This document shows positions 1-64,000 of a stretch of DNA of 64,000 nucleotides, piece by piece; within the stretch, counting starts at the first letter, position 1; each line of letters begins with the position of its first letter. A program made the position numbers and the translations under genes. The DNA is from an uncultured Litoreibacter sp. (lineage in GTDB: Bacteria; Pseudomonadota; Alphaproteobacteria; Rhodobacterales; Rhodobacteraceae), in the NCBI GenBank assembly GCA_947504205.1, contig CANNGL010000001.1:496001-560000 (forward strand), given 5' to 3'. The notes below the pieces were generated by a model. It did no database searches, was not told the DNA's origin, and was given only the letters and a program-made list of their open reading frames with translations.

Positions 1-692
1 GTAGCGATTACAGCATAATACCCAATCGCGGCGGTGGCTTTCGGCGAGATATCTACGGATGGGACCCCGTCAATCACCAAGGCTGCTGGTATCATCACGA
101 GCGTCGATGCCGTTAACATGCCGGCGGCGGCCACCTGCGGTTTGAGACCCGACAACGTGACACGCGCCCAACTGCCTGCGAACGCGTACGACAAGGCCCC
201 CAGTAGTATCGCGAGCTGTGCCAATGAGCGGAGGTCGAAGCTGAGAAGGTTTTCGAGCCCGATCGCAATCGAAACGCCTGCAAAGCCCAAGACTACCCCG
301 ATCAGGCGCGTGAGCGTCAGTCGTTCATCGGCGAAGACAAATGCTGCGACCAGTACGCCAAAAACAGCAGTGGCAGCGTTGAAGATCGAGGTGAGGCCGC
401 TTTCTATATACAGCTGACCCCAAGCCATAAGCGAGAAGGGGATGACGTTGTTGAGCAGCCCCATGACCAGAAATGCGCCCCAGATGCGGGGGCTGCGTGG
501 CAGCGGCAGCTTGGCGACCAGGATATATAGCCAGAGAACGATACTGGCCCAGAACACCCGATGCGCGACGCTTGTGACAAAAGGCACTTCGTCCAAGGCT
601 ATGCGGATCGACAGGAAAGACGCGCCCCATATCGCTGAAAGAAGCAGTAATTCGCTCCAGGCGCGCGCAGAGAGGGATTTCTGAGGTGTCAT
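1..692 (-). CDS. EamA/DMT-family inner-membrane transporter (C-terminus cut by window edge)
   Basis: Reading the minus strand from ATG at 692 gives about 230 residues with no stop before the window edge, so the C-terminus lies outside. The start reads MTPQKSLSARAWSELLLLSA, followed by the typical first-helix pattern IWGASFLSIRIALDEVP and several further hydrophobic helices. This is the EamA fold (ten helices in two repeats of five), which exports metabolites or drugs across the inner membrane; the substrate cannot be read from sequence. The segment with Met-Ala-Trp-Gly followed by Thr-Ser-Ile-Phe-Asn-Ala matches the end of the first EamA repeat. It is on the same strand as the FadL-like gene but separated from it by a terminator. 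Confidence 0.85.
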   Translation of the reverse strand, partial: MTPQKSLSARAWSELLLLSAIWGASFLSIRIALDEVPFVTSVAHRVFWASIVLWLYILVAKLPLPRSPRIWGAFLVMGLLNNVIPFSLMAWGQLYIESGLTSIFNAATAVFGVLVAAFVFADERLTLTRLIGVVLGFAGVSIAIGLENLLSFDLRSLAQLAILLGALSYAFAGSWARVTLSGLKPQVAAAGMLTASTLVMIPAALVIDGVPSVDISPKATAAIGYYAVIA

Positions 693-750
693 GGGAGATT
701 GCTAGCCCAGCCATAGGCGGGCTTCGACCCGAAAATTGCGCATCCAACAA

Positions 751-778
751 AAAAGCCCCGGCGATTGGCCGAGGCTTA
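751..778 (-). terminator. Rho-independent terminator of the FadL-like gene
   Basis: Read on the minus strand, a hairpin with arms AAGCCtcGGCC and GGCcgGGGCTT around a short AATC-containing loop is followed directly by a run of six T. It starts about 25 bases after the stop of the outer membrane protein gene and is correctly oriented for it. Confidence 0.8.
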
Positions 779-801
779 GTTTGTCAGTTCTGTTATTGGT
801 C

Positions 802-1917
802 TTAGAAGCTGTAGCCAACTTTCAAGCCAACCGCGACGGCCTTGTTGCCGTCAAAGTTGGATGCAGCGACGCCGCTGCCACCAAGTTGTGTCTGAGCGTT
901 GCCGATCTTAATGTAACGCACACCGCCGGTGACTTTGATCGGGCCACTTGTATAGGTGCCCCCAAGGCCAATGCTGAAGTTACCATCAGTGGGGCCAAGG
1001 TTTGACGAGAACCCGCCGTTTTCTTTCTCATAGCCTACAGAGATCGCACCCGACCAGTTTTCGTTGAAGCGACGGCCGACGCCCAGGTTGTAGGTAACCG
1101 TATCATTGTCATAGCTGACCAATGCGCCGCCAGTTGCGGCATTGAAACCAAATGGCGCGATTGCAAAGTCGCTCCAGTCAACCCAACGGATCGAGCCGAA
1201 CAGAAGGGTGTCCGCAGCGATACCTGTTTGGAAGTCCAGATTCACAGATTGTGGCGTGTCAACACGTGTGGTCGTGGTGCCGGTGAAGCCACCCGTTTCA
1301 AACGTGCTCAACTCATGGTGGATTTCGGATGAATATGTCAGTGCGACGCGAAGTGCGATGTCAGGGCGTTCATAGGCAACACCGGCGACATAGCCTATGC
1401 CGTAGTCTTTTTCGCCATTTGCAGTATAGCCGCCAACAAAGGGCACGGTCGCTTTTGCTGCGAATGACTGATAGCGAAGTCCGCCGTGTACGCTGAAGTT
1501 CTCATTAAACTTGTAGCGCACAAGGCCGGTGACGGCGTTGCTGTCGGCTTCCGCTGTTGAGCCGCGTGCAAAATATGTTGTGGTTGCAGCATAATCTACG
1601 TCCGCCCCGAATGGCTGGTCAAAGATCAGAGCGAAAGACAGCTTTTCGGAAAACTCATGCTTATAACCAAAGCCGAACAAAGTGTAGTCGGGAGACATGT
1701 TGCCAGATGCTTGACCGGGTGTTGGCGTGACCAGAGAAGGTGCTGTGCCAGCGCCAAATCCCGACACTGTCGGCGATACGTGACCGAAGCTGAATTCGGC
1801 GTAGTTGCCTTGTTCGAAAATGATGCCCACATTTTGACCAGAGCGGTCGATACCGCCTGCAAATGCAATGGATGTGGTCGCTGCAGTTGCGGCCGCTGCG
1901 CCGATGATGCGTTTCAT
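802..1917 (-). CDS. FadL/OmpP1/TodX-family outer membrane channel
   Basis: A 371-residue protein with a Sec signal peptide (MKRIIGAAAATAATTSIAFA, cleavage near residue 20), followed by alternating aromatic and glycine-rich strands and ending in an aromatic residue (KVGYSF), the usual C-terminal signal of beta-barrel proteins. The family forms 14-stranded barrels that take up fatty acids or other hydrophobic compounds across the outer membrane. Length is somewhat short of E. coli FadL but usual for the alphaproteobacterial OmpP1 group. The start is ATG with GGGAGA a few bases upstream, a candidate promoter lies just upstream, and a strong terminator follows. Substrate unknown. Confidence 0.85.
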   Translation of the reverse strand: MKRIIGAAAATAATTSIAFAGGIDRSGQNVGIIFEQGNYAEFSFGHVSPTVSGFGAGTAPSLVTPTPGQASGNMSPDYTLFGFGYKHEFSEKLSFALIFDQPFGADVDYAATTTYFARGSTAEADSNAVTGLVRYKFNENFSVHGGLRYQSFAAKATVPFVGGYTANGEKDYGIGYVAGVAYERPDIALRVALTYSSEIHHELSTFETGGFTGTTTTRVDTPQSVNLDFQTGIAADTLLFGSIRWVDWSDFAIAPFGFNAATGGALVSYDNDTVTYNLGVGRRFNENWSGAISVGYEKENGGFSSNLGPTDGNFSIGLGGTYTSGPIKVTGGVRYIKIGNAQTQLGGSGVAASNFDGNKAVAVGLKVGYSF

Positions 1918-1954
1918 GGATATCTCCCGAAGTGTCCCTGTCCCAATTGCAACA

Positions 1955-1984
1955 ATGTTACTCTGCAGACCTTTTTCCGGTCAA
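1955..1984 (-). promoter_or_regulatory. Candidate sigma-70 promoter of the FadL-like gene
   Basis: On the minus strand TTGACC is followed after 18 bases by TAACAT, about 38 bases upstream of the ATG at 1917. Both hexamers are imperfect, so this is a prediction only. Confidence 0.4.
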
Positions 1985-2072
1985 TTTATGACCCTGCGTC
2001 ACGGCATTTTGACGTCGGGTTTTCAATCGGTAGGGGCGTTTCCGTGACAAATTCTCCACAGGTGACCCAAGG

Positions 2073-2963
2073 TCATGCCGCCGATTTTCGAGCTTCGGCT
2101 CTGATATTGATGTAATTGGCACCAAAAATAATAGCCGCTCCCAACAATACGAGCGGGTCGATAGCCTCGTTGTAAAGCGTGGCACCGATGAGCGCAATTA
2201 CGGGCAGTCTGACAAAGTCCATAGGCACAACGATGACGGCTGGCGCGATACTGAGGGCTTTGGTCAAACAGAAATGCGCGCAGAGCCCTGCAAGGCTGAC
2301 AAGGGCAACCCACGGCAGGATCGCGGCGGATGGCACTGCAATGTCGCCATCCCATCCGGCGCAGATCAATCCAAAAACACTCTGCATGACAGTCAGCCAG
2401 AAAAGAATGCAAGTGATTGACTGTGTGCGGGTCAGTATCTTTGTAAAGATCGCCGAGCCTGCAAAACCAATCGCGCAGAGCGCTGCGAAAACCAGCCCCC
2501 TGTCCAGTGCGGCAAAGTCCGGACGCGTTACAATCAGAACTCCGATAAAGGCCAAAACGGCCACGGCGAGGCGCAAAAGGGTCATGCGCTCTTTCAAAAA
2601 TATCGGTGCCAGCAACATCACCCAAATCGGCGAAGTGAATTCCAGCGCAAAAACTTGGGTCAGCGGAATAAGAGACAATGCCGCAAACCAGAGGTTCTGA
2701 CCTGCAAAATGAGATATGTTGCGGATTGTGTGGAGCCCCATCTTCTGGGTGTTTATTTGACTGATTGTACCCACCAAACGGGCCACGCTCAAAACGATCA
2801 CAATGCCAATCAGAGAGCGGTAGAGCATCAGCTCGAATGTATCGAGCTCGATATTCACGGCGCGCCCCGCAACAGCCATTGACGAGAACGACACAATAGC
2901 ACCGCCCATATAAACAGCGGCGCGTGACGTGTTGGACAACTGGCTTAGAACTTGGGTGACCAT
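2073..2963 (-). CDS. EamA/DMT-family transporter
   Basis: A 296-residue polytopic membrane protein with ten predicted helices in two EamA repeats. The N-terminus (MGGAIVSFSSMAVAGRAV) and the central FWLTVMQSVFGL segment fit the RhaT/YdcZ-like drug/metabolite transporter superfamily. Members export amino acids, nucleotides or drugs by antiport; the substrate is not predictable here. The start at 2963 is an ATG shortly before the divergent, oppositely oriented gene at 3047, so the 83-base gap must hold both promoters. It is not closely similar to the partial EamA gene at the left edge, so I do not see a recent duplication. Confidence 0.85.
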   Translation of the reverse strand: MVTQVLSQLSNTSRAAVYMGGAIVSFSSMAVAGRAVNIELDTFELMLYRSLIGIVIVLSVARLVGTISQINTQKMGLHTIRNISHFAGQNLWFAALSLIPLTQVFALEFTSPIWVMLLAPIFLKERMTLLRLAVAVLAFIGVLIVTRPDFAALDRGLVFAALCAIGFAGSAIFTKILTRTQSITCILFWLTVMQSVFGLICAGWDGDIAVPSAAILPWVALVSLAGLCAHFCLTKALSIAPAVIVVPMDFVRLPVIALIGATLYNEAIDPLVLLGAAIIFGANYINIRAEARKSAA

Positions 2964-3046
2964 GCGCGCAGCAGTTCACCGTGGCTTGGGGGAGGTCAAG
3001 CTCAAAACGGGTTTGCGGGAGGTCCGAGGTGCCTTAGTGTCACGAC

Positions 3047-3682
3047 ATGTTCCGAGCCTTAGCGATATGCATTGGATTAACCGTTCAGATCACTCCGGCC
3101 TTTGCCCAAGACTGGCAGGCTGTTGAAGCTGCGGCGCGCCAACTGTTCTCGGACATGCCGAGGGTCGAGGTCTTTGGTAGCTTGCCAAGGGCTTGCGGTG
3201 CTGATGAGATGACCAATGCGGATATGCGATACTGCACATCCGAGAATGTCATCTACCTGCGTGAACAACCGACCAGCCATGCCAAGATGGCACACGCGTT
3301 GGCGCATGGTCTGGGTCATGCCATCCAAGTGCGTCACGGCATAGCGGATATTGCTCTTCGGGAAGTGCGCAGACGACCAGAAGAAGAGCAAAAGCTCAGA
3401 ACAATGGTCACCGGGCAGGTGGCTTGTCTTGCGGGCGTGTTGCTGAATGCAGCGGGATTTGCCGCAATTGATCTCGAGACGCTCTATGGTGAGGAGCCTT
3501 TCACCGACAGCCATTGGGGGCGCAACCCTCTTAAGGTTGGCCCTCAGGTCTCGACCGGACTGAAATTTCGCGCGAATTGGTCGAAAATCGGACAACGCGA
3601 AGGTCTCGCGGCTTGCACAGTGGGTGAGATCGAGGCGTCTGTTTTGCTATCGTCTGTTGGATACATTGGCACAAAGCCGTAA
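3047..3682 (+). CDS. Secreted zinc-peptidase-like protein with degenerate active site
   Basis: A 211-residue protein with a signal peptide (residues 1-21, ending PAFAQ). The layout recalls the putative neutral zinc metallopeptidases (YpfJ/PF04228-like): a YCTSENVIYL strand, then a helix AHALAHGLGHAIQVRHG, then a helix containing TGQVACLAGVLL. In active members these read HExGHHxQ and ExQADCxAG. Here the catalytic glutamate of the HExxH motif is glycine (HGLGH) and the expected third ligand glutamate before the CLAG segment is also missing. I infer a non-catalytic periplasmic pseudopeptidase or binding protein. The family link is by motif order only and is moderate in confidence. It ends 15 bases from the convergent gene at 3698. 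Confidence 0.6.
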   Translation: MFRALAICIGLTVQITPAFAQDWQAVEAAARQLFSDMPRVEVFGSLPRACGADEMTNADMRYCTSENVIYLREQPTSHAKMAHALAHGLGHAIQVRHGIADIALREVRRRPEEEQKLRTMVTGQVACLAGVLLNAAGFAAIDLETLYGEEPFTDSHWGRNPLKVGPQVSTGLKFRANWSKIGQREGLAACTVGEIEASVLLSSVGYIGTKP

Positions 3683-3697
3683 CGACTTTCCCAAGCG

Positions 3698-4072
3698 TTA
3701 TTCAGCGATGGTGCAGCAGCCACGCAGAATGATCGGTGTTTCAGCATGCTGGGTTAAGATGAATGCCTCAATCGGAAACTCGGTCACTGTTTCGGACGAG
3801 CACGCTGTTTCATTCAAAATGACGATTGCCGTCTCACGATCTGCAATCAGTGTGAGCGCTTTTGGCCAGTCACGATCTTCGGTGCTTGTTCGCTGTGGGA
3901 TTGAAAATTCTTTCGCGTCAGAGAGCGAAAATCGGGCCTCGTCCCCGGCGACTGTCAGGCTCCATGAGGGGTTGGAACCTTCACATGCCAAGGGCGGTAG
4001 AGGCGCTTCCGCGATTGCCGGGGTAGTGATTAACAGCGCCGCGTAAACCGCTGATTTTAAATTTATTCCCAC
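3698..4072 (-). CDS. Small secreted protein of unknown function
   Basis: A 124-residue protein with a signal peptide (cleavage after ITTPAIAEA). The mature part begins [18 protein letters not shown] and ends in an ILRGCC segment, so it has paired conserved-looking cysteines (ACEG near the start, CC near the end) likely to form disulfides. The CxGxxPxWSL pattern recalls the COG3650-type lipoprotein/membrane proteins, an unverified resemblance. Translation would start at a GTG that overlaps the last bases of guaA, suggesting translational coupling to guaA. I cannot assign a function. Confidence 0.55.
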
Positions 4073-5625
4073 TCAATCGTGCCGGGTGGTTTTGAAGTTA
4101 TGTCATAGGTCACGCGGTTGATCCCCGGCACCTCGTTGATGATCCGGGTAGCGGTTTCGCCCAAGAACTCGTGGCTGAACGGGTAATAGTCGGCGGTCAT
4201 GCCGTCGACAGAGGTGACAGCGCGCAGGGCGCAGGCAAAGTCATATGTTCTGCCATCACCCATCACGCCAACTGTGCGCACAGGAAGAATGGCAACGAAT
4301 GCCTGCCAGATTTCATCGTACAGCCCATGTTTGCGAATTTGGTCGATATAGACCGCATCAGCCTCACGCAGGATTTCAAGCTTTGCCCGGGTGATTTCAC
4401 CGGGGCAGCGAATTGCAAGTCCGGGTCCGGGAAAAGGATGACGCCCGATAAAGCTGTCGGGCAGGCCAAGTTCACGCCCCAAGGCGCGCACTTCATCCTT
4501 GAAAAGCTCCCGCAGGGGTTCGACCAGCTTCATTCCCATCTTCTCGGGAAGGCCGCCGACGTTATGGTGGGATTTGATTGTTACAGACGGTCCGCCGGAA
4601 AAGCTGACGCTTTCAATGACATCGGGATAAAGTGTGCCTTGTGCCAGAAAGTCTGCGCCACCGATTTCCTTCGCGTGTTTGTCGAAGACATCAATAAACA
4701 GCTTTCCGATGATTTTTCTTTTTGTTTCAGGATCGCTTACACCGTCAAGCTCACCTAGAAACAGCTCGCTTTCATCGGCATGTATCAACGGCAGATTGTA
4801 GTGCTCGCGGAACATCCCCACGACTTCTGCGCTCTCGTTTTTACGCATCAATCCGTGGTCAACATAAACGCAGGTCAACTGATCGCCGACGGCTTCGTGA
4901 ATCAATACAGCGGCGACCGAGCTGTCGACACCGCCAGACAATGCACAGATAACCTTGCCATCGCCAACCTGGTCGCGGATCGCTTTGATGGCCTGCTCGC
5001 GGTAGGCGCCCATTGTCCAGTCGCCAGTAAAGCCTGCTAGTTTTACAAAGTTCTCATATAGTGTTTTGCCGTTGGGTGTATGGTGCACCTCTGGGTGGAA
5101 CTGCACGGCGAAGAAGTTGCGGCTGAGATCTGCCGTGATTGCGAAAGGCGCGTTGGGGGACGTGCCGTAAACCTCAAAGCCGGGTGCAATCTTGGCGACG
5201 TGATCACCGTGAGACATCCAGACTTGCTCGCGATCCTCCAGAAACCAGCCATTGAGCAGCTCGGTGCGGTCATTTTCCGGTGTCACATAGGCGCGTCCGA
5301 ACTCGGCGGTTCCATGACCCCGTTCAACCTGGCCCCCGAGCATCTGCATCATCACCTGCTGACCATAGCAAATGCCGAGAATTGGCACGCCCAAGTCATA
5401 AACACTGCCGGGGGGTCGCGGAGAGTCTGCGTCGATGACGCTGCAAGGCCCGCCAGAAAAGATCACGGCCTTCGGTTTGAATTCGGCAAGAAACGCATCA
5501 TCGACAGAATTGAACGGATGGATTTCACAGTAGACGTTCAGTTCGCGAAGTCTGCGCGCTATCAGCTGCGTTACCTGTGAGCCAAAGTCGATGATCAGAA
5601 GGCGGTCATGTGTGCTATCGGTCAT
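4063..5625 (-). CDS. guaA: GMP synthase (glutamine-hydrolysing)
   Basis: A 520-residue enzyme that converts XMP, ATP and glutamine to GMP, the last step of guanine nucleotide synthesis, in the cytoplasm. The class I amidotransferase domain has the nucleophile in GICYGQQ (Cys86) and the His/Glu pair in FHPEVH (about 176 and 178). The ATP-pyrophosphatase domain has the P-loop LSGGVDSSV (about 229-236), followed by the dimerisation domain ending KPPGTIEWE, the canonical C-terminus. Full length for the family. The neighbouring gene at 4072 starts inside its stop region on the same strand. The 144 bases to the divergent MttB-like gene contain no other gene. Confidence 0.97.
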
Positions 5626-5769
5626 ATCGGCTCAATATGAGCCACGCGGCGCAGGTGCAAGGATTATCCAAATGTCGCAATTTACGCGCAAGCGGCGGAT
5701 TTCACCCATGAGTTGTGGTGGGTGTTCGGTAAGACTTACTGAAATAAACCTCAAAGTGGGAGACCACAG

Positions 5770-7311
5770 ATGTCAGAAGCAGTGACAGCTCGTCGTCGAG
5801 GACGGGGTGGTGGCGGGGCCGCACGTCGCGCGGAACGCACCGCAGTACGGATCGAGACGGCCAAATATATCGAGCGCAACATTCCAAATCTGGAGATTTT
5901 GAATGAAGAAGCGCTGCAGATCATCGAGACAAATGCCGAAACTGTTCTGGCAGAAATCGGCGTCAACTTCGTGGATAGTCCCGAGGCATTGGATCGCTGG
6001 CGCGAAGCCGGTGCGGAGGTTGAGGGCGAGCGCGTGCGTATCCCGCGCGGTTTGGCACGTAAGCTTTGTGCCACAGCGCCGTCGACGTTCACGCAGCATG
6101 CTCGAAATCCAGAAAAGAATGTTGAGATCGGCGGACGCAATCTGGTCATTGCCCCGGTCTATGGACCTCCTTTTGTGCGCGATCTTGATGGAGGGCGTCG
6201 GTATGCAACGATCGACGATTTCCAGAAATTCGTAAAGCTGGGCTACATGTCGAAATGGCTGCACCATTCTGGCGGAACAGTATGTGAGCCCACTGACATC
6301 CCCGTAAACAAGCGCCATCTGGACATGCTCTATGCGCATATGTCGTTGAGCGACAAGCCATTCATGGGATCCGTGACCGAGCCATCTCGCGCACAGGATT
6401 CAGTCGATATGTGCGAAATCCTGTTTGGGGGTTTGAACGATCGCACGGTCATGACATCGCTGATCAATATCAACTCACCTTTGACATTCGACTCTGTGAT
6501 GATGGGCGCTTTGGAGGTTTATGCGAAGGCCAATCAGGCGTCGATAATCTCTCCGTTCATTGTTGGCGGTGCGATGGCGCCCGTCTCGGTGGCTGGCACC
6601 TTGACGCAGGTCTTGGCCGAGGTGATGGCAGGCGTTGCCTATGCACAGCTGATCAAACCGGGCGCGCCCTGCATTTTTGGTGCGTTTGTGACCTCGATCG
6701 ACATGAATTCAGGGGCGCCGACCTTTGGTACGCCGGAAGCATCGCACGTCACTTATGGGGCAGGGCAGTTGGCGCGCCGCATGGGGCTGCCATTCCGCTC
6801 GGCGGGGTCGTTTTGTGGCTCGAAACTTCCGGATGCTCAAGCAGCTTATGAAACTGCCAACTCGCTCAACATGGGTCTGCTCGCGGGCGTGAATTTCATG
6901 CTTCATGGATGTGGCTGGCTTGAAGGCGGGCTGGTGTCCAGCTTCGAGAAATTTGTCATGGATGCCGACCAGCTTGGTGTGCTTCACGGACTGGCCAAAG
7001 GTGTCAGCGTTGATGAGAACGCTCAGGCTATGGATGCGATCGCCGAGGTTGGTCCAGGTGGACATTACCTTGGCTGTGCGCATACTCAGGCCAATTTCAA
7101 AGAGGCATTCTGGCGTTCTGATCTGTTGGATTACAAACCTTTCGAGACTTGGGCAGACGAAGGCTCTCGCTCGACAGAGCAATTGGCGCAGGCACGGGTT
7201 GCCAAGTTGCTGGCTGACTATCAGCAACCCCATCTTGATCCCGCGATTGACGAGGCCTTGAAGGCCTACATGGCCGAAAAGAAGGCGGGGATGCCAGACG
7301 CATTCGCCTGA
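5770..7311 (+). CDS. MttB-like trimethylamine/quaternary amine methyltransferase family protein, non-pyrrolysine
   Basis: A 513-residue member of the COG5598 family. Archaeal MttB transfers a methyl group from trimethylamine to a corrinoid protein and needs pyrrolysine at an in-frame amber codon. This frame is uninterrupted, so it belongs to the far larger non-pyrrolysine branch, one member of which (MtgB) demethylates glycine betaine. Landmarks are NINSPLTFDSVMM, GAFVTSIDMNSGAPTFGTPE and PDAQAAYETANSL, expected around the TIM-barrel active site. The first about 25 residues are unusually rich in Arg and Gly (RRRGRGGGGAARRAER) and look disordered and basic. No corrinoid protein or reductive activase lies nearby. 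Substrate unknown; quaternary or tertiary amines are plausible. Confidence 0.8.
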   Translation: MSEAVTARRRGRGGGGAARRAERTAVRIETAKYIERNIPNLEILNEEALQIIETNAETVLAEIGVNFVDSPEALDRWREAGAEVEGERVRIPRGLARKLCATAPSTFTQHARNPEKNVEIGGRNLVIAPVYGPPFVRDLDGGRRYATIDDFQKFVKLGYMSKWLHHSGGTVCEPTDIPVNKRHLDMLYAHMSLSDKPFMGSVTEPSRAQDSVDMCEILFGGLNDRTVMTSLININSPLTFDSVMMGALEVYAKANQASIISPFIVGGAMAPVSVAGTLTQVLAEVMAGVAYAQLIKPGAPCIFGAFVTSIDMNSGAPTFGTPEASHVTYGAGQLARRMGLPFRSAGSFCGSKLPDAQAAYETANSLNMGLLAGVNFMLHGCGWLEGGLVSSFEKFVMDADQLGVLHGLAKGVSVDENAQAMDAIAEVGPGGHYLGCAHTQANFKEAFWRSDLLDYKPFETWADEGSRSTEQLAQARVAKLLADYQQPHLDPAIDEALKAYMAEKKAGMPDAFA

Positions 7312-7596
7312 TCAATGCAGGGTGCGGGTCGGGCGCAATTCGGCCAACAATGCAGACAGCACCTCGATATGGCGTAACACACGATAGTCGGCGTCGCCTT
7401 CACGGCGGCGGCTGTCCATCTCAGCCTCCTCAAATGTCAATTGGTCGAGAATCGCATTGTCGCTGCTGCGGGAATGCGCGCCGATAAGTCTGAACAAGTC
7501 GCGTTTGCGAGAATATGAGACAGCAGCAATCCGTGCGGCTTCCATAAGAAGTTTAGGGCGTTTTCCGCGTGTGGTGCACAGGCTCATGAAGCTCAT
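7312..7596 (-). CDS. DUF6477 family protein
   Basis: A 94-residue basic, helical protein with the pattern RPKLLMEAARIAA-YSRKRDLFRLI, then LTFEEAEMDSRRREGDADYRVLRHIEVLSALLAE. This layout matches the Rhodobacterales family named DUF6477, whose role is unknown. No signal peptide or membrane helix. It is convergent with the MttB-like gene (stop codons adjacent) and divergent from the DUF6456 helix-turn-helix gene across a 208-base AT-rich gap with repeats. The pairing with a likely DNA-binding protein suggests a regulatory role, but this is inference. Confidence 0.7.
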   Translation of the reverse strand: MSFMSLCTTRGKRPKLLMEAARIAAVSYSRKRDLFRLIGAHSRSSDNAILDQLTFEEAEMDSRRREGDADYRVLRHIEVLSALLAELRPTRTLH

Positions 7597-7804
7597 CGGG
7601 CAGATCCTTTTTGTTGAAGAGTTCCACCAAACTAGAAGTCAGAAACCGCGTGTTGCGTCCTTCACAATGCAACGAACGGCACCCTGAATACTGTTAAGGT
7701 TTTAGAAACAGTTCGGAGCTTTTTCTGAATCTGTTAACCAACTTGTAATGAATATTTACAAATTGTTTTGCCATTAACTTTTATTACTTTCGGGGGAAGC
7801 TGTG
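7597..7804. promoter_or_regulatory. AT-rich divergent control region with direct and inverted repeats
   Basis: No gene fits in this stretch. It carries a near-exact direct repeat, CTGAATaCTGTTAA at 7684-7697 and CTGAATCTGTTAA at 7725-7737, starts 41 bases apart (about four helical turns). It also carries a perfect inverted repeat TTGTAA-N7-TTACAA at 7743-7761. These lie between the divergent starts of the DUF6477 and DUF6456 genes and are candidate operators. Confidence 0.4.
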
Positions 7805-8944
7805 ATGGATTTTGGCTGTGATGTGCGTGCTGGTTCGGAACTTCCGACTTGGGTGCCAAATGGGGTCAAACTCTATCTTCGCCATACTGGCGGCGGCGAA
7901 TCTTTAAGAACATTGGCCCGCGAGACGGGATGCCACGCGTCGACAGTTATGCGCCAGGTTCGCCGGTTCGAAAATCAGCGGGATGATCCGTTGATCGACG
8001 AGGCCCTCGATGTGTTGACCAGTGCCATCACACCTGAAAGGGACGCCGCCCCGTCCTCTGCTTGCGAAAAAGGAAATTACCGAATGAATGTACAATTGCG
8101 TCCGGCGCCTTTGCCTGATGAAGATACCTTGAACAGGGAGGCGCGTCGTATTTTGCGCCGCCTGTCCGAGACAGGAGCCATGTTGGTTTTGGCAGTAGAT
8201 ATGGATAAGGCGGTCGTCCTTCGGGAGGGTCCGGATGGACCGCCTACGCGTACAGCAATCGTACCTCGGGATGTGGCGCAGGCTTTCGCCGTAAAGGACT
8301 GGATTTCCTGTAAAAAAGCGGGTCGCATCGCGACATATCACATAACACAGGCAGGACGCGCGGCTCTGAAGCGATTGCTGGCGGAGGATGCGGCCAAGCG
8401 CAACAAAAGCGGGTCGCGCGGCTCGGTGCACAGCGAACAGCATCGGGAGTGGGATGAGCGCAGTGTGATGATCGGCGGAGACGACGATCCGCGCCCGGTT
8501 CGTGTGAATGCTGCCGAGAGCCCGCTGACAATGTTGGCGCGCCGCAAAGACAGCAGCGGGCGCCCATTTCTTGATCAGGAACTTGTACAGGCAGGAGAGC
8601 GGTTTCGCGAAGACTTTGAAATGGCCCAGATGGGGCCACGCGTGGCGCAGAACTGGGACAGGTTTCTCACCTCGGGCGATCGTGGTGGCTTTGACAGTGG
8701 TGGCGGGCTTGGGGACGGGCCTCGTGCGGCGCGCGACCGGGTACTAGCGGCCATGACCGATCTGGGACCGGGGCTTGGTGATATCATCATGCGTTGCTGT
8801 TGTTATCTTGAAGGTCTTGAAGCTGCCGAAAAACGCATGGGTTGGTCCGCGCGCTCGGGCAAGATTGTCCTGCGGATCGCCTTGCAGCGTTTGCGCCGCC
8901 ATTATGTCGAAAAGCATGGCTCCGTGACCGCGATGCTGGGTTGA
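7805..8944 (+). CDS. Helix-turn-helix protein with C-terminal DUF6456 domain
   Basis: A 379-residue protein. Near residues 20-55, LYLRHTGGGESLRTLARETGCHASTVMRQVRRF is a good helix-turn-helix of the Crp/RepA-like type. A middle domain (about 90-200) looks like a second winged helix with TYHITQAGRAALKRLLAE. The C-terminal 150 residues, beginning ESPLTMLARRKD and containing MRCCCYLEGLEAAEKRMGW and KIVLRIALQRLRRHY, match DUF6456. I prefer ATG 7805 over GTG 7802 because GGGGGA sits 7 bases upstream. A predicted transcription factor of unknown target, found in many Rhodobacterales. Confidence 0.75.
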   Translation: MDFGCDVRAGSELPTWVPNGVKLYLRHTGGGESLRTLARETGCHASTVMRQVRRFENQRDDPLIDEALDVLTSAITPERDAAPSSACEKGNYRMNVQLRPAPLPDEDTLNREARRILRRLSETGAMLVLAVDMDKAVVLREGPDGPPTRTAIVPRDVAQAFAVKDWISCKKAGRIATYHITQAGRAALKRLLAEDAAKRNKSGSRGSVHSEQHREWDERSVMIGGDDDPRPVRVNAAESPLTMLARRKDSSGRPFLDQELVQAGERFREDFEMAQMGPRVAQNWDRFLTSGDRGGFDSGGGLGDGPRAARDRVLAAMTDLGPGLGDIIMRCCCYLEGLEAAEKRMGWSARSGKIVLRIALQRLRRHYVEKHGSVTAMLG

Positions 8945-8953
8945 GGATTTTGC

Positions 8954-8980
8954 AAGGCGGGGTTGTGCCAACCTCGCCTT
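8954..8980 (+). terminator. Probable terminator hairpin after the DUF6456 gene
   Basis: Arms AAGGCGGGGTT and AACCTCGCCTT form an 11-pair stem (one G-U) around a five-base loop, 9 bases after the stop. The U-tail is poor (TCCCTG), so termination may be partly Rho-dependent. Confidence 0.5.
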
Positions 8981-9058
8981 TCCCTGCGTCAGCATGAACA
9001 TTAGACTGTTGCATCAGGAGCCCTTACATAGGGTTCAAGTGTAATTGCTGGACAGTCC

Positions 9059-10018
9059 ATGGCCCCTCGCGATCTGAAAATTCCGTCTGAACGCCACCCT
9101 GAAAAGGCACATAAGCCCGATAACGCCCAACCGCGAAAACCGGATTGGATCAGGGTTAAGGCACCTGTGGGCGAAGGGTACAAGCAAACCCGCAACATAA
9201 TGCGTGAGCATAAGTTGGTAACCGTCTGTGAAGAGGCGGGTTGCCCGAATGTAGGTGAATGCTGGAATCAGGGCCACGCGACCATGATGATCATGGGCGA
9301 AGTTTGTACGCGCGCCTGCACCTTCTGCAACATCGCAACGGGCAAGCCACCTGAGGCGCTTGATGTGTTTGAACCCGGCCGTGTCGCTGATGCCGTCAAG
9401 AAGCTTGGCTTGAACCACGTGGTGATCACTTCGGTTGATCGGGACGACGTCGAAGATGGTGGTGCTGAGCATTTTGCGCAAACGATCAGGGCCGTACGCC
9501 GTCAATCGCCCGGCACTACGATTGAGATCCTGACGCCCGATTTCATTCGGTGTGACCCCGATGTTCTGAAAATTGTCGTGGATGCGAAACCGGATGTGTT
9601 TAACCACAATCTTGAGACAGTGCCGGGGCTCTACCCCGAGGTGCGTCCGGGCGCGCGGTATTTCCATTCCTTGCGGTTGCTGCAGCGGGTGAAAGAGATT
9701 GACCCGTCCATGTTCACCAAATCGGGCATCATGGTGGGGCTTGGGGAAACCCGCCAGCAGGTTGTCCAGGTGATGGAAGACATGCGCGCTGCCGATATCG
9801 ATTTTCTGACGATTGGCCAGTATTTGCAGCCGACGCCAAAGCATCATGGCGTGGACCGTTTCGTGACGCCTGAAGAATTCAAGGGTTATGAGACCACCGC
9901 CTTTGGCAAGGGGTTTCTGATGGTTTCGGCCACGCCTTTGACCCGGTCCAGCTATCATGCGGGCGATGACTTTGCGCGCCTTCGCGAGGCCCGCAATCGA
10001 AAGCTGGGTGTCAGCTAA
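9059..10018 (+). CDS. lipA: Lipoyl synthase (radical SAM)
   Basis: A 319-residue radical-SAM enzyme that inserts two sulfurs at C6 and C8 of protein-bound octanoyl groups to make lipoate for pyruvate and 2-oxoglutarate dehydrogenases. The auxiliary cluster cysteines are in [12 protein letters not shown] (57, 62, 68) and the radical-SAM cluster in CTRACTFC (83, 87, 90). The C-terminal RSSYHAG supplies the serine ligand of the auxiliary cluster. Full length; start ATG at 9059. It is monocistronic as far as visible, preceded by a hairpin and followed by a 113-base gap. Confidence 0.97.
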
Positions 10019-10036
10019 ATCACCGAATTTAAAGTC

Positions 10037-10070
10037 TTTTGATCGCGCACAAGTCTTGTGCGTATCAAAA
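10037..10070. repeat. Long inverted repeat downstream of lipA
   Basis: Arms TTTTGATCGCGCACAA and TTGTGCGTATCAAAA surround a three-base loop; one bulge. The T-run is on the 5' side and the A-run on the 3' side, the reverse of an intrinsic terminator, so it may be an operator or an RNA-stability hairpin. Confidence 0.45.
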
Positions 10071-10096
10071 ATTTGCGCGACGACACCATTTCTGAC

Positions 10097-10122
10097 AAAA
10101 GTGAACTGAATAGTTTACTTTT
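10097..10122. promoter_or_regulatory. Candidate operator in front of the flavin monooxygenase gene
   Basis: Arms AAAAGTGAACT and AGTTTACTTTT (10 of 11 complementary) flank GAAT, ending 9 bases before the ATG at 10132. Size and symmetry resemble TetR- or HxlR-type operators. No regulator gene is adjacent. Confidence 0.45.
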
Positions 10123-10131
10123 GAGGTCGTT

Positions 10132-11187
10132 ATGAAAGTTCTTGTTGTGGGCGCTGGCCCGACCGGATTGACAGCAGCAACTGAGCTCGCTCGGCAAGGC
10201 GCAGATGTCACCTTGATCGAGAAGCGAAGCACGGCCTCAAATTTTTCTCGTGCTGTCGGTATTTTGCCCAGCTCGATGCGTGTGTTCGAGCGGTTCGGAG
10301 CAGCGGATGCGGTGCGCGGCGAGGCCATCGCATTCAGCGATATCGCTTTCTATCACGAGGCAGATCTTCTGCTCAGGTTACCTTTGAACTTCGATGAGCG
10401 TTCGCGCATCTGGGGCCTTGCACAGGATCGAACGGAATCTCATATCGCGGACGCATTCGTTCGGTATGGTGGCTCCATTCACTATGGAGCCGCACTCGAG
10501 ACCTTCAGGCAGGATGAGAGCTGCGTGACAGCTCAGATCGAGGGCAAAGGCGAGAACAAGTTTGACTATATTATCGGTGCAGATGGTGTTCGGTCTGTTG
10601 TGCGCCAGACGCTCGGGATTCCATTTGACGGGTTTGAGTTGGATGAAGACTGGTCCATCGCTGACGTAGATGTCGAGGATTGGCCAGAGCCTTCGTCGTT
10701 CAAAGGCTACCTGCTACCGGGCGGCCATGTGTGCATCGTGGTGCCGCTGGAGGCGGCCCGGTTCCGGGTGATTGCATCGCGCCCCGACGCTCTTTCGCAT
10801 CTCCCAGTGCCGATGAACATCACCAATATCAGACGGGCGGGAGATTTTCGTATCGCGATCCGACAGGTGCCCCGATATAGCGAGGGCCGGGTGTTTCTGG
10901 CAGGCGACGCCGCGCATTGCCACTCTCCCGCTGGAGGGAGGGGCATGAATCTGGGAATTTCCGATGCGGCCGAACTTGCTGAGCGAATGATCAAAGGAAC
11001 GCTCGACCCCTATTCGGAAAGCCGCCATGCTGCAGGTCAGCACGTGATTGCGTTCAGCGAGCGCGGGCGCACCACACTCCTCAATAAATCAGCGATGAAA
11101 CGGAAGACCTTGCGTGGAGCAATGCGGGTGCTCAACCGGGTGGATTGGTTGAAACCACGCGCGGCGCATCAGTTCCTGAATGGCTGA
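10132..11187 (+). CDS. FAD-dependent monooxygenase (FAD_binding_3 / PHBH fold)
   Basis: A 351-residue class A flavoprotein monooxygenase. The N-terminal dinucleotide-binding motif is VVGAGPTGLTAATEL (residues 4-18), the middle DG-type motif is IIGADGVRSVVR, and the GD motif RVFLAGDAAHCHSPAGGRGMN contacts the FAD ribityl chain. The family hydroxylates aromatic substrates with NAD(P)H and oxygen; this member lacks the long C-terminal thioredoxin-like domain of phenol hydroxylases. Substrate not predictable. A 26-base palindrome immediately upstream suggests repression by a small-molecule-responsive regulator. It is convergent with the diheme cytochrome gene, with stop codons adjoining. Confidence 0.85.
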   Translation: MKVLVVGAGPTGLTAATELARQGADVTLIEKRSTASNFSRAVGILPSSMRVFERFGAADAVRGEAIAFSDIAFYHEADLLLRLPLNFDERSRIWGLAQDRTESHIADAFVRYGGSIHYGAALETFRQDESCVTAQIEGKGENKFDYIIGADGVRSVVRQTLGIPFDGFELDEDWSIADVDVEDWPEPSSFKGYLLPGGHVCIVVPLEAARFRVIASRPDALSHLPVPMNITNIRRAGDFRIAIRQVPRYSEGRVFLAGDAAHCHSPAGGRGMNLGISDAAELAERMIKGTLDPYSESRHAAGQHVIAFSERGRTTLLNKSAMKRKTLRGAMRVLNRVDWLKPRAAHQFLNG

Positions 11188-12078
11188 TCAGGGCAGGGCC
11201 TTGAGGTAAGCCACGATTGCTCGCACGTCTTCTTCAGGCAAGCGGGCAAGATTGCTGACAACAGAGGTCATGTGCCCGCCAGCGCTGTCGAAATCGGGCG
11301 TGAAGCCTGTTGTCAGATAGTAGAAAACATCTTCATCGCTCCAATCCAGCTGCGCTGGTGTGATGCCCGGTATCTTCCCTTTTCCGTTGGGGTTTGGGCC
11401 GCCGGCGAGCCATTGGCTATATTCCAGACCCCCTAAAGGGTTGCGCGGTGTGTGGCACTCCCCACAATGGGCGAGCGCTTCGACCATATAGCGACCATGA
11501 GCAACGACATCATTTTCGGGTTGATCAAACACCCAGTCAGATTGCCCAAATAGAAGTTTCCAGCCGCCAATGCTGCGCCGAATGTTGAAGGGAAAGCCGA
11601 CATCATGAGGTTTCGAGGGCGTGGCGTCCTCTGGCAGTGTTTTCATGAATTCGTAAAGCGCCGCGACATCCTCAGGACGGGCTTTCGCGTAGGCGGCGTA
11701 GGGAAATGCGGGATAGTAATGCGAACCCTCGGGCGAGACGCCTTTTTGAACGGCGGTCGCAAACTCCTCCCGGGTCCAGTCTCCGATCCCTGCCTCACTG
11801 CTGGCAGAGATATTGGGCGCATAGAACGTGCCGAACGCCGTTGCAAAAGCTTGACCACCCGCCAGAATGGGCGCGTCGTCTTCCTCCGCACCCGGCGCGA
11901 TATGGCAAGATGCACAGCCAGACGCCCAAAAGATTCGTTCGCCATCCGAAACCTCCGCCGGAGCGGAGGCAAGGGCGTTAAGCGCCTCGCCGTCAAGGCT
12001 GTCAGGGCTTGTAACGATCCACCCCGCGACAGCGCCAACAGCGGCGAGGGCTAAAGTCCATCGGAATACAGGATGCAT
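11188..12078 (-). CDS. Membrane-anchored diheme cytochrome c
   Basis: A 296-residue protein starting at ATG 12078, whose A is shared with the TAA stop of the cytochrome c' gene (TAATG), so translation is coupled. An N-terminal hydrophobic helix (about residues 4-22) anchors it facing the periplasm. Two c-type heme sites are visible: CASCH near residue 55 and CGECH near residue 202, each with downstream methionines as possible axial ligands. Two-domain cytochromes of this type pass electrons to or from periplasmic dehydrogenases or oxidases. Coupling to a cytochrome c' suggests a shared role, perhaps electron supply during nitric oxide or sulfur-oxide stress; inferred. Confidence 0.85.
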   Translation of the reverse strand: MHPVFRWTLALAAVGAVAGWIVTSPDSLDGEALNALASAPAEVSDGERIFWASGCASCHIAPGAEEDDAPILAGGQAFATAFGTFYAPNISASSEAGIGDWTREEFATAVQKGVSPEGSHYYPAFPYAAYAKARPEDVAALYEFMKTLPEDATPSKPHDVGFPFNIRRSIGGWKLLFGQSDWVFDQPENDVVAHGRYMVEALAHCGECHTPRNPLGGLEYSQWLAGGPNPNGKGKIPGITPAQLDWSDEDVFYYLTTGFTPDFDSAGGHMTSVVSNLARLPEEDVRAIVAYLKALP

Positions 12079-12539
12079 TATTTGGGCGCGCGATAGGCCT
12101 TGTGACAGGTTCCGCAAGCCCCACCTGCGGCTCCCATCGCCGCTTGTAATCCGGCCAGATCACTGGTGGCCGCCAAACCCTCGGCGGCAGCCGTCATCGC
12201 GTCTTGCGCTTTGGTCCAGCCTTCGCTGTCTGTCCAGATAGCAGGCAATGCGCGCGTGCCCTGGGTTGATCCGTTGTCAGTTCCTTCAGCCCAAAGCATA
12301 CTTTGATCTGAACCTGCGAAAGCGACAAGATTGGCTGCTGCGATTGCCGCCATATCCGCATCATATTCGATTGTACCTTTGGCCATGTTGCCAAGAACAC
12401 CCAAGTTGTAACCATAGTTTTTCATAAGGCCGATGCGTGCGCCGACCTCGGGTGGTCCGCTGTGGCCATCCGCGAAGGCCATACTGGCTAGAAGAACAGT
12501 TGTTCCAGCAATCGCAAGCTTTGAAAAAGGGCTTTTCAT
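12078..12539 (-). CDS. Cytochrome c' / c-556 family (class II cytochrome c)
   Basis: A 153-residue periplasmic protein with a signal peptide ending SMAFA (about residue 23). It is a four-helix bundle protein with the heme-binding CGTCHKAYR at the extreme C-terminus, the hallmark of class II cytochromes c. Cytochromes c' bind nitric oxide at a five-coordinate heme; c-556 members have a methionine ligand, and the early motif ARIGLMKNYG offers a Met, so both readings remain open. Start ATG 12539 is preceded by AAGGAG. It forms a two-gene unit with the diheme cytochrome; the upstream 59-residue gene and hpt lie 97 bases away on the same strand. Confidence 0.85.
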   Translation of the reverse strand: MKSPFSKLAIAGTTVLLASMAFADGHSGPPEVGARIGLMKNYGYNLGVLGNMAKGTIEYDADMAAIAAANLVAFAGSDQSMLWAEGTDNGSTQGTRALPAIWTDSEGWTKAQDAMTAAAEGLAATSDLAGLQAAMGAAGGACGTCHKAYRAPK

Positions 12540-12636
12540 AATACACTCCTTGGATGACCCTGGGTAAGTTATGATCAGGATAGTAGCGCAGTGCGACATT
12601 CTGGCACGTGTTTTGTTGCGGTTCTCGAAATTGTGA

Positions 12637-12816
12637 TCAGAACCGTGGGATACGCGGGGGGCGATCAAGGGTCGCCCAATCCGGCCAATATCCAAAGTAT
12701 TCGACGAGCCCGATAAGGATGCACAGCGCAACCAGACCCGCAAATAGTTTAACCCGTTGAGGGGAAGGTGGGTTGCGCACCCACATTGCCGCCCGCATGA
12801 GCCAGCGCCAGTTCAT
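12637..12816 (-). CDS. 59-residue single-helix membrane protein downstream of hpt
   Basis: A reading frame starting at ATG 12816, overlapping the hpt stop codon by the ATGA arrangement, encodes 59 residues: a basic N-terminus with several Trp and Arg ([19 protein letters not shown]), one membrane helix (about 23-42, [20 protein letters not shown]), and a Pro/Arg-rich tail [16 protein letters not shown]. The four-base overlap with hpt, the clean positive-inside topology and codon use like its neighbours argue that it is real. Function unknown. It ends 97 bases before the cytochrome c' start, so it could be the middle member of an hpt-cytochrome operon. Confidence 0.75.
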
Positions 12817-13349
12817 GTAAAACGGACTTTGCCTATATAGGGCAGATTTCGGTCGCGCTGGCCGTAGTCGATGCCATAGCCCACAACAAATTCGTCCGGG
12901 ATTTCGAATCCTGTCCAGGTGGCGCGAATATCCACCTCGCGGCGGGTGGGTTTATCCAGCAGTGCGATTGTCTCCAATCGGGCGGGACCGCGTGTTTTCA
13001 ACAGGTTGACCACGTGGCTCAAGGTGAAGCCCGTGTCGACAATATCTTCGACAACCAACACATCACGGTTATTAATTTCGCCGCGTAAGTCTTTGAGGAT
13101 ACGGACTTCCCGGCTGCTCTCCATCCCATCACCGTAGCTGGATGCTTCCAGAAAATCGACTTCGACAGGCATATCAAGTTCGCGCACGAGGTCGGCGATA
13201 AAGACGAAAGATCCCCGAAGCAGCCCGACCACGACGAGCTTGTCGGTTCCTTTGAATTTATCGCGAATCTCCACCGCCAAATCCTCGATACGGGCGGCAA
13301 TGGATTTGGCTGAGATCATCTGATCAATCACATAAGGTGGATGAGACAT
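12813..13349 (-). CDS. hpt: Hypoxanthine phosphoribosyltransferase
   Basis: A 178-residue purine salvage enzyme that converts hypoxanthine or guanine plus PRPP to IMP or GMP. The PRPP-binding signature is [17 protein letters not shown] (about 103-119), and the pyrophosphate loop [20 protein letters not shown] is near residues 40-58. The C-terminal [17 protein letters not shown] closes the purine pocket. Full length. Its stop overlaps the start of the 59-residue gene. Confidence 0.95.
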
Positions 13350-13413
13350 GTTACCCTCTTGAATTCCCGAGCGTATCCTACGAAAACGCGGGCGCTCTGA
13401 CCAAGGGAAAGTG

Positions 13414-13860
13414 ATGCCGGGACACTCTGAAACGCGAAAGCTGCCGTATACCGCACAGCAGATGTATGATCTCGTTGCCGATGTTGCTTCCTACCCGGAG
13501 TTTTTGCCCTGGTGTGCAGGCGCGCGCATCCGCTCGAAGGAGCCAACGGGTGATGCGATCGAGATGCTGGCCGATCTGGTTATCAGCTTCAAAGTATTTC
13601 GCGAACGGTTTGGCAGCCGCGTCATGCTGTATCCCGATGATATGAAGATCGACACGGAATACCTTGATGGGCCATTCAAATATCTGGTCAGCACGTGGAA
13701 ATTCTCGGATCAGGCGAATGGTGGCTGTAGCGTGGATTTCTTCGTCGATTTTGAGTTTCGTAACCGGTTGCTTCAAGGCGCCGCAGGTGTGTTCTTCAAT
13801 GAAGCCATGCAACGTATCGTGCGTGCGTTTGAAAGCCGGGCGAAAGAGCTTCACGGCTAA
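13414..13860 (+). CDS. COQ10/RatA-type START-domain protein
   Basis: A 148-residue cytoplasmic lipid-binding START/Bet v1-like protein. The N-terminal [30 protein letters not shown] and the closing [22 protein letters not shown] match the ubiquinone-binding COQ10 and E. coli RatA (PasT) group. In alphaproteobacteria the likely role is ubiquinone handling in respiration; the toxin annotation of RatA rests on ribosome binding in E. coli. Start ATG 13414 is preferred to GTG 13411. Divergent from hpt. Confidence 0.88.
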
Positions 13861-13900
13861 AGGCTTGCAAGGCGCGCCCTGCTAGAGCTTACTTCGGCAC

Positions 13901-15199
13901 ATGAACGGAATTACCAAACAAATAGCTGAATTTGCCACTGGAGCTGCGCCCGTCAGTGCGACGGCGCGGCAGATGGCGCGTTTGTCGCTGTTGGATTGGG
14001 CGGCCTGTGGCATTGCTGGTCAGAACGAACCTGTCGCGCAGATCGTTCGGAACATGGTTCTGGCGGAAGAGGGACGCGGTGCGGCCAGCTTGTTTGGTTC
14101 GGGGCGGGCGCCAGTGCGCGGCGCTGCGCTTGTGAATGGCACGGTAAGTCACGCGCTTGATTTTGACGACACGCATTTCGCTCATATTGGTCATCCTTCC
14201 GTTGCAGTTTACCCATCGGCGCTGGCGACGGCCGAGCAGACGGGTGCATCAGAACAGGCGTTGTTGGACGCAGCACTAATTGGGCTGGAGGTGTCGATCC
14301 GCGCGGGCGTCTGGCTGGGGCGGGATCACTACCAACTGGGCTTTCACCAAACCGCCACGGCAGGGGCATTCGGGGCAACCGCCGCAGCAGGGCGATTGTT
14401 GGAGTTAGGGCAGGAGCAAATGGAGCACGCTTTGGGGCTTGTCGCAACGAAAGCGGCGGGGCTCAAATCGCAGTTTGGAACGATGGGCAAGCCTTATAAT
14501 GCGGGGATAGCTGCGGCTTCGGGTGTAGAGGCCGCGATGCTGGCTCACGCGGGTTTTGTGTCGCGCCCGGATGGATTGGAGTGTGAGCAAGGATTTGGCT
14601 CGACCCATTCCGGTGCTGACGATCTGACAGCAATCGAGGGTCTGGGCCAGACCTGGATGTTCGAAACCGTATCGCACAAGTTTCATGCGTGCTGCCATGG
14701 CACACACGCCATGATTGAAGCGCTTCAGAAGCAGTGTGATCTCGACCCTGACAGTATCAAGGCGATCCGGGTCGATACCCATCCCCGTTGGCTTTCCGTC
14801 TGCAATTTGGCCAAGCCTGCAACTGGGTTGGAGGCGAAATTTTCCTACCCCCTGATTGCCGCCATGGTTGCGCGTGGAGTGGATACAGCCGCATTGGCAA
14901 GCTTTTCGGACGAGATAACGCGTGACACCAAACTCAAAGCACTGCGTGATCGCCTTGAAGTGCAGGCCGATGTATCTCTGAGCGAGATGCAATGTCGTGT
15001 GCAGATTGATTTGGATACGGGCGAGCACGTTATTTTGGAGCATGATCTTGCGGCAGAAATTACATTAGATCAGCGTCAGAAGAAACTGATTCATAAGGTG
15101 AATAGTCTGCTCGGAGATCAAGCAGACGCCTTGATCTCTGCCTGTCTGCGCGATGTTCCCGACCTGGCAGGTTTGACCGCGTTGATGTCAGGTCAATAG
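13901..15199 (+). CDS. MmgE/PrpD family protein
   Basis: A 432-residue protein of the 2-methylcitrate dehydratase (PrpD)/cis-aconitate decarboxylase superfamily. Family landmarks include the N-terminal [32 protein letters not shown] (about 80-100), [16 protein letters not shown], and [16 protein letters not shown]. The enzymes act on tricarboxylic acids without an iron-sulfur cluster. No other methylcitrate-cycle gene is nearby, so a role in propionate metabolism is not supported; the true substrate is unknown. Its last 7 bases overlap the end of convergent mnmA. Confidence 0.85.
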
Positions 15200-16341
15200 C
15201 CGCGCCAGATCCAGCCACCACCGAAAATGCGCGAAGAATTATCATCGTAGAACACACACGCCTGACCGGGGCTCACACCTTCTTCAGGTGTCAGAAGTTC
15301 GACCATCGCTGCGGTGTCCGAGATGGGCCGAATAATCGCAGGCGCGGGGGCGCGGGTCGAACGGACTTTGACGGACAGGTGCCATTCAGCTTGGCTGTCA
15401 AAAGGCGCATCGCCAAGCCAATTGATCTCGCGTACCGGAATTTCCCGGGTGGCCAGCGCCTCCTTGGGCCCCACGATCACGTGCTTCTTGTCGACATCGA
15501 GGCGGACGACGTAAAGAGGATCACTTAACCCACCAATGCCCAGCCCGCGCCGTTGCCCGATCGTGTAATGGATCACGCCCTCATGCGTGCCCAAAACACT
15601 GCCTGACATATCGACAATGTCGCCGGGCTCTCCCGCGCCGGGCCGCAACTTTTCGATGACGGAGGCGTAATTGCCGTTCGGCACGAAGCAGATGTCCTGA
15701 CTGTCGGGCTTGTCAGCAACGCTCAACCCGTATTTCTGTGCAAGTGCACGCGTTTCGGCTTTTGAGGCCAGATGGCCAAGCGGGAAACGCAGATATGACA
15801 ACTGCTCTGGTGTTGTCGAAAACAGAAAATAGCTTTGATCACGATTAGCGTCGGCAGCGGAGTGCAGTTCCGGACCGAACTTCCCATCTTTGCGTTGGAT
15901 GTAATGCCCGGTCGCCATGCAGTCGGCATCGAGGTCCTTCGCGGTGTGCAGCAGGTCCTTGAACTTGACCCGCTCATTGCACCGAATGCACGGTACTGGC
16001 GTCGCACCAGCCAAGTAGCTATCTGCGAATTCGTCTATCACGGCATCTTTGAATATGTTTTCGTAATCAAGGACATAGTGGGGGAAGTTCATCTCTTCCG
16101 CCACCCGACGGGCGTCATGAATATCTCGACCAGCGCAACATGCGCCTTTCTTGGCGAGGGCCGCTCCGTGATCGTAGAGCTGCAGGGTCACGCCCACCAC
16201 ATCATAGCCTTCTTCAGCAAGCTGGGCGGCCACGACTGAACTGTCCACGCCGCCGGACATCGCGACAACGACGCGTGTCTCTGCGGGCGGTTTTGCAAAT
16301 CCGAGCGAATTCACCCGGCCATCTGTCCAATCGAGTGCCAT
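15193..16341 (-). CDS. mnmA: tRNA-specific 2-thiouridylase MnmA
   Basis: A 382-residue enzyme that thiolates U34 of tRNA-Lys, -Glu and -Gln using sulfur from IscS and relay proteins. The PP-loop is [16 protein letters not shown] near residue 26. The catalytic cysteines are in [13 protein letters not shown] (about 115-127) and [13 protein letters not shown]. Slightly longer than E. coli MnmA because of an N-terminal extension ([19 protein letters not shown]) common in alphaproteobacteria. The TusA-like protein at 29451 could be one sulfur carrier for it, although it is 13 kb away. Confidence 0.96.
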
Positions 16342-16473
16342 CTGAGATGTCCATGTCTGGGTACTGAGCGAAATATAGGAAAATCTTACGGACTCACAAG
16401 CGCCGGTTTCATATCAACTTAAGGATCGTGGCGTCAGAAGAGCCCGACGCTGAAATCGAGGGAAGACCAAGAA

Positions 16474-16761
16474 ATGTATCTCAAGAAAATTCAAGTTCCG
16501 CGCGCCGTGCAGTTGCCAGATGGCAGCAACATGACCCGGGCCGATCTGCCTGATCCCGGCACGCGCCGTTGGGTGGCCTCACGCAAGGCGGCCGTTGTGC
16601 GGGCCGTTGAAGGCGGGTTGATTGATCAGGCGGAGGCGCTGGAAATCTACGGCCTTTCGATCGAAGAACTTGAAAGCTGGCGCGCTGCGGTTAGTTCACA
16701 CGGTGAAAAGGCGCTGAAAACAACACGTTTACAGCAATATAGACAGTTTGACGGCGCGTGA
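16474..16761 (+). CDS. sciP: SciP-like CtrA inhibitor (DUF1153)
   Basis: A 95-residue helix-turn-helix protein. The conserved start MYLKKIQVPRAVQLPDG, the helix-turn-helix RRWVASRKAAVVRAVEGGLIDQAEALEIYGLSIEELESW and the length match DUF1153/SciP. In Caulobacter SciP binds CtrA at DNA and blocks recruitment of RNA polymerase, timing CtrA activity in the cell cycle. Start ATG 16474 follows AAGACCAAGAA. It sits directly upstream of ctrA on the same strand, 87 bases apart. Confidence 0.9.
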   Translation: MYLKKIQVPRAVQLPDGSNMTRADLPDPGTRRWVASRKAAVVRAVEGGLIDQAEALEIYGLSIEELESWRAAVSSHGEKALKTTRLQQYRQFDGA

Positions 16762-16768
16762 CGTAAAC

Positions 16769-16782
16769 TTACTACGTAGTAA
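16769..16782. promoter_or_regulatory. Perfect 14-base palindrome in the ctrA leader
   Basis: TTACTACGTAGTAA lies between the sciP stop and the ctrA start, 67 bases before the ATG. It is an uninterrupted two-fold symmetric site of operator size. No matching regulator is known to me. Confidence 0.5.
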
Positions 16783-16848
16783 CCTTAGATTAACTATTTC
16801 AGCTTCTTATGAATTTTGATTGAGGGGACAGTTTCGGAGACCGAACAC

Positions 16849-17568
16849 ATGCGTGTACTATTGGTGGAAGACGACCCAACCACTGCAAAATCGATTTCGA
16901 TGATGTTGGAACATGCCAACCTCAACGTTTACACCACCGATCTCGGTGAAGAAGGGGTCGATCTCGCGAAGCTATATGATTACGATCTTATCCTTCTTGA
17001 TCTCAATTTGCCTGATATCACTGGACACGAAGTGCTGCGACAACTCCGTTTATCGCGCATTGATACGCCGATCCTGATCCTGACGGGTGCTGATGATACG
17101 GAAAACAAGCTGAAGGGCTTCGGGTTTGGTGCTGATGACTACCTCACCAAGCCGTTCCATCGGGAAGAACTGATCGCGCGTATTCATGCCATCATTCGCC
17201 GGTCCAAGGGGCATTCGCAGTCGATCATCGAAACCGGTGCCATTGCAGTCAATCTGGATGCCAAAACCGTCGATGTTGCGGGCTCTGCAGTTCATCTGAC
17301 CGGAAAAGAATACCAGATGCTCGAACTTCTCAGCCTGCGAAAAGGCACCACGCTGACGAAAGAGATGTTTCTGAATCATCTTTACGGGGGCATGGATGAG
17401 CCGGAGTTGAAAATCATCGACGTCTTTATCTGCAAGTTGCGTAAGAAGCTGGCCGAAGCCAATGCCGGTGAAAGCCATATCGAGACGGTTTGGGGCAGGG
17501 GCTATGTCCTGAGAGATCCCGTACCGCAAGACATAGAAGAACCCGCACCTCTGGCGGTCAACGCCTGA
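16849..17568 (+). CDS. ctrA: Cell-cycle response regulator CtrA
   Basis: A 239-residue OmpR-family response regulator. The receiver domain has acidic residues in VEDDP (8-9), the phosphoacceptor in ILLDLNLPD (Asp51) and Lys in [10 protein letters not shown]. The C-terminal winged helix contains [25 protein letters not shown] and the CtrA-typical [17 protein letters not shown]. CtrA binds TTAA-N7-TTAA sites; in Rhodobacterales it is dispensable and controls motility, gene transfer agent and recombination genes rather than essential division. Start ATG 16849 is chosen over an upstream in-frame codon at 16816 because MRVLLVEDD is the invariant N-terminus. A strong terminator follows. Confidence 0.96.
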
Positions 17569-17595
17569 CGTTTTTGAACCTTGGCAGGTTTCCAG

Positions 17596-17623
17596 AAAGG
17601 TGGGCTACGGCCCACCTTTTTCG
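17596..17623 (+). terminator. Rho-independent terminator of ctrA
   Basis: AAAGGTGGGC-TACG-GCCCACCTTTTT: a perfect ten-pair stem with a four-base loop and T-tail, 28 bases after the ctrA stop. Confidence 0.9.
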
Positions 17624-17691
17624 TTCGATCATACGACACTTTGATCAGGCTCCAGACTGGACCTGCCGATGCGCTCGGCCTATCACCTTAG

Positions 17692-19860
<2,169 letters not shown>

Positions 19861-19866
19861 ACTCAA

Positions 19867-21957
19867 GTGGCGGGGCGTCCAGAAATCCTGTTTCCCCTGT
19901 TTGGGTCTTTGACCACGCTTCCCGGGATCGGTGATAAAACAGCAATGGCTTTCGAGGGTCTTCATGTCGATAAGCCGAAAGATCTGCTGTTTACCCTGCC
20001 GCAATCAGGAATCGACCGGGCGATCGTCGCAACTGTTCAGGGGCAACCCCTTCCGAAGGTGATCACGGTCGAGGTTGAAATCGGTGCTCACGTGCCACCC
20101 AAATCGCGGGGGCGTCCGTATCATGTGCATGTCAATGACGCACGAGCGGAGTTTCGGCTGATTTTCTTCCACGCGCGCGGTGATTACTTGCAACGCCAGT
20201 TGCCGACAGGGCAGCGCCGCGTCGTCTCGGGCAAGGTTGAGATGTTCGACCACATGGCGCAAATGGTTCACCCTGATCATATAGTGCCGGTCGTACGAGC
20301 TGGCGAAATCCCCGAATTTGAACCGGTTTATCCGCTAACGCACGGAGTCACTCAACGACTCATGCAAAAGGCGGCCGCTGCTGCCGTGGATATGGCACCA
20401 GACCTGTCCGAATGGATTGACCCCGGACAGTTGCAAAAAGCTGGATGGCCTGCTTGGAGGGACGCTATTGATCAGGCGCACCGACCCCAATCGCTCTCGG
20501 ATATCTCTGCAACAACCCCGGTTCGGGAGCGTCTGGCCTATGATGAGTTCTTTGCCCATCAACTGACGCTGGCTTTGGCGCGCATGACTGCGCGCGCCAA
20601 ACCCGGTCGTGCAACAACTGGCACGGGAAAGATGCAGTCGCGCGTCCTTAAGGCGCTTCCGTTTGCACCGACAGGTGCCCAGATCCGCGCCATATCGGAC
20701 ATTGCGGCGGATATGGCCGAACCCACCCGCATGAACCGGCTTTTGCAAGGGGATGTGGGATCGGGCAAAACACTGGTGGCGTTTCAGGCTCTTTTGATTG
20801 CGGTGGAGTCGGGCGGGCAGGGCGTTCTTATGGCCCCGACAGAGATATTGGCGCGCCAGCATCTCGAGAGCCTGCAACCTCTGGCACGGGATGCAGATGT
20901 GCGTCTGGACATTCTGACCGGGCGCGACAAAGGGGCAGAGCGTGCTGAGAAGCTGAAAGCGCTGGCCTGCGGCGATATTCACATTCTTGTCGGGACCCAT
21001 GCCGTGTTTCAGGCAGATGTCGCATTTCAGGACCTGCGCCTTGCCATCATCGACGAACAGCATCGGTTTGGTGTTAATCAGCGGATGGAGCTGAGCGCAA
21101 AGGGACAGGGCACTGATGTGCTGGTGATGACGGCCACCCCCATCCCACGTTCTTTGTCTCTGGCACAGTATGGGGACATGGACGTTTCGATCCTGGATGA
21201 AAAGCCGGCAGGACGTAAACCGATTGCAACGGCCGTGGTCGCGACGGGCCGATTGGACGAAGTGATTGGCAAACTTCAATCGGCGGTTTCCGAGGGGCGA
21301 CAGGCCTATTGGGTGTGCCCGTTGGTTGAGGAAAGTGAGCTCAGCGACAAGATCGCGGCGGAACAACGGTTCAAGGCCCTGCGCGCAGCATTGGGTGAAG
21401 GCATTGTCGGTCTGGTTCACGGACAGATGCCAACCGCGGAGAAAGATGCAGCGATGGCCCGGTTTGTCTCAGGCGAGACAAAGGTATTGGTTGCAACTAC
21501 CGTGATCGAGGTGGGCGTTAACGTTCCCAATGCCACAATCATGGTGATCGAGCGTGCTGAAACCTTTGGTCTTGCTCAGCTGCATCAGCTGCGCGGCCGG
21601 GTTGGGCGGGGTGATGCCGCCTCTACCTGCCTATTGCTCTATCAGGCGCCGCTGTCGCAAACCGCACGGCGCAGGCTGGATATCATGCGACAGACCGAAG
21701 ATGGTTTCCGGATCTCCGAGGAAGATCTTGCGATGCGCGGGGCTGGCGATCTGATTGGCACGGCGCAATCGGGGCTGCCCCGATTCCGCGTGGCAGACAT
21801 GGAAACTCAAACCGCACTCATGGCTGTGGCCCAAACCGATGCGCGCAAACTTTTGAATGATGATCCAACCCTCGAAACACCCCGCGGACAGGCCGCGCGG
21901 CATTTACTTTGGTTAATGGAGCAAGATCGCGCAATACGTTTGATTTCAATCGGTTAG
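19867..21957 (+). CDS. recG: ATP-dependent DNA helicase RecG
   Basis: A 696-residue branch-migration helicase that reverses stalled forks and processes recombination intermediates. N-terminal wedge/OB domain (residues 1-240), then superfamily 2 motifs: Walker A LLQGDVGSGKTLVA, motif Ia APTEILARQH, DEQH box IIDEQHRFG, motif III MTATPIPRSL, motif V VGVNVPNAT and motif VI QLRGRVGRG. The C-terminal TRG region includes RISEEDLAMRGAGDLIGTAQSG. Start is GTG. It is six bases downstream of ligA, a probable operon. The stop is followed by a control region for the 40-residue gene. Confidence 0.96.
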   Translation: MAGRPEILFPLFGSLTTLPGIGDKTAMAFEGLHVDKPKDLLFTLPQSGIDRAIVATVQGQPLPKVITVEVEIGAHVPPKSRGRPYHVHVNDARAEFRLIFFHARGDYLQRQLPTGQRRVVSGKVEMFDHMAQMVHPDHIVPVVRAGEIPEFEPVYPLTHGVTQRLMQKAAAAAVDMAPDLSEWIDPGQLQKAGWPAWRDAIDQAHRPQSLSDISATTPVRERLAYDEFFAHQLTLALARMTARAKPGRATTGTGKMQSRVLKALPFAPTGAQIRAISDIAADMAEPTRMNRLLQGDVGSGKTLVAFQALLIAVESGGQGVLMAPTEILARQHLESLQPLARDADVRLDILTGRDKGAERAEKLKALACGDIHILVGTHAVFQADVAFQDLRLAIIDEQHRFGVNQRMELSAKGQGTDVLVMTATPIPRSLSLAQYGDMDVSILDEKPAGRKPIATAVVATGRLDEVIGKLQSAVSEGRQAYWVCPLVEESELSDKIAAEQRFKALRAALGEGIVGLVHGQMPTAEKDAAMARFVSGETKVLVATTVIEVGVNVPNATIMVIERAETFGLAQLHQLRGRVGRGDAASTCLLLYQAPLSQTARRRLDIMRQTEDGFRISEEDLAMRGAGDLIGTAQSGLPRFRVADMETQTALMAVAQTDARKLLNDDPTLETPRGQAARHLLWLMEQDRAIRLISIG

Positions 21958-21986
21958 TGGTCTGTTCCGCACATAAATCATGAAAA

Positions 21987-22011
21987 GTTCACAAATGTTC
22001 TTAAAAAGTTC
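21987..22011 (+). promoter_or_regulatory. Candidate LexA (SOS) box with a third in-phase half-site
   Basis: GTTC-N7-GTTC occurs at 21997-22011 (spacer TTAAAAA), the exact LexA recognition format of alphaproteobacteria. A further GTTC at 21987-21990 precedes it by six spacer bases, so three half-sites recur at 10 and 11 base steps. It lies 80 bases upstream of the ATG of the 40-residue membrane protein gene. Confidence 0.6.
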
Positions 22012-22090
22012 TTTACAAGTGCGGCGCAAAATGAGAACAAAGAAGCAACAAAAACACCGCCCAACAAAATACCAATATTGAGGTTCTGCC

Positions 22091-22213
22091 ATGATCGATG
22101 ACATCAAACTCATTCTGACCCGTTCCCCGAAAGCACTTGCTCAAGATGCAGCCGGGATTGCCGCGATTGGTGTGATGATGACCGTCGGGCTGCACCTTCC
22201 AACCATGTTTTAA
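22091..22213 (+). CDS. 40-residue single-pass membrane protein, possibly SOS-regulated
   Basis: ATG 22091 to TAA 22213 encodes a 40-residue protein. Residues 1-20 are amphipathic (MIDDIKLILTRSPKALAQDA) and 21-40 form one hydrophobic helix ending HLPTMF. GAGG precedes the ATG by about 7 bases. The AT-rich leader carries a LexA-type box, and a strong terminator at 22363 would end the transcript. I believe similar short proteins occur in other Rhodobacterales, an unverified recollection. By analogy with SidA of Caulobacter, a 29-residue SOS-induced membrane protein that blocks division through FtsW/FtsN, this is a candidate damage-induced division inhibitor; sequence similarity to SidA is not claimed. 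Confidence 0.65.
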   Translation: MIDDIKLILTRSPKALAQDAAGIAAIGVMMTVGLHLPTMF

Positions 22214-22362
22214 CCAGTTCGCCCGTTAACTGCCTGCTGTCTGATTGAAAACTCTCTCCCGGGCTGTCCCGTTCCCGTCAGAGATAAGGCGCTATTGTCC
22301 CCAACATGTATGCCGGTCTGCCTCAACCGCCGGCGCGCCTGACCTTTCAAGACACGCTACCT
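22214..22362. other. Gene-free stretch, possible 3' UTR or small RNA
   Basis: No convincing protein-coding frame. A short hairpin with arms GCCGG and CCGGC occurs near 22311-22336, and a TATTGT hexamer near 22282 could be a -10 box. Together with the terminator at 22363 this could be either the 3' leader of the 40-residue gene or an independent RNA of about 100 bases. Confidence 0.3.
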
Positions 22363-22396
22363 AGACCGTCGCATCCCCAATGCGGCGGTCTTTTTT
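22363..22396 (+). terminator. Rho-independent terminator
   Basis: AGACCGTCGCA and TGCGGCGGTCT form an 11-pair stem (one G-U) with a TCCCCAA loop, followed by six T. Orientation is plus, so it ends a transcript coming from the 40-residue gene or a small RNA. Confidence 0.85.
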
Positions 22397-22414
22397 CATT
22401 TTATACGGGTGAAA

Positions 22415-22867
22415 TCAGGCACAGGCGGTCTCGGAGGCCGCATCTATCGCTTCAAGAGTGGCTTCCAATGCCAGGAGAATGGAAGCGTGGCGATTTTTGT
22501 AATCGCGCGCAGGCTCCAGTATTTTCAAGCCGTCGAATGGGGCGTCGGGGGCAGGGCCGTCCGATTTCAACATGGCTTTGAGTTGATCGCGGGCCGTCTC
22601 AACCTCTTGGCGGCTGCGTCCAATGATCGATTTACCCACAACCGAGGCTGATGCTTGCCCAAGCGCACATGCTTTGACGTCCTGTCCAAAAGTCGCGATC
22701 CGTCCGTCTTCCAAGGTTACATCGACGGATACGGTTGACCCACATAACGGCGCGCGGCGCCGCGCGGATCCATCCGGGTTCTCCAGACGCTCCGCAAAGG
22801 GAATGTCCGCCGCAAGCGCCAGAATTTGGCCCGAGTAAAGCTTTATCAGATCGGAATTTTCGCTCAC
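22415..22867 (-). CDS. IscU/NifU-like iron-sulfur scaffold protein
   Basis: A 150-residue protein with the IscU-type N-terminal fold. LIKLYSGQILALAADIPFAERL is the first helix, PLCGSTVSVDVTLEDGRIATFGQDVKACALGQASASV carries two of the three cluster-binding cysteines (LCGS and KACAL), and the C-terminus ends in an ACA. The third cysteine is not at the classical position, as in other alphaproteobacterial proteins of this branch. Function is presumably transient Fe-S cluster assembly or delivery. It is divergent from hisI. Confidence 0.8.
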   Translation of the reverse strand: MSENSDLIKLYSGQILALAADIPFAERLENPDGSARRRAPLCGSTVSVDVTLEDGRIATFGQDVKACALGQASASVVGKSIIGRSRQEVETARDQLKAMLKSDGPAPDAPFDGLKILEPARDYKNRHASILLALEATLEAIDAASETACA

Positions 22868-22935
22868 TTCACGGCCCCGCCGGTTGCTGTTATGGGGAAC
22901 TTAAGACGTCCGACCCCGATTGCAAAGGAATTGCC

Positions 22936-23295
22936 ATGCCCTTCGACCCTCAAACGGTGCGGTATAATGACCAAGGTTTGGTTCCGGTTATTGCGCAGGA
23001 TGCCGAAACCCACGAGGTGCTCATGCTGGCCTGGATGAATGCAGAAGCGATCGAAAAAACACTGGAAACACGCAAAGTTACGTATTGGTCCAGATCACGC
23101 CAATCGTTTTGGGTGAAGGGGGAGACGTCGGGCCACACGCAGGCGCTGGTGGATTTGCGCATCGATTGCGACCGGGATTGCCTTCTGGCTTTGGTTAATC
23201 AGGTTGGGCCCGCGTGCCACACCAATCGTCGCGTATGTTTCTATACATCGATCACCGGATCTGACGAGGTCGAGCTTATGTCCCCGATGACGTAA
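22936..23295 (+). CDS. hisI: Phosphoribosyl-AMP cyclohydrolase
   Basis: A 119-residue single-domain enzyme that opens the purine ring of PR-AMP in histidine synthesis. Zinc and magnesium ligands are in VDLRIDCDRDCLLALV and GPACHTNRRVCFY; the substrate motif is TYWSRSRQSFWVKGETSGH. Start ATG 22936 has AAAGGA upstream; longer upstream frames are not needed. HisE is not fused, as usual in alphaproteobacteria, and no other his gene is adjacent. Its last 20 bases overlap convergent gluQ. Confidence 0.95.
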   Translation: MPFDPQTVRYNDQGLVPVIAQDAETHEVLMLAWMNAEAIEKTLETRKVTYWSRSRQSFWVKGETSGHTQALVDLRIDCDRDCLLALVNQVGPACHTNRRVCFYTSITGSDEVELMSPMT

Positions 23296-24148
23296 GACCT
23301 ACCATCTGACGGATACTATCGGGAGTATGTCCGTCTTGTCTATAGGTGCGGATCGCTCGGGCGTCGTCGCGTTTTGCCAGACGTCTTCCGTTGTCATCTC
23401 GTATCAGGTCGTGATGGTGATAGATAGGTGAAGATATTCCCATAATATGTTGCAGTAGAACATGAATTTTTGTTGCATCAAACAGATCCATTCCGCGAAC
23501 GACATGGGTGACCTCTTGCGCCGCATCATCCAACACCACTGCCAAATGGTAGGAGGTGCCCATTCCGGCGCGCGCCAGAACAACGTCTCCTACGGTGTCG
23601 ATCATCTCCTGCAAGGTAAATTTGATGCGCCCGTTCTGAGGTCCCGTTTCTAGAAACGAGAGTTCCAGTTCCGCGCCGTGACGCTTTGCGATCTCGTTGA
23701 GGTTCAAACGTAATGTATCGCCGGGTGCAAACGGTTGAGTTGGAGCGTTCTTGGGGCGACAAGTGCCGGGATAGATCAGGCCATCAGGTCCAACGGGCAT
23801 TGCGCCTTCCTGAGGTGCGTTGAGCGCGGCCTTGATATCGGCGCGGCTGCAGCGGCACGGGTAGAGCAGACCTTGGTTGTGCAGCGCATGTAGACTTTCG
23901 GAATAAGCCTCCAAGCGTTCTGATTGACGCATCACGGGGGTGGGCCAACTTAGACCCAACCAGCGCAAATCCTTATAAATCAATTCTTCCCATTCGGCGC
24001 GTGCCCGTGATTGGTCAATATCCTCTATCCTCAGAAGAAATTCGCCATTGGCCTTTGTGGCCATTTCATGTGCCAAAATAGCGGAGTATGCATGACCCAG
24101 GTGCAAACGTCCCGTGGGTGAAGGTGCAAAGCGAGTTCGGAAAGTCAC
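23276..24148 (-). CDS. gluQ: Glutamyl-queuosine tRNA(Asp) synthetase
   Basis: A 290-residue truncated glutamyl-tRNA synthetase homologue that attaches glutamate to queuosine 34 of tRNA-Asp. It keeps the class I HIGH-type motif FAPSPTGRLHLGHAYSA and a KMSKS-like RRLAKRDDARAI. The zinc site is C-x-C (YPCRCSRADI) with Tyr-x3-Cys (IYPGTCR), diagnostic of GluQ. The anticodon-binding domain is absent, as expected. Its start overlaps the stop of the upstream methyltransferase gene by four bases. Confidence 0.93.
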   Translation of the reverse strand: MTFRTRFAPSPTGRLHLGHAYSAILAHEMATKANGEFLLRIEDIDQSRARAEWEELIYKDLRWLGLSWPTPVMRQSERLEAYSESLHALHNQGLLYPCRCSRADIKAALNAPQEGAMPVGPDGLIYPGTCRPKNAPTQPFAPGDTLRLNLNEIAKRHGAELELSFLETGPQNGRIKFTLQEMIDTVGDVVLARAGMGTSYHLAVVLDDAAQEVTHVVRGMDLFDATKIHVLLQHIMGISSPIYHHHDLIRDDNGRRLAKRDDARAIRTYRQDGHTPDSIRQMVGLTSSGT

Positions 24149-24750
24149 GTCTTTTCAATGATATAGACGGTGCTATTGATCTCTTTGGCGGGCAGGTGGT
24201 CACCATACTCAGCCCAGATCAGCCGCGCCGTCCCGGCCAACTGAACATCGCACAAGGCCTGCATGAAATCGGGCTCCAGCAAGGTGGCATCGTTATAACT
24301 CATCGCCAACAGTCCGCCCCGGTCCAGCTTTGACAGGACAAGCCCCAATGTGTCGGGTTGCGCGGCCCCCAGACTGATAACACCGGTTGCCGCAATTGCG
24401 GTGTAGTCGCCGGGCTGCACGTCCAGCTTACCAACCTGACCCAGCCATGTTTGCCGGTATATCTCTTCATCATTCACCCGTGCGATCATCTCTGGAGAGA
24501 CATCCGTGCCGTCAATGATCTGAAAGCCCGCCTCGGCCAGAGCCTTGCCGGAAAGGCCTGTGCCACAACCAAAGTCCAGGATCGGGACGTCTCCGCTTGG
24601 CAGATGCGCTTTCAAAGCCGCCGCAACACGCGATGGCGTCGCATAGCCCCATGCCGCAACATCCGCCTCATAGCTGTCAGCCCAATCGGCATAGAGCTTT
24701 TGGGTTTCTTCAGGCGTCTTGCGGGACCAGATCGGTTTTTCGGTACTCAT
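24145..24750 (-). CDS. Class I SAM-dependent methyltransferase
   Basis: A 201-residue protein with SAM motif I ILDFGCGTGLSGKAL (about 58-72) and the acidic loop IDGTDVSPEMIARV. The N-terminal KPIWSRKTPEETQKLYADWADSYEADVAAWGY resembles the small-molecule or Williams-Beuren-type methyltransferase group. Substrate unknown. It overlaps gluQ by four bases on the same strand and follows trmFO by 22 bases, so the three tRNA-related genes may be cotranscribed. Confidence 0.85.
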   Translation of the reverse strand: MSTEKPIWSRKTPEETQKLYADWADSYEADVAAWGYATPSRVAAALKAHLPSGDVPILDFGCGTGLSGKALAEAGFQIIDGTDVSPEMIARVNDEEIYRQTWLGQVGKLDVQPGDYTAIAATGVISLGAAQPDTLGLVLSKLDRGGLLAMSYNDATLLEPDFMQALCDVQLAGTARLIWAEYGDHLPAKEINSTVYIIEKT

Positions 24751-24772
24751 ATCAGTACGCTAGCGCGAGATA

Positions 24773-26125
24773 TCAGGCGGCGTCCAGTCGCGCTTGATCA
24801 AGCCATTGCGACCAGGCCAGTTTCGCGCGATCGGTATAAAGCTTGTAGCGGGTTTTGCGGTTCTTGCGGCCGCCCTTTGCGTCAACCGGGGGGAAGAGGC
24901 CAAAATTGACGTTCATTGGCTGAAACGTCTTTGCCTCAGCACCGCCGGTGATATGCGTCACAAGCGCGCCCATTGCTGTTTCAGGGGGCGGTGGCGCAAT
25001 CTGTTGACCTGTCATTTCGGCTGCGGCCATCCGTCCTGCAAGCAACCCCATTGCCGCGCTTTCGACATATCCCTCGACGCCGGTGATCTGACCTGCAAAG
25101 CGAATATGAGGCTGGGATTTCAGGCGCATCTGAGCATCCAGCAATGTGGGTGAATTGATGAATGTGTTGCGGTGGATGCCGCCAAGTCGCGCAAAACTCG
25201 CGTCTTCTAAGCCAGGAATTGTTTTGAAAACAGCGGTTTGTGCGCCATATTTCATCTTCGTCTGAAATCCGACAATATTGTAGAGCGTGCCAAGAGCGTT
25301 GTCGCGTCTTAACTGCACAATCGCATAGGCTTTGTCTTGCGGACGATGCGGATTGGTCAGACCGACTGGTTTCATCGGCCCAAATCGCAAAGTCTCCCGA
25401 CCGCGTTCGGCCATCACCTCTATCGGCAGGCAACCGTCGAAATAGCCGGCTGTTTCGCCTTCGTGAAATTTGGTCTTGTCGGCACTCAGCAGGGCATCAA
25501 TGAAGGCTTCATATTGAGCGCGATCCATCGGACAGTTCAGGTAGGCCTTGCGCTCTTCTTCCGTCTCACCCTTGTCATAGCGCGACTGGAACCAGGCTTT
25601 TTCCATGTTGATCGAGTCAAAATAAACGATTGGCGCGATCGCATCGAAAAAGGCCAGAGATTTTTGCCCGGCTTCGTCGGCAATTGCTTGCCCTAGACCG
25701 TCAGAGGTCAGGGGTCCCGTCGCGATGATCCAGTGACCCTCCTTGGGAAGCGACGTAATTTCAGAGGCTTGAACGCTGATCTTCGGATGAGAGAGAAGCT
25801 TCTCGGTGACGCTTTCGGCAAAGGGATCACGGTCCACAGCCAGCGCGCCTCCGGCGGGCAGAGCGTGTTTATCGGCCATCTCCATGATAATACCACCAGC
25901 TTGGCGCATCTCCCAATGGAGCAAACCAACCGCGTTTTGTTCGTCATCATCGGAGCGGAACGAGTTCGAACACACCATCTCGGCCAAATGTCCGGTCCGG
26001 TGGGCGAATGTCTCGACATTCGGGCGCATCTCGTGGATCACCACATCGACGCCCATCTGTGCAGCCTGCCATGCAGCCTCTGAGCCGGCCATGCCGCCGC
26101 CCACGATGTTCAAAACCTTGTTCAT
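24773..26125 (-). CDS. trmFO: Methylenetetrahydrofolate-tRNA-(uracil-54-C5)-methyltransferase
   Basis: A 450-residue flavoenzyme that makes ribothymidine at position 54 of tRNA using methylenetetrahydrofolate, related to GidA. The FAD motif is [17 protein letters not shown] (6-22). The family segments [25 protein letters not shown] and [29 protein letters not shown] are clear, and the C-terminal [12 protein letters not shown] is conserved. The catalytic cysteine is expected in these conserved segments. Full length. Confidence 0.95.
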
Positions 26126-26163
26126 GGTGCTGAGCTACTTCAGTTAGGCGGCGAATTCCACCC

Positions 26164-26214
26164 TTCCCATGTTCGAAAATATCCCGGGGAGCGCGAGGGG
26201 CAGCGCCCCTCGTC
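26164..26214 (+). repeat. Dispersed REP-like element, copy A
   Basis: A core TTCCCATGTTCGAAAATATC continues into CCGGG and is followed by a GC hairpin with arms GAGGGGC and GCCCCTC. The core matches 23 of 25 bases of the element near 43201-43225 in opposite orientation. It lies 3' of gyrA, between gyrA and trmFO, where it may also stop or stabilise the gyrA message. Confidence 0.6.
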
Positions 26215-26242
26215 ACTGTCGGCTTACCATGAGAGCGGGGTC

Positions 26243-28987
26243 TTATTCTTCTGAGGTCTCATCCGCGTCTTCGGCGTCTTCCTCTCCCTGATCGGCGATG
26301 CGGGCAACCGAGACGACGGTTTCCCCTTTGCCAGTGTCAAAGACCTTCACGCCGCCTGCAGACCGCGATCTGAATGAAATGCCATCAACGAGGGTGCGGA
26401 TGGATTGACCTTTTGAGGTCGCCAACATGATCTGGTCGTCAAGCTCAACAGGGAAGGACGCAATGATATTGCCACCCCGCATGGCCTTGTCCATTGCGGT
26501 GACGCCCATGCCGCCGCGTCCGCGAACGGGATAGTCATGGGACGAGCTTGTCTTTCCGGCGCCGCCATCGGTGATCGTCAGGATCAGATCTTCCGCCGCC
26601 GACATCTCTGCATAGCGCTCCTGGGTGATAGCGCCCTCGATTTGTTCCTCGTCATCAGCTTCAGCATCATCTCCTAAACCCATGACAGCGCGACGCATTT
26701 TCAGATAACCTGCACGTTCTTCAGGGGTAGCGACGAAGTGGCGGATCACCGACATCGAGACCACGTGCTGGCCCTCGGCAAGTTTGATACCACGAACACC
26801 TGTCGAATTCCGACCTGCAAAAACCCGGACATCCGTGGCGCGGAAGCGGATGGCGCGCCCGGCATTCGTCACAAGCATCACGTCATCATCCTCGCTACAG
26901 ATGCGTGCATTTACCAGCTCCACACCGTCTGGCAATTTCATCGCGATTTTGCCGTTGCGCATGACATTCGTGAAATCGGACAGCGCGTTGCGGCGCACGT
27001 CGCCTTGTGTCGTTGCAAATACGATTTGCAGATCGCCCCAGTCTTCCTCGTCCCGGTCCACCGGCATGATAGCGGCGATCGAAACGCCTTGCGGGATCGG
27101 CAATATGTTGACGATCGCTTTGCCTTTGGAGGTCCGCCCCCCTTGCGGCAAGCGCCATGTCTTCAGCTTGTAGACCATACCATCGGTCGTGAAGAACAGC
27201 AGTTGCGTGTGGGTGTTGGCCACAAACAGGGTTGTGACGGTATCGTCCTCTTTTAATGCCCCACCTGACAGCCCTTTGCCGCCGCGCTTTTGCGCCCGGA
27301 AATCGGCCAGTGCGGTGCGCTTGATATATCCTCCGGAGGTTACAGTGACGACCATATCTTCCTTCTCGATAAGGTCCTCGTCCTCCATGTCGCCAGACCA
27401 ATCAACAATCTCGGAGCGGCGTGGAACTGCAAACTGCTCCTTCACCTCCCGCAACTCGGTAGAAATGATCTCCATGATCCGTTCGCGAGATCGAAGAATA
27501 TCGAGGTATTCCTTGATCTTACCCGCAAGTTCTTCAAGTTCGTCAGTGACTTCCTTAACGCCGATCTGCGTCAGACGTTGCAGGCGCAGATCAAGAATCG
27601 CACGAGCCTGAATCTCGGACAGGTTATAGGTTCCGTCGTCATTCACCTTATGGGTCGGATCATCGATAAGTTTGATGTAGTCGACAATCTCGTGGGCAGG
27701 CCAAGCGCGTGTCATCAACTTGTGACGGGCTTCCGCGGCATCGGCAGAGGCGCGGATGGTTGCAACCACCTCATCAACGTTCGAGACCGCCACAGCCAAA
27801 CCGCACAAAACATGCGAGCGCTCGCGCGCTTTGCGCAGCTCATAGGCGGTCCTACGCGCAACAACTTCTTCGCGGAAGGCTATGAAATTCGTCAGAAAAC
27901 TGCGCAGCGTCAGGGTTTCCGGCCGCCCGCCATTGAGTGCCAGCATATTGCAGGAGAAATAGGTTTGCATTGGCGTAAACCGGAAGAGCTGGTTCAGAAC
28001 CACCTCTGCCGTGGCATCCCGCTTCAGCTCGACCACGACGCGCACGCCGACGCGGTCGCTTTCGTCCTGCACGTGCGAGATACCCTCGATCTTCTTGTCT
28101 CGCGCGGCCTCGGCGATCCGCTCGATCATTGTGGCCTTGTTCACCTGATAAGGAATCTCATCAATGATGATCGCCCAGCGATCTTTGCGTATTTCTTCCG
28201 TGTGGGTCTTGGCACGAACAATGACCGAACCGCGGCTCTCGGTGTAGGCCTTGCGGGCGCCTGCGCGGCCCAGAACGATCCCACCCGTTGGGAAATCCGG
28301 GGCGGGGACATATTCGATCAAGTCTTCTGACGACAGGTCGGGGCTTTCGATCAGCGCCAGGGTCGCATCGATCACCTCACCCAGATTGTGCGGCGGAATA
28401 TTCGTGGCCATCCCAACCGCGATACCGCCTGCACCATTAACCAGCATATTGGGGAAACGTGCGGGCAGAACTGTGGGCTCGCGGTCCTTGCCGTCGTAGT
28501 TGTCCTGAAAGTTGACAGTGTCTTTGTCGATGTCAGCAAGGATGGCAGCAGCCGGCTTGTCCATCCGCACTTCGGTGTAACGCATCGCGGCCGGGTTATC
28601 ACCGTCCATCGAGCCGAAATTGCCCTGTCCGTCCAGAAGCGGCAGCGACATCGAAAAGTCCTGCGCCATGCGCACAAGCGCGTCATAGATCGCGCCATCG
28701 CCATGGGGGTGGTATTTCCCCATCACATCGCCGACAGGGCGTGCAGATTTGCGATAAGACTTATCGTGAGTGTTATTGGTCTCGTGCATTGCATAGAGGA
28801 TCCGCCGGTGCACCGGTTTCAGCCCATCACGAAGATCAGGGATTGCACGGGAGATAATCACCGACATCGCGTAGTCGATGAAAGAGGTCTTCATCTCGTC
28901 GGTAATATTGACCTGGGGGCCATCGAATTCCATCCGCTGCGGCGGGAGGTCATCTTCATTTTCCGGGGTGTCTGGCGTGTCGCTCAC
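26243..28987 (-). CDS. gyrA: DNA gyrase subunit A
   Basis: A 914-residue type II topoisomerase subunit that cuts and rejoins DNA for negative supercoiling. Winged-helix/catalytic domain with active Tyr137 in [10 protein letters not shown], then the coiled tower and six GyrA blades from about residue 530, including the GyrA-box-like [11 protein letters not shown]. The C-terminal tail is acidic ([14 protein letters not shown]). In the quinolone pocket [17 protein letters not shown], the residue equivalent to E. coli Ser83 is Gly98 (codon 28696-28694), while the Asp87 equivalent is kept. A promoter-like sequence lies upstream; a REP-like element follows. Confidence 0.97.
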
Positions 28988-29032
28988 GGTTGGTCCGTTC
29001 TTTTTGGTCTAGCGCTCTATATTGTGGTTTCG

Positions 29033-29062
29033 ACTATAGCCCATGCAGCATCTTGGGCGCAA
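29033..29062 (-). promoter_or_regulatory. Candidate gyrA promoter
   Basis: On the minus strand TTGCGC is followed after 18 bases by TATAGT, about 46 bases before the gyrA start. Prediction only. Confidence 0.45.
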
Positions 29063-29175
29063 TGTTTTCGCCAAATTTAGCAGCCAATAACTATGATTGA
29101 TAACATCATGTTTTTATTGATTATTATTGAAATTGAGGAATTGTATGAAGGAAGCAGAACAAAAAGAGGTCCTTA

Positions 29176-29445
29176 ATGAGCAAATCCGAAACCGAAATGA
29201 TGCTAGATGGGTATGGTCTTACCACTGCGGAAATGTACTATCGAATGCCCGATTTCCAGCGCGTTCTGAATTCCTTCGTCTGGCAAGACTACGATCTGGC
29301 ACCTGATTATCCCAAACTGTTCGCCTTCATCGACTTCTGGAAAGCCAAGCTGGATGGGCCGTTGCACTCGGTGCGGTTTACCCACCGAAAAATGATCACA
29401 CCGGGCGAATGGCGTAGCGTGGTTGGGGAGTTTCGGGTGCACTGA
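29176..29445 (+). CDS. usg: Usg family protein
   Basis: An 89-residue protein with the Usg signature GYGLTTAEMYYRMPDFQRVLNSFVWQDYDLAPDYPKLFAFIDFW and a closing SVRFTHRKMITPGEWRSVVGEF. Usg was first noted beside tryptophan genes in alphaproteobacteria; no function is established. Start ATG 29176 has AAAGAGG upstream. It is divergent from gyrA across 188 AT-rich bases with no other gene, and convergent with the TusA-like gene. Confidence 0.88.
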   Translation: MSKSETEMMLDGYGLTTAEMYYRMPDFQRVLNSFVWQDYDLAPDYPKLFAFIDFWKAKLDGPLHSVRFTHRKMITPGEWRSVVGEFRVH

Positions 29446-29450
29446 AGCGC

Positions 29451-29678
29451 CTATGACTTCTCGATGAGATAGGCTGTATGGGTGTCGGCTTGGGTTGTCG
29501 AAACCAGCTTGTAGCCGCTTTCAGCGCAGAAATGCGGTACATCAACGATTGCGGCGGGATCGTCCGCCAGCAGACAGACCTGATCTCCTGCCGAAAGCGC
29601 TTTCAGGCGCTTGCGCGCCTTCAACACTGGTAGCGGGCACAACAGCCCAATCGCATCAATTTCGATCAGTTCTGACAT
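29451..29678 (-). CDS. TusA-family sulfur carrier
   Basis: A 75-residue TusA/SirA-fold protein. The sulfur-carrying cysteine is in the CPxP motif LLCPLPVLKARKRL (Cys14), and DDPAAIVDVPHFCAESGY matches the rest of the fold. Such proteins pass persulfide sulfur to tRNA thiolation, molybdenum cofactor or sulfur oxidation pathways. No sulfur-metabolism gene is directly adjacent, so the acceptor is unknown. Confidence 0.87.
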   Translation of the reverse strand: MSELIEIDAIGLLCPLPVLKARKRLKALSAGDQVCLLADDPAAIVDVPHFCAESGYKLVSTTQADTHTAYLIEKS

Positions 29679-29778
29679 TGTCGCTGAGGTAGGATGCCGC
29701 GCTGTGGAAGTCCAGAGGCGCTATTTTCTTACTTTCGAAAGAAACTGCGGTTAGTCTGCCCAAAACTGAGTGGCCCCG

Positions 29779-31020
29779 ATGAGCAGTAAGACGACAATGC
29801 CGGTCAAAAGCAGGCGTGTGTTCTACATTCCCGGATATGATCCTATCCATCCGCGACGGTATCGCGAGCTCTATCGTAAAGAGGGTGCCAAGCAGGCGAA
29901 GATATCCGGCTATAGCCTTGAATTGACAGGAAAGCCCAAGGACGAAGTGTTTGGCTGGAACGTCAAGGCGCATATCGACGGGCAGGATGTCGATGCGGAT
30001 GTCGAGGTGCTTTTGTGGTCTGACATTGTACGTTCAAGCATGTCGCAATCGATCCTCGCGACCTATCTGCAACTGGCGAAAACGGCCTGGGTTTATATCA
30101 GCTCGGGCGCATTGCGCCGCCTGATGTGGCTGAGAAAGGGACCGGTGCTGGCAGCGCTATATCCGGTGGCAATGCTGCTTGGACAACTGGCCTTGGCCTA
30201 CTTGCTGTTCAGAGTGGTCAAAACCGCGATTGAATGGCTTGTCTCGTTTACTGGAGTGAGCGGGGGTTGGATCTCGTGGATGGCTTTGATCCCCGCGCTC
30301 GTGGCTGGGTACATGGTGTTGCGATGGTTCAAAGCGAAGGATGGCAAGCTCTATGCGCATTATCTGATGCACGACTACGCTTTTTCGGCTGGATCTAATG
30401 GCGCAATCCCCCCTGAATTGGACGCCCGCATGGCCGAATTCGGCGACATCATTGCCGAAGCCTTGCAGGGCACGTCGGATGAGGTGTTGGTGGTCGGCCA
30501 TTCCTCAGGGGCCCATCTGGCCATCACAATTCTCAGCGATCTGATCCGAACAGGGCGCGTACCAGAGTTTGGCCCGGATTTGAGTTTTCTTTCCTTGGGC
30601 CAAGTTGTTCCAATGGTCTCTTTCTTACCAAAAGCCAGCAGGTTACGGGGGGATCTTCATTTCTTATCGACGCGAGATGAGTTGACATGGCTTGACGTAA
30701 CGGCGCCCGGCGATGGCTGTTCCTTTGCGCTATGTGATCCGGTGGCGGTCTCGGGCGTGGCGCCCACTGAGAAGCGTTGGCCGATCGTGATGTCGGCGTC
30801 GTTCACGCAAACTCTAAGCCCGGAGTTGTGGCAAAGCCTGCGCTGGCGCTTCTTTCGTCTGCATTTTCAATATCTCTGCGCTTTTGATCGACCAAAGGAT
30901 TATGACTACTTCCAGATAACGGCCGGTCCGGTTGTCCTTGGTGATCGATATGCCGGTCGGAAGTCTTCCGCCTCGCGCATAGACGTTGCAGCGTCGGGGT
31001 ATACGGACATGGTCGCATGA
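29779..31020 (+). CDS. Membrane-anchored alpha/beta-hydrolase-like protein
   Basis: An about 413-residue protein. An N-terminal strand RRVFYIPGYDPIHPRRYRELY resembles the first alpha/beta-hydrolase strand and oxyanion loop. Two hydrophobic segments (about residues 120-145 and 160-180) form a membrane insertion, and a nucleophile elbow VLVVGHSSGAHLAI follows near residue 235. The C-terminal half contains WLDVTAPGDGCSF and the conserved-looking FRLHFQYLCAFDRPKDYDYF. I infer a membrane-associated lipase or esterase; the acid and His of the triad are not certain. ATG 29779 is preferred to GTG 29770. Its stop overlaps the P450 start by ATGA. Confidence 0.6.
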   Translation: MSSKTTMPVKSRRVFYIPGYDPIHPRRYRELYRKEGAKQAKISGYSLELTGKPKDEVFGWNVKAHIDGQDVDADVEVLLWSDIVRSSMSQSILATYLQLAKTAWVYISSGALRRLMWLRKGPVLAALYPVAMLLGQLALAYLLFRVVKTAIEWLVSFTGVSGGWISWMALIPALVAGYMVLRWFKAKDGKLYAHYLMHDYAFSAGSNGAIPPELDARMAEFGDIIAEALQGTSDEVLVVGHSSGAHLAITILSDLIRTGRVPEFGPDLSFLSLGQVVPMVSFLPKASRLRGDLHFLSTRDELTWLDVTAPGDGCSFALCDPVAVSGVAPTEKRWPIVMSASFTQTLSPELWQSLRWRFFRLHFQYLCAFDRPKDYDYFQITAGPVVLGDRYAGRKSSASRIDVAASGYTDMVA

Positions 31021-32381
31021 TCCCTCCAAAGCCTGCCGCGCGGGCTGAACAGGTTTCGTTCCTGGGATACCTGCGCTTGTTTCGCCGCGATATTCTGTCC
31101 GCACAGCCGGCCAAACTCTATCGGGCGTGGATGGCGGAATATCGAACGCCTTTCTTCCGCAGCTACCTGATCAATCAGCCCGATCTGATCCGGGCAGTAC
31201 TCAACGAGCGCCCGATGGATTTTCCAAAGAGCGATCGCGTGGGCGAGGGGCTTCGTCCATTGCTGGGCAACTCTGTTTTTTTGACCAATGGAGCAGACTG
31301 GCAGCGTCAACGCAGGATCATCGATCCGGCCTTTGAAGGTGGGCGTCTACGCGACACCTTTCCGGCAATGTGGAGCGCGGCGCAGGCCTGTGTCACCCGC
31401 CTCTCCAAGAAGGTGGGCGGGCAGCCAATCGAAATTGAGGAAGAAACAAGTTTCGCTGCCGCCGACGTCATCTTTCGCACGCTTTTTTCTATTCCAATTG
31501 AAGATAAAACTGCGGCCGCAGTTTTTCGCGAATTCAGAACCTATCAGCGTAGCCAGCCGATCCTGAACCTCGGTGCATTGTTGCCGTTGCCGCGGTGGTT
31601 GCCACGCGGGTTCAGACGTTCCACCAAGCGCTCGGCGCGGATTATTCGTGGACTGATCGCGGACATGACCAGAGCGCGCCAAGAACAGATCAGATCTGGT
31701 ATGGCGCCCAATGATCTTGCGACGAAGATCATGACCACACAGGACCCCGAAACCGGGGAGATGTTCAGCGCCGAGGAAATGATTGATCAGGTCGCGATTT
31801 TCTTTCTCGCGGGTCATGAGACATCGGCTTCCGCCTTGGCGTGGGCGCTTTATCTTCTTGCGCTGGAGCCTGACTGGCAGGCGCGCGTGGCGCAGGAAGC
31901 CGCGGTTTTGACCGAGGATCCGGATTTCAGCGTCATGTCAAAATTGAAGGTCACGCGGGATGTCTTTCGCGAGGCGCTCAGGCTCTATCCGCCTGTCCCG
32001 ATGATGGTCCGGCAAACCACGTGCCCTGAGGTGTTCAGGGACCGCGATATCCCGACAGGTTCGCAGGTTGTGGTCAGTCCGTGGCATCTGCATCGGCAAA
32101 ACCGTCTCTGGGACAATCCCGATGGCTTTGATCCCGCCCGTTGGGAAAGCGAGAACGGCAAAAATTGCATAAGAGACGCGTTTATTCCGTTCTCGAGCGG
32201 CGCGCGCGTTTGCCCTGGTGCAGGTTTTGCGATGATCGAAGGGCCGCTATTGCTTGCGGCGCTTGTGTCTGAGTTTCAAATCGAGCCGATCACGGATCGC
32301 ACACCGGTGCCCGTCGCACATCTCACGGTGCGCAGCGAAAACGGGATTTGGTTGCGCCTAACCCGCAGAGACGGATCTTAG
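31017..32381 (+). CDS. Cytochrome P450
   Basis: A 454-residue heme-thiolate monooxygenase. The oxygen-activating I-helix is AIFFLAGHETSASALAW, the ExxR motif is FREALRLYPP, and the heme-binding loop FIPFSSGARVCPGAGFAM supplies the proximal cysteine. The length, the absence of a membrane anchor, and the Pro-rich VPMMVRQTTCP segment resemble the CYP102/CYP4-related fatty-acid or alkane hydroxylase-like group rather than short camphor-type P450s. Redox partners are not in the window. It overlaps the hydrolase gene by four bases, so the two products are translated together. It overlaps convergent RHH gene by 24 bases. Confidence 0.92.
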   Translation: MIPPKPAARAEQVSFLGYLRLFRRDILSAQPAKLYRAWMAEYRTPFFRSYLINQPDLIRAVLNERPMDFPKSDRVGEGLRPLLGNSVFLTNGADWQRQRRIIDPAFEGGRLRDTFPAMWSAAQACVTRLSKKVGGQPIEIEEETSFAAADVIFRTLFSIPIEDKTAAAVFREFRTYQRSQPILNLGALLPLPRWLPRGFRRSTKRSARIIRGLIADMTRARQEQIRSGMAPNDLATKIMTTQDPETGEMFSAEEMIDQVAIFFLAGHETSASALAWALYLLALEPDWQARVAQEAAVLTEDPDFSVMSKLKVTRDVFREALRLYPPVPMMVRQTTCPEVFRDRDIPTGSQVVVSPWHLHRQNRLWDNPDGFDPARWESENGKNCIRDAFIPFSSGARVCPGAGFAMIEGPLLLAALVSEFQIEPITDRTPVPVAHLTVRSENGIWLRLTRRDGS

Positions 32382-32648
32382 AAAGCTGGTGTCACGCTCA
32401 TCCACTGGCGCAAAGTCGGCCCGGTCACGGAAGTGGCGCAACACAAACAACCGAATGGTTGACGCAAGACCAGCATCGCCGGAGCGAGAGCCATCAATAT
32501 CTGCGGCCAAGCGATTGATTGCTTTTCCTTTTTGGTTGGCAATCTCGCAGAAAGCATCCCAGAATTCATCTTCCAGAGAAACGCTGGTGCGATGTCCATT
32601 GAGGGTCAGAGACCGTTTTTTTGGACGCATGGTCGGTTGATCAATCAC
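32358..32648 (-). CDS. Ribbon-helix-helix domain protein
   Basis: A 96-residue protein containing RSLTLNGHRTSVSLEDEFWDAFCEIANQKGKAINRLAADID, the RHH_4 type ribbon-helix-helix, here probably a DNA-binding dimer. The GTG start at 32648 is supported by AGGAG ten bases upstream; ATG 32630 has no ribosome-binding site. It is downstream of fumC and the DUF4169 gene on the same strand, an order that I recall as common in Rhodobacterales. Confidence 0.75.
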   Translation of the reverse strand: MIDQPTMRPKKRSLTLNGHRTSVSLEDEFWDAFCEIANQKGKAINRLAADIDGSRSGDAGLASTIRLFVLRHFRDRADFAPVDERDTSFLRSVSAG

Positions 32649-32779
32649 GTTAGTACCGCTCCTGAATTATGTGTTTCGCTACCGAAATACCTAATCGACC
32701 TTGTCATTGTTTAAGCGGGGAAAAATATTAAATAAGACGCACTTGGTATCAGTATTCAAACAGAACCTATTAGAATTAG

Positions 32780-32956
32780 CTACTTAGGTGAGAATTTTTT
32801 CCCGTCGAGGGATTTTTTCGCAACCTCGGCGGCTTTTCGCGTAGATAGCTTTAACGCCTTGGATTGACCAAACTTTATGCTGTTCTCGTCAGCCCGAGCG
32901 GACTTTTCCGCCCGGGCTTTGGCTTTGCGCACTTGCCTGAGATTGACAGGTTTCAC
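32780..32956 (-). CDS. DUF4169 family small protein
   Basis: A GTG at 32956 overlaps the fumC stop (GTGA) and opens a 58-residue frame to TAG 32780. The protein is very basic and helical: [20 protein letters not shown], then [13 protein letters not shown] and a closing [11 protein letters not shown]. The VNLRQxRKxKAR start, KFGxxKA centre and LDGxK end match DUF4169. Function is unknown; the charge suggests nucleic acid or ribosome association. It lies between fumC and the RHH gene. Two GC-rich inverted repeats inside it are coding, not terminators. Confidence 0.8.
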
Positions 32957-34344
32957 TTAGGGCCGATCATATTCTCGGGCCGGACCACGCGATCAAAGGT
33001 GTCGCCGTCGACAAATCCCAGGGCAATTGCTTCCTCACGCAGGGTCGTCCCGTTCTTGTGAGCGGTTTTGGCAACCTTCGTTGCATTGTCATAGCCGATT
33101 TCCGGCGCCAGAGCCGTCACCAGCATCAGGCTTTCGCGCATGAGCTTTTCGATGCGGTCTTTGTTGGCTTCGATGCCACTAACGCAATTGTCGGTGAACG
33201 CCACGCAAGCATCGCCCATCAACTGCATCGATTGAAGGACGTTATATGCCATCATCGGTTTATAGACGTTCAGTTCGAAATGCCCCTGAGAGCCAGCAAA
33301 ACCCACGGCCGCATCATTTCCGAAGACATGTGCACAGACCTGCGTCATCGCTTCGCACTGGGTCGGGTTCACTTTGCCGGGCATGATCGAGGAACCGGGT
33401 TCATTTTCGGGCAGCATCAATTCGCCCAAGCCGCAGCGTGGGCCGGAGCCGAGCAGTCGAATATCATTGGCGATCTTGAACAGAGACGCGGCGACCGTTT
33501 TGCATGCGCCAGACATCTCGACCATCGCATCATGCGCGGCCAGCGCCTCGAACTTGTTGGGTGCGGTGACGAAGGGCAGACCGGAAATCATCGCCATGTT
33601 TGCAGCAACAGTTTTGCCCCAGCCCTCTGGCGTGTTCAGGCCGGTCCCTACGGCTGTGCCACCCTGTGCCAGTTCGTAGATGCGTCCCAAAGCGTCTTTG
33701 ATGCGCGCGATCCCCATTGCCACTTGGTGCGCATAGCCGGAAAACTCCTGGCTCAACGTCAGGGGGGTTGCGTCCATCGTGTGCGTGCGCCCGATCTTGA
33801 TGATCCCGTCGAATTCCTTGACCTTGGCTTCAAGGGCTGCGTGCAGCTTCTCCAATCCGGGGATCAGCACGTCATGGGCGGTCATCGCAGTGGCGATATG
33901 CATGGCCGTCGGAAAGGTGTCGTTCGACGACTGGCCCATGTTGCAATGATCGTTGGGGTGAACCGGTGTCTTTGATCCGATCTCACCGCCCAGCATCTCG
34001 ATTGCCCGGTTTGCGATAACCTCATTTGCGTTCATGTTGGATTGCGTGCCGGAGCCGGTTTGCCAAACAACCAAGGGGAAGTTGTCGTCAAGCTTTCCGT
34101 CAATGACCTCTTGCGCCGCATCGGCAATGGCGCCGCCCAGATCAGCGGGCAATTTCCCCTCAACAATATTGGCTTGCGCGCAGGCTTTCTTGATCACGCC
34201 AAGCGCGCGGACAATGGCGACCGGTTGCTTCTCCCAACCGATGGGAAAGTTCAGGATTGAACGCTGGGTCTGAGCGCCCCAGTATTTATCCGCGGGGACC
34301 TCCAAAGGGCCAAAACTGTCGGTTTCTGTGCGGGTGTTCGTCAT
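32953..34344 (-). CDS. fumC: Class II fumarate hydratase
   Basis: A 463-residue iron-independent fumarase of the TCA cycle, interconverting fumarate and malate. Family signature [17 protein letters not shown] (loop closing the active site), the [13 protein letters not shown] and [17 protein letters not shown] segments and the N-terminal [12 protein letters not shown] are all present. Start ATG 34344 ([12 protein letters not shown]) is preceded by GGAG; the longer upstream frame is not needed. The stop overlaps the DUF4169 start. Confidence 0.96.
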
Positions 34345-34440
34345 TGCAGCGTGCTCCTGAAGATCAGTTAGCCCTGCTATACGAAGCGGTGGGCGCGAAG
34401 ACAATCGCACCCACCCATGTTTGCGCCAACGCTGGGACGA

Positions 34441-34911
34441 TCAGGCTGCGCGTGCAATCACAACACCGTTTTCGAGATAGGCTTTGTTCCCATCGACCAG
34501 CTTGCCCAAAAGCTTGCGGAACTGGGGTTTCATCATTGGCACCATCAACCGGCCCAGAAGCCCCATTTTTGGGGTGAAATCCATCGTGAAGTTAAGCTCG
34601 GTCTTGTTGGGGCCAAGCGGTTTCAGGTCAATATCGGCCTCGGCCCGTTTCAAGGGCATGGTCCCGTTGTAGATGTCGATTTTGATCTTTTTCAGCGGCG
34701 TGTAGCCAATGATGCGTTCCTGAATGAAATTCTTGCCATCGTTCAAGTCGCATTGTCGTGTGGCGCCCAAGCCGGTTTCGCCGTTGTTGTCGATCAGAAA
34801 AGACCGGTTCAGGTTGGGATTGAATTTATCGATATTGGCGTAATCGTCCCACGAGGCCCAGACCTTTTCGAGCGGGGCGTTGATGACGCGCGTGACAGTG
34901 ACAGATGCCAT
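34441..34911 (-). CDS. SRPBCC/polyketide cyclase-like protein
   Basis: A 156-residue START/Bet v1 fold protein: VTRVINAPLEKVWASWDDYANIDKFNPNLNRSF is the classic N-terminal strand-helix, and the C-terminal helix MVPMMKPQFRKLLGKLVDGNKAYLEN closes the ligand cavity. Members bind hydrophobic ligands. It follows the dehalogenase gene by 15 bases on the same strand, so a role in handling the same substrates is possible but unproven. Confidence 0.8.
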   Translation of the reverse strand: MASVTVTRVINAPLEKVWASWDDYANIDKFNPNLNRSFLIDNNGETGLGATRQCDLNDGKNFIQERIIGYTPLKKIKIDIYNGTMPLKRAEADIDLKPLGPNKTELNFTMDFTPKMGLLGRLMVPMMKPQFRKLLGKLVDGNKAYLENGVVIARAA

Positions 34912-34926
34912 GAGGGTTCTCCTTTT

Positions 34927-35883
34927 TCAGTGAGTTTCGAGCCAATCAGCAAGGGCTGTGCCGATTTCGGTGGGGTAGTCTTCTTGTATGAAATGCGCGC
35001 CTTCGCCGAGGTTGATGCTGTCGAGATTGCTCAGACGCTCTTTCAGCCAGTCAGCCGCTTGGGGTGGGATTAATGCGCCGGGAGAAACATGAAACATCAG
35101 TTTCGGCATCTCGCTGGCAAGGAACCAATCGGAATAGGCGCGTACTGTATCGGCGACCGTCTTTGGCTCGTCGGCGAAGGGGACCTGCCGTGGCCATGCC
35201 AAGACGGGCGCACGGCTTTCAGGCGTGGGGTAGGGGGCGTTATAGGCGGCCAGCACTTCAGGGCTCAGCGGTGTTTTCACCCCGATGTGACCAAGGATCA
35301 CATTAATGAACATGTTTTCTTCAAGAATCATTTTTTCGCCGACACCGGGTGTGCGCCAAGCTTTGAACATCTCGCCGAATTCACCAAAAGCCTCGTAGCT
35401 TGGGATTGGGTTAACTGGGGGAAGGATAGCCTCCATGAAGGCCACGGCTCCGATCCGGGCGCTATTTTGCATGGCCCAGTCCAGACCAAGGGCAGAGCCC
35501 CAATCATGGATCACAAGCACCACGTCGTTGAGGTCAAGACTGTCGAGCAATCCGTGAAGATGCGCTGCGTGATCCTCGTAAGAATACGAGATATCGGGTT
35601 TCGCGCTGTCCCCCATCCCAATGAGATCCGGCGCGATCACCCGATGTGTGCCCGACACATGGGGAATGATGTTGCGCCAGAGATAGGAAGATGTCGGATT
35701 GCCATGCAGGAATACGACCGGGCGCCCCGTGCCAATATCAACATAGGCCATGTCCGAGCCGTTGATGGTGGCGGTTTTCTTGTCGTAGGGAAAGGCGTGT
35801 GAGGCTGCGCTGGTGGGCAGCGGTGCCACAAGGTTGATTGCGGCAGAGGCGGCGGTTGTGAGTAGCAGGTCTCGGCGGTTCAT
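34927..35883 (-). CDS. Exported haloalkane dehalogenase-like alpha/beta hydrolase
   Basis: A 318-residue protein starting MNRRDLLLTTAASAAINLVA, a twin-arginine-type signal peptide, so probably folded before export. The catalytic pentad of the LinB/DhaA subfamily is readable: halide-binding Asn62 in HGNPTSSYLWRN, nucleophile Asp127 and halide-binding Trp128 in VIHDWGSALGLDW, acid Glu151 in FMEAILPP, and His in GEGAHFIQED near the end. The reaction would be hydrolytic removal of halide from haloalkanes. A LysR gene is divergent, and an SRPBCC gene follows. An epoxide hydrolase or haloacetate dehalogenase is less likely given Asn and Glu. Confidence 0.82.
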   Translation of the reverse strand: MNRRDLLLTTAASAAINLVAPLPTSAASHAFPYDKKTATINGSDMAYVDIGTGRPVVFLHGNPTSSYLWRNIIPHVSGTHRVIAPDLIGMGDSAKPDISYSYEDHAAHLHGLLDSLDLNDVVLVIHDWGSALGLDWAMQNSARIGAVAFMEAILPPVNPIPSYEAFGEFGEMFKAWRTPGVGEKMILEENMFINVILGHIGVKTPLSPEVLAAYNAPYPTPESRAPVLAWPRQVPFADEPKTVADTVRAYSDWFLASEMPKLMFHVSPGALIPPQAADWLKERLSNLDSINLGEGAHFIQEDYPTEIGTALADWLETH

Positions 35884-35957
35884 GGATAGTTTCTCCGGCT
35901 GGGTTTCATGAACCTTATGTGGGTCGCCTGTATTCCAGAATGCTCTAATATGTGTCA

Positions 35958-35981
35958 GTGTGGTTAGAATTCGATCCACAC
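35958..35981. promoter_or_regulatory. Candidate LysR operator between dehalogenase and LysR genes
   Basis: GTGTGG-N12-CCACAC surrounds an AGAATTCGA core in the 128-base divergent spacer. A second small palindrome, ATTCCAGAAT, lies near 35933. Divergent placement is typical for LysR control. Confidence 0.4.
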
Positions 35982-36011
35982 GGGAGCGGCGATTTGGCTA
36001 AAACGCGAGCC

Positions 36012-36911
36012 ATGACAAAAGAAATGGACTGGAACGCACTGCCATTCTTTTTGGCAGTGGCCCGAACGGGCAGCCTTCGCGCCGCTGCTGACCAGCTTGG
36101 CGGAACCCATGCTACTGTGAACCGACGCTTGCAGGCGTTGGAGACAGCATATGGTGTGCGCCTGTTCGACCGAACCCGTCAGGGCCTTAGCTTGACCCTT
36201 GCGGGTGAGGAGTTGATGCCGTTGGCCGAGGCGGCGGAGGGCGCAATCTTAGGTGCACGCTCGCGCCTGCAAGGCCTGGACCATGAGGCTGCCGGTCTTG
36301 TGCGGATTTCGATCCCGCCATTTCTGGCTTATGACGTGCTGACCCCGATCTTCGCACGCTTCTCCGCAAAATACCCTGAGATTGATCTCAAGGTTATGGT
36401 GACTAACCGACGGGCTGATTTCGCCCGGCTTGAAACGGATGTGTCGGTCCGCGTTGCTTATGATGTGCAGGATGATGTTGTGGGGCGGCGCCTGCTCGAA
36501 ACCGCAACCGGGATTTTCGCGTCGCAAAGCTATATCGACGAAAACGACCTGTCCGTCGCCAACAAGGGCACAGGGCTGAAGTGGATTGGTTGGGGCCCTG
36601 ATCGGCTGATGCATGACTGGATCGAGAAGTCGCCCTTTCCGCGTGCTGATATTGGCCATTCAAGTTACGATATTTTTGTGCAGACCGCTTTTTGCAGCCA
36701 AGGCCTGGGGCTTGCGTCATTGCCCTTCGCATCGGCGCATTACAATCCCGATCTGGTTCAGGTGCCGGGCACTGACGCCGAGCTTAATCGATCCGTCTGG
36801 TTGCTGCTGCATTCCGATCTGCGCCGGACGAAACGGGTTCGGTTGCTGGTCGATTATCTTGCCGATGAGATCAAGAAAATGCGCGGGGTGTTTTTGGGGC
36901 CGCTGGCCTGA
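36012..36911 (+). CDS. LysR-family transcriptional regulator
   Basis: A 299-residue regulator. The N-terminal winged helix is FFLAVARTGSLRAAADQLGGTHATVNRRLQALE, followed by the linker helix and an effector domain with VRISIPPFLAYDVLTPIFARF. Start ATG 36012 is chosen because MDWNALPFFLAV follows directly. It is divergent from the dehalogenase gene and probably controls it in response to a substrate-related ligand. Confidence 0.88.
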   Translation: MTKEMDWNALPFFLAVARTGSLRAAADQLGGTHATVNRRLQALETAYGVRLFDRTRQGLSLTLAGEELMPLAEAAEGAILGARSRLQGLDHEAAGLVRISIPPFLAYDVLTPIFARFSAKYPEIDLKVMVTNRRADFARLETDVSVRVAYDVQDDVVGRRLLETATGIFASQSYIDENDLSVANKGTGLKWIGWGPDRLMHDWIEKSPFPRADIGHSSYDIFVQTAFCSQGLGLASLPFASAHYNPDLVQVPGTDAELNRSVWLLLHSDLRRTKRVRLLVDYLADEIKKMRGVFLGPLA

Positions 36912-36914
36912 CTA

Positions 36915-37445
36915 CTACTTGCGGAAACTATCGAGGCTGACCACATCCGCAGGCTTCTTGTCGGCGATGACCTCATCAGGGGACGGATCGTTCTGAGCAG
37001 TCTTTTTGAGGACCTCTTCCAACTCACGCAGTTCGTCCTCTTCGGTGGGCAGATCGGGTATTTCCACGATCTCACCGTCTTCGTCGCTCTCATCTTGTGT
37101 CTCGAACCGAAGGCCGAATTCAACTGATGGATCAACGAAGGTCCGAATTGCATCAAAGGGCACCTGAAGCGGCTCTGGGCTGTCACCAAAATTGAGCGTC
37201 ACGCGAAAGCCATCTTCGCCGACGATCAGGTCTTCAAACCAGTGCTGGATCACGATCGTCATCTCGGACGGGTAACGGTCAAACAGCCAATCCGCCATCT
37301 GAACATCCGGATGCGTGGTGTCGTAGGTGACGAAAAAATGATGCTCGCCGGGCAGGCCATTCTCTGCAATATCGCTCAGCACTTCAGCAATCAGGCCGCG
37401 CATCGCGCGATGCATCAGGTTGCCGTAGTTAATGCTGTCGGACAT
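36915..37445 (-). CDS. sspB: SspB-type ClpXP adaptor
   Basis: A 176-residue alphaproteobacterial SspB. The substrate-binding domain (about 1-115) reads MHRAMRGLIAEVLSDIAENGLPGEHHFFVTYDTTHP and FEDLIVGEDGFRVTLNFGDSPEPLQVPFDAIRTFVDPS. An acidic flexible linker (EDGEIVEIPDLPTEEDE) leads to a C-terminal segment for docking to ClpX. In Caulobacter SspB-alpha recognises the tmRNA tag and hands tagged proteins to ClpXP. The tmRNA gene is 5.4 kb away. Start ATG 37445; convergent with LysR. Confidence 0.9.
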   Translation of the reverse strand: MSDSINYGNLMHRAMRGLIAEVLSDIAENGLPGEHHFFVTYDTTHPDVQMADWLFDRYPSEMTIVIQHWFEDLIVGEDGFRVTLNFGDSPEPLQVPFDAIRTFVDPSVEFGLRFETQDESDEDGEIVEIPDLPTEEDELRELEEVLKKTAQNDPSPDEVIADKKPADVVSLDSFRK

Positions 37446-37506
37446 CACTGGCCTCTCCGTCTCAGGATACCTCAAGCATAGGGGATTCGTCGGGGATGGA
37501 AAGGCC

Positions 37507-38775
37507 TCAGCCGAGATAGGAGAGCAGGATTGCGCCAAAGGCCGCCATTGCCAAAACCGCCAGCAGATCGATATGCCGAACGAGCAGAAGATAGGCGGAC
37601 AATACCGCCAACAGGACAGGTTGCCAAAGCGCAGACCCCCAGATGGGCCATGTCATGCCACCCTGCGCAAAGGCGTCGGAGGTGAACCGGATCAGCTGCT
37701 GGTCAGCAAAAAACACATGGATGGCAAACCACAGGCTCAAATTCAGGATCACGCCAACAACCGCTGCGGTGATCGCGGTCAAAGCGCCGGTCAGGCGGGG
37801 CCTCGAGGCGAGCCAGTCGATGTAAGGGGCGCCGGTGAAAATCCAAAGAAAGCATGGCGTGAACGTCATCCATAAGGTCACGACCCCCGCGATGATCGCC
37901 ACCCCGAACCCACCTTGTGCGTGTCCTGCGAGAAGGCCCACGAATTCAGTCACGAGAATAAGCGGTCCGGGCGTGGTCTCGGCCAGCCCAAGTGCATCCA
38001 TCATCTGCGCTGTCGTGATCCAGCCGAAGTCCTGCACGACGGTTTGGGTCATGTAGGCGAGGACTGTATAGGCGCCGCCAAATGTCACGACGGCCAGCTT
38101 CGAAAAGAATGTCGCCAGTGGGGCCAGAAAGTCTGGGTCTATCAGCCAAAGCATGGCCAAGGGGATAAGCCAAATGGCGGCCCAGAGGCTGAGCGTCGTC
38201 AGCGTGCCGCGCGCTTTGGGCAAGGGAACTTCGCTCTCTGCGGTGCCTTGCATGAACATCGCTCCGACAAGGGCGGCGCTGGCGATGATCAGCGGAAAGG
38301 GCAGGGCAAAGACAAAGATGGCAATGAAAGAGGCAGCGGCGATGATCCACGCTATCGGCGTTTTCAGTGCGCGTTTTGAAACTTTCAACAAGGCTTCGAC
38401 GACGATGACGACGACAGCGGCTTTTACGCCTAAAAAGAGCGCTTGCACTAAAGGCAAGTCCCCTAGCCAGACATAAAGAAGTGCCAGAGCGAGAATGACC
38501 ATCGCGCCCGGCAGCACGAAAAGCAGCCCCGCGATCAAGCCGCCTATCGTGCCGTGCAGGCGCCACCCGGCATAGGTCGCCAATTGCATCGCTTCGGGTC
38601 CTGGCAACAGCATGCAAAAGCTCAAAGCGCGCAGGAATTGCTTCTCGGTCAGCCACGGTCTGACATCGACCAGTTCACGTTGCATCAGCGCGATCTGCGC
38701 GGCGGGGCCCCCAAAGGACAGAAGCCCAATGCGCCCGAATACGCTGATCAAGTCGGCAGGTGTCGGCGCGCTCAT
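37507..38775 (-). CDS. chrA: Chromate transporter (CHR family)
   Basis: A 422-residue membrane protein made of two homologous CHR domains. Each carries the family motif: FGRIGLLSFGGPAAQIALMQ near the start and FFSKLAVVTFGGAYTVLAYM in the middle, with PGPEAMQLATYAGW and TTPGPLILVTEFVGLLAG. Long-chain CHR proteins expel chromate. Its start overlaps the rhodanese-ChrB gene by four bases, supporting a chromate-resistance operon. Confidence 0.93.
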   Translation of the reverse strand: MSAPTPADLISVFGRIGLLSFGGPAAQIALMQRELVDVRPWLTEKQFLRALSFCMLLPGPEAMQLATYAGWRLHGTIGGLIAGLLFVLPGAMVILALALLYVWLGDLPLVQALFLGVKAAVVVIVVEALLKVSKRALKTPIAWIIAAASFIAIFVFALPFPLIIASAALVGAMFMQGTAESEVPLPKARGTLTTLSLWAAIWLIPLAMLWLIDPDFLAPLATFFSKLAVVTFGGAYTVLAYMTQTVVQDFGWITTAQMMDALGLAETTPGPLILVTEFVGLLAGHAQGGFGVAIIAGVVTLWMTFTPCFLWIFTGAPYIDWLASRPRLTGALTAITAAVVGVILNLSLWFAIHVFFADQQLIRFTSDAFAQGGMTWPIWGSALWQPVLLAVLSAYLLLVRHIDLLAVLAMAAFGAILLSYLG

Positions 38776-39572
38776 GCGGTTGTCCCATGCATCGGCCAGT
38801 CATGCGTTTCGTCTTGTCCGTCGCGCGCCCAGCGATAGAGCGCATCATAGAGCGGCATGGCATGTTCAAGCTGTTCCAAGTCGTCCTTCCATTGTCGCGA
38901 CAACCCCACTGAAATTGCCAAAAGCCCTGCCGCCTGTGGCGACAGCTCATGTTGATCGGTGTCGGCGGCGCGCACAACTTTGGCCAAAGAGTGTAACGCG
39001 GGTATGTCGAGTGCGAAGCGCGCCAGCATCGTGTCAAAGCTGCAGTTTGCGCCCTCGTGCGACCAGTCGCCGTCCGGCATATCAAACGCTGTTGCCCCGT
39101 ATTTCTCGGCCACGTCATCGACGTCTGCGGGTGGTACGAACAGGAATTCGGCCTGTGGGTCGACAAAGCGGCGGATAAGCCATGGGCAAGCGATCCGGTC
39201 GATCTTGGGTCTGTGGCGTGTGACCCAACGCGAGCCGGGAATGTGTGCGACCGGGACAAGGGGAAGTTCTGCGTCACGCCATGCGAAATTCCCGCCCTCC
39301 AGCAAGATCGCATCGATACCTTTGGTGCGCAGCAATGCCGCGGCGCCGGCGCTTAGTTTTTTGCCCTTCTGACAAATGATCACCACCTGCTTGCCTGCTA
39401 GGCCACTTGCAAGGTTCAGTATATCGCTGTGGGGATGTCGCCGGGCTGACGGGATCAGGCGTGGATCTTCGGCAACGTCAGGGTCAATACAGACATCAAT
39501 CAGAACCGGGCAAGCCGGTGTTCCGATCAGACGCATCAGAGTTTTGGGAGAAATGGATTTGTAGCCAGACAT
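38772..39572 (-). CDS. Rhodanese-ChrB C-domain fusion, chromate resistance protein
   Basis: A 266-residue protein in two parts. Residues 1-100 form a rhodanese-like domain with the cysteine loop VVIICQKGKKLSAG. From residue 105, SRWVTRHRPKIDRIACPWLIRRFVDPQAEFLFVP begins the ChrB C-terminal domain, continuing through ATAFDMPDGDWSHEGANCSFDTML. The N-terminal regulatory domain of classical ChrB is replaced by rhodanese, so this is not a typical ChrB repressor. I infer a redox or thiol role in chromate tolerance. Start ATG 39572. It heads the chrA operon. Confidence 0.82.
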   Translation of the reverse strand: MSGYKSISPKTLMRLIGTPACPVLIDVCIDPDVAEDPRLIPSARRHPHSDILNLASGLAGKQVVIICQKGKKLSAGAAALLRTKGIDAILLEGGNFAWRDAELPLVPVAHIPGSRWVTRHRPKIDRIACPWLIRRFVDPQAEFLFVPPADVDDVAEKYGATAFDMPDGDWSHEGANCSFDTMLARFALDIPALHSLAKVVRAADTDQHELSPQAAGLLAISVGLSRQWKDDLEQLEHAMPLYDALYRWARDGQDETHDWPMHGTTA

Positions 39573-39682
39573 GGTTGGGCACCCCTTTTGAACAGGTTGA
39601 GGGATGCGAAACTTGGGCCTTGACCTAACGGGGCGTTCGCGTGAGCCCCCTGACGCCAACCAAGCCGATCAAGGGCGATGCG

Positions 39683-40474
39683 TCAAGTGGGATAGATGAC
39701 CGGAAACCAGTCTTCACGCAATCGCTGACCAGGTCGCATGTCATGACCTGGAAACGGCGGAGATGTGGGGCCGGGGCGCTCGACATATCGCGCGTCATCT
39801 CCGACCAGACGCAGCGAAAAGGCGCGGCGGCGCTGCGTGGTTTCATTGCCGCGCGCGCCGTGCAGAATGCGGAAATCGAAGGCCACGGCATCGCCGGGCT
39901 CCATTTCATATTCCACGATCTCCATGCCTTCGGCATCCGGATCGGGCACCGCTATGTAGGTGTCGCCCTCCGGGTAGAAATTCTCTTCTGACAACCATCG
40001 TGTTGGCAAAACGGGCTTGGGCCATTTGTGTGAACCCTTTACACAGCGCAGCGTCGCATTGGTCACCGGATCGAGTGGCACCCAGAAACTAAGTGTTTGG
40101 TTGCCCTCAACGAAATAATAGGGACTGTCTTGGTGCCAGGGGGTTGGCTTCGAGGTTCCCGGTTCCTTGACCAGCACATGATCGTGAAAAAGTTGCGCTG
40201 TGCGGGAGTTCATCAGCTTGGCTGCTGCTTCACCTGCTTTTGACAAACGAATGACTTCCTCGAATTCTGGGATCTGCCGCCAGTTGCAATAGTCATCGAA
40301 AAACCGGCCAAGTTCGTGTTTGTGCAGATTTTCCGCTGCGTAGGGTCCGGGATGTTCCATGTTCTGTGCAACGCCGACCCTGAGAGTTTCAACGTGATCG
40401 GCGAAAAGCCCTTTGATCAATACGACCCCGTCCCGGGCATAGGTTTCGATCATTTCAGGCGTGATTTCGGTCAT
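39683..40474 (-). CDS. Phytanoyl-CoA dioxygenase (PhyH) family protein
   Basis: A 263-residue Fe(II)/2-oxoglutarate dioxygenase of the PhyH group. The metal ligands are the HxD of PTPWHQDSPYYF and the distal His of FRILHGARGNET; the 2-oxoglutarate-binding Arg is in the RRRAFSLRLVGDD segment. The N-terminal YARDGVVLIKGLFADHVETLR is typical. The substrate may be a fatty acyl or a small natural product. It is the last gene of a NIPSNAP-ABM-PhyH operon, one base from the ABM gene. Confidence 0.88.
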   Translation of the reverse strand: MTEITPEMIETYARDGVVLIKGLFADHVETLRVGVAQNMEHPGPYAAENLHKHELGRFFDDYCNWRQIPEFEEVIRLSKAGEAAAKLMNSRTAQLFHDHVLVKEPGTSKPTPWHQDSPYYFVEGNQTLSFWVPLDPVTNATLRCVKGSHKWPKPVLPTRWLSEENFYPEGDTYIAVPDPDAEGMEIVEYEMEPGDAVAFDFRILHGARGNETTQRRRAFSLRLVGDDARYVERPGPTSPPFPGHDMRPGQRLREDWFPVIYPT

Positions 40475-40843
40475 TCAGCGCTCGCTTAGATAAGGGCAAC
40501 CATGGGCCTTGTTGCTGTCATCAGGCGCTTGTTCACGCCGTTCGGTCAGCCCGTAGTCGCGCAAAACGCCGGCGATGCGCAAGCGGTAGTCTTCAAAAAC
40601 GCCGCTCCGACCTGCCTTTTGCGCCGCGCGATGTTCTGCCAGACTACGCCAGTTTTCGAGCGCGGTTTCGTCCTCGAAGAACGAGAGTGAGAGAAGCTTG
40701 GACGGATCGGTCAAGGATTGGAATCTCTCGACCGAGATGAAACCCTCCACCTCGTCAAGGAGTGGCCTGAGGGTCGCGGCGATGTCGAGATAGGCCTCTT
40801 TGCGGCCAGCCGCGGGTTCGACTTCGAAAATGACGGCGATCAT
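40475..40843 (-). CDS. ABM-domain monooxygenase-like protein
   Basis: A 122-residue ferredoxin-like dimeric alpha-beta barrel protein. MIAVIFEVEPAAGRKEAYLDIAATLRPLLDEVEGFISVERFQS and LLSLSFFEDETALENWR fit the antibiotic biosynthesis monooxygenase family. Members are cofactor-free oxygenases, heme-binding proteins or of unknown role. A short tail DSNKAHGCPYLSER extends beyond the fold. Overlaps the NIPSNAP gene by four bases. Confidence 0.82.
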   Translation of the reverse strand: MIAVIFEVEPAAGRKEAYLDIAATLRPLLDEVEGFISVERFQSLTDPSKLLSLSFFEDETALENWRSLAEHRAAQKAGRSGVFEDYRLRIAGVLRDYGLTERREQAPDDSNKAHGCPYLSER

Positions 40844-41163
40844 GTTGCCTCTCCATGGGGTGCACTGGCGAGTTTCAGGAAGGTGCGATCCTCGCGCAAG
40901 ATGAATTTGCGTCTTTGGGCGAATTCGTAATTCTCTTGCCCCAGCGAATCCTTGGCCAGATCGGCCCGATAGGTTTCGTATGCGGCCAATGAGGGGATGT
41001 TGTATATTCCGTAGGCCAGCGTGCTCGACCCTTCATGAGGAGCGAAGTAGCCTATCAGGTCTGCGCCGTTGCGCGGTATGGCTTGCCCCCAGTTGCGGGC
41101 ATAGGTCTCGAAATCTGCGCGTTTGGTCGGATCGATCTGATAGCGGATGATACAGGTCAGCAT
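40840..41163 (-). CDS. NIPSNAP family protein
   Basis: A 107-residue dimeric alpha-beta barrel protein with MLTCIIRYQIDPTKRADFETYARNWGQAIPRNGADLIGYFAPHEG and YGIYNIPSLAAYETYRADL, matching NIPSNAP. Function of bacterial NIPSNAP proteins is unclear. It is the first gene of a three-gene operon reading away from the divergent regulator at 41302, and the 138-base spacer holds a perfect inverted repeat. Start ATG 41163. Confidence 0.85.
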   Translation of the reverse strand: MLTCIIRYQIDPTKRADFETYARNWGQAIPRNGADLIGYFAPHEGSSTLAYGIYNIPSLAAYETYRADLAKDSLGQENYEFAQRRKFILREDRTFLKLASAPHGEAT

Positions 41164-41212
41164 TGGACTCTCCTTGATTTTGCTGACGATGCTATAGCGG
41201 TTTCGTCGCCCG

Positions 41213-41240
41213 GAATGGTTCGCTCTGTGGCGAACCATTC
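41213..41240. promoter_or_regulatory. Perfect inverted repeat, probable operator of the winged-helix regulator
   Basis: GAATGGTTCGC-N6-GCGAACCATTC (11-base arms) stands in the divergent spacer, 49 bases from the NIPSNAP start and 61 from the regulator start. A weaker GTTCG-N8-CGAAC occurs near 41263-41280. Confidence 0.65.
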
Positions 41241-41301
41241 ATGCGAGACATTCATCTATAGTTCGGCTATGATCGAACCATGTCTGTCGGAGGATGATGC
41301 C

Positions 41302-41979
41302 ATGAAAGAAGGTCCCAATATAGCCCGGATTGCTACGCTGATTGGTGATCCGGGGCGCGCCAACATGTTGGCAGCGCTGATGTCAGGTAAAGCGCTGACC
41401 GCCACGGAACTGGCGGGCGAGGCCGGAGTGACGAAGCAGACCGCCTCGGCCCATTTGGCGAAACTGAAAGACGGCGATCTGGTGGTGGTCGAGGCGCAGG
41501 GGCGGCACCGATACTTCAGGTTGGCCGGCGAAGAGGTCGCAGCAACGCTGGAAGCATTGATGGGGCTTGCAGCGGCCAAGGGACAGTTGCGCACCCGGAC
41601 GGGTCCGAAGGATCCCGAACTGCGCCATGCCCGTGTGTGTTACAACCATCTGGCAGGTGAGCAGGGGGTTCGACTGTATGATGGAATGCTGGGCCATGGA
41701 TATCTGCGGCTGGGTTCCAATGGGCTTGATCTGACGCAATCCGGACAGGAGTTGGTCGGGCGCTTGGGCATAGCACTTGATGGCAACAGTCGCGCGCCGC
41801 TTTGTCGGGAATGTCTGGACTGGTCTGCGCGCAGATCACACCTTGCTGGCCGGCTCGGTCGCGCGATCTTGCAGTTCACATTCGAGCAGGGGTGGGCCAA
41901 GCGGGTCGAAGGCACACGGATCGTGCGGTTCACTGCAACAGGAGGGGCGGCCTTCGCACGCGCCTTCAAGCTCACCTGA
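41302..41979 (+). CDS. ArsR-like winged-helix transcriptional regulator
   Basis: A 225-residue regulator. Residues 5-75 hold the ArsR-type winged helix RIATLIGDPGRANMLAALMSGKALTATELAGEAGVTKQTASAHLAKLKDGDLV. The second half is a less common domain with CYNHLAGEQGVRLYDGMLGHGYL and LCRECLDWSARRSHLAGRLG. It belongs to a larger, non-metal branch. Start ATG 41302 is preceded by GGAGG. It probably controls the divergent dioxygenase operon. Its 3' end overlaps the convergent DUF1194 gene by 8 bases. Confidence 0.82.
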   Translation: MKEGPNIARIATLIGDPGRANMLAALMSGKALTATELAGEAGVTKQTASAHLAKLKDGDLVVVEAQGRHRYFRLAGEEVAATLEALMGLAAAKGQLRTRTGPKDPELRHARVCYNHLAGEQGVRLYDGMLGHGYLRLGSNGLDLTQSGQELVGRLGIALDGNSRAPLCRECLDWSARRSHLAGRLGRAILQFTFEQGWAKRVEGTRIVRFTATGGAAFARAFKLT

Positions 41980-42685
41980 TCTGATACGGGGCCTGTTGGC
42001 CTGAGGAGCCTGGCGGCAGCGCCGAGATAACGGGGGCAAATTCGCGCAACAGCTTTCGCTTCATTGCGCGGGGGTAATCCTCGTAGCTGTTGGCTGTTTC
42101 GACAAAGGCGCCGGGTCCGCCGATGATTTGGCTCAGAAAATAGCTGACAGGATCCGGTGACGCGCCGGTAATGATCAGGCCGTTCACCGTGATACCGGAT
42201 GCACCGACCCGGCGGGCCACGGGCAAAGCATCCGGACCGGCATTTGAAACACCATCGCCGGACACATCAATCACCCGGCGCCTGCAATTCGTCCCGACAT
42301 CGGCAAACATCGCATCAGCATGGCTCAGGGCTTCCGAGACGGAGGTGTCGGCCATCCAGAAACCGCGATCAATGGTGCCAAGCTCGGTGGCAAATCTCAG
42401 GATGCTGCGCGGGCTGCTCAGTCTTTGCCACGCCATGGCCTGGCGTTGCTGACCGACCCCGCCCCATTGCGTGACCGTGACCATGAGGCCGCCCTGCATC
42501 CAGCCGATCTGTTGTACCACATCCTCATCCAGAAAGGCCGACACGATGCCTGCGCGCATCAGTTTGTATTCGTCCCGGTCGACCGAGCGAGACACATCAA
42601 GCGCAACCACAAGGGCCATTTCGCAGGCTAAGACTGTGCGAATGGAGAGCAACAGAAGAAGGCAGGAGGTAGCAATCAGGCGCAT
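41972..42685 (-). CDS. Secreted DUF1194 von Willebrand A-like protein
   Basis: A 237-residue protein with a signal peptide ending VLA, then a vWA domain with the metal site DVSRSVDRDEY (DxSxS near residue 30) and RRRVIDVSGDGVSNAG. DUF1194 proteins are secreted vWA proteins of alphaproteobacteria of unknown function. A 105-base gap to ssrA contains no gene. Confidence 0.85.
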   Translation of the reverse strand: MRLIATSCLLLLLSIRTVLACEMALVVALDVSRSVDRDEYKLMRAGIVSAFLDEDVVQQIGWMQGGLMVTVTQWGGVGQQRQAMAWQRLSSPRSILRFATELGTIDRGFWMADTSVSEALSHADAMFADVGTNCRRRVIDVSGDGVSNAGPDALPVARRVGASGITVNGLIITGASPDPVSYFLSQIIGGPGAFVETANSYEDYPRAMKRKLLREFAPVISALPPGSSGQQAPYQIR

Positions 42686-42779
42686 GTGTCCGAGCTTAAT
42701 CTGGGCTCAGCATTTTGCGAAACGAAATTTGTATGCTGGTCTTGCTGGGGTGGGTGTGAAAGCGCAGGTTTCTGTTGCC

Positions 42780-43073
42780 AGGTACCTGCAAACCCCGCCT
42801 AGTGCTGCAAAGCGCTAGGGCTTAAGATTTCAGTCTTCCGCACTGCTTACGCAGCGAGGGCAACTGGAGCTTTGTTGTCATTTGCAACTAGCTTAGATGT
42901 ACCGATAACGGTGGTAACTCACCGAGACAAAGCTAACCCCTTTAGACGTTCGTCGATCCTATTTCGACCCCATGATCCCCAAATGAAGGATGGTTGGTGG
43001 AGTCGCCGGGTACCGCCCCCGGGTCCGATCCGCTTATTACGAGCGCGTTTATGTCCATAGTCCCCGAAGGAAC
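42780..43073 (-). ncRNA. ssrA: Two-piece (permuted) tmRNA
   Basis: Read on the minus strand the acceptor piece comes first, ending CGACTCCACCA (43005-42995), then a 23-base spacer, then the coding piece starting GGGGTCG (42971-42965). GGGGTCG and CGACTCC pair as a seven-base acceptor stem with the G3-U70 pair used by alanyl-tRNA synthetase. The tag reading frame at 42885-42847 encodes ANDNKAPVALAA, close to other alphaproteobacterial tags, and ends TAA. A UUCG-capped hairpin follows the predicted transcription start. The permuted order marks alphaproteobacteria. The exact 3' end is not fixed by the sequence. It rescues stalled ribosomes and tags proteins for ClpXP. Confidence 0.95.
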
Positions 43074-43079
43074 ATTTGG

Positions 43080-43108
43080 AATATAGGGGCTGAGGGGCGC
43101 GCTTTCAA
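43080..43108 (-). promoter_or_regulatory. Sigma-70-like promoter of ssrA
   Basis: TTGAAA, a 17-base spacer and TATATT on the minus strand. The predicted start is near 43073, at the GTTCC of the first hairpin. Confidence 0.75.
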
Positions 43109-43169
43109 TCCGAAACGCCTGGCATGAGGGCTGAGAGTTTTCGCCCTGGCTTGCGCCAGGAGCGATCCG

Positions 43170-43226
43170 TCTGGGGAGGGCCAGCCCTCCCCAGACCCCT
43201 CCCGGGATATTTCAGAACATGGGAAA
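43170..43226 (-). repeat. Dispersed REP-like element, copy B
   Basis: On the minus strand TTCCCATGTTCTGAAATATC continues into CCGGG and is followed by an 11-pair hairpin (arms TCTGGGGAGGG and CCCTCCCCAGA). The core matches copy A at 26164 in 23 of 25 bases. It lies between ssrA and the mmsB stop. Confidence 0.6.
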
Positions 43227-43230
43227 AAGG

Positions 43231-44103
43231 TTAGCTGCGACGACGGCTCTCGAAGCGGGGGAGCATGGCGGAAAAATCCTTGTCGCCCTGTCCCTCGGTT
43301 TCGACGAAGGTTTCGTACAGAGCGGTTGCGGCCTGACCCATGGGCGTGTCGGCATCTGCGGCCTCCGCTGCTTGCTGACTGAGGCGCAAATCCTTCAACA
43401 TCAGGGCGGCGGCAAAACCGGGGGTATAGTCGTTATCGGCCGGGCTTGTTGGACCGACGCCCGGGGCGGGGCAATACGCGTTCATGGTCCAGCTATAGCC
43501 TGAGGAGGTTGAGACCACATCGAACAATTTCTGCCGGTCCAGACCCAGTTTGTCGGCGAGGGCGAAGGCTTCGCAAGTGCCGATCATGGTCACACCGAGG
43601 ATCATGTTGTTGCAGATCTTGGCCGCCTGACCGTTGCCCGAAGGTCCGCAATGCACGGCCTTCTGGCCCATGATGTCAAAAAGCGGTTCAGTCTTTGCAA
43701 ACGCCTCGTCGGAGCCGCCGGCCATGAAGGTCAGTGTGCCTGCGGCGGCGCCGCCGATGCCACCTGACACCGGGGCGTCGACTGCAAGACAGCCATGGTC
43801 TGACGCCTGCTCTGCCACAGCGCGGGCGCTTTCGACGTCCACAGTTGAGCAATCGAGCAGGACAGCGCCCTTGCTCATCACGGGCAGAACTTCGGAGGCA
43901 ACCGATTTCAGGATCGCACCGTTCGGCAGCATGGTCAGCACGACATCCGCATCGGTTGCGGCGGCGGCCGCGGTCGAAGCGCTTGCGACGCCATCCGGGC
44001 AGGCTGCAACTGTGTCAAACCCCGTTACCTCATGGCCCGCCGCAACAAGATTTGCGGCCATCGGCGCGCCCATATTTCCAAGTCCGATAAATCCGACCTT
44101 CAT
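43231..44103 (-). CDS. mmsB: 3-hydroxyisobutyrate dehydrogenase
   Basis: A 290-residue NAD-dependent enzyme of valine degradation oxidising 3-hydroxyisobutyrate to methylmalonate semialdehyde. The Rossmann motif is VGFIGLGNMGAPMAANL (2-18), the substrate loop is DAPVSGGIGGAAAGTLTFMAGG, and the catalytic lysine is in GNGQAAKICNNMILG. Its start overlaps the upstream hydrolase gene by ATGA. Confidence 0.94.
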   Translation of the reverse strand: MKVGFIGLGNMGAPMAANLVAAGHEVTGFDTVAACPDGVASASTAAAAATDADVVLTMLPNGAILKSVASEVLPVMSKGAVLLDCSTVDVESARAVAEQASDHGCLAVDAPVSGGIGGAAAGTLTFMAGGSDEAFAKTEPLFDIMGQKAVHCGPSGNGQAAKICNNMILGVTMIGTCEAFALADKLGLDRQKLFDVVSTSSGYSWTMNAYCPAPGVGPTSPADNDYTPGFAAALMLKDLRLSQQAAEAADADTPMGQAATALYETFVETEGQGDKDFSAMLPRFESRRRS

Positions 44104-45140
44104 GGCATATCCTTCCAGTTCAAGGCGTCCTCGCCCAAGGGCAGGAGCATGTTTGTCACATCCATTGGTGGTACGTCATAGACCGAGGGATGTGCCCAGT
44201 TCGGGTTGCGATCCTTGTCGATGATGGCGGCCCGGATACCTTCGATGAAATCCCCTTGGGCCACTGCGCGTGACGTATAGCGAAACTCCTGATCCAACGC
44301 CTGACGGATGGAGCCCACAGAGCGCAAACGATGCAGGATTTGCACAGCACAACTTTGGGCGAGGGGAGATTTCTGCTTGAGGGTGTTCAGCGTCTTTACG
44401 GCGAAGTCGGAGCCATCATTTTCCAAGGCGCGCCATATATCGGCTGCGGTTGCGCCAGCGAAACTGGCTTCAATCTGTGGGATCACGTCCGACAGGGTGC
44501 CGTCTGGTGCATCGGTGCGGGCGTTCTCGATAAGAGCGAGATCACCCGTCGTGCTCAACGTGGCTTTCAGGTCTGGCCAATTTGACTGAGGTATGTAGCT
44601 GTCGGCAAACCCGGCGAGAATGGCGTCGGCTGCGCTCATCCGGTGACCGGTCATTCCCAGAAAATAGCCCAGATGGCCGGGGGCCAGTGCCAGCATCAGT
44701 GAGCCGCCCACGTCTGGCACAAGGCCGATGCCGCATTCGGGCATGGCGATCTGGCTCGTTTCGCAGACAATCCGGTGACTTCCATGACAGCCGACACCGA
44801 CGCCACCGCCCATGGTGAAACCCTGCAAGAAGCTGATAACAGGTTTTGGATATTCGAAGAGCTTCGCATTCAAGCGGTACTCGTCGCGCCAGAACTTGCG
44901 ACCGTACTCCAGATCACCGCGCTGGCCGGAGGCATACATATCGGCGATATCGCCACCTGCACAAAAGGCCTTTTCACCCTCTGCGTCGATCATCACCAGA
45001 TCAATATCGGCCGTGCGCCACTCGTCCAGCGCGGCTTCGATTGCCAGAACCATGGGGTAGGTCAGGGCGTTGAGCGCGTCGGGGCGTTGCAAGGTGATGC
45101 GTCCGGCCCGCTCGTCGATGCGGATAGAGATATCGCTCAT
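44100..45140 (-). CDS. 3-hydroxyisobutyryl-CoA hydrolase
   Basis: A 346-residue crotonase-fold enzyme. CAGGDIADMYASG and FTMGGGVGVGCHGSHRIVCETSQIAMPECGIGLVPDVGGS provide the oxyanion hole and acidic residues, and the extended C-terminus (about 100 residues beyond crotonase) with SPLAQSCAVQILHR and EFRYTSRAV is diagnostic of HIBCH. It frees 3-hydroxyisobutyrate for mmsB. Sandwiched by four-base overlaps with both neighbours. Confidence 0.9.
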   Translation of the reverse strand: MSDISIRIDERAGRITLQRPDALNALTYPMVLAIEAALDEWRTADIDLVMIDAEGEKAFCAGGDIADMYASGQRGDLEYGRKFWRDEYRLNAKLFEYPKPVISFLQGFTMGGGVGVGCHGSHRIVCETSQIAMPECGIGLVPDVGGSLMLALAPGHLGYFLGMTGHRMSAADAILAGFADSYIPQSNWPDLKATLSTTGDLALIENARTDAPDGTLSDVIPQIEASFAGATAADIWRALENDGSDFAVKTLNTLKQKSPLAQSCAVQILHRLRSVGSIRQALDQEFRYTSRAVAQGDFIEGIRAAIIDKDRNPNWAHPSVYDVPPMDVTNMLLPLGEDALNWKDMP

Positions 45141-46276
45141 GGGTTGATCATCTGGCGTGACACGATGAGGCGCATGATTTCGTTGGTGCCTTCGAGGATT
45201 TGATGTACGCGCAGATCGCGCACGATTTTCTCAATTCCGTAGTCGGCCAGATAGCCGTAGCCGCCATGCAGTTGCAGGCAGTCATTGGCGACTTTCGAGC
45301 CGGTTTCGGTGCAGAGTTTCTTGGCCATCGCACAGAATTTCACGGCGTCAGGGGCGCTGTTGTCCAGCTTCCAGGCGGCTTGGCGTAGGAAGACACGGGC
45401 AGCTTGCAATTCGATCTCCATGTCTGCGAGGCGGAACTGCAAAGCCTGGAACTGATCAATAGGTTTGCCGAAGGCCTTGCGTTCGGCCATGTAAGCCAGC
45501 GTTTGGTCGAGTGCTGATTGCGCCGCTCCCAAGGAACACGCGGCAATATTCAATCGCCCACCATCCAAACCTTTCATCGCATATGTGAAACCTTTGCCCT
45601 CATCGCCAAGCAGATTGCCCGCGGGAATGTTGCAATTGTCCAACTGAACCTGACGTGTCGGCTGTGATCGCCAGCCCATTTTGTCTTCAAGCCCTCCGAA
45701 AGACAGACCTTTTGTTCCATCGGCGATCACGAAGGCGGATATGCCTTTCGGGCCGTCCTCGCCCGAGCGGGACATCACGATATAGGCGTCAGAATATCCA
45801 CCGCCCGATATGAAAGCTTTGGTGCCCGTCAGGGACCAGCCTTCGTTTGTTTTCGTGGCTTTGGTTTTGAGAGCGGAGGCGTCGGAGCCGGAGCCGGGTT
45901 CCGTCAGGCAGTAGGAAAAGAAGGTTTCCATCGCCACTGCCTTTGGCAGCATTTCGGCCTTCATCTCGTCCGAGCCGAACTTGTCGATCATTGCGGCGCA
46001 CATGTTGTGGATTGACAGGAAGGCTGCGACCGATGGGCAGGCCATGGAGAGCGCTTCAAAGACCAGCGTTGCGTCGAGCCGTGAGAGGCCCGAGCCGCCA
46101 TGTGCTTCGTCCACATAGAGGCCGCCGAAGCCGAGGTCTGCCAGTTTGGGCCAGAGCGTCTTTGGTATTGTTGCCTCGATCTCCCAATCCCGGGCGAAGG
46201 GGGCAATGTGTTCATCGCCAAACGCTTTCGCCATATCGAAGATGGCGTCTTGTTCCTCGGAGAGTGCGAAATCCAT
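45137..46276 (-). CDS. Acyl-CoA dehydrogenase, probable isobutyryl-CoA dehydrogenase
   Basis: A 379-residue flavoenzyme starting MDFALSEEQDAIFDMAKAFG. Signature segments are CLTEPGSGSDASALKTKA, AFISGGGYSDAYIVMSRSG and the C-terminal QLHGGYGYLADYGIEKIVRDLRVHQILEGTNEIMRLIV, which includes the catalytic glutamate of short-chain dehydrogenases. Operon position before HIBCH and mmsB supports isobutyryl-CoA as substrate. Start ATG 46276; an 18-base palindrome lies 19 bases upstream. Confidence 0.88.
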   Translation of the reverse strand: MDFALSEEQDAIFDMAKAFGDEHIAPFARDWEIEATIPKTLWPKLADLGFGGLYVDEAHGGSGLSRLDATLVFEALSMACPSVAAFLSIHNMCAAMIDKFGSDEMKAEMLPKAVAMETFFSYCLTEPGSGSDASALKTKATKTNEGWSLTGTKAFISGGGYSDAYIVMSRSGEDGPKGISAFVIADGTKGLSFGGLEDKMGWRSQPTRQVQLDNCNIPAGNLLGDEGKGFTYAMKGLDGGRLNIAACSLGAAQSALDQTLAYMAERKAFGKPIDQFQALQFRLADMEIELQAARVFLRQAAWKLDNSAPDAVKFCAMAKKLCTETGSKVANDCLQLHGGYGYLADYGIEKIVRDLRVHQILEGTNEIMRLIVSRQMINP

Positions 46277-46294
46277 AAGTAAGCTCCGGTATGA

Positions 46295-46312
46295 ATTAAA
46301 CAGGTGTTTAAT
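46295..46312. promoter_or_regulatory. Probable operator of the valine-degradation operon
   Basis: ATTAAACAGGTGTTTAAT has two perfect eight-base arms separated by GG, within a longer imperfect symmetric AT-rich region (46291-46320), 19 bases before the ATG. Its size fits TetR-family operators. No TetR gene lies in the window. Confidence 0.65.
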
Positions 46313-46525
46313 TAATTCATGCCCCTGTGGCAATGCTGGCGATTGGTTCTGAACCGATTGGGGTTGTCGTGAATGACGCCTACTGTTTCTGATTGGGAAA
46401 CCAAGTGGCAAACGAGTGGTATCCAATCTTGAGAATTCATCTAAAATGGGGTATTTTCAAGTGGGGCTGGAATGGTTCTGGCTGAGTAATGCGCAGTTCG
46501 CGCGAGGGTAAGAAAGGTATAAGTT

Positions 46526-47290
46526 ATGGGTATCAAGGCATTAGTTGCCTCGAGTGCTATAGCTGTTTGTATGACAGCAACCGCAGGAATCGCTGCGACA
46601 GTTCACACCTCATTCGATTTTACGGGTCCAAATAACAGTTCGTTGGGGGATACAACGTTTACTTCCGGTAGCGGGCTTTCCGTGGATGTGTCGGCAAGTC
46701 GTGAGCGTGGTTCCGATGGCAAGCTGAAACCAGGTACGGCAGTTCTGGGCCAGTATGGTGGTGGGCTGGGTGTATGCTCCTCCGTAGGGTTCAATCAAGG
46801 TTCGAGCGATTGCGGATATAAGAGGGTAAAAGACTACTACAGCTACTACAAGCAAAAGTGGATCTATAAAACTGTATCGGCCGATGACCATCAGGTTGAC
46901 GGTAACAACCCTGACGAAGTTGTGCTGTTTGACTTTGGTGATACCGATGTAACGCTTAAAAGCGTTACCTTAAGCTTTATCGGTTATAATGATCAGTTTT
47001 CGTTCTCGTTCTTTGGCGATCCGGATTCGGCAACGCCGACGAACTTCTACCCGTCTGTTGATCCAAGCGGTTCGGGCACTGTGACCTACACGTTTAACCA
47101 AACCTGGACGGGCTCGATGTTCGGAATTGGGGCAACTGGTCACAACGACGAATTCAAAATCCGTAGTTTGCACGTGAAGTATGACGACGATCAAAACCAA
47201 CCTGATCCAGTACCGCTGCCAGCGGGTGGCGTGCTGCTTCTGACAGGTCTGGGTGCTTTGGCGATGCGTCGCCGTGCGTCCAAGGGCTAA
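46526..47290 (+). CDS. Secreted VPLPA-CTERM sorting-domain protein
   Basis: A 254-residue protein with a signal peptide (about residues 1-23), a beta-rich middle part with FDFGDTDVTLKSVTLSFIGYNDQFSFSFFGDPDS, and a Tyr-rich insertion KDYYSYYKQKWIYK. The C-terminus has the VPLPAGGVLLLTGLGALA helix followed by MRRR, the VPLPA-CTERM signal of Rhodobacteraceae. Exosortase-type enzymes cleave such signals for surface display or polysaccharide attachment; no exosortase is in the window. Likely extracellular or matrix protein. Confidence 0.88.
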   Translation: MGIKALVASSAIAVCMTATAGIAATVHTSFDFTGPNNSSLGDTTFTSGSGLSVDVSASRERGSDGKLKPGTAVLGQYGGGLGVCSSVGFNQGSSDCGYKRVKDYYSYYKQKWIYKTVSADDHQVDGNNPDEVVLFDFGDTDVTLKSVTLSFIGYNDQFSFSFFGDPDSATPTNFYPSVDPSGSGTVTYTFNQTWTGSMFGIGATGHNDEFKIRSLHVKYDDDQNQPDPVPLPAGGVLLLTGLGALAMRRRASKG

Positions 47291-47314
47291 GTCGAGCGAC
47301 ACTTGAACAAAAGA

Positions 47315-47345
47315 ACGGCGCGAGGGCTGACCTCGCGCCGTTTTT
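47315..47345 (+). terminator. Rho-independent terminator after the VPLPA-CTERM gene
   Basis: ACGGCGCGAGG-GCTGA-CCTCGCGCCGT followed by a T-run, 25 bases after the stop: a perfect 11-pair stem. Confidence 0.93.
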
Positions 47346-47357
47346 CTTTTGATAGTC

Positions 47358-47687
47358 CTAGTTTACGCTGAGCGTGGCTTTCATCCGTGGATGAATGCGG
47401 CAAAAATAATTGATCTTGCCTTTCTTTGAGACCGTCACGCTCGCGCTCTGGCCCTTTTTGAGGGTGCCGGTGTCAAACGCACCGCCTTTGGCCGTAGCTG
47501 TATGCGGCGCGGCATCTCTGTTGGTAAATGTGATCGTATCACCTGCAGCGACTTTCAAAGACGCTGGTGAAAAGCCAAAGCCCTTGATCTCAACAGCGTG
47601 GTTTGTGGCGGCGCGCGCTGAAATTGCGAATGTCACCGGTGCTGCCGCGAGTGCGGACAATATCGTGCGTCTTGTTAGTTTTGACAT
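47358..47687 (-). CDS. Exported cupredoxin-like protein
   Basis: A 109-residue protein with a twin-arginine signal (KLTRRTILSALAAAPVTFA). The mature part is a plastocyanin/amicyanin fold: His in AAPHTATAK, then FCRIHPRM supplying Cys, His and Met of a type 1 copper site. Probably a small periplasmic electron carrier. No partner is adjacent. Confidence 0.85.
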   Translation of the reverse strand: MSKLTRRTILSALAAAPVTFAISARAATNHAVEIKGFGFSPASLKVAAGDTITFTNRDAAPHTATAKGGAFDTGTLKKGQSASVTVSKKGKINYFCRIHPRMKATLSVN

Positions 47688-47783
47688 GTGTTTACTCCTT
47701 AAAATTAAACCGCTGCCGTTTTTGCCAAAAGGCAGATTAAAAGCTACTGGACCTGAGGTGCAGTTCCAAAGATGCGATATGTA

Positions 47784-48917
47784 TCAAAGATCTGCGTGAT
47801 ATTCCTCGATCAAATGGGAGACGACGTCTTGCAATGCCTCTTGGTGGTCTTTGCCATTGGTTTTGGCGCTTTCGAAGATGTTGCACTGTCGCTGTGAGCT
47901 CGTGCCGATCTTTAGAATTTCACGAATGCCGTCCATTTCCCTGGTTGAACCGAAGGCTGCAGTATCTTCCTCGACCAAGGCGATCATTTCTTCGACCAAC
48001 ACCTCAAAGGGGATGACCTCGCCCTGACCGAAATCGATCAGCCCTTCGCGGATGCCATACCGTTGGGCGCGCCAGCGGTTCTCTCCGATCAGGAAGGTGT
48101 CGTAGATCCGCCAGCGTTGGTTTTTGATGGCAAGTCGCCACAGCATCCGGGTGAGTGCCTGGGTCATCGCGGCGAGGCTGAGGGTGTGCTCCAAGCGAGG
48201 TTGCACGTCACAAATACGAGATTCAATTGTCGGGTAATGGCTGGATGGTCTCAGATCCCACCAGATTTTCGAGGAATCCTCGATCACACCCAGATCGACG
48301 AGGCTTTGCACTGCGCGCTCGAACTCGCCGAAGCTTTCCATTCTCGGGGGAAGTCCGGTGCGTGGCAAATTGTCGAAGATCGTCAGGCGATAACAAGCCA
48401 GCCCAGTGTCCTGTCCTTGCCAAAAGGGCGATGAGCAACTGAGTGCAAGCAGATGCGGTAGAAAATATCGCATCTGGTTCATCAGATCGATCCGGCGGTC
48501 CTGCTCCTCGATCCCGACATGCACGTGCATGCCACAGATCAACATACGCTGGGCCACGGCGGCCAGATCGGCCGACAGCGTTTCGTAGCGCTCTTTCTTG
48601 GTGTGCTTCTGGTTCCGCCAATCCGAGAACGGATGGCATGAGGCCGCAATCGGCGCCAGATTGAAGCGGCCTGCTTCCTTGGCAACGGTGCTGCGCAGGC
48701 GTTTGAGATCGTCGCGCGCTTCGCTCACATTGGCACAGACCTTGGTGCCAATTTCGATCTGACAGTTGAGAAATTCGGGGCTGACCTGTTCCTGTAGTTC
48801 GTTCTGGCAGGCCTCCATCAAGGCCTCCGGAGCCTCAGCCAGGGCGAGACTGTCACGGTCTACGAGAAGATATTCCTCTTCGATGCCGATTGTGAATTCA
48901 GGTGCTTGCAGCGCCAT
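47784..48917 (-). CDS. YbdK-type carboxylate-amine ligase
   Basis: A 377-residue member of the glutamate-cysteine ligase 2 family. [18 protein letters not shown] is the N-terminal metal/ATP motif, [42 protein letters not shown] and [16 protein letters not shown] are typical. YbdK has weak gamma-glutamylcysteine synthetase activity in E. coli; physiological product is uncertain. Monocistronic as far as visible. Confidence 0.88.
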
Positions 48918-48963
48918 AGTCCCTCCCGTTGCTCGTATCAGAGCACAGGTGGGCTTAAAGAGA

Positions 48964-48989
48964 AACCCCGGCCAAAGAGGTCGGGGTTG
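48964..48989 (-). terminator. Terminator of mmsA
   Basis: On the minus strand AACCCCGACC and GGCCGGGGTT form a stem with a TCTTT loop, followed by TCTCTTT, 25 bases after the mmsA stop. Confidence 0.75.
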
Positions 48990-49013
48990 CTTGGTGTCGG
49001 TAGTGCCGGAGTC

Positions 49014-50513
49014 TTACTCCATGACGGGGATCGAGAATTCCCCACCTTCCTTGATGCCCGACGGCCAGCGGGACGTGACCGTTTTGGTGCGCGTATAAAA
49101 CTTGAAGCTGTCGGGGCCATGCTGGTTCAGATCGCCGAACATGGATTTCTTCCAGCCACCGAAGGTGTGGTAGGCCAGAGGCACCGGGATTGGGACATTC
49201 ACGCCGACCATACCGATATTGATACGGGCTGCGAAATCGCGAGCAGTGTCGCCGTCGCGGGTGAATATGGCGGTGCCGTTGCCGTATTCATGATCCATGG
49301 CCAGCCCAATCGCTTCTTCGTAGCTTTGCGCACGCACGGTGGACAGGACCGGGCCGAAGATTTCGTGCTTGTAGATGTCCATGTCTTTCGTGACGTTGTC
49401 GAACAGATGTGCGCCAACAAAGAACCCGTCTTCATAGCCTTGCAGGCTGAAATCGCGGCCATCAACGACAAGCTTTGCGCCCTGATCGATGCCGGTTTGA
49501 ACGAGCCGTTCGATATTGGCCTTGGCGGCGGCTGTAACAACAGGGCCGTAATCCACGTCGTTGCCTGAGGTGTAGGGCCCGACCTTCAGTGCTTCGACAC
49601 GTGGGACCAGCTTTTCGATTAAGCGATCAGCGGTTTCGTCGCCAACAGGAACGGCGACCGAAATCGCCATACAGCGTTCACCCGCAGCACCGTAGCCCGC
49701 GCCAACAAGCGCGTCGGCGGCCTGATCCATATCGGCGTCGGGCATGATGATCATGTGGTTCTTCGCACCGCCAAAGCACTGCACGCGTTTGCCGTTCGCG
49801 CAGCCCTGAGCGTAGATATATTGGGCAATCGGGGTAGAGCCTACAAAGCCTACCGATTGTATCACCTCATGTTCGAGGATCGCATCCACCGCTTCCTTGT
49901 CGCCATTGACCACTTGAAGGACACCTTTGGGCAGGCCTGCTTCTTCCATCAGTTCTGCCAACATGAGCGGCACGGACGGATCACGCTCGGACGGTTTGAG
50001 GATAAACGCGTTGCCGCAGACGATGGCAGGCGCAAACATCCACATTGGGATCATCGCTGGAAAGTTGAACGGGGTTATCCCTGCTGTCACGCCCAATGCC
50101 TGTTTCATCGAATACATGTCGATGCCAGGGCCGGCGCTGTCGGTGAATTCACCTTTCAGGTGGTGAGGCGCCCCGATGCAGAACTCGACCACTTCGAGGC
50201 CGCGTTGCACGTCGCCTGCCGCGTCTGGCAGTGTTTTGCCGTGCTCGCGGGATAGGGCCTCGGCCAGCTTGTCCATGTCGCGATTGAGAAGCTCAACGAA
50301 CTTCATCATCACGCGGGCACGTCGCTGCGGATTGGTTGCGGCCCAAGCAGGTTGCGCTTTCTGTGCGACGGCAACGGCTTTGTCCATCTCGTCTTTGGAT
50401 GCCAATGGCACCTTTGCCTGTACTTCACCTGTGGCCGGGTTGAAGACCTCGGCAAAGCGACCGGAGGTGCCTTTGACATGTGCACCGTCGATGTAGTGGG
50501 TAAGTTCTTGCAT
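49014..50513 (-). CDS. mmsA: CoA-acylating methylmalonate-semialdehyde dehydrogenase
   Basis: A 499-residue aldehyde dehydrogenase family enzyme that converts methylmalonate semialdehyde to propionyl-CoA, last step of valine catabolism. Landmarks: QELTHYIDGAHV, GITPFNFPAMIPMWMFAPAI, and the catalytic cysteine in GAAGERCMAIS (about 280-290). MmsA-typical C-terminus FKFYTRTKTVTSRW. It is separated from the other valine genes by three unrelated genes and has its own divergent LysR regulator. Confidence 0.95.
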   Translation of the reverse strand: MQELTHYIDGAHVKGTSGRFAEVFNPATGEVQAKVPLASKDEMDKAVAVAQKAQPAWAATNPQRRARVMMKFVELLNRDMDKLAEALSREHGKTLPDAAGDVQRGLEVVEFCIGAPHHLKGEFTDSAGPGIDMYSMKQALGVTAGITPFNFPAMIPMWMFAPAIVCGNAFILKPSERDPSVPLMLAELMEEAGLPKGVLQVVNGDKEAVDAILEHEVIQSVGFVGSTPIAQYIYAQGCANGKRVQCFGGAKNHMIIMPDADMDQAADALVGAGYGAAGERCMAISVAVPVGDETADRLIEKLVPRVEALKVGPYTSGNDVDYGPVVTAAAKANIERLVQTGIDQGAKLVVDGRDFSLQGYEDGFFVGAHLFDNVTKDMDIYKHEIFGPVLSTVRAQSYEEAIGLAMDHEYGNGTAIFTRDGDTARDFAARINIGMVGVNVPIPVPLAYHTFGGWKKSMFGDLNQHGPDSFKFYTRTKTVTSRWPSGIKEGGEFSIPVME

Positions 50514-50553
50514 GGAATCCTCCCTGATCCAGATTTGCCGGGAGAATAGCCTT

Positions 50554-50607
50554 GCAAATTTGCGGGGAAAAGCGACAAGTTCTCAAAATCATTTTGCAAA
50601 AATGCAA
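50554..50607. promoter_or_regulatory. Two small palindromes between mmsA and LysR
   Basis: GCAAATTTGC at 50554-50563 and TTGCA-AAAA-TGCAA at 50594-50607 share a TTGCAAA core and are about 40 bases apart, centre to centre. The second overlaps the ribosome-binding site of the LysR gene, suggesting autoregulation. Confidence 0.5.
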
Positions 50608-50615
50608 GGACGATA

Positions 50616-51515
50616 ATGGCCGGTGAGAATTGGGATGATCTGCGCGTGTTTCTGGACGTGGCGCGCCGGGAGAACTTGTCTGCTGCGGCCAAAAGTCTGC
50701 GCATCGATCCTGCAACTGCGGGGCGGCGGATTGCGCGGTTGGAGCAGGCACTTGGCGCGGGATTGTTTCGCAAATCACCGCAAGGCTACGCGCTGACCGA
50801 GGCGGGTCAGCGACTCCTGGGGCGTGCGGAGCAGATGGAGCGTCTGTTGCGCGGCGCCGGTCAAGAGGTCGTCGAGCTGTCGGACACGTTATCGGGCCAG
50901 ATACGCATCGGTGCGCCCGATGGATGTGCGACATTCCTCTTGCCACAAGTCTGTCAGACGATTGCTGCGGATCATCCCGATCTGGACATTCAGATTGTTG
51001 CCTTGCCGCGTGTGTTCAACCTGTCGAAGCGCGAGGCGGACATGGCAATTACTGTATCGCCCCCTCAAGCGGGTCGCCTGACCGTGCGAAAGCTCTGCAA
51101 CTATCAGCTTCATCTGGTCGGGGCCGAGCGCTATCTCAGCCGCTTTGGCATTCCACAGAACCTTGCCGATCTGAAAATGCATAAGGTCATTGGGTACATT
51201 CCTGACCTGATCTTTGATAGCGAGTTGGATTACCTCGCCGAGCTGGACGCAGAACATGTTGATTTCGCGTCGAATTCTGTATCGGTGCAACTGGCTTGGG
51301 CACGTGCCGAAGCGGGCCTGGCGGTCGCCCATGACTTTGCGTTGCCGGGCGCGCCAGAGTTGCGCAAAGTTCTGGATGACCAGATTTCACTGACGCGCAG
51401 CTTTTATTTGGTCCGGCATGCAGACGATGCCAATGATATGCGTCTGACCCGGTTTGCGGACGCGTTGACAGCGCTGATCCCGCCTGAATTATCACGTCTG
51501 GAAGCTCTGACTTGA
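50616..51515 (+). CDS. LysR-family regulator, probable regulator of mmsA
   Basis: A 299-residue LysR protein. Winged helix VFLDVARRENLSAAAKSLRIDPATAGRRIARLEQALG followed by an effector domain with GQIRIGAPDGCATFLLPQVCQTI. ATG 50616 is preceded by AAGGA. Divergent from mmsA, hence a likely local regulator; ligand unknown. Confidence 0.88.
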   Translation: MAGENWDDLRVFLDVARRENLSAAAKSLRIDPATAGRRIARLEQALGAGLFRKSPQGYALTEAGQRLLGRAEQMERLLRGAGQEVVELSDTLSGQIRIGAPDGCATFLLPQVCQTIAADHPDLDIQIVALPRVFNLSKREADMAITVSPPQAGRLTVRKLCNYQLHLVGAERYLSRFGIPQNLADLKMHKVIGYIPDLIFDSELDYLAELDAEHVDFASNSVSVQLAWARAEAGLAVAHDFALPGAPELRKVLDDQISLTRSFYLVRHADDANDMRLTRFADALTALIPPELSRLEALT

Positions 51516-51569
51516 CGCATGACACCTTCCGGCGAGACACTGAGGGTGTTTTCAACCGGAGGATTTATC

Positions 51570-52004
51570 ATGCTGGTGCGCCAAATTCTGAAACTCAAAG
51601 CCGATGATGGAGTGGTTTCGATCGCACCCGACAAGCTTGTCTCGGACGCTGCCAACCTGTTGTCGAACCGGCGTATCGGATCGGTCGTGGTCTCATCTGA
51701 CGGAAATACGGCAGAGGGTATCCTGTCGGAGCGTGACATCGTGCGCGAGATCGGCAAACGCGGCCCGTCCTGTCTTTCGGATACGATCTCGGGAATGATG
51801 ACCCGGGATCCTGTCACATGTACCTGCGATGACAGTGCAGATGCGGTGCTGGGACGGATGACCGAAGGCCGGTTTCGTCACATGCCGGTGGTTGAGGGCG
51901 ATCAGATGGTGGGGCTGATCACGATTGGAGATGTGGTCAAAGCCCGCCTGACAGAACTGTCCATGGAAAAGGATGCTCTGGAGAGCATGATTATGGGGCA
52001 CTAG
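51570..52004 (+). CDS. Two-CBS-domain protein
   Basis: A 144-residue protein of tandem CBS domains: [39 protein letters not shown] and [40 protein letters not shown]. Such stand-alone pairs bind adenosine nucleotides and regulate partner proteins. Start ATG 51570 has GGAGG upstream. Its end overlaps convergent rsmA by four bases. Confidence 0.88.
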
Positions 52005-52849
52005 CCGCGTCGTGCTTCCAACGCGCGCGCCAGAGCACAGAAGCCTTCGAGACTGATCGTTTCCGCACGATCTGTTGGAGTTAATCCTGCTTCCAACAGC
52101 ATATCCTCGGTATCTGGTACCAGCCCCTTGAGCGCTGCGCGGAGCATCTTGCGGCGCTGATTGAACGCCTTTGCAACAACCTGTTCCAGCAATTTCGGGT
52201 CAGCCGGATAGCGCGGTTCCGGCAATGCGGTGATATGGACCACGGCTGAACGAACCTTTGGGGCGGGCACGAAGGCCTCTGGCGCCAGCTCCATCACAAT
52301 CCGAGCGTCGGCGCGCCATTGGCAAAGCAGTGCGAGACGACCGTAGGCCTTGGAGCCTGGGGTCGCTACGATCCGCTCTGCCACCTCACGTTGAAACATC
52401 AGGGTCAGGCTGTCCCAGACAGGTGGCCAGGCCTTGGGTGTCAGCCAGCGGATCAGCAGTTCCGTGCCAACGTTATAAGGTAGATTGGCCACGACCCGGA
52501 TTGGCGGCGTGAGGTGATCGAGCGGATTGATCTCCAATGCGTCGCCATTCACCACTTCAAGCCTGCCGGGATAGGCTGCCTCGATCTCTGCAAGAACAGG
52601 CAGGCAGCGGGTATCTTTTTCGACAGCCAAAACCTTGCGCGCGCCTTCTGCCAGAAGTCCACGGGTGAGGCCGCCCGGTCCGGGGCCAACCTCCAGCACG
52701 TCAGAGCCGCTGAGATCGCCAGCCTGACGTGCAATTTTTGCCGTCAGGTTCAGATCCAGCAGGAAGTTTTGCCCTAGCGATTTCTTCGCCCGCAGATCAT
52801 AGGTGGCGATCACATCTCGAAGCGGCGGCAATCCATCGATCTGGCTCAT
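52001..52849 (-). CDS. rsmA: 16S rRNA (A1518/A1519) dimethyltransferase
   Basis: A 282-residue enzyme that dimethylates two adenines in the 3' loop of 16S rRNA during small subunit maturation. [23 protein letters not shown], motif [17 protein letters not shown] and motif [16 protein letters not shown] are all present. Last gene of the lptF-lptG-lptD-surA-pdxA-rsmA cluster; overlaps pdxA by four bases. Confidence 0.96.
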
Positions 52850-53832
52850 GCGAGCGCGCGGGATTGGGCCATCTCGTAGGCCATACGAAGGGCCGCAATC
52901 AGGCTTGAAGGGTCGGCCACACCTTTCCCTGCGATATCGAATGCGGTGCCATGATCAGGCGATGTGCGAATGAAGGGCAGGCCCAAAGTGCAATTCACAC
53001 CGCCTGCGAAATCCAGTGTCTTAATCGGGATCAGGGCCTGATCGTGATACATGCAGATGGCCACATCATAGCGGGCGCGGGCCTCGGCGTGGAACATGGT
53101 GTCAGCAGGCAGGGGGCCTGAGATCGTGTAGCCCTCGCCACGCAATTCTTCGAGGGTCGGTGCAATAAGCTCCTCATCCTCAAGACCCATGGTGCCGCCT
53201 TCGCCTGCATGCGGGTTCAGACCGGCGACAGCAATTCGTGGCGATTTGAGGCCGAAATCGCGGGTCAGATCCGCGGCGGTGATGCGGATGGTCTCTTTCA
53301 ACAAATCCGGTGTGAGCTGTCCGGGAACATCTTTCAGGGCAATGTGGATGGTGGTCGGGACGACACGGAGCGCGTCACAGGCCAGCATCATCACCACATG
53401 TTCGACTTCGGCCAGATGCGCCAAAAGTTCCGTATGACCGGGGAAAGCGAAACTTGCGCCGTCCTTGAGTGCTTTCTTGTTTATTGGCAGCGTACAGATG
53501 GCGGAAGCCGTCTCGGCAACGGTGAGTTGGACCGCACGCGCGATCACGTCGATCACGCCTTTTGCATTGCTGGGATCAGGTTGTCCGGGCGTCGCGGTGC
53601 CATCGAAATCATGATGCAGCACGGGCAGGACGTTTGTCTTTGGATCATAGTCGGTCAGGCATGCAATCTCGGCCGTCGCACCTGCGACATGGTTGCGGTC
53701 CGCGATCAGGACAAACGGGACTTCACCTTTGAGGGTGTCAAAAGCCTTTTGTGCAATTTCGAACCCGACACCAGCGGGTTCGCCACAGGTCAGGACAATG
53801 GGTTTTGGGTCAGTTTTCGACAATGAGGGCAT
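52846..53832 (-). CDS. pdxA: 4-hydroxythreonine-4-phosphate dehydrogenase
   Basis: A 328-residue enzyme of pyridoxal phosphate synthesis. [18 protein letters not shown] at the N-terminus, [19 protein letters not shown] (zinc His), [17 protein letters not shown] and [44 protein letters not shown] are signatures. Start ATG 53832 overlaps the end of surA by 23 bases. Full length. Confidence 0.94.
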
Positions 53833-55054
53833 CTGCCCGCAGCTCTTCCAGGAAGCTGTCTGCATAGGAGGCAAGGCGCTGTTGGAACAGCTGATTGCGG
53901 ATATTGTCGCGAACATCTATCTCGTTGCCTTCTTCATCGACAGGCGTCTCAACCGTGCGTCCGCATAGCATCAGATAGACGAGGAACGCGCCGTTCTGGC
54001 GGGTCAGGCCGGTGGAGACCTCATTGTTGTCGAGCTTCATGGCCTCTGCTGCGATGTCGCCGGGAACTTCACTGGCTGGCAGCACGACGCGATCAAAATA
54101 CTCGGGCGGCAGCGACTGCGCCGGTTTATAGAGGTCATCGCAGGTATCGTAAGTGTCCTCATAGCGTTTTGCTGTTGCCAGATTGGCCTCTGTGCGGCCT
54201 CCGGGGATCAGGATTGTCGCATACTCCAAGGCAAGTGTTTCTGGCGAAGGTGCATCTAGTTCTTCCAAGCCACGCAGCTGAAAAATACCGATGCCCGGAC
54301 CCAGTGGGATTGGGGCTGTTACTTCGCCGGGTTCCAACGCAAGCACTTGCGAGCGGATCGGAGGCGGCAATTGCCCGATGGGTAGCCATTCCAGACGACC
54401 GCCGCGCCCTCGTGTTGGGGCCGCGGAATAGCGACGTGCAGCAGAAGAGAAAGCCCCTTCGGTTTTGATGGTATCCGAGAGGCGCTGGATCAGGGCCCGG
54501 TTGCGCCCCTCGTTCTGAGGGTTGATTGGCAAGATGATTTCAGCCAGCAAGACGCGCGCGCCGCCACGTGTAGTCGACAGCGCGAGAGCGCGATCAACTT
54601 CGGCGTCCGTAACCTGCGCTCTGGGTCCGAAACGGCCTTGTACCAGTTCCCGCCATGCCAGACCGGCATTCACGAAATCCCTGAATGTTTGTTCAGAGAC
54701 ACCAGCCTGCTCGATCGCAGCGACGAATTGCTCAAGTTCAAGGTTTGCGCGACCTGCAAACTCTGCCATACCGCCGGTTACTTGTTTATCGGTTAAGACA
54801 ACACCGGCGCGCCGGGTGGCCGATAGGCGCAACCGGTCTTCTATCAGGCCTTTGCGGGCCTCTTCGATCGGATCGCCGGGGGTGCGAAGCAGTTGCAGGA
54901 ACCGGGCGCGCTGTTCGATCTCATACTGCGTAATGGCAAGGTCGTTTACCTTGATCGCGGTTTGGAACAACCCTTGCTGGGCGATGGCTGCGCTGGCCAT
55001 CAGAAGAGAAGCAATCAAAGCGAGGCAAGAGAACAATCGGGAAGTCAGTGTCAT
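53810..55054 (-). CDS. surA: SurA-like periplasmic peptidyl-prolyl isomerase/chaperone
   Basis: A 414-residue periplasmic protein with a signal peptide ending SAAIA. A SurA N-terminal domain (IKVNDLAITQYEIEQRARFLQLL) is followed by one parvulin domain (ARVLLAEIILPINPQNEGRNRALIQRL to PGIGIFQLRGLEE) and a C-terminal helix-rich part. It escorts outer membrane proteins; LptD, encoded just upstream, is a known SurA client. Start ATG 55054, 14 bases after lptD. Confidence 0.9.
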   Translation of the reverse strand: MTLTSRLFSCLALIASLLMASAAIAQQGLFQTAIKVNDLAITQYEIEQRARFLQLLRTPGDPIEEARKGLIEDRLRLSATRRAGVVLTDKQVTGGMAEFAGRANLELEQFVAAIEQAGVSEQTFRDFVNAGLAWRELVQGRFGPRAQVTDAEVDRALALSTTRGGARVLLAEIILPINPQNEGRNRALIQRLSDTIKTEGAFSSAARRYSAAPTRGRGGRLEWLPIGQLPPPIRSQVLALEPGEVTAPIPLGPGIGIFQLRGLEELDAPSPETLALEYATILIPGGRTEANLATAKRYEDTYDTCDDLYKPAQSLPPEYFDRVVLPASEVPGDIAAEAMKLDNNEVSTGLTRQNGAFLVYLMLCGRTVETPVDEEGNEIDVRDNIRNQLFQQRLASYADSFLEELRADALIVEN

Positions 55055-55068
55055 AGTCTGCTCGTTTA

Positions 55069-57207
55069 TTATCCGTTACACTGGCGTGCGAAGCTTTCTC
55101 CGCCAATCCCGCGGGCCCCGAAGCCTGCAAGCTGGACCGACAGAGAGAAATCTGTAGTTGGCGTTACAATAGACGAAGAAGTGAAGCGGCGCGAGAGCGA
55201 AAGGTCAACGCGGGCGCATTCGTTTTGGTAGCTCAGGCCGATGCCCGCGCGCGTGGTGCGGTCTTGGGCAAAATCATAACGCAAATCGCTCGACAGCGTC
55301 CAATGCCGAGAGACGCGGTAGGCTCCGTCAAACGCAATTTCGGAGGTGTCAGTGGGGCGACCAACTGCAGTATCGGCTTCCAGCCAGACAAAGCTAGAGC
55401 CCAGGTTGAATTTGTCGCCACTCCAATTCAGACGCATTTCATTGCGCGCGATGGACAGTTGGTCATCCAAGATTGCTCTGTTGATCAGATCGAAGCGCTC
55501 TCCGATCTTCAGTTGCGCCGCCAGAAGCCAGTCAGATCCGCGACCATTCAGCCCGGTCGAGTCGGGGAACTGGGTTCGCGCCTCATCGCGCAGCACGCGA
55601 CCGACGGTCAAGCCGAGCGACCATCCATCTGGATCTTCGCGCGTGTAGGTTACGCCGATATTGAGCCTTGCACCGGCTTCCTGAGCGTCAACACCCGGGA
55701 ACCGTGAGAAGCGGAACAGGTTGGCCTCGTCAAATTCGACCAAGACGCTGTCTTCATTGTCGACAGGGCGGGTTTTGTCCTGGGACCAGACCACCTGCAC
55801 CACAGGTTCCAGAACATGGGTCGCATTCGCAGTTTGGCGCAGCATCGGCCAACGCCATTCCAGCGCGGCATAAGGCGTGACTTCGGTGGTATCGTCAAAT
55901 GCGACACGCTCATCCTGAATGACCTGATAGCTGTCAACGCGCAGTTCTGTTTCGGTCGCGAAGAGCATCCCGTTGGACATAACCCAGTCCCGACGCCAAT
56001 TGGCGACACCCGACAAGCGCGCGATATCGCGCGCCAAGCCGGTGTTGGTTGCATCGAATGAGGCGCGCCGCCGATGGCCATAGGCCTCTAACTCGAACGA
56101 GGCGAGCCCCCCGATCAGCGAAGGTTCGAAGCGGCGCTTGTAGACCACATCCCCTACGATGGTTGGGACAGTTCTGTTGTCGACCGATGTTCTGAGGGAT
56201 CTGTAGTGAACCAGATCAAACGATATCAGTTGATCGCGCCTTGCCCTTGAGATGTTAATTGCGGAATCCAGCCGGTCCTTGTCAGAATAGCCGTATTGCA
56301 AAAGATATCCCGGGTCGGACACAAGCTCGATATCAAAGGTCGCTTTGAAATTCTTGGGCAGTACAAAGCTGCCATCGACGAAGAGATAGCTGCGGATGTT
56401 CTGAACACCGAGATTGTCTTCGGTGACCGCACCATTTGCTTCGATCTCTCCGAAGCTGAACTTCCGACGATACCGTCCCTCCAGCGTTCTTGAGCCTTTG
56501 GTTGTTACCCAAGGTGTCAGGGTTAGGTCGGCGTGATCTCCAAGCGTGAAGAAGTAGGGTGTGCGTATCCCCAACCCAAGATCGCCGTTTGAGCGCAGTT
56601 CCGGAAACAGGAAGCCTGAAGCGCGCTCAACCGTTGGGTCGGGCAGCCGCAGATAAGGCGTGTAGAAAACCGGTGCGCCAAGGACGCGCAACGTCGCGTT
56701 CTCGAAATAGAGCTGACGTTCTTCTGCGTCATGGGTAATGCGTTTTGCCCGGATTTCCCAAAGCGGTGTCGGGTCGCTTTCACAGACATGACAGCTAGAG
56801 GCGACGGTTTTGTAGAATTGTGTGTAGCGCCCCCCGGTGCGTCTGATTTCATTGGCAGCAAGCTGCAACTGGCGGGCGTAAACAAGACGTGCCTGCGTCA
56901 GCACACCGTTCTGCAAATCGCCTGAGAGCTCACCGAAATTCGCGAATATCGTCGTGCCGTCGGCATCTTTCACATAGATAGGCCCGATGATCTGCAGAAG
57001 GTCATTCTCACCATCATAGCTGATCTGTTGAGCCCGCAGCCGAACCCCGTTTTGCAAGATTTCGACATTGCCCGTGGCAACCAGGGTGGCCGTGTCAGAT
57101 GAATAGTCGATTGCGTCAGCGACCAATGTCGCAGATTGGTCCTGCTGAGCAAGTGCTGCGGTGCTGAGCATGACCAGCGATAAAAGAACACGGGCGAGCA
57201 GGCGCAT
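55069..57207 (-). CDS. lptD: LPS-assembly outer membrane protein LptD
   Basis: A 712-residue outer membrane protein that inserts lipopolysaccharide into the outer leaflet with LptE. Signal peptide ending TAALA, an OstA/LptA-like jellyroll (LVADAIDYSSDTATLVATGN, residues about 30-150) and a large beta-barrel. Cysteines in SSCHVCESDP near residue 140 and ECARV/RQCNG at the end may form disulfides. Start ATG 57207 overlaps the lptG stop (TGATG). Confidence 0.93.
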   Translation of the reverse strand: MRLLARVLLSLVMLSTAALAQQDQSATLVADAIDYSSDTATLVATGNVEILQNGVRLRAQQISYDGENDLLQIIGPIYVKDADGTTIFANFGELSGDLQNGVLTQARLVYARQLQLAANEIRRTGGRYTQFYKTVASSCHVCESDPTPLWEIRAKRITHDAEERQLYFENATLRVLGAPVFYTPYLRLPDPTVERASGFLFPELRSNGDLGLGIRTPYFFTLGDHADLTLTPWVTTKGSRTLEGRYRRKFSFGEIEANGAVTEDNLGVQNIRSYLFVDGSFVLPKNFKATFDIELVSDPGYLLQYGYSDKDRLDSAINISRARRDQLISFDLVHYRSLRTSVDNRTVPTIVGDVVYKRRFEPSLIGGLASFELEAYGHRRRASFDATNTGLARDIARLSGVANWRRDWVMSNGMLFATETELRVDSYQVIQDERVAFDDTTEVTPYAALEWRWPMLRQTANATHVLEPVVQVVWSQDKTRPVDNEDSVLVEFDEANLFRFSRFPGVDAQEAGARLNIGVTYTREDPDGWSLGLTVGRVLRDEARTQFPDSTGLNGRGSDWLLAAQLKIGERFDLINRAILDDQLSIARNEMRLNWSGDKFNLGSSFVWLEADTAVGRPTDTSEIAFDGAYRVSRHWTLSSDLRYDFAQDRTTRAGIGLSYQNECARVDLSLSRRFTSSSIVTPTTDFSLSVQLAGFGARGIGGESFARQCNG

Positions 57208-58304
57208 CAGCCGTCCTCCGTGTGCAGCAACAAGCCTAGTGACATGCATATGCCTGCCAGCGGGGGCGCCCATGCTGCGACGTATACGGGCAGTTGGCCG
57301 TTTTCACCTAACACCTGGGCGAAGTTGCGAAGGAAGTAGATCGAGAACCCGAGAAGCACTGCAAACAAAACCATCAATCCCGTGCGACCAAACCGCGTGT
57401 GTCGCATAGTGAAGCCTGCACCGATAAGGACCATCGCTGCAAGCAGGGCGGGATTGGCAAGCTCCATCTGCAACCAGACCTGATGTTGCAAAGCCGAGAA
57501 GCCCGCGCGTTTAAGTTGCGAGATGAAGTTGGGCAGCTCCCAGATCGGGATCGCGCTCGGTTCTCCAAAACTGTCTCGGATTTGATCACGGGTCAGATCA
57601 GATGGCACCTCAAGCTTCGCTTGCAGGACGGCTGCGGTTTCCGGATTGTCTTGGGCGTCGAAGGTCCAGCGCTTTGCCTTGGACAGGACCCATGCGCCCG
57701 GCTCAAGCACCGCTTCGGCCGCGTTGATGCGATAGCTCACGGCACCCGTGGCATCGAAGCCATAGAATACCACGCCAAAGAACCGCGTACCGTCCAAATT
57801 GGAGCGCTGGGCCTGTATGACGATCTGGCCGTCACCGCTGGCCTGGCGCAGCCAAAGCCCCTTGTCCGAGACGGACGAAATCGACGCACCTGAATTTGCG
57901 TAACGACTGGAGACGATTTCGAACTGTTTTGAGGTTGCCGCGACAATTGGATTGAAGACGGCCACGCCGATGACACCAATGATAATGGCTGAGAAAACGG
58001 GGGCCACGAGACTGCGCAAAGCCGATCTTCCCGAGGCCCGCGTGACTACCATTTCTGAGGTTCGTGCAAGGCTCAGGAACAGGGTGATTGTCGCAAGGAT
58101 AACCAGTAAGGGCAGCATCCGGTACATCGAAGATGGCGCGTTGAGTAGTGCCAGCCTCATGCCTTCCATCAGTCCGACCTGATCGCTGCTGAAACGGCGC
58201 ATTTGTTCGACCAAATCAATCAGGAAGACGATCCCGAAAAAGACCGATGTAACCAACAAGAAGGCCCCGAAGAAACGGCGTCCGAAATAGAGGTCCAGTT
58301 TCAT
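57207..58304 (-). CDS. lptG: LPS export permease LptG
   Basis: A 365-residue inner membrane subunit of the LptB2FG exporter: six helices and a periplasmic jellyroll. MKLDLYFGRRFFGAFLLVTSVFFGIVFLIDLVEQMRR is the typical start; helices SMYRMLPLLVILATITLFLSLART and ALLAAMVLIGAGF follow. Start ATG 58304 overlaps the lptF stop. Confidence 0.93.
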   Translation of the reverse strand: MKLDLYFGRRFFGAFLLVTSVFFGIVFLIDLVEQMRRFSSDQVGLMEGMRLALLNAPSSMYRMLPLLVILATITLFLSLARTSEMVVTRASGRSALRSLVAPVFSAIIIGVIGVAVFNPIVAATSKQFEIVSSRYANSGASISSVSDKGLWLRQASGDGQIVIQAQRSNLDGTRFFGVVFYGFDATGAVSYRINAAEAVLEPGAWVLSKAKRWTFDAQDNPETAAVLQAKLEVPSDLTRDQIRDSFGEPSAIPIWELPNFISQLKRAGFSALQHQVWLQMELANPALLAAMVLIGAGFTMRHTRFGRTGLMVLFAVLLGFSIYFLRNFAQVLGENGQLPVYVAAWAPPLAGICMSLGLLLHTEDG

Positions 58305-59428
58305 GCGGCCTCCAATCGGGAGGAGGGGCGCCTGATCCGTCGTAACGAGGATAGCGTCAGCAAGCCGCTTACCAGCAACGTCCCGACAATCGGCGCGGTA
58401 TAGGCGGCCCACCACTTGTTCGCATCCGCCCGGGCAATTTCCTCGGCGGCGTTCGCGCTCATTTGCACCAGTATGACCAGAACCACGGCGACGACGACTT
58501 GTCGCCACACACCGAAACGCGAGAAACCGCCAATCAGCAGGGTCGAAAAGCCAATCATAGGGACCACGATCGCCAGCAGGGCACGGGAAAACCGCTCATG
58601 TCCCTCGAAGCGGAAATCAGCGAGACCGCCCCGGGCCGTGGCAATATCCTGTTCTGTTGGGTTGAGCAGGGTGGCCGTCGGCAGTTCGGCCAGATCACGC
58701 AGACGCTGTGCGTCAGGACCAATAAGCTGCGCGATGTCGTAGGCAAAGTCATCAAAGGCGATTGTCGAAAGGCGGCCGCTGGATGTTTGGAATGTCTGCG
58801 CCAGTCCGTCAAACATGACCAAGCGCGGACCGCTCTCAGCGCGCACAAGCAACGCGCGTTCAGCCGTATAGGTGACGGTGGTGCCGGCTTCCCGGCTGTC
58901 TTCCAGGAACAGTTCTTCAAACTCACCCAATGGCGTGATGTGGCGGATATAGACCGTGATGCCGCTTGCCGGGTGCAGGAATTGCCCCTCTTTGAGGAAG
59001 CGGGCGGTGATGTCTTTCGATATCTCTTCGCTGCGGCCGCTCAATTCAGTTCTGGCTGCGGGGACCAGCACATGTGCCAGGATGGACACCAATAATGCCA
59101 CCACAAAACCAAACATCAACACGGGACGGGCAATCCGCAGTGAACTGGCACCTGCCGTCTGCATGATGATTAGCTCACTGTCCGAACTCAGCCTGTTGGT
59201 TACATAAACTGCGGCCACGAAAGCCGAGACAGGCAGAACAATCAAAATCACATAGGGCAGGGTCAACAGGGTGAATTCAAGAAAGACCAAAGCGGTCTGC
59301 CCGTCGCCGATCAAATTGTCGAAAATGCTGATGGCCCGGTTTACCCAGTAGACGGAGACCAAGATCAAGGAGAAGAATCCAAAAAGGATCAGGAGTTGCG
59401 ACAGCATATATCTGTCGAATCGTGCCAC
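58301..59428 (-). CDS. lptF: LPS export permease LptF
   Basis: A 375-residue partner of LptG. FDRYMLSQLLILFGFFSLILVSVYWVNRAI, LLTLPYVILIVLPVSAFVAAVYVTNRL, and the conserved SDSELIIMQTAGASSLRI loop mark LptF/LptG permeases. First gene of the cluster, divergent from pepA across 125 bases with no other gene. LptB is not in the window. Confidence 0.93.
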   Translation of the reverse strand: MARFDRYMLSQLLILFGFFSLILVSVYWVNRAISIFDNLIGDGQTALVFLEFTLLTLPYVILIVLPVSAFVAAVYVTNRLSSDSELIIMQTAGASSLRIARPVLMFGFVVALLVSILAHVLVPAARTELSGRSEEISKDITARFLKEGQFLHPASGITVYIRHITPLGEFEELFLEDSREAGTTVTYTAERALLVRAESGPRLVMFDGLAQTFQTSSGRLSTIAFDDFAYDIAQLIGPDAQRLRDLAELPTATLLNPTEQDIATARGGLADFRFEGHERFSRALLAIVVPMIGFSTLLIGGFSRFGVWRQVVVAVVLVILVQMSANAAEEIARADANKWWAAYTAPIVGTLLVSGLLTLSSLRRIRRPSSRLEAA

Positions 59429-59553
59429 CCGTATCCCCTCTTTTCTTTTGCCCTGAACTTACCCGATCAAGTTGGCCTCGAACAGGGGGTTCTGGTCAAG
59501 GACGGCGCATCGGGTTAGCAATGCCACAAATAGCCATCTCAGGAGATCATATC

Positions 59554-61023
59554 ATGACCGCACCCATTCCACTCGACATCCTGGAAACTGATCTCGATCT
59601 GATCAAGGAGCGGGCCGGAAAGCTGGCGATTTTCATCCCTGAGACCGGCGCAATGGATGCGACCGCGCGCCGGGTCAATCGCTTGTCAAAAGGTGCAGTT
59701 GCACGGCTGTTGGAGAGCCCACGCTTTGAAAAGTTGAAGCCGGGTGAGGCTATTCAACTGGCATTCCCACAAGGGATGACGGCGGAAGCGGTCATCGTGG
59801 TGAAATTACCAAGACGGCCGAAGGTTGAACAAGCGCGCAAAGCTGGTGCGACGCTGGCAAAGCAGATGGGCAAGGTGGCGCTGACCGCGCTTTGTGGCAA
59901 TCTTTCGCGGACGGATGAATTGGCGCTAGGTCTGATGATGCGTGCTTATGAATTCTCCGATCATAAAACTGCTGATCAGGAAGCGACGCCCGGCGCAACT
60001 TTGATGGTCAACTCGACAGATGGGCTTGAGGAGGCTCTGAGTGTGCAACGCGCGGTGGCCGAGGGTGTGTTTTTCACGCGCGATCTGACCAATGAACCCG
60101 CCAATATTTTGACAACCACCGAATTTGCAGACCGGCTGAAAGAGATGGAAGCGCTGGGACTGAAGGTTGAAGTTCTCGAAGAAAAAGAGCTTGAGAAGCT
60201 CGGTATGCGCACGCTTCTGAGCGTGGGGCAGGGATCCGACAGCCCGTCCAAGGTGGTCGTGATGCAGTGGAGTGGTGGCAAATCAGATGACAAGCCATTT
60301 GCCTTGGTCGGCAAGGGCGTTGTCTTTGATACGGGTGGCATCTCTCTGAAGCCTGCGGGCGGCATGGAAGACATGACCATGGATATGGGCGGCGCGGGCG
60401 TTGTCTCTGGCGTTATGAAGACTTTGGCACTGCGGAAGTCCAAAGCCAATGTCGTTGGGCTGGTTGGTCTGGTCGAGAATATGCCCTCTGGAAATGCGAC
60501 GCGCCCCGGTGACGTGGTGACGTCGATGAAGGGGGATACCGTCGAGATTATCAATACCGACGCAGAGGGGCGCTTGGTTCTGGCAGATGTGCTGTGGTAT
60601 GCTCAGGAGCGGTTCGAGCCAGTCGGATGCATCAATCTGGCGACACTGACAGGGGCGATCATTATCGGTTTGGGTCATGAAAACGCGGGGGTGTTTTCGA
60701 ACAGCGATCCGCTGAGCAACGCGTTTCTGAAAGCGGCAGAGGCTGAAGAGGAAGGCGCTTGGCGGATGCCGATGGGAAAAGCCTATGACGATCAGTTGAA
60801 ATCGCGGATCGCTGACATGAAAAATGTGGGTGGCCGTCCAGCAGGTTCGATCACCGCTGCCCAGTTTTTGCAGCGCTTTATCAAACCGGAAACGGCGTGG
60901 ATTCATCTTGATATCGCAGGTGTGGCTTCGGTCAAATCAGAGACGGCCTTTGCGCCGAAAGGGGCAACCGGCTGGGGCGTTCGCGCGCTCAACAGGCTGA
61001 TTGCCGATAAGTTCGAAGGCTGA
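59554..61023 (+). CDS. pepA: Leucyl aminopeptidase (M17)
   Basis: A 489-residue dizinc aminopeptidase, probably hexameric, removing N-terminal residues in the cytoplasm. Metal and catalytic motifs: VGKGVVFDTGGISLKPAGGMEDMTMDMGGAG and the family signature NTDAEGRLVLADVLWY; C-terminal WIHLDIAGVA. Start ATG 59554 with AGGAGA upstream. Its stop overlaps the holC start (TGATG). Confidence 0.95.
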   Translation: MTAPIPLDILETDLDLIKERAGKLAIFIPETGAMDATARRVNRLSKGAVARLLESPRFEKLKPGEAIQLAFPQGMTAEAVIVVKLPRRPKVEQARKAGATLAKQMGKVALTALCGNLSRTDELALGLMMRAYEFSDHKTADQEATPGATLMVNSTDGLEEALSVQRAVAEGVFFTRDLTNEPANILTTTEFADRLKEMEALGLKVEVLEEKELEKLGMRTLLSVGQGSDSPSKVVVMQWSGGKSDDKPFALVGKGVVFDTGGISLKPAGGMEDMTMDMGGAGVVSGVMKTLALRKSKANVVGLVGLVENMPSGNATRPGDVVTSMKGDTVEIINTDAEGRLVLADVLWYAQERFEPVGCINLATLTGAIIIGLGHENAGVFSNSDPLSNAFLKAAEAEEEGAWRMPMGKAYDDQLKSRIADMKNVGGRPAGSITAAQFLQRFIKPETAWIHLDIAGVASVKSETAFAPKGATGWGVRALNRLIADKFEG

Positions 61024-61487
61024 TGGGCGAGGCGTATTTCTATCATCTGACCCGGCAGCCGCTGGAGGCCGCCTTGCCAAAGCTTCTTGGTTTGGCGCTC
61101 AAACAGGGGTGGCGCATTTCGGTGCGTGGCCCAACGGCGGAGCGGGTGAGTTGGCTGGATGAACGCCTCTGGCTTGAAGAAGGGTTTTTGCCGCATGGGC
61201 AGGCTGGCAGTGGTTTCGATGCTGATCAACCAATCCTGCTGACCGCCAATACGGATATGGCAAATGCGCCGGATTGCCTGATCTGTTTCGACGGAGCAGA
61301 GGTCGCCCCGGATGAAGTTCTGTCAATGACCCGCACGATGGTTGTGTTCAATGGCCACGACGGCGAGGCGCTTGAAACAGCCAGAGGCCAGTGGAAAACC
61401 CTCACAGGCGAAGGTGTTCCGGCGAAGTACTGGTCGCAGGAGGCCGGTCCGTGGGAGATGAAGGCCGAGCATAAAGCGGACGGCTAA
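61023..61487 (+). CDS. holC: DNA polymerase III chi subunit
   Basis: A 154-residue protein matching HolC: MGEAYFYHLTRQPLEAALPKLLGLALKQGWRISVRGPTAERVSWLDERLWL and SFLPHG-like EGFLPHGQAGSGFDADQPILLT. Chi links the clamp loader to SSB. The gene lies directly after pepA, the common order in proteobacteria. Confidence 0.92.
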   Translation: MGEAYFYHLTRQPLEAALPKLLGLALKQGWRISVRGPTAERVSWLDERLWLEEGFLPHGQAGSGFDADQPILLTANTDMANAPDCLICFDGAEVAPDEVLSMTRTMVVFNGHDGEALETARGQWKTLTGEGVPAKYWSQEAGPWEMKAEHKADG

Positions 61488-61491
61488 GCGC

Positions 61492-62073
61492 TCAGCGCTG
61501 CAGGATCAGACGATTATTCTCGATCTTGACGGTTTCAAAGCGCTGCAAATATGCCATGCCGAGCAGCGAGGTATCCAGCTCTCCCTCATTGACCCATGCG
61601 CGCAGGCGATCCTCCGGCAAGTCCCCGACACGTACATCGTCGATTGTTATGCGGGCTGTGCGCACTGTTCCGTTCGCCGTCGAGGCGCGTCCGGAATAGA
61701 TCAAGCTTTCGGGATCAATGCCGATGCGCTGGGCGTCATCGGCTGTCAGAACGACATCTGTCGCGCCCGTATCAACCACGAACTCGACCGGTACGTCGTT
61801 AAGGGTGAGCGTCAGATAGTAGTGGCCGTCATCGCGGCGCGGTGCCTCGATACGTTCTTGATCAATCATCACCGATTGTTGGGGCAGGATCGCGCCAGAG
61901 ATGTCGTTCCACAGCCCATAGCTCACTGCGACGCCGATTATGATGAATGTCCAAAGCGCGGCATTCCGGGCGAACTCTCCCAGATTGCGCCGATACGAAA
62001 CGAAGGCGTAGCTCGCTATCAAACATCCAAGCAGGATGAGGTAGATCAGTTGTCCGGTATCATCGCCACTCAT
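61492..62073 (-). CDS. Membrane-anchored retropepsin-like aspartic protease (TIGR02281)
   Basis: A 193-residue protein with two N-terminal membrane helices (about 8-26 and 38-56) and a retropepsin domain with FVVDTGATDVVLTADDAQRIGI (catalytic Asp about 101). Matches the TIGR02281 clan AA family of alphaproteobacteria. Substrate unknown. Convergent with holC. Confidence 0.87.
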   Translation of the reverse strand: MSGDDTGQLIYLILLGCLIASYAFVSYRRNLGEFARNAALWTFIIIGVAVSYGLWNDISGAILPQQSVMIDQERIEAPRRDDGHYYLTLTLNDVPVEFVVDTGATDVVLTADDAQRIGIDPESLIYSGRASTANGTVRTARITIDDVRVGDLPEDRLRAWVNEGELDTSLLGMAYLQRFETVKIENNRLILQR

Positions 62074-62110
62074 GTCAGGGCCTCCTGAATGTCATATAGG
62101 GAGTGCCGCG

Positions 62111-62731
62111 TCAGCTTGCCAGAAATCCAAAATCCGCCATGCCATCGAGGACGAACTGAACCGCCAGCGCGGCCAGCAACATACCAAGCAGGCGGGTGAC
62201 GACCTTAATCCCTGTGGCGCCCAGTAGCCGCTCAAAAAGGCCTGCGGTCAAAGCCAGCAAAAACACCAGCAGCACGGTGGCCACCATGGCGCCGAAGACT
62301 GTGATAGTGTTGGCCAAGCTGCCTTCGGCGGCATCCACCAGCAAAATCATCGATGTCATTGATCCGGCCCCTGCGATAAGCGGCATGGCCAGCGGGAACA
62401 CTGATGGGTCTTCGCGCGCCTCGTCTGCCTGGTTTTCGCGTCGCTCGCTGCGGCGTTCAAAGAGCATGTCGAACGCTGTCACAAAAAGCAGGATACCGCC
62501 CGAGATGCGAAACGCAGGCATCGAGATGCCGACAAAGGCCAAAACTTCCTCCCCAGCCAGCCCGAATACAGTCAATATGCCAATCGCAAACACACAAGCT
62601 CGTGCCGCGATGCGCCGCCGCTCCTGCGCGGGCATCCCTTGGGTCAGGGCGACGAACATGGGTGTCAGACCGATTGGGTCGATGATGACAAACAGTGTCA
62701 CGAAGGCAGTGATCGCAAAGGTGAAATCCAT
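62111..62731 (-). CDS. MarC-family integral membrane protein
   Basis: A 206-residue six-helix membrane protein: FVTLFVIIDPIGLTPMFVALTQGM and FPLAMPLIAGAGSMTSMILL are the two conserved MarC repeats. Despite the name, a role in multiple antibiotic resistance is not supported; function unknown. It follows the ABC-F gene by three bases on the same strand. Confidence 0.88.
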   Translation of the reverse strand: MDFTFAITAFVTLFVIIDPIGLTPMFVALTQGMPAQERRRIAARACVFAIGILTVFGLAGEEVLAFVGISMPAFRISGGILLFVTAFDMLFERRSERRENQADEAREDPSVFPLAMPLIAGAGSMTSMILLVDAAEGSLANTITVFGAMVATVLLVFLLALTAGLFERLLGATGIKVVTRLLGMLLAALAVQFVLDGMADFGFLAS

Positions 62732-62734
62732 GCG

Positions 62735-64000
62735 CTAAGCCTCTGCCTTATCTAGCTTTTCTTGCGCCGATACCCAAATGGCTTCGGCCCGATCCAGTGC
62801 TTCCATCACCTCTGAATACTTCTTCTGCCAGACCAGACGTTTGGCCTCCATGTGATCTTCATAGGCCTCTGGCTTTGCCAGTCGCGCGGCCAGTTCATCC
62901 TGCATGTCGGTCAGTTTCTGGATACGGGCCTCAGCTTTGCGGACCTCGCTGCGCATTTCCAAAAGAGCGTCCCGGCTGGGTCGCTTCTTAACTGGGCGTG
63001 CCTGAGATTTCTTGCTTTCAGGCGTCTTGAGCAGCATCGCGCGATAGCTATCCAAATCCCCCTCATAGGGTGCCACATGGCCGTCCTTCACCAACCACAG
63101 ACGGTCTGCGACAAGACTGAGCAAATGCATGTCGTGGCTAACCAGAATGACAGCGCCAGAATAGGCGGTCAGGGCCTCTACAAGTGCTTCGCGGCTTTCC
63201 ATATCAAGGTGGTTTGTCGGCTCGTCCAGGATCAACATATGAGGCGCATCCAGCGTCGCCAGCAACAACGATAGCCGCGCCTTCTGGCCACCCGAAAGCC
63301 GGGACACGATGGTATCCGCCTGATCCGCCGTTAATCCGAAGCCTGCGAGACGAGCCCTGTGCCGGGCTGGTGTTTGGTCGGGCAGGGCGCGGCGCAAGTG
63401 ATCTATGGGCGTTTCGCCCGCTTCCAGCTCTTCCAGTTGATGCTGTGCGAAGTAACCCACGCGCAGCTTGGACGCCTTGATCATGCGGCCCGACATTTTC
63501 TCAAGTTTGCCAGACAACAGTTTGGAAAGGGTGGATTTTCCTTCGCCATTGCGCCCCAGAAGCGCGATGCGGTCGTCCTGATCGATGCGCAGAGAGAGGC
63601 GTGATAAGACGGTCGTATCTCCGTATCCCACCGACGCCCCTTCCAGAGAGATAATCGGTGGCGACAATTCCTCGGGCTCGGGAAAAGTGAAGGCGCGCAA
63701 GGCCGCTTCTTCCACACTTGCAATAGGTTGCATTTTGGCCAGCGCTTTCAAGCGCGACTGTGCCTGACGGGCCTTGTCTGCTTTGTAGCGAAACCGGTCG
63801 ACGTAGGATTGCAAATGGGCGCGGCGGGTTTCTTGCTTTCTGGCTTCGGCTTGGGCCACCGCCAGACGCTCTGCCTTTTGCCGGGCAAACTGGTCGTAAG
63901 GCCCCTGATAGAGCGTCAGTTTGCGCCCTTCGAGATGCAGGATCGCATTTACCGATCGGTTCAACAAGCCACGGTCGTGAGAGATGACGATCACTGTGTG
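62735..64000 (-). CDS. ABC-F family ATPase (N-terminus cut by window edge)
   Basis: About 421 residues visible; the frame is open to the window edge. The visible part begins with the end of the first ATPase domain (HTVIVISHDRGLLN), then the linker (PtIM) helix, then a complete second domain with Walker A LLGRNGEGKSTLSKLLSG, signature RLSGGQKARLSLLLATLDAPHMLILDEPTNHLD and a C-terminal coiled coil (about 340-420). Resembles Uup/YheS, ribosome-associated ATPases. Subfamily not certain. Confidence 0.92.
   Translation of the reverse strand, partial: HTVIVISHDRGLLNRSVNAILHLEGRKLTLYQGPYDQFARQKAERLAVAQAEARKQETRRAHLQSYVDRFRYKADKARQAQSRLKALAKMQPIASVEEAALRAFTFPEPEELSPPIISLEGASVGYGDTTVLSRLSLRIDQDDRIALLGRNGEGKSTLSKLLSGKLEKMSGRMIKASKLRVGYFAQHQLEELEAGETPIDHLRRALPDQTPARHRARLAGFGLTADQADTIVSRLSGGQKARLSLLLATLDAPHMLILDEPTNHLDMESREALVEALTAYSGAVILVSHDMHLLSLVADRLWLVKDGHVAPYEGDLDSYRAMLLKTPESKKSQARPVKKRPSRDALLEMRSEVRKAEARIQKLTDMQDELAARLAKPEAYEDHMEAKRLVWQKKYSEVMEALDRAEAIWVSAQEKLDKAEA

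Follow-up and report, generated by a model that had tools for sequence, protein, structure and literature searches.

We report, downstream of recG in an uncultured Litoreibacter sp., a gene for a small membrane protein that is predicted to be SOS-controlled and whose transcript would carry a covarying structured RNA at its 3' end. The LexA reading of its operator is strongly supported, because the box is conserved in front of the frame and its triple geometry is shared with lexA, and the gene has the appearance of a genuine component of the damage response that has so far escaped study. The locus was analyzed within a window of 64,000 nucleotides (the whole stretch of DNA under study, to which all plain coordinates refer), and its features are collected in Table 1.

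Table 1. Features of the locus in window coordinates.
Feature	Position	Strand	Remarks
recG stop codon	21955-21957	+	recG frame 19867-21957 (presumed identity)
Triple LexA-type operator, GTTC-N6-GTTC-N7-GTTC	21987-22011	+	core box GTTCTTAAAAAGTTC at 21997-22011; extra GTTC at 21987-21990
TTTACA, putative -35 touching the operator	22012-22017	+	presumed promoter role
Second, degenerate LexA-like element, GAAC-N7-CAAC	22035-22049	+	
GAGG, putative ribosome-binding site	22080-22083	+	7 nt before ATG; predicted from the sequence
40-residue protein frame, MIDDIKLILTRSPKALAQDAAGIAAIGVMMTVGLHLPTMF	22091-22213	+	
Predicted membrane helix, codons 20-37	22148-22201	+	hydropathy; AlphaFold2 helix 13-39
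Structured 3' RNA	22230-22396	+	CUGCCUG 5' tail, closing helix P1, three hairpins, terminator
Intrinsic terminator	22364-22396	+	stem 22364-22390, then TTTTTT

A sequence-only reading of this DNA had described a GTTC-N7-GTTC box with a third GTTC before it, a 40-residue frame with one hydrophobic helix, a terminator downstream and recG just upstream. All of these were recovered: the box and the third half-site are both where it had placed them, hydropathy and AlphaFold2 agree on the helix, the terminator stem runs into its T tract, and the upstream frame, which we take to be recG from its similarity and from that same reading, ends shortly before the operator. The structured 3' RNA and the second degenerate operator had been overlooked. 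The extra half-site starts 10 bases before the start of the core box, which leaves the N6 gap, and no clear -10 element was recognized behind TTTACA.

The comparisons were made within the family of the source organism (Roseobacteraceae in the NCBI taxonomy), from which 394 genomes were drawn. From them and the window, 107 distinct loci were assembled (the own locus plus relatives, L021 being left out as a second copy of L018). Sixty of these loci were hand-picked from the listed protein matches with E < 7e-11, and the whole set consists of the better-scoring protein matches, hence it is biased towards well conserved cases. A recG-type C-terminus was recognized upstream of the peptide frame in 93 of the 107.

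The operator motif taken alone is not rare, since three copies of GTTC-N7-GTTC were found in the 64-kb window for 2.2 expected. The other two copies, at 28216-28230 (in a gyrase-like frame, 26243-28987) and at 46789-46803 (in the frame 46526-47290, with VPLPAGGVLLLTGLGALAMRRR as its tail), are inside long open frames and look like chance occurrences. The count of triple sites is by itself equally unremarkable, because the 3.79-Mb genome has two of them, against five for the same pattern read backwards. The only other triple site of the genome, with identical N6 and N7 gaps, is located directly before lexA (G000:C1:625755-626441, minus strand; G000 is the genome of the window). The sequence-only reading had made its proposal depend on the frame and the box being kept in relatives, and both are: the protein was found in 327 of the 394 family genomes, and 106 of the 107 loci have the box in the 300 nt that precede the start codon, whereas the adjoining 300 nt further upstream contain it in none of the 107 and 300 nt downstream in one. 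The triple operator is present in 93 of the 107 loci, TTTAC directly follows 95 of the boxes in these loci, and the distance of the second element, GAAC-N7-CAAC, is constant to within one base in 90 of the 107. The earlier assignment of the box to the LexA type is thus borne out, as a prediction, by the box and triple-site counts and by the geometry equal to that of lexA.

The promoters of lexA and recA were compared across the family. Among the 30 best-scoring family lexA matches (L220-L249), GAAC-N7-GAAC was found before 29 and the triple GAAC-N7-GAAC-N6/7-GAAC before 19, the latter being the mirror image of the operator of the peptide gene. While the alphaproteobacterial LexA box usually has two half-sites, lexA promoters of this family often carry three direct GAAC half-sites; for Caulobacter, the published consensus for LexA is (T/A)TGTTC-N6-TGTTC (PMC13384398). 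Upstream of recA, GAAC-N7-GAAC was present in all 20 genomes studied (L065-L084), with a GTTC half-site further upstream detected by eye, and the second element of the peptide gene resembles this recA box. By eye, 11 of these 20 recA promoters also show a degenerate GTTC-N7-GATC upstream of the perfect box, just after a TTGAAA-like sequence.

These data bear on whether the operator could belong to another repressor that recognizes GTTC half-sites, in such a way that the gene would fall outside the SOS response. The conserved spacer (mostly TTAAAAA or TCAAAAA) and the third and fourth half-sites exceed a minimal LexA box, and in three drafts where no lexA match was found (G105/L300, G194/L301 and G231/L302) the triple site and the second element are both intact, as such a repressor would allow; the equal triple geometry at lexA and the related second element at recA, however, make this explanation very improbable. 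lexA was found in 378 of the 394 family genomes and nine of the 16 without a match are less than 90% complete, and in the three drafts an assembly gap is likelier than a loss of lexA. Their intact operators are not the decay expected from a true loss of LexA, and are no help to the LexA reading either. From the conserved motifs, LexA very probably controls the promoter of the peptide gene.

The protein is a property of the family. In a set of 41 genomes it was found in 20. Of these, 19 belong to the genus, which supplied 21 genomes with that of the window counted in, and the remaining one comes from elsewhere in the family; the two genus genomes without a match are 79% and 57% complete. Matches on named contigs were 59-78% identical over 14 contigs, 13 of them named Litoreibacter. 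A class-wide draw of 289 genomes gave six matches, of which four fell in the own family and two were weak and lay within long frames; outside the family, none of the matches to the protein profile in this draw was convincing. The 19 genus copies differ pairwise at 1739, 941 and 3601 sites in the first, second and third codon positions, respectively, and 79% of their one-base codon changes are synonymous, versus 25% for random changes, so the frame is under purifying selection. The length is 40 residues in 87 of the 94 listed members and 39 in the other seven (one row was read without a start codon). Four residues are nearly invariant among these 94, Asp19 (91 members), Gly22 (92), Leu34 (92) and Pro37 (92), and Lys and Arg are absent from the last eight residues of the listed members. 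AlphaFold2, run with 15 sequences, predicted helices at residues 2-11 and 13-39 with a mean pLDDT of 84. A single-pass membrane helix with the N-terminus inside would fit these features.

The protein of the window had no family in Pfam, NCBIfam, PHROGs or PADLOC, the NCBIfam match being far below the cut-off; a Pfam Baculo_11_kDa match was obtained with one of 35 members (E 0.004) and was taken as chance. The lack of a convincing family in these collections and a length of only 40 codons are what one would also find for a spurious frame, or an ordinary short leader frame, in front of a terminator. This explanation is already contradicted by the synonymous excess, by the fixed length and by the absence of a following gene in the same direction in the window, where the downstream neighbor (frame 22415-22867) is on the minus strand, and we give it hardly any credence. 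That the gene encodes a translated membrane peptide is almost certain.

In the loci read, the RNA lies 3' of the frame and on its strand. As judged by eye, what follows the frame is in most loci the succession CTGCCTGCG, stem, CTGTCCC hairpin, TGCCTGTCC hairpin, GCCTC hairpin, stem and terminator, and the loops of the three hairpins in the window are CUGUCC, UUGUCCCC and CUGCCUC. The terminator anchor was located in 101 of the 107 loci, and the 5' anchor as well in 95 of those. In these 95 RNAs, the unpaired motifs CTGCCTG and CTGTCC were present in 86 and 73, respectively. A first alignment of 32 RNAs with MAFFT and RNAalifold showed the terminator only, because the helix lengths vary. The helices were also compared by exchanging the 3' arms among loci. 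The closing helix P1 gave -17.3 kcal/mol with its own arms and -11.4 with swapped arms (80 sequences), P2 gave -11.4 versus -7.8 kcal/mol (83 sequences), and P3 -9.6 versus -8.2 kcal/mol (74 sequences), a smaller effect; a control with shuffled arms gave the same picture for the three helices. The figures for P4 were set aside, as some rows were anchored in the terminator (L033, L101 and L119, for example), and the support for this helix is that of helix 9 in the covariance pair counts.

For these counts, a covariance model was built from ten sequences and searched against 99 sources, the window plus 98 loci, with eight genus loci left out. It matched 98 of the 99, although several of the weak matches depend mainly on the terminator and the match of the window itself is partial. 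The source without a match, L103 (genome G172), keeps GTTC-N7-GTTC and a 40-residue frame, and has an AT-rich 3' region after the stop codon. The resulting alignment of 100 rows includes two matches on the opposite strand (L035 and L122) and some partial rows. In it, 91.5% of the cells pair, versus 73.0% in shuffles, and 38 of the 41 pairs change on both sides, versus 29.3 in shuffles. The cells changed on both sides amount to 593, versus 148 in shuffles, and sliding the partner abolishes the excess; all these comparisons are favored by the fact that the alignment was fitted to the structure. The RNA of the window folds at -57.0 kcal/mol, compared with -43.7 (sd 3.9) for its shuffles. No Rfam family reached the cut-off with it, the nearest being the Caulobacter sRNA CC1840 (20.7 bits versus the 50 needed, E 1.6), and none was found at E up to 1 for the RNA in six loci.

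A refined model, which contains the partial row of the window, recovered the RNA in its own genome (G000:C1:518230-518395, equal to window 22230-22395) with an E of 2e-7. A second match in the same genome (C3:17422-17492, E 1.6e-4) was rejected as the ordinary terminator of another gene, so the weak matches among the 310 of 394 family genomes in which this model found the RNA may include terminators. By hand comparison, 23 genomes have an RNA match without a protein match, and 350 of the 394 have one or both, some of the RNA matches being possibly terminators only. Three of those 23, with strong RNA scores, were examined, and each has both operator elements together with a divergent frame of 39-40 residues. 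There is little room for doubt that this is a functional structured RNA.

With covariation this strong and its unpaired C-rich motifs conserved, the RNA could be regarded as the main product and the peptide as accessory, in which case the locus would be an SOS-induced coding sRNA that represses several mRNAs by masking their ribosome-binding sites with those motifs. There is a precedent in Pos19 of Rhodobacter sphaeroides, a coding sRNA controlled by RpoE in oxidative stress, where regulation persists without translation (PMC5036791). Both are short transcripts, stress-induced in Pos19 and predicted to be so here, that combine a small frame with sRNA activity, putative in our locus, and both come from the same order; Pos19 differs in its control by RpoE. 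Against a mere accessory role, the peptide is under purifying selection and has 39-40 residues in all 94 listed members, so it is not dispensable, and we consider this explanation rather unlikely. Sequence selection of two independent kinds, on codons and on base pairs, instead argues for two products. Small RNAs with C-rich loops and UCCC motifs are known in S. aureus and in Listeria (LhrC); in them, too, more than one hairpin loop displays a C-rich motif able to pair with ribosome-binding sites, but they belong to another lineage, whereas the Litoreibacter RNA is attached to a protein-coding mRNA behind a LexA-type box.

The arrangement of an mRNA that follows a LexA-type box and finishes in a structured, terminator-bearing 3' end is also that of DinR of Klebsiella pneumoniae, which is the 3' end of the LexA-controlled dinI mRNA and represses ftsZ (PMC10907235). 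In both cases a small-protein mRNA under LexA, demonstrated or predicted, has a 3' part with a regulatory role, putative in our locus. DinI, however, is a modulator of RecA, not a membrane peptide, and the ftsZ-pairing stretch of DinR is specific to Klebsiella, whereas the Litoreibacter RNA is family-wide and covarying and its pairing with ftsZ is only a candidate. On account of DinR, ftsZ was chosen as one candidate gene and inspected in 20 genomes (L160-L179). The ftsZ ribosome-binding site varies unusually little, the typical sequence in front of the ATG being ACAGGCGGACAG, and the CUGCCUG of the RNA can pair with CAGGCGG using one U-G pair. The motif CAGGC(A/G)G was found in 18 of the 20 ftsZ sites versus five of the 709 start regions of G000 and G342, a post hoc count, as the wobble motif was formulated after the ftsZ sites had been seen. 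One of those five is ftsZ itself and another a miscalled ftsQ start, and others may be misplaced too, the 709 regions having been called by a simple script. The presence of CAGGCGG at ftsZ in 18 of 20 family genomes goes beyond a normal Shine-Dalgarno sequence. The strict Watson-Crick motifs GGGACAG, CAGGCAG, GAGGCA, GGCAGG and GGGGAC were absent from all 20 ftsZ sites, AGGCAG was found in one, and GGACAG in nine once the start of L161 was corrected (eight before).

In terms of pairing energy, ftsZ is placed around the 10th percentile (median 0.099 over the 20 genomes), compared with 0.389 for recA (13 of 20 genomes) and 0.377 for shuffled segments; it ranks 25th of 322 in G342, and in G000 it was not listed by the script. 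Outside the family, 12 ftsZ start regions were inspected and none showed the motif; at least three of the 12 have a doubtful start call. Within the family, at least eight of the 18 genomes in which no module was detected have it, and three more were added by eye with other start codons. The motif thus follows the family and not the module. As a second target ftsQ was discarded: the G342 start bearing CAGGCGG was miscalled, and the likely starts are GGAGG-like in most genomes (by eye). Nor was the motif seen in the ftsA start regions found by the script. The complementarity of the RNA to the ftsZ ribosome-binding site is therefore presented as suggestive only.

The peptide has its own known counterparts. 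SidA of Caulobacter crescentus is very small and located in the membrane. Its loss relieves filamentation in a lexA mutant (PMC13384398). SidA is characterized by very small size, a membrane helix and a LexA-type box in front of the gene, TisB and DinQ are single-helix peptides behind such a box too, and both descriptions fit the Litoreibacter gene; unlike at sidA, a structured RNA follows the frame in Litoreibacter, and the likeness to SidA is one of size, helix and box. For a membrane peptide produced only upon damage, the simplest interpretation is that it would slow division or growth, and a role like that of SidA is plausible. A toxin that depolarizes the membrane would fit the peptide equally well. 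Escherichia coli TisB is an SOS-regulated single-helix membrane peptide, and type I toxins are usually patchy in their spread. DinQ of the same species is likewise an SOS-regulated single-helix membrane peptide (PMC3567139), and LexA-type control of a single-helix peptide of 40 residues is the DinQ layout too. A toxin of this type would depolarize the inner membrane and slow metabolism once damage has occurred, with the RNA, which indeed lies 3' of the frame and on its strand in the loci read, tuning only the translation or stability of its own mRNA. The peptide gene is, however, nearly always single copy, kept in most family genomes and mostly beside recG (93 of 107 loci), which is not the patchy spread of such toxins; and the RNA has no preference for its own ribosome-binding site over those of other loci (the own energy was lower in 52 of 95). 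The tisB and dinQ genes are accompanied by antisense RNAs; no antitoxin was identified at our locus, where the 3' RNA was the candidate considered. We therefore judge the toxin explanation unlikely.

Our preferred reading is an SOS-induced transcript with a dual output, peptide and regulatory RNA, that delays growth or division; we hold it tentatively, as short of probable. In the undamaged cell LexA would keep the transcript very low, and upon DNA damage the RecA-driven cleavage of LexA would release it. The peptide would then insert into the inner membrane with its N-terminus inside, where Asp19, Gly22, Leu34 and Pro37 could bind a partner integral to the membrane, most likely a component of the divisome, in such a way that division would be held back until repair. 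A delay of growth or division exerted by the peptide is, taken separately, quite conceivable without being the probable outcome. The tail of the RNA may in turn pair through its CUGCCUG and CUGUCC motifs, in trans, with ribosome-binding sites, ftsZ being the leading candidate; action in trans is a possibility that we advance with reserve. The strongest version, a family-wide SOS checkpoint in which the peptide jams the divisome and the 3' RNA, with its several CUGCCUG/CUGUCC motifs, shuts off ftsZ translation by covering the unusual CAGGCGGAC ribosome-binding site, is improbable as it stands. If true, a protein and an RNA from one transcript would hit one process at two levels, and judging by the searched literature no SOS control of division would have been described for Rhodobacterales before.

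No description of the peptide gene or of the RNA was found in the literature searched, which is weak evidence, given that subscription papers were mostly outside its coverage. A prediction of LexA sites in D. shibae names lexA, recA, dprA and others, and its main text makes no mention of recG (PMC6473078). The locus adds a protein family that went unrecognized by the Pfam and NCBIfam models in our searches and a structured RNA that went unrecognized by those of Rfam, both present in most of the family genomes examined, and its operator, peptide and RNA are short enough for direct testing. Rhodobacterales are an abundant marine group that includes Rhodobacter capsulatus, the model for gene transfer agents, and the locus offers a conserved candidate for how these bacteria may stop dividing after DNA damage.
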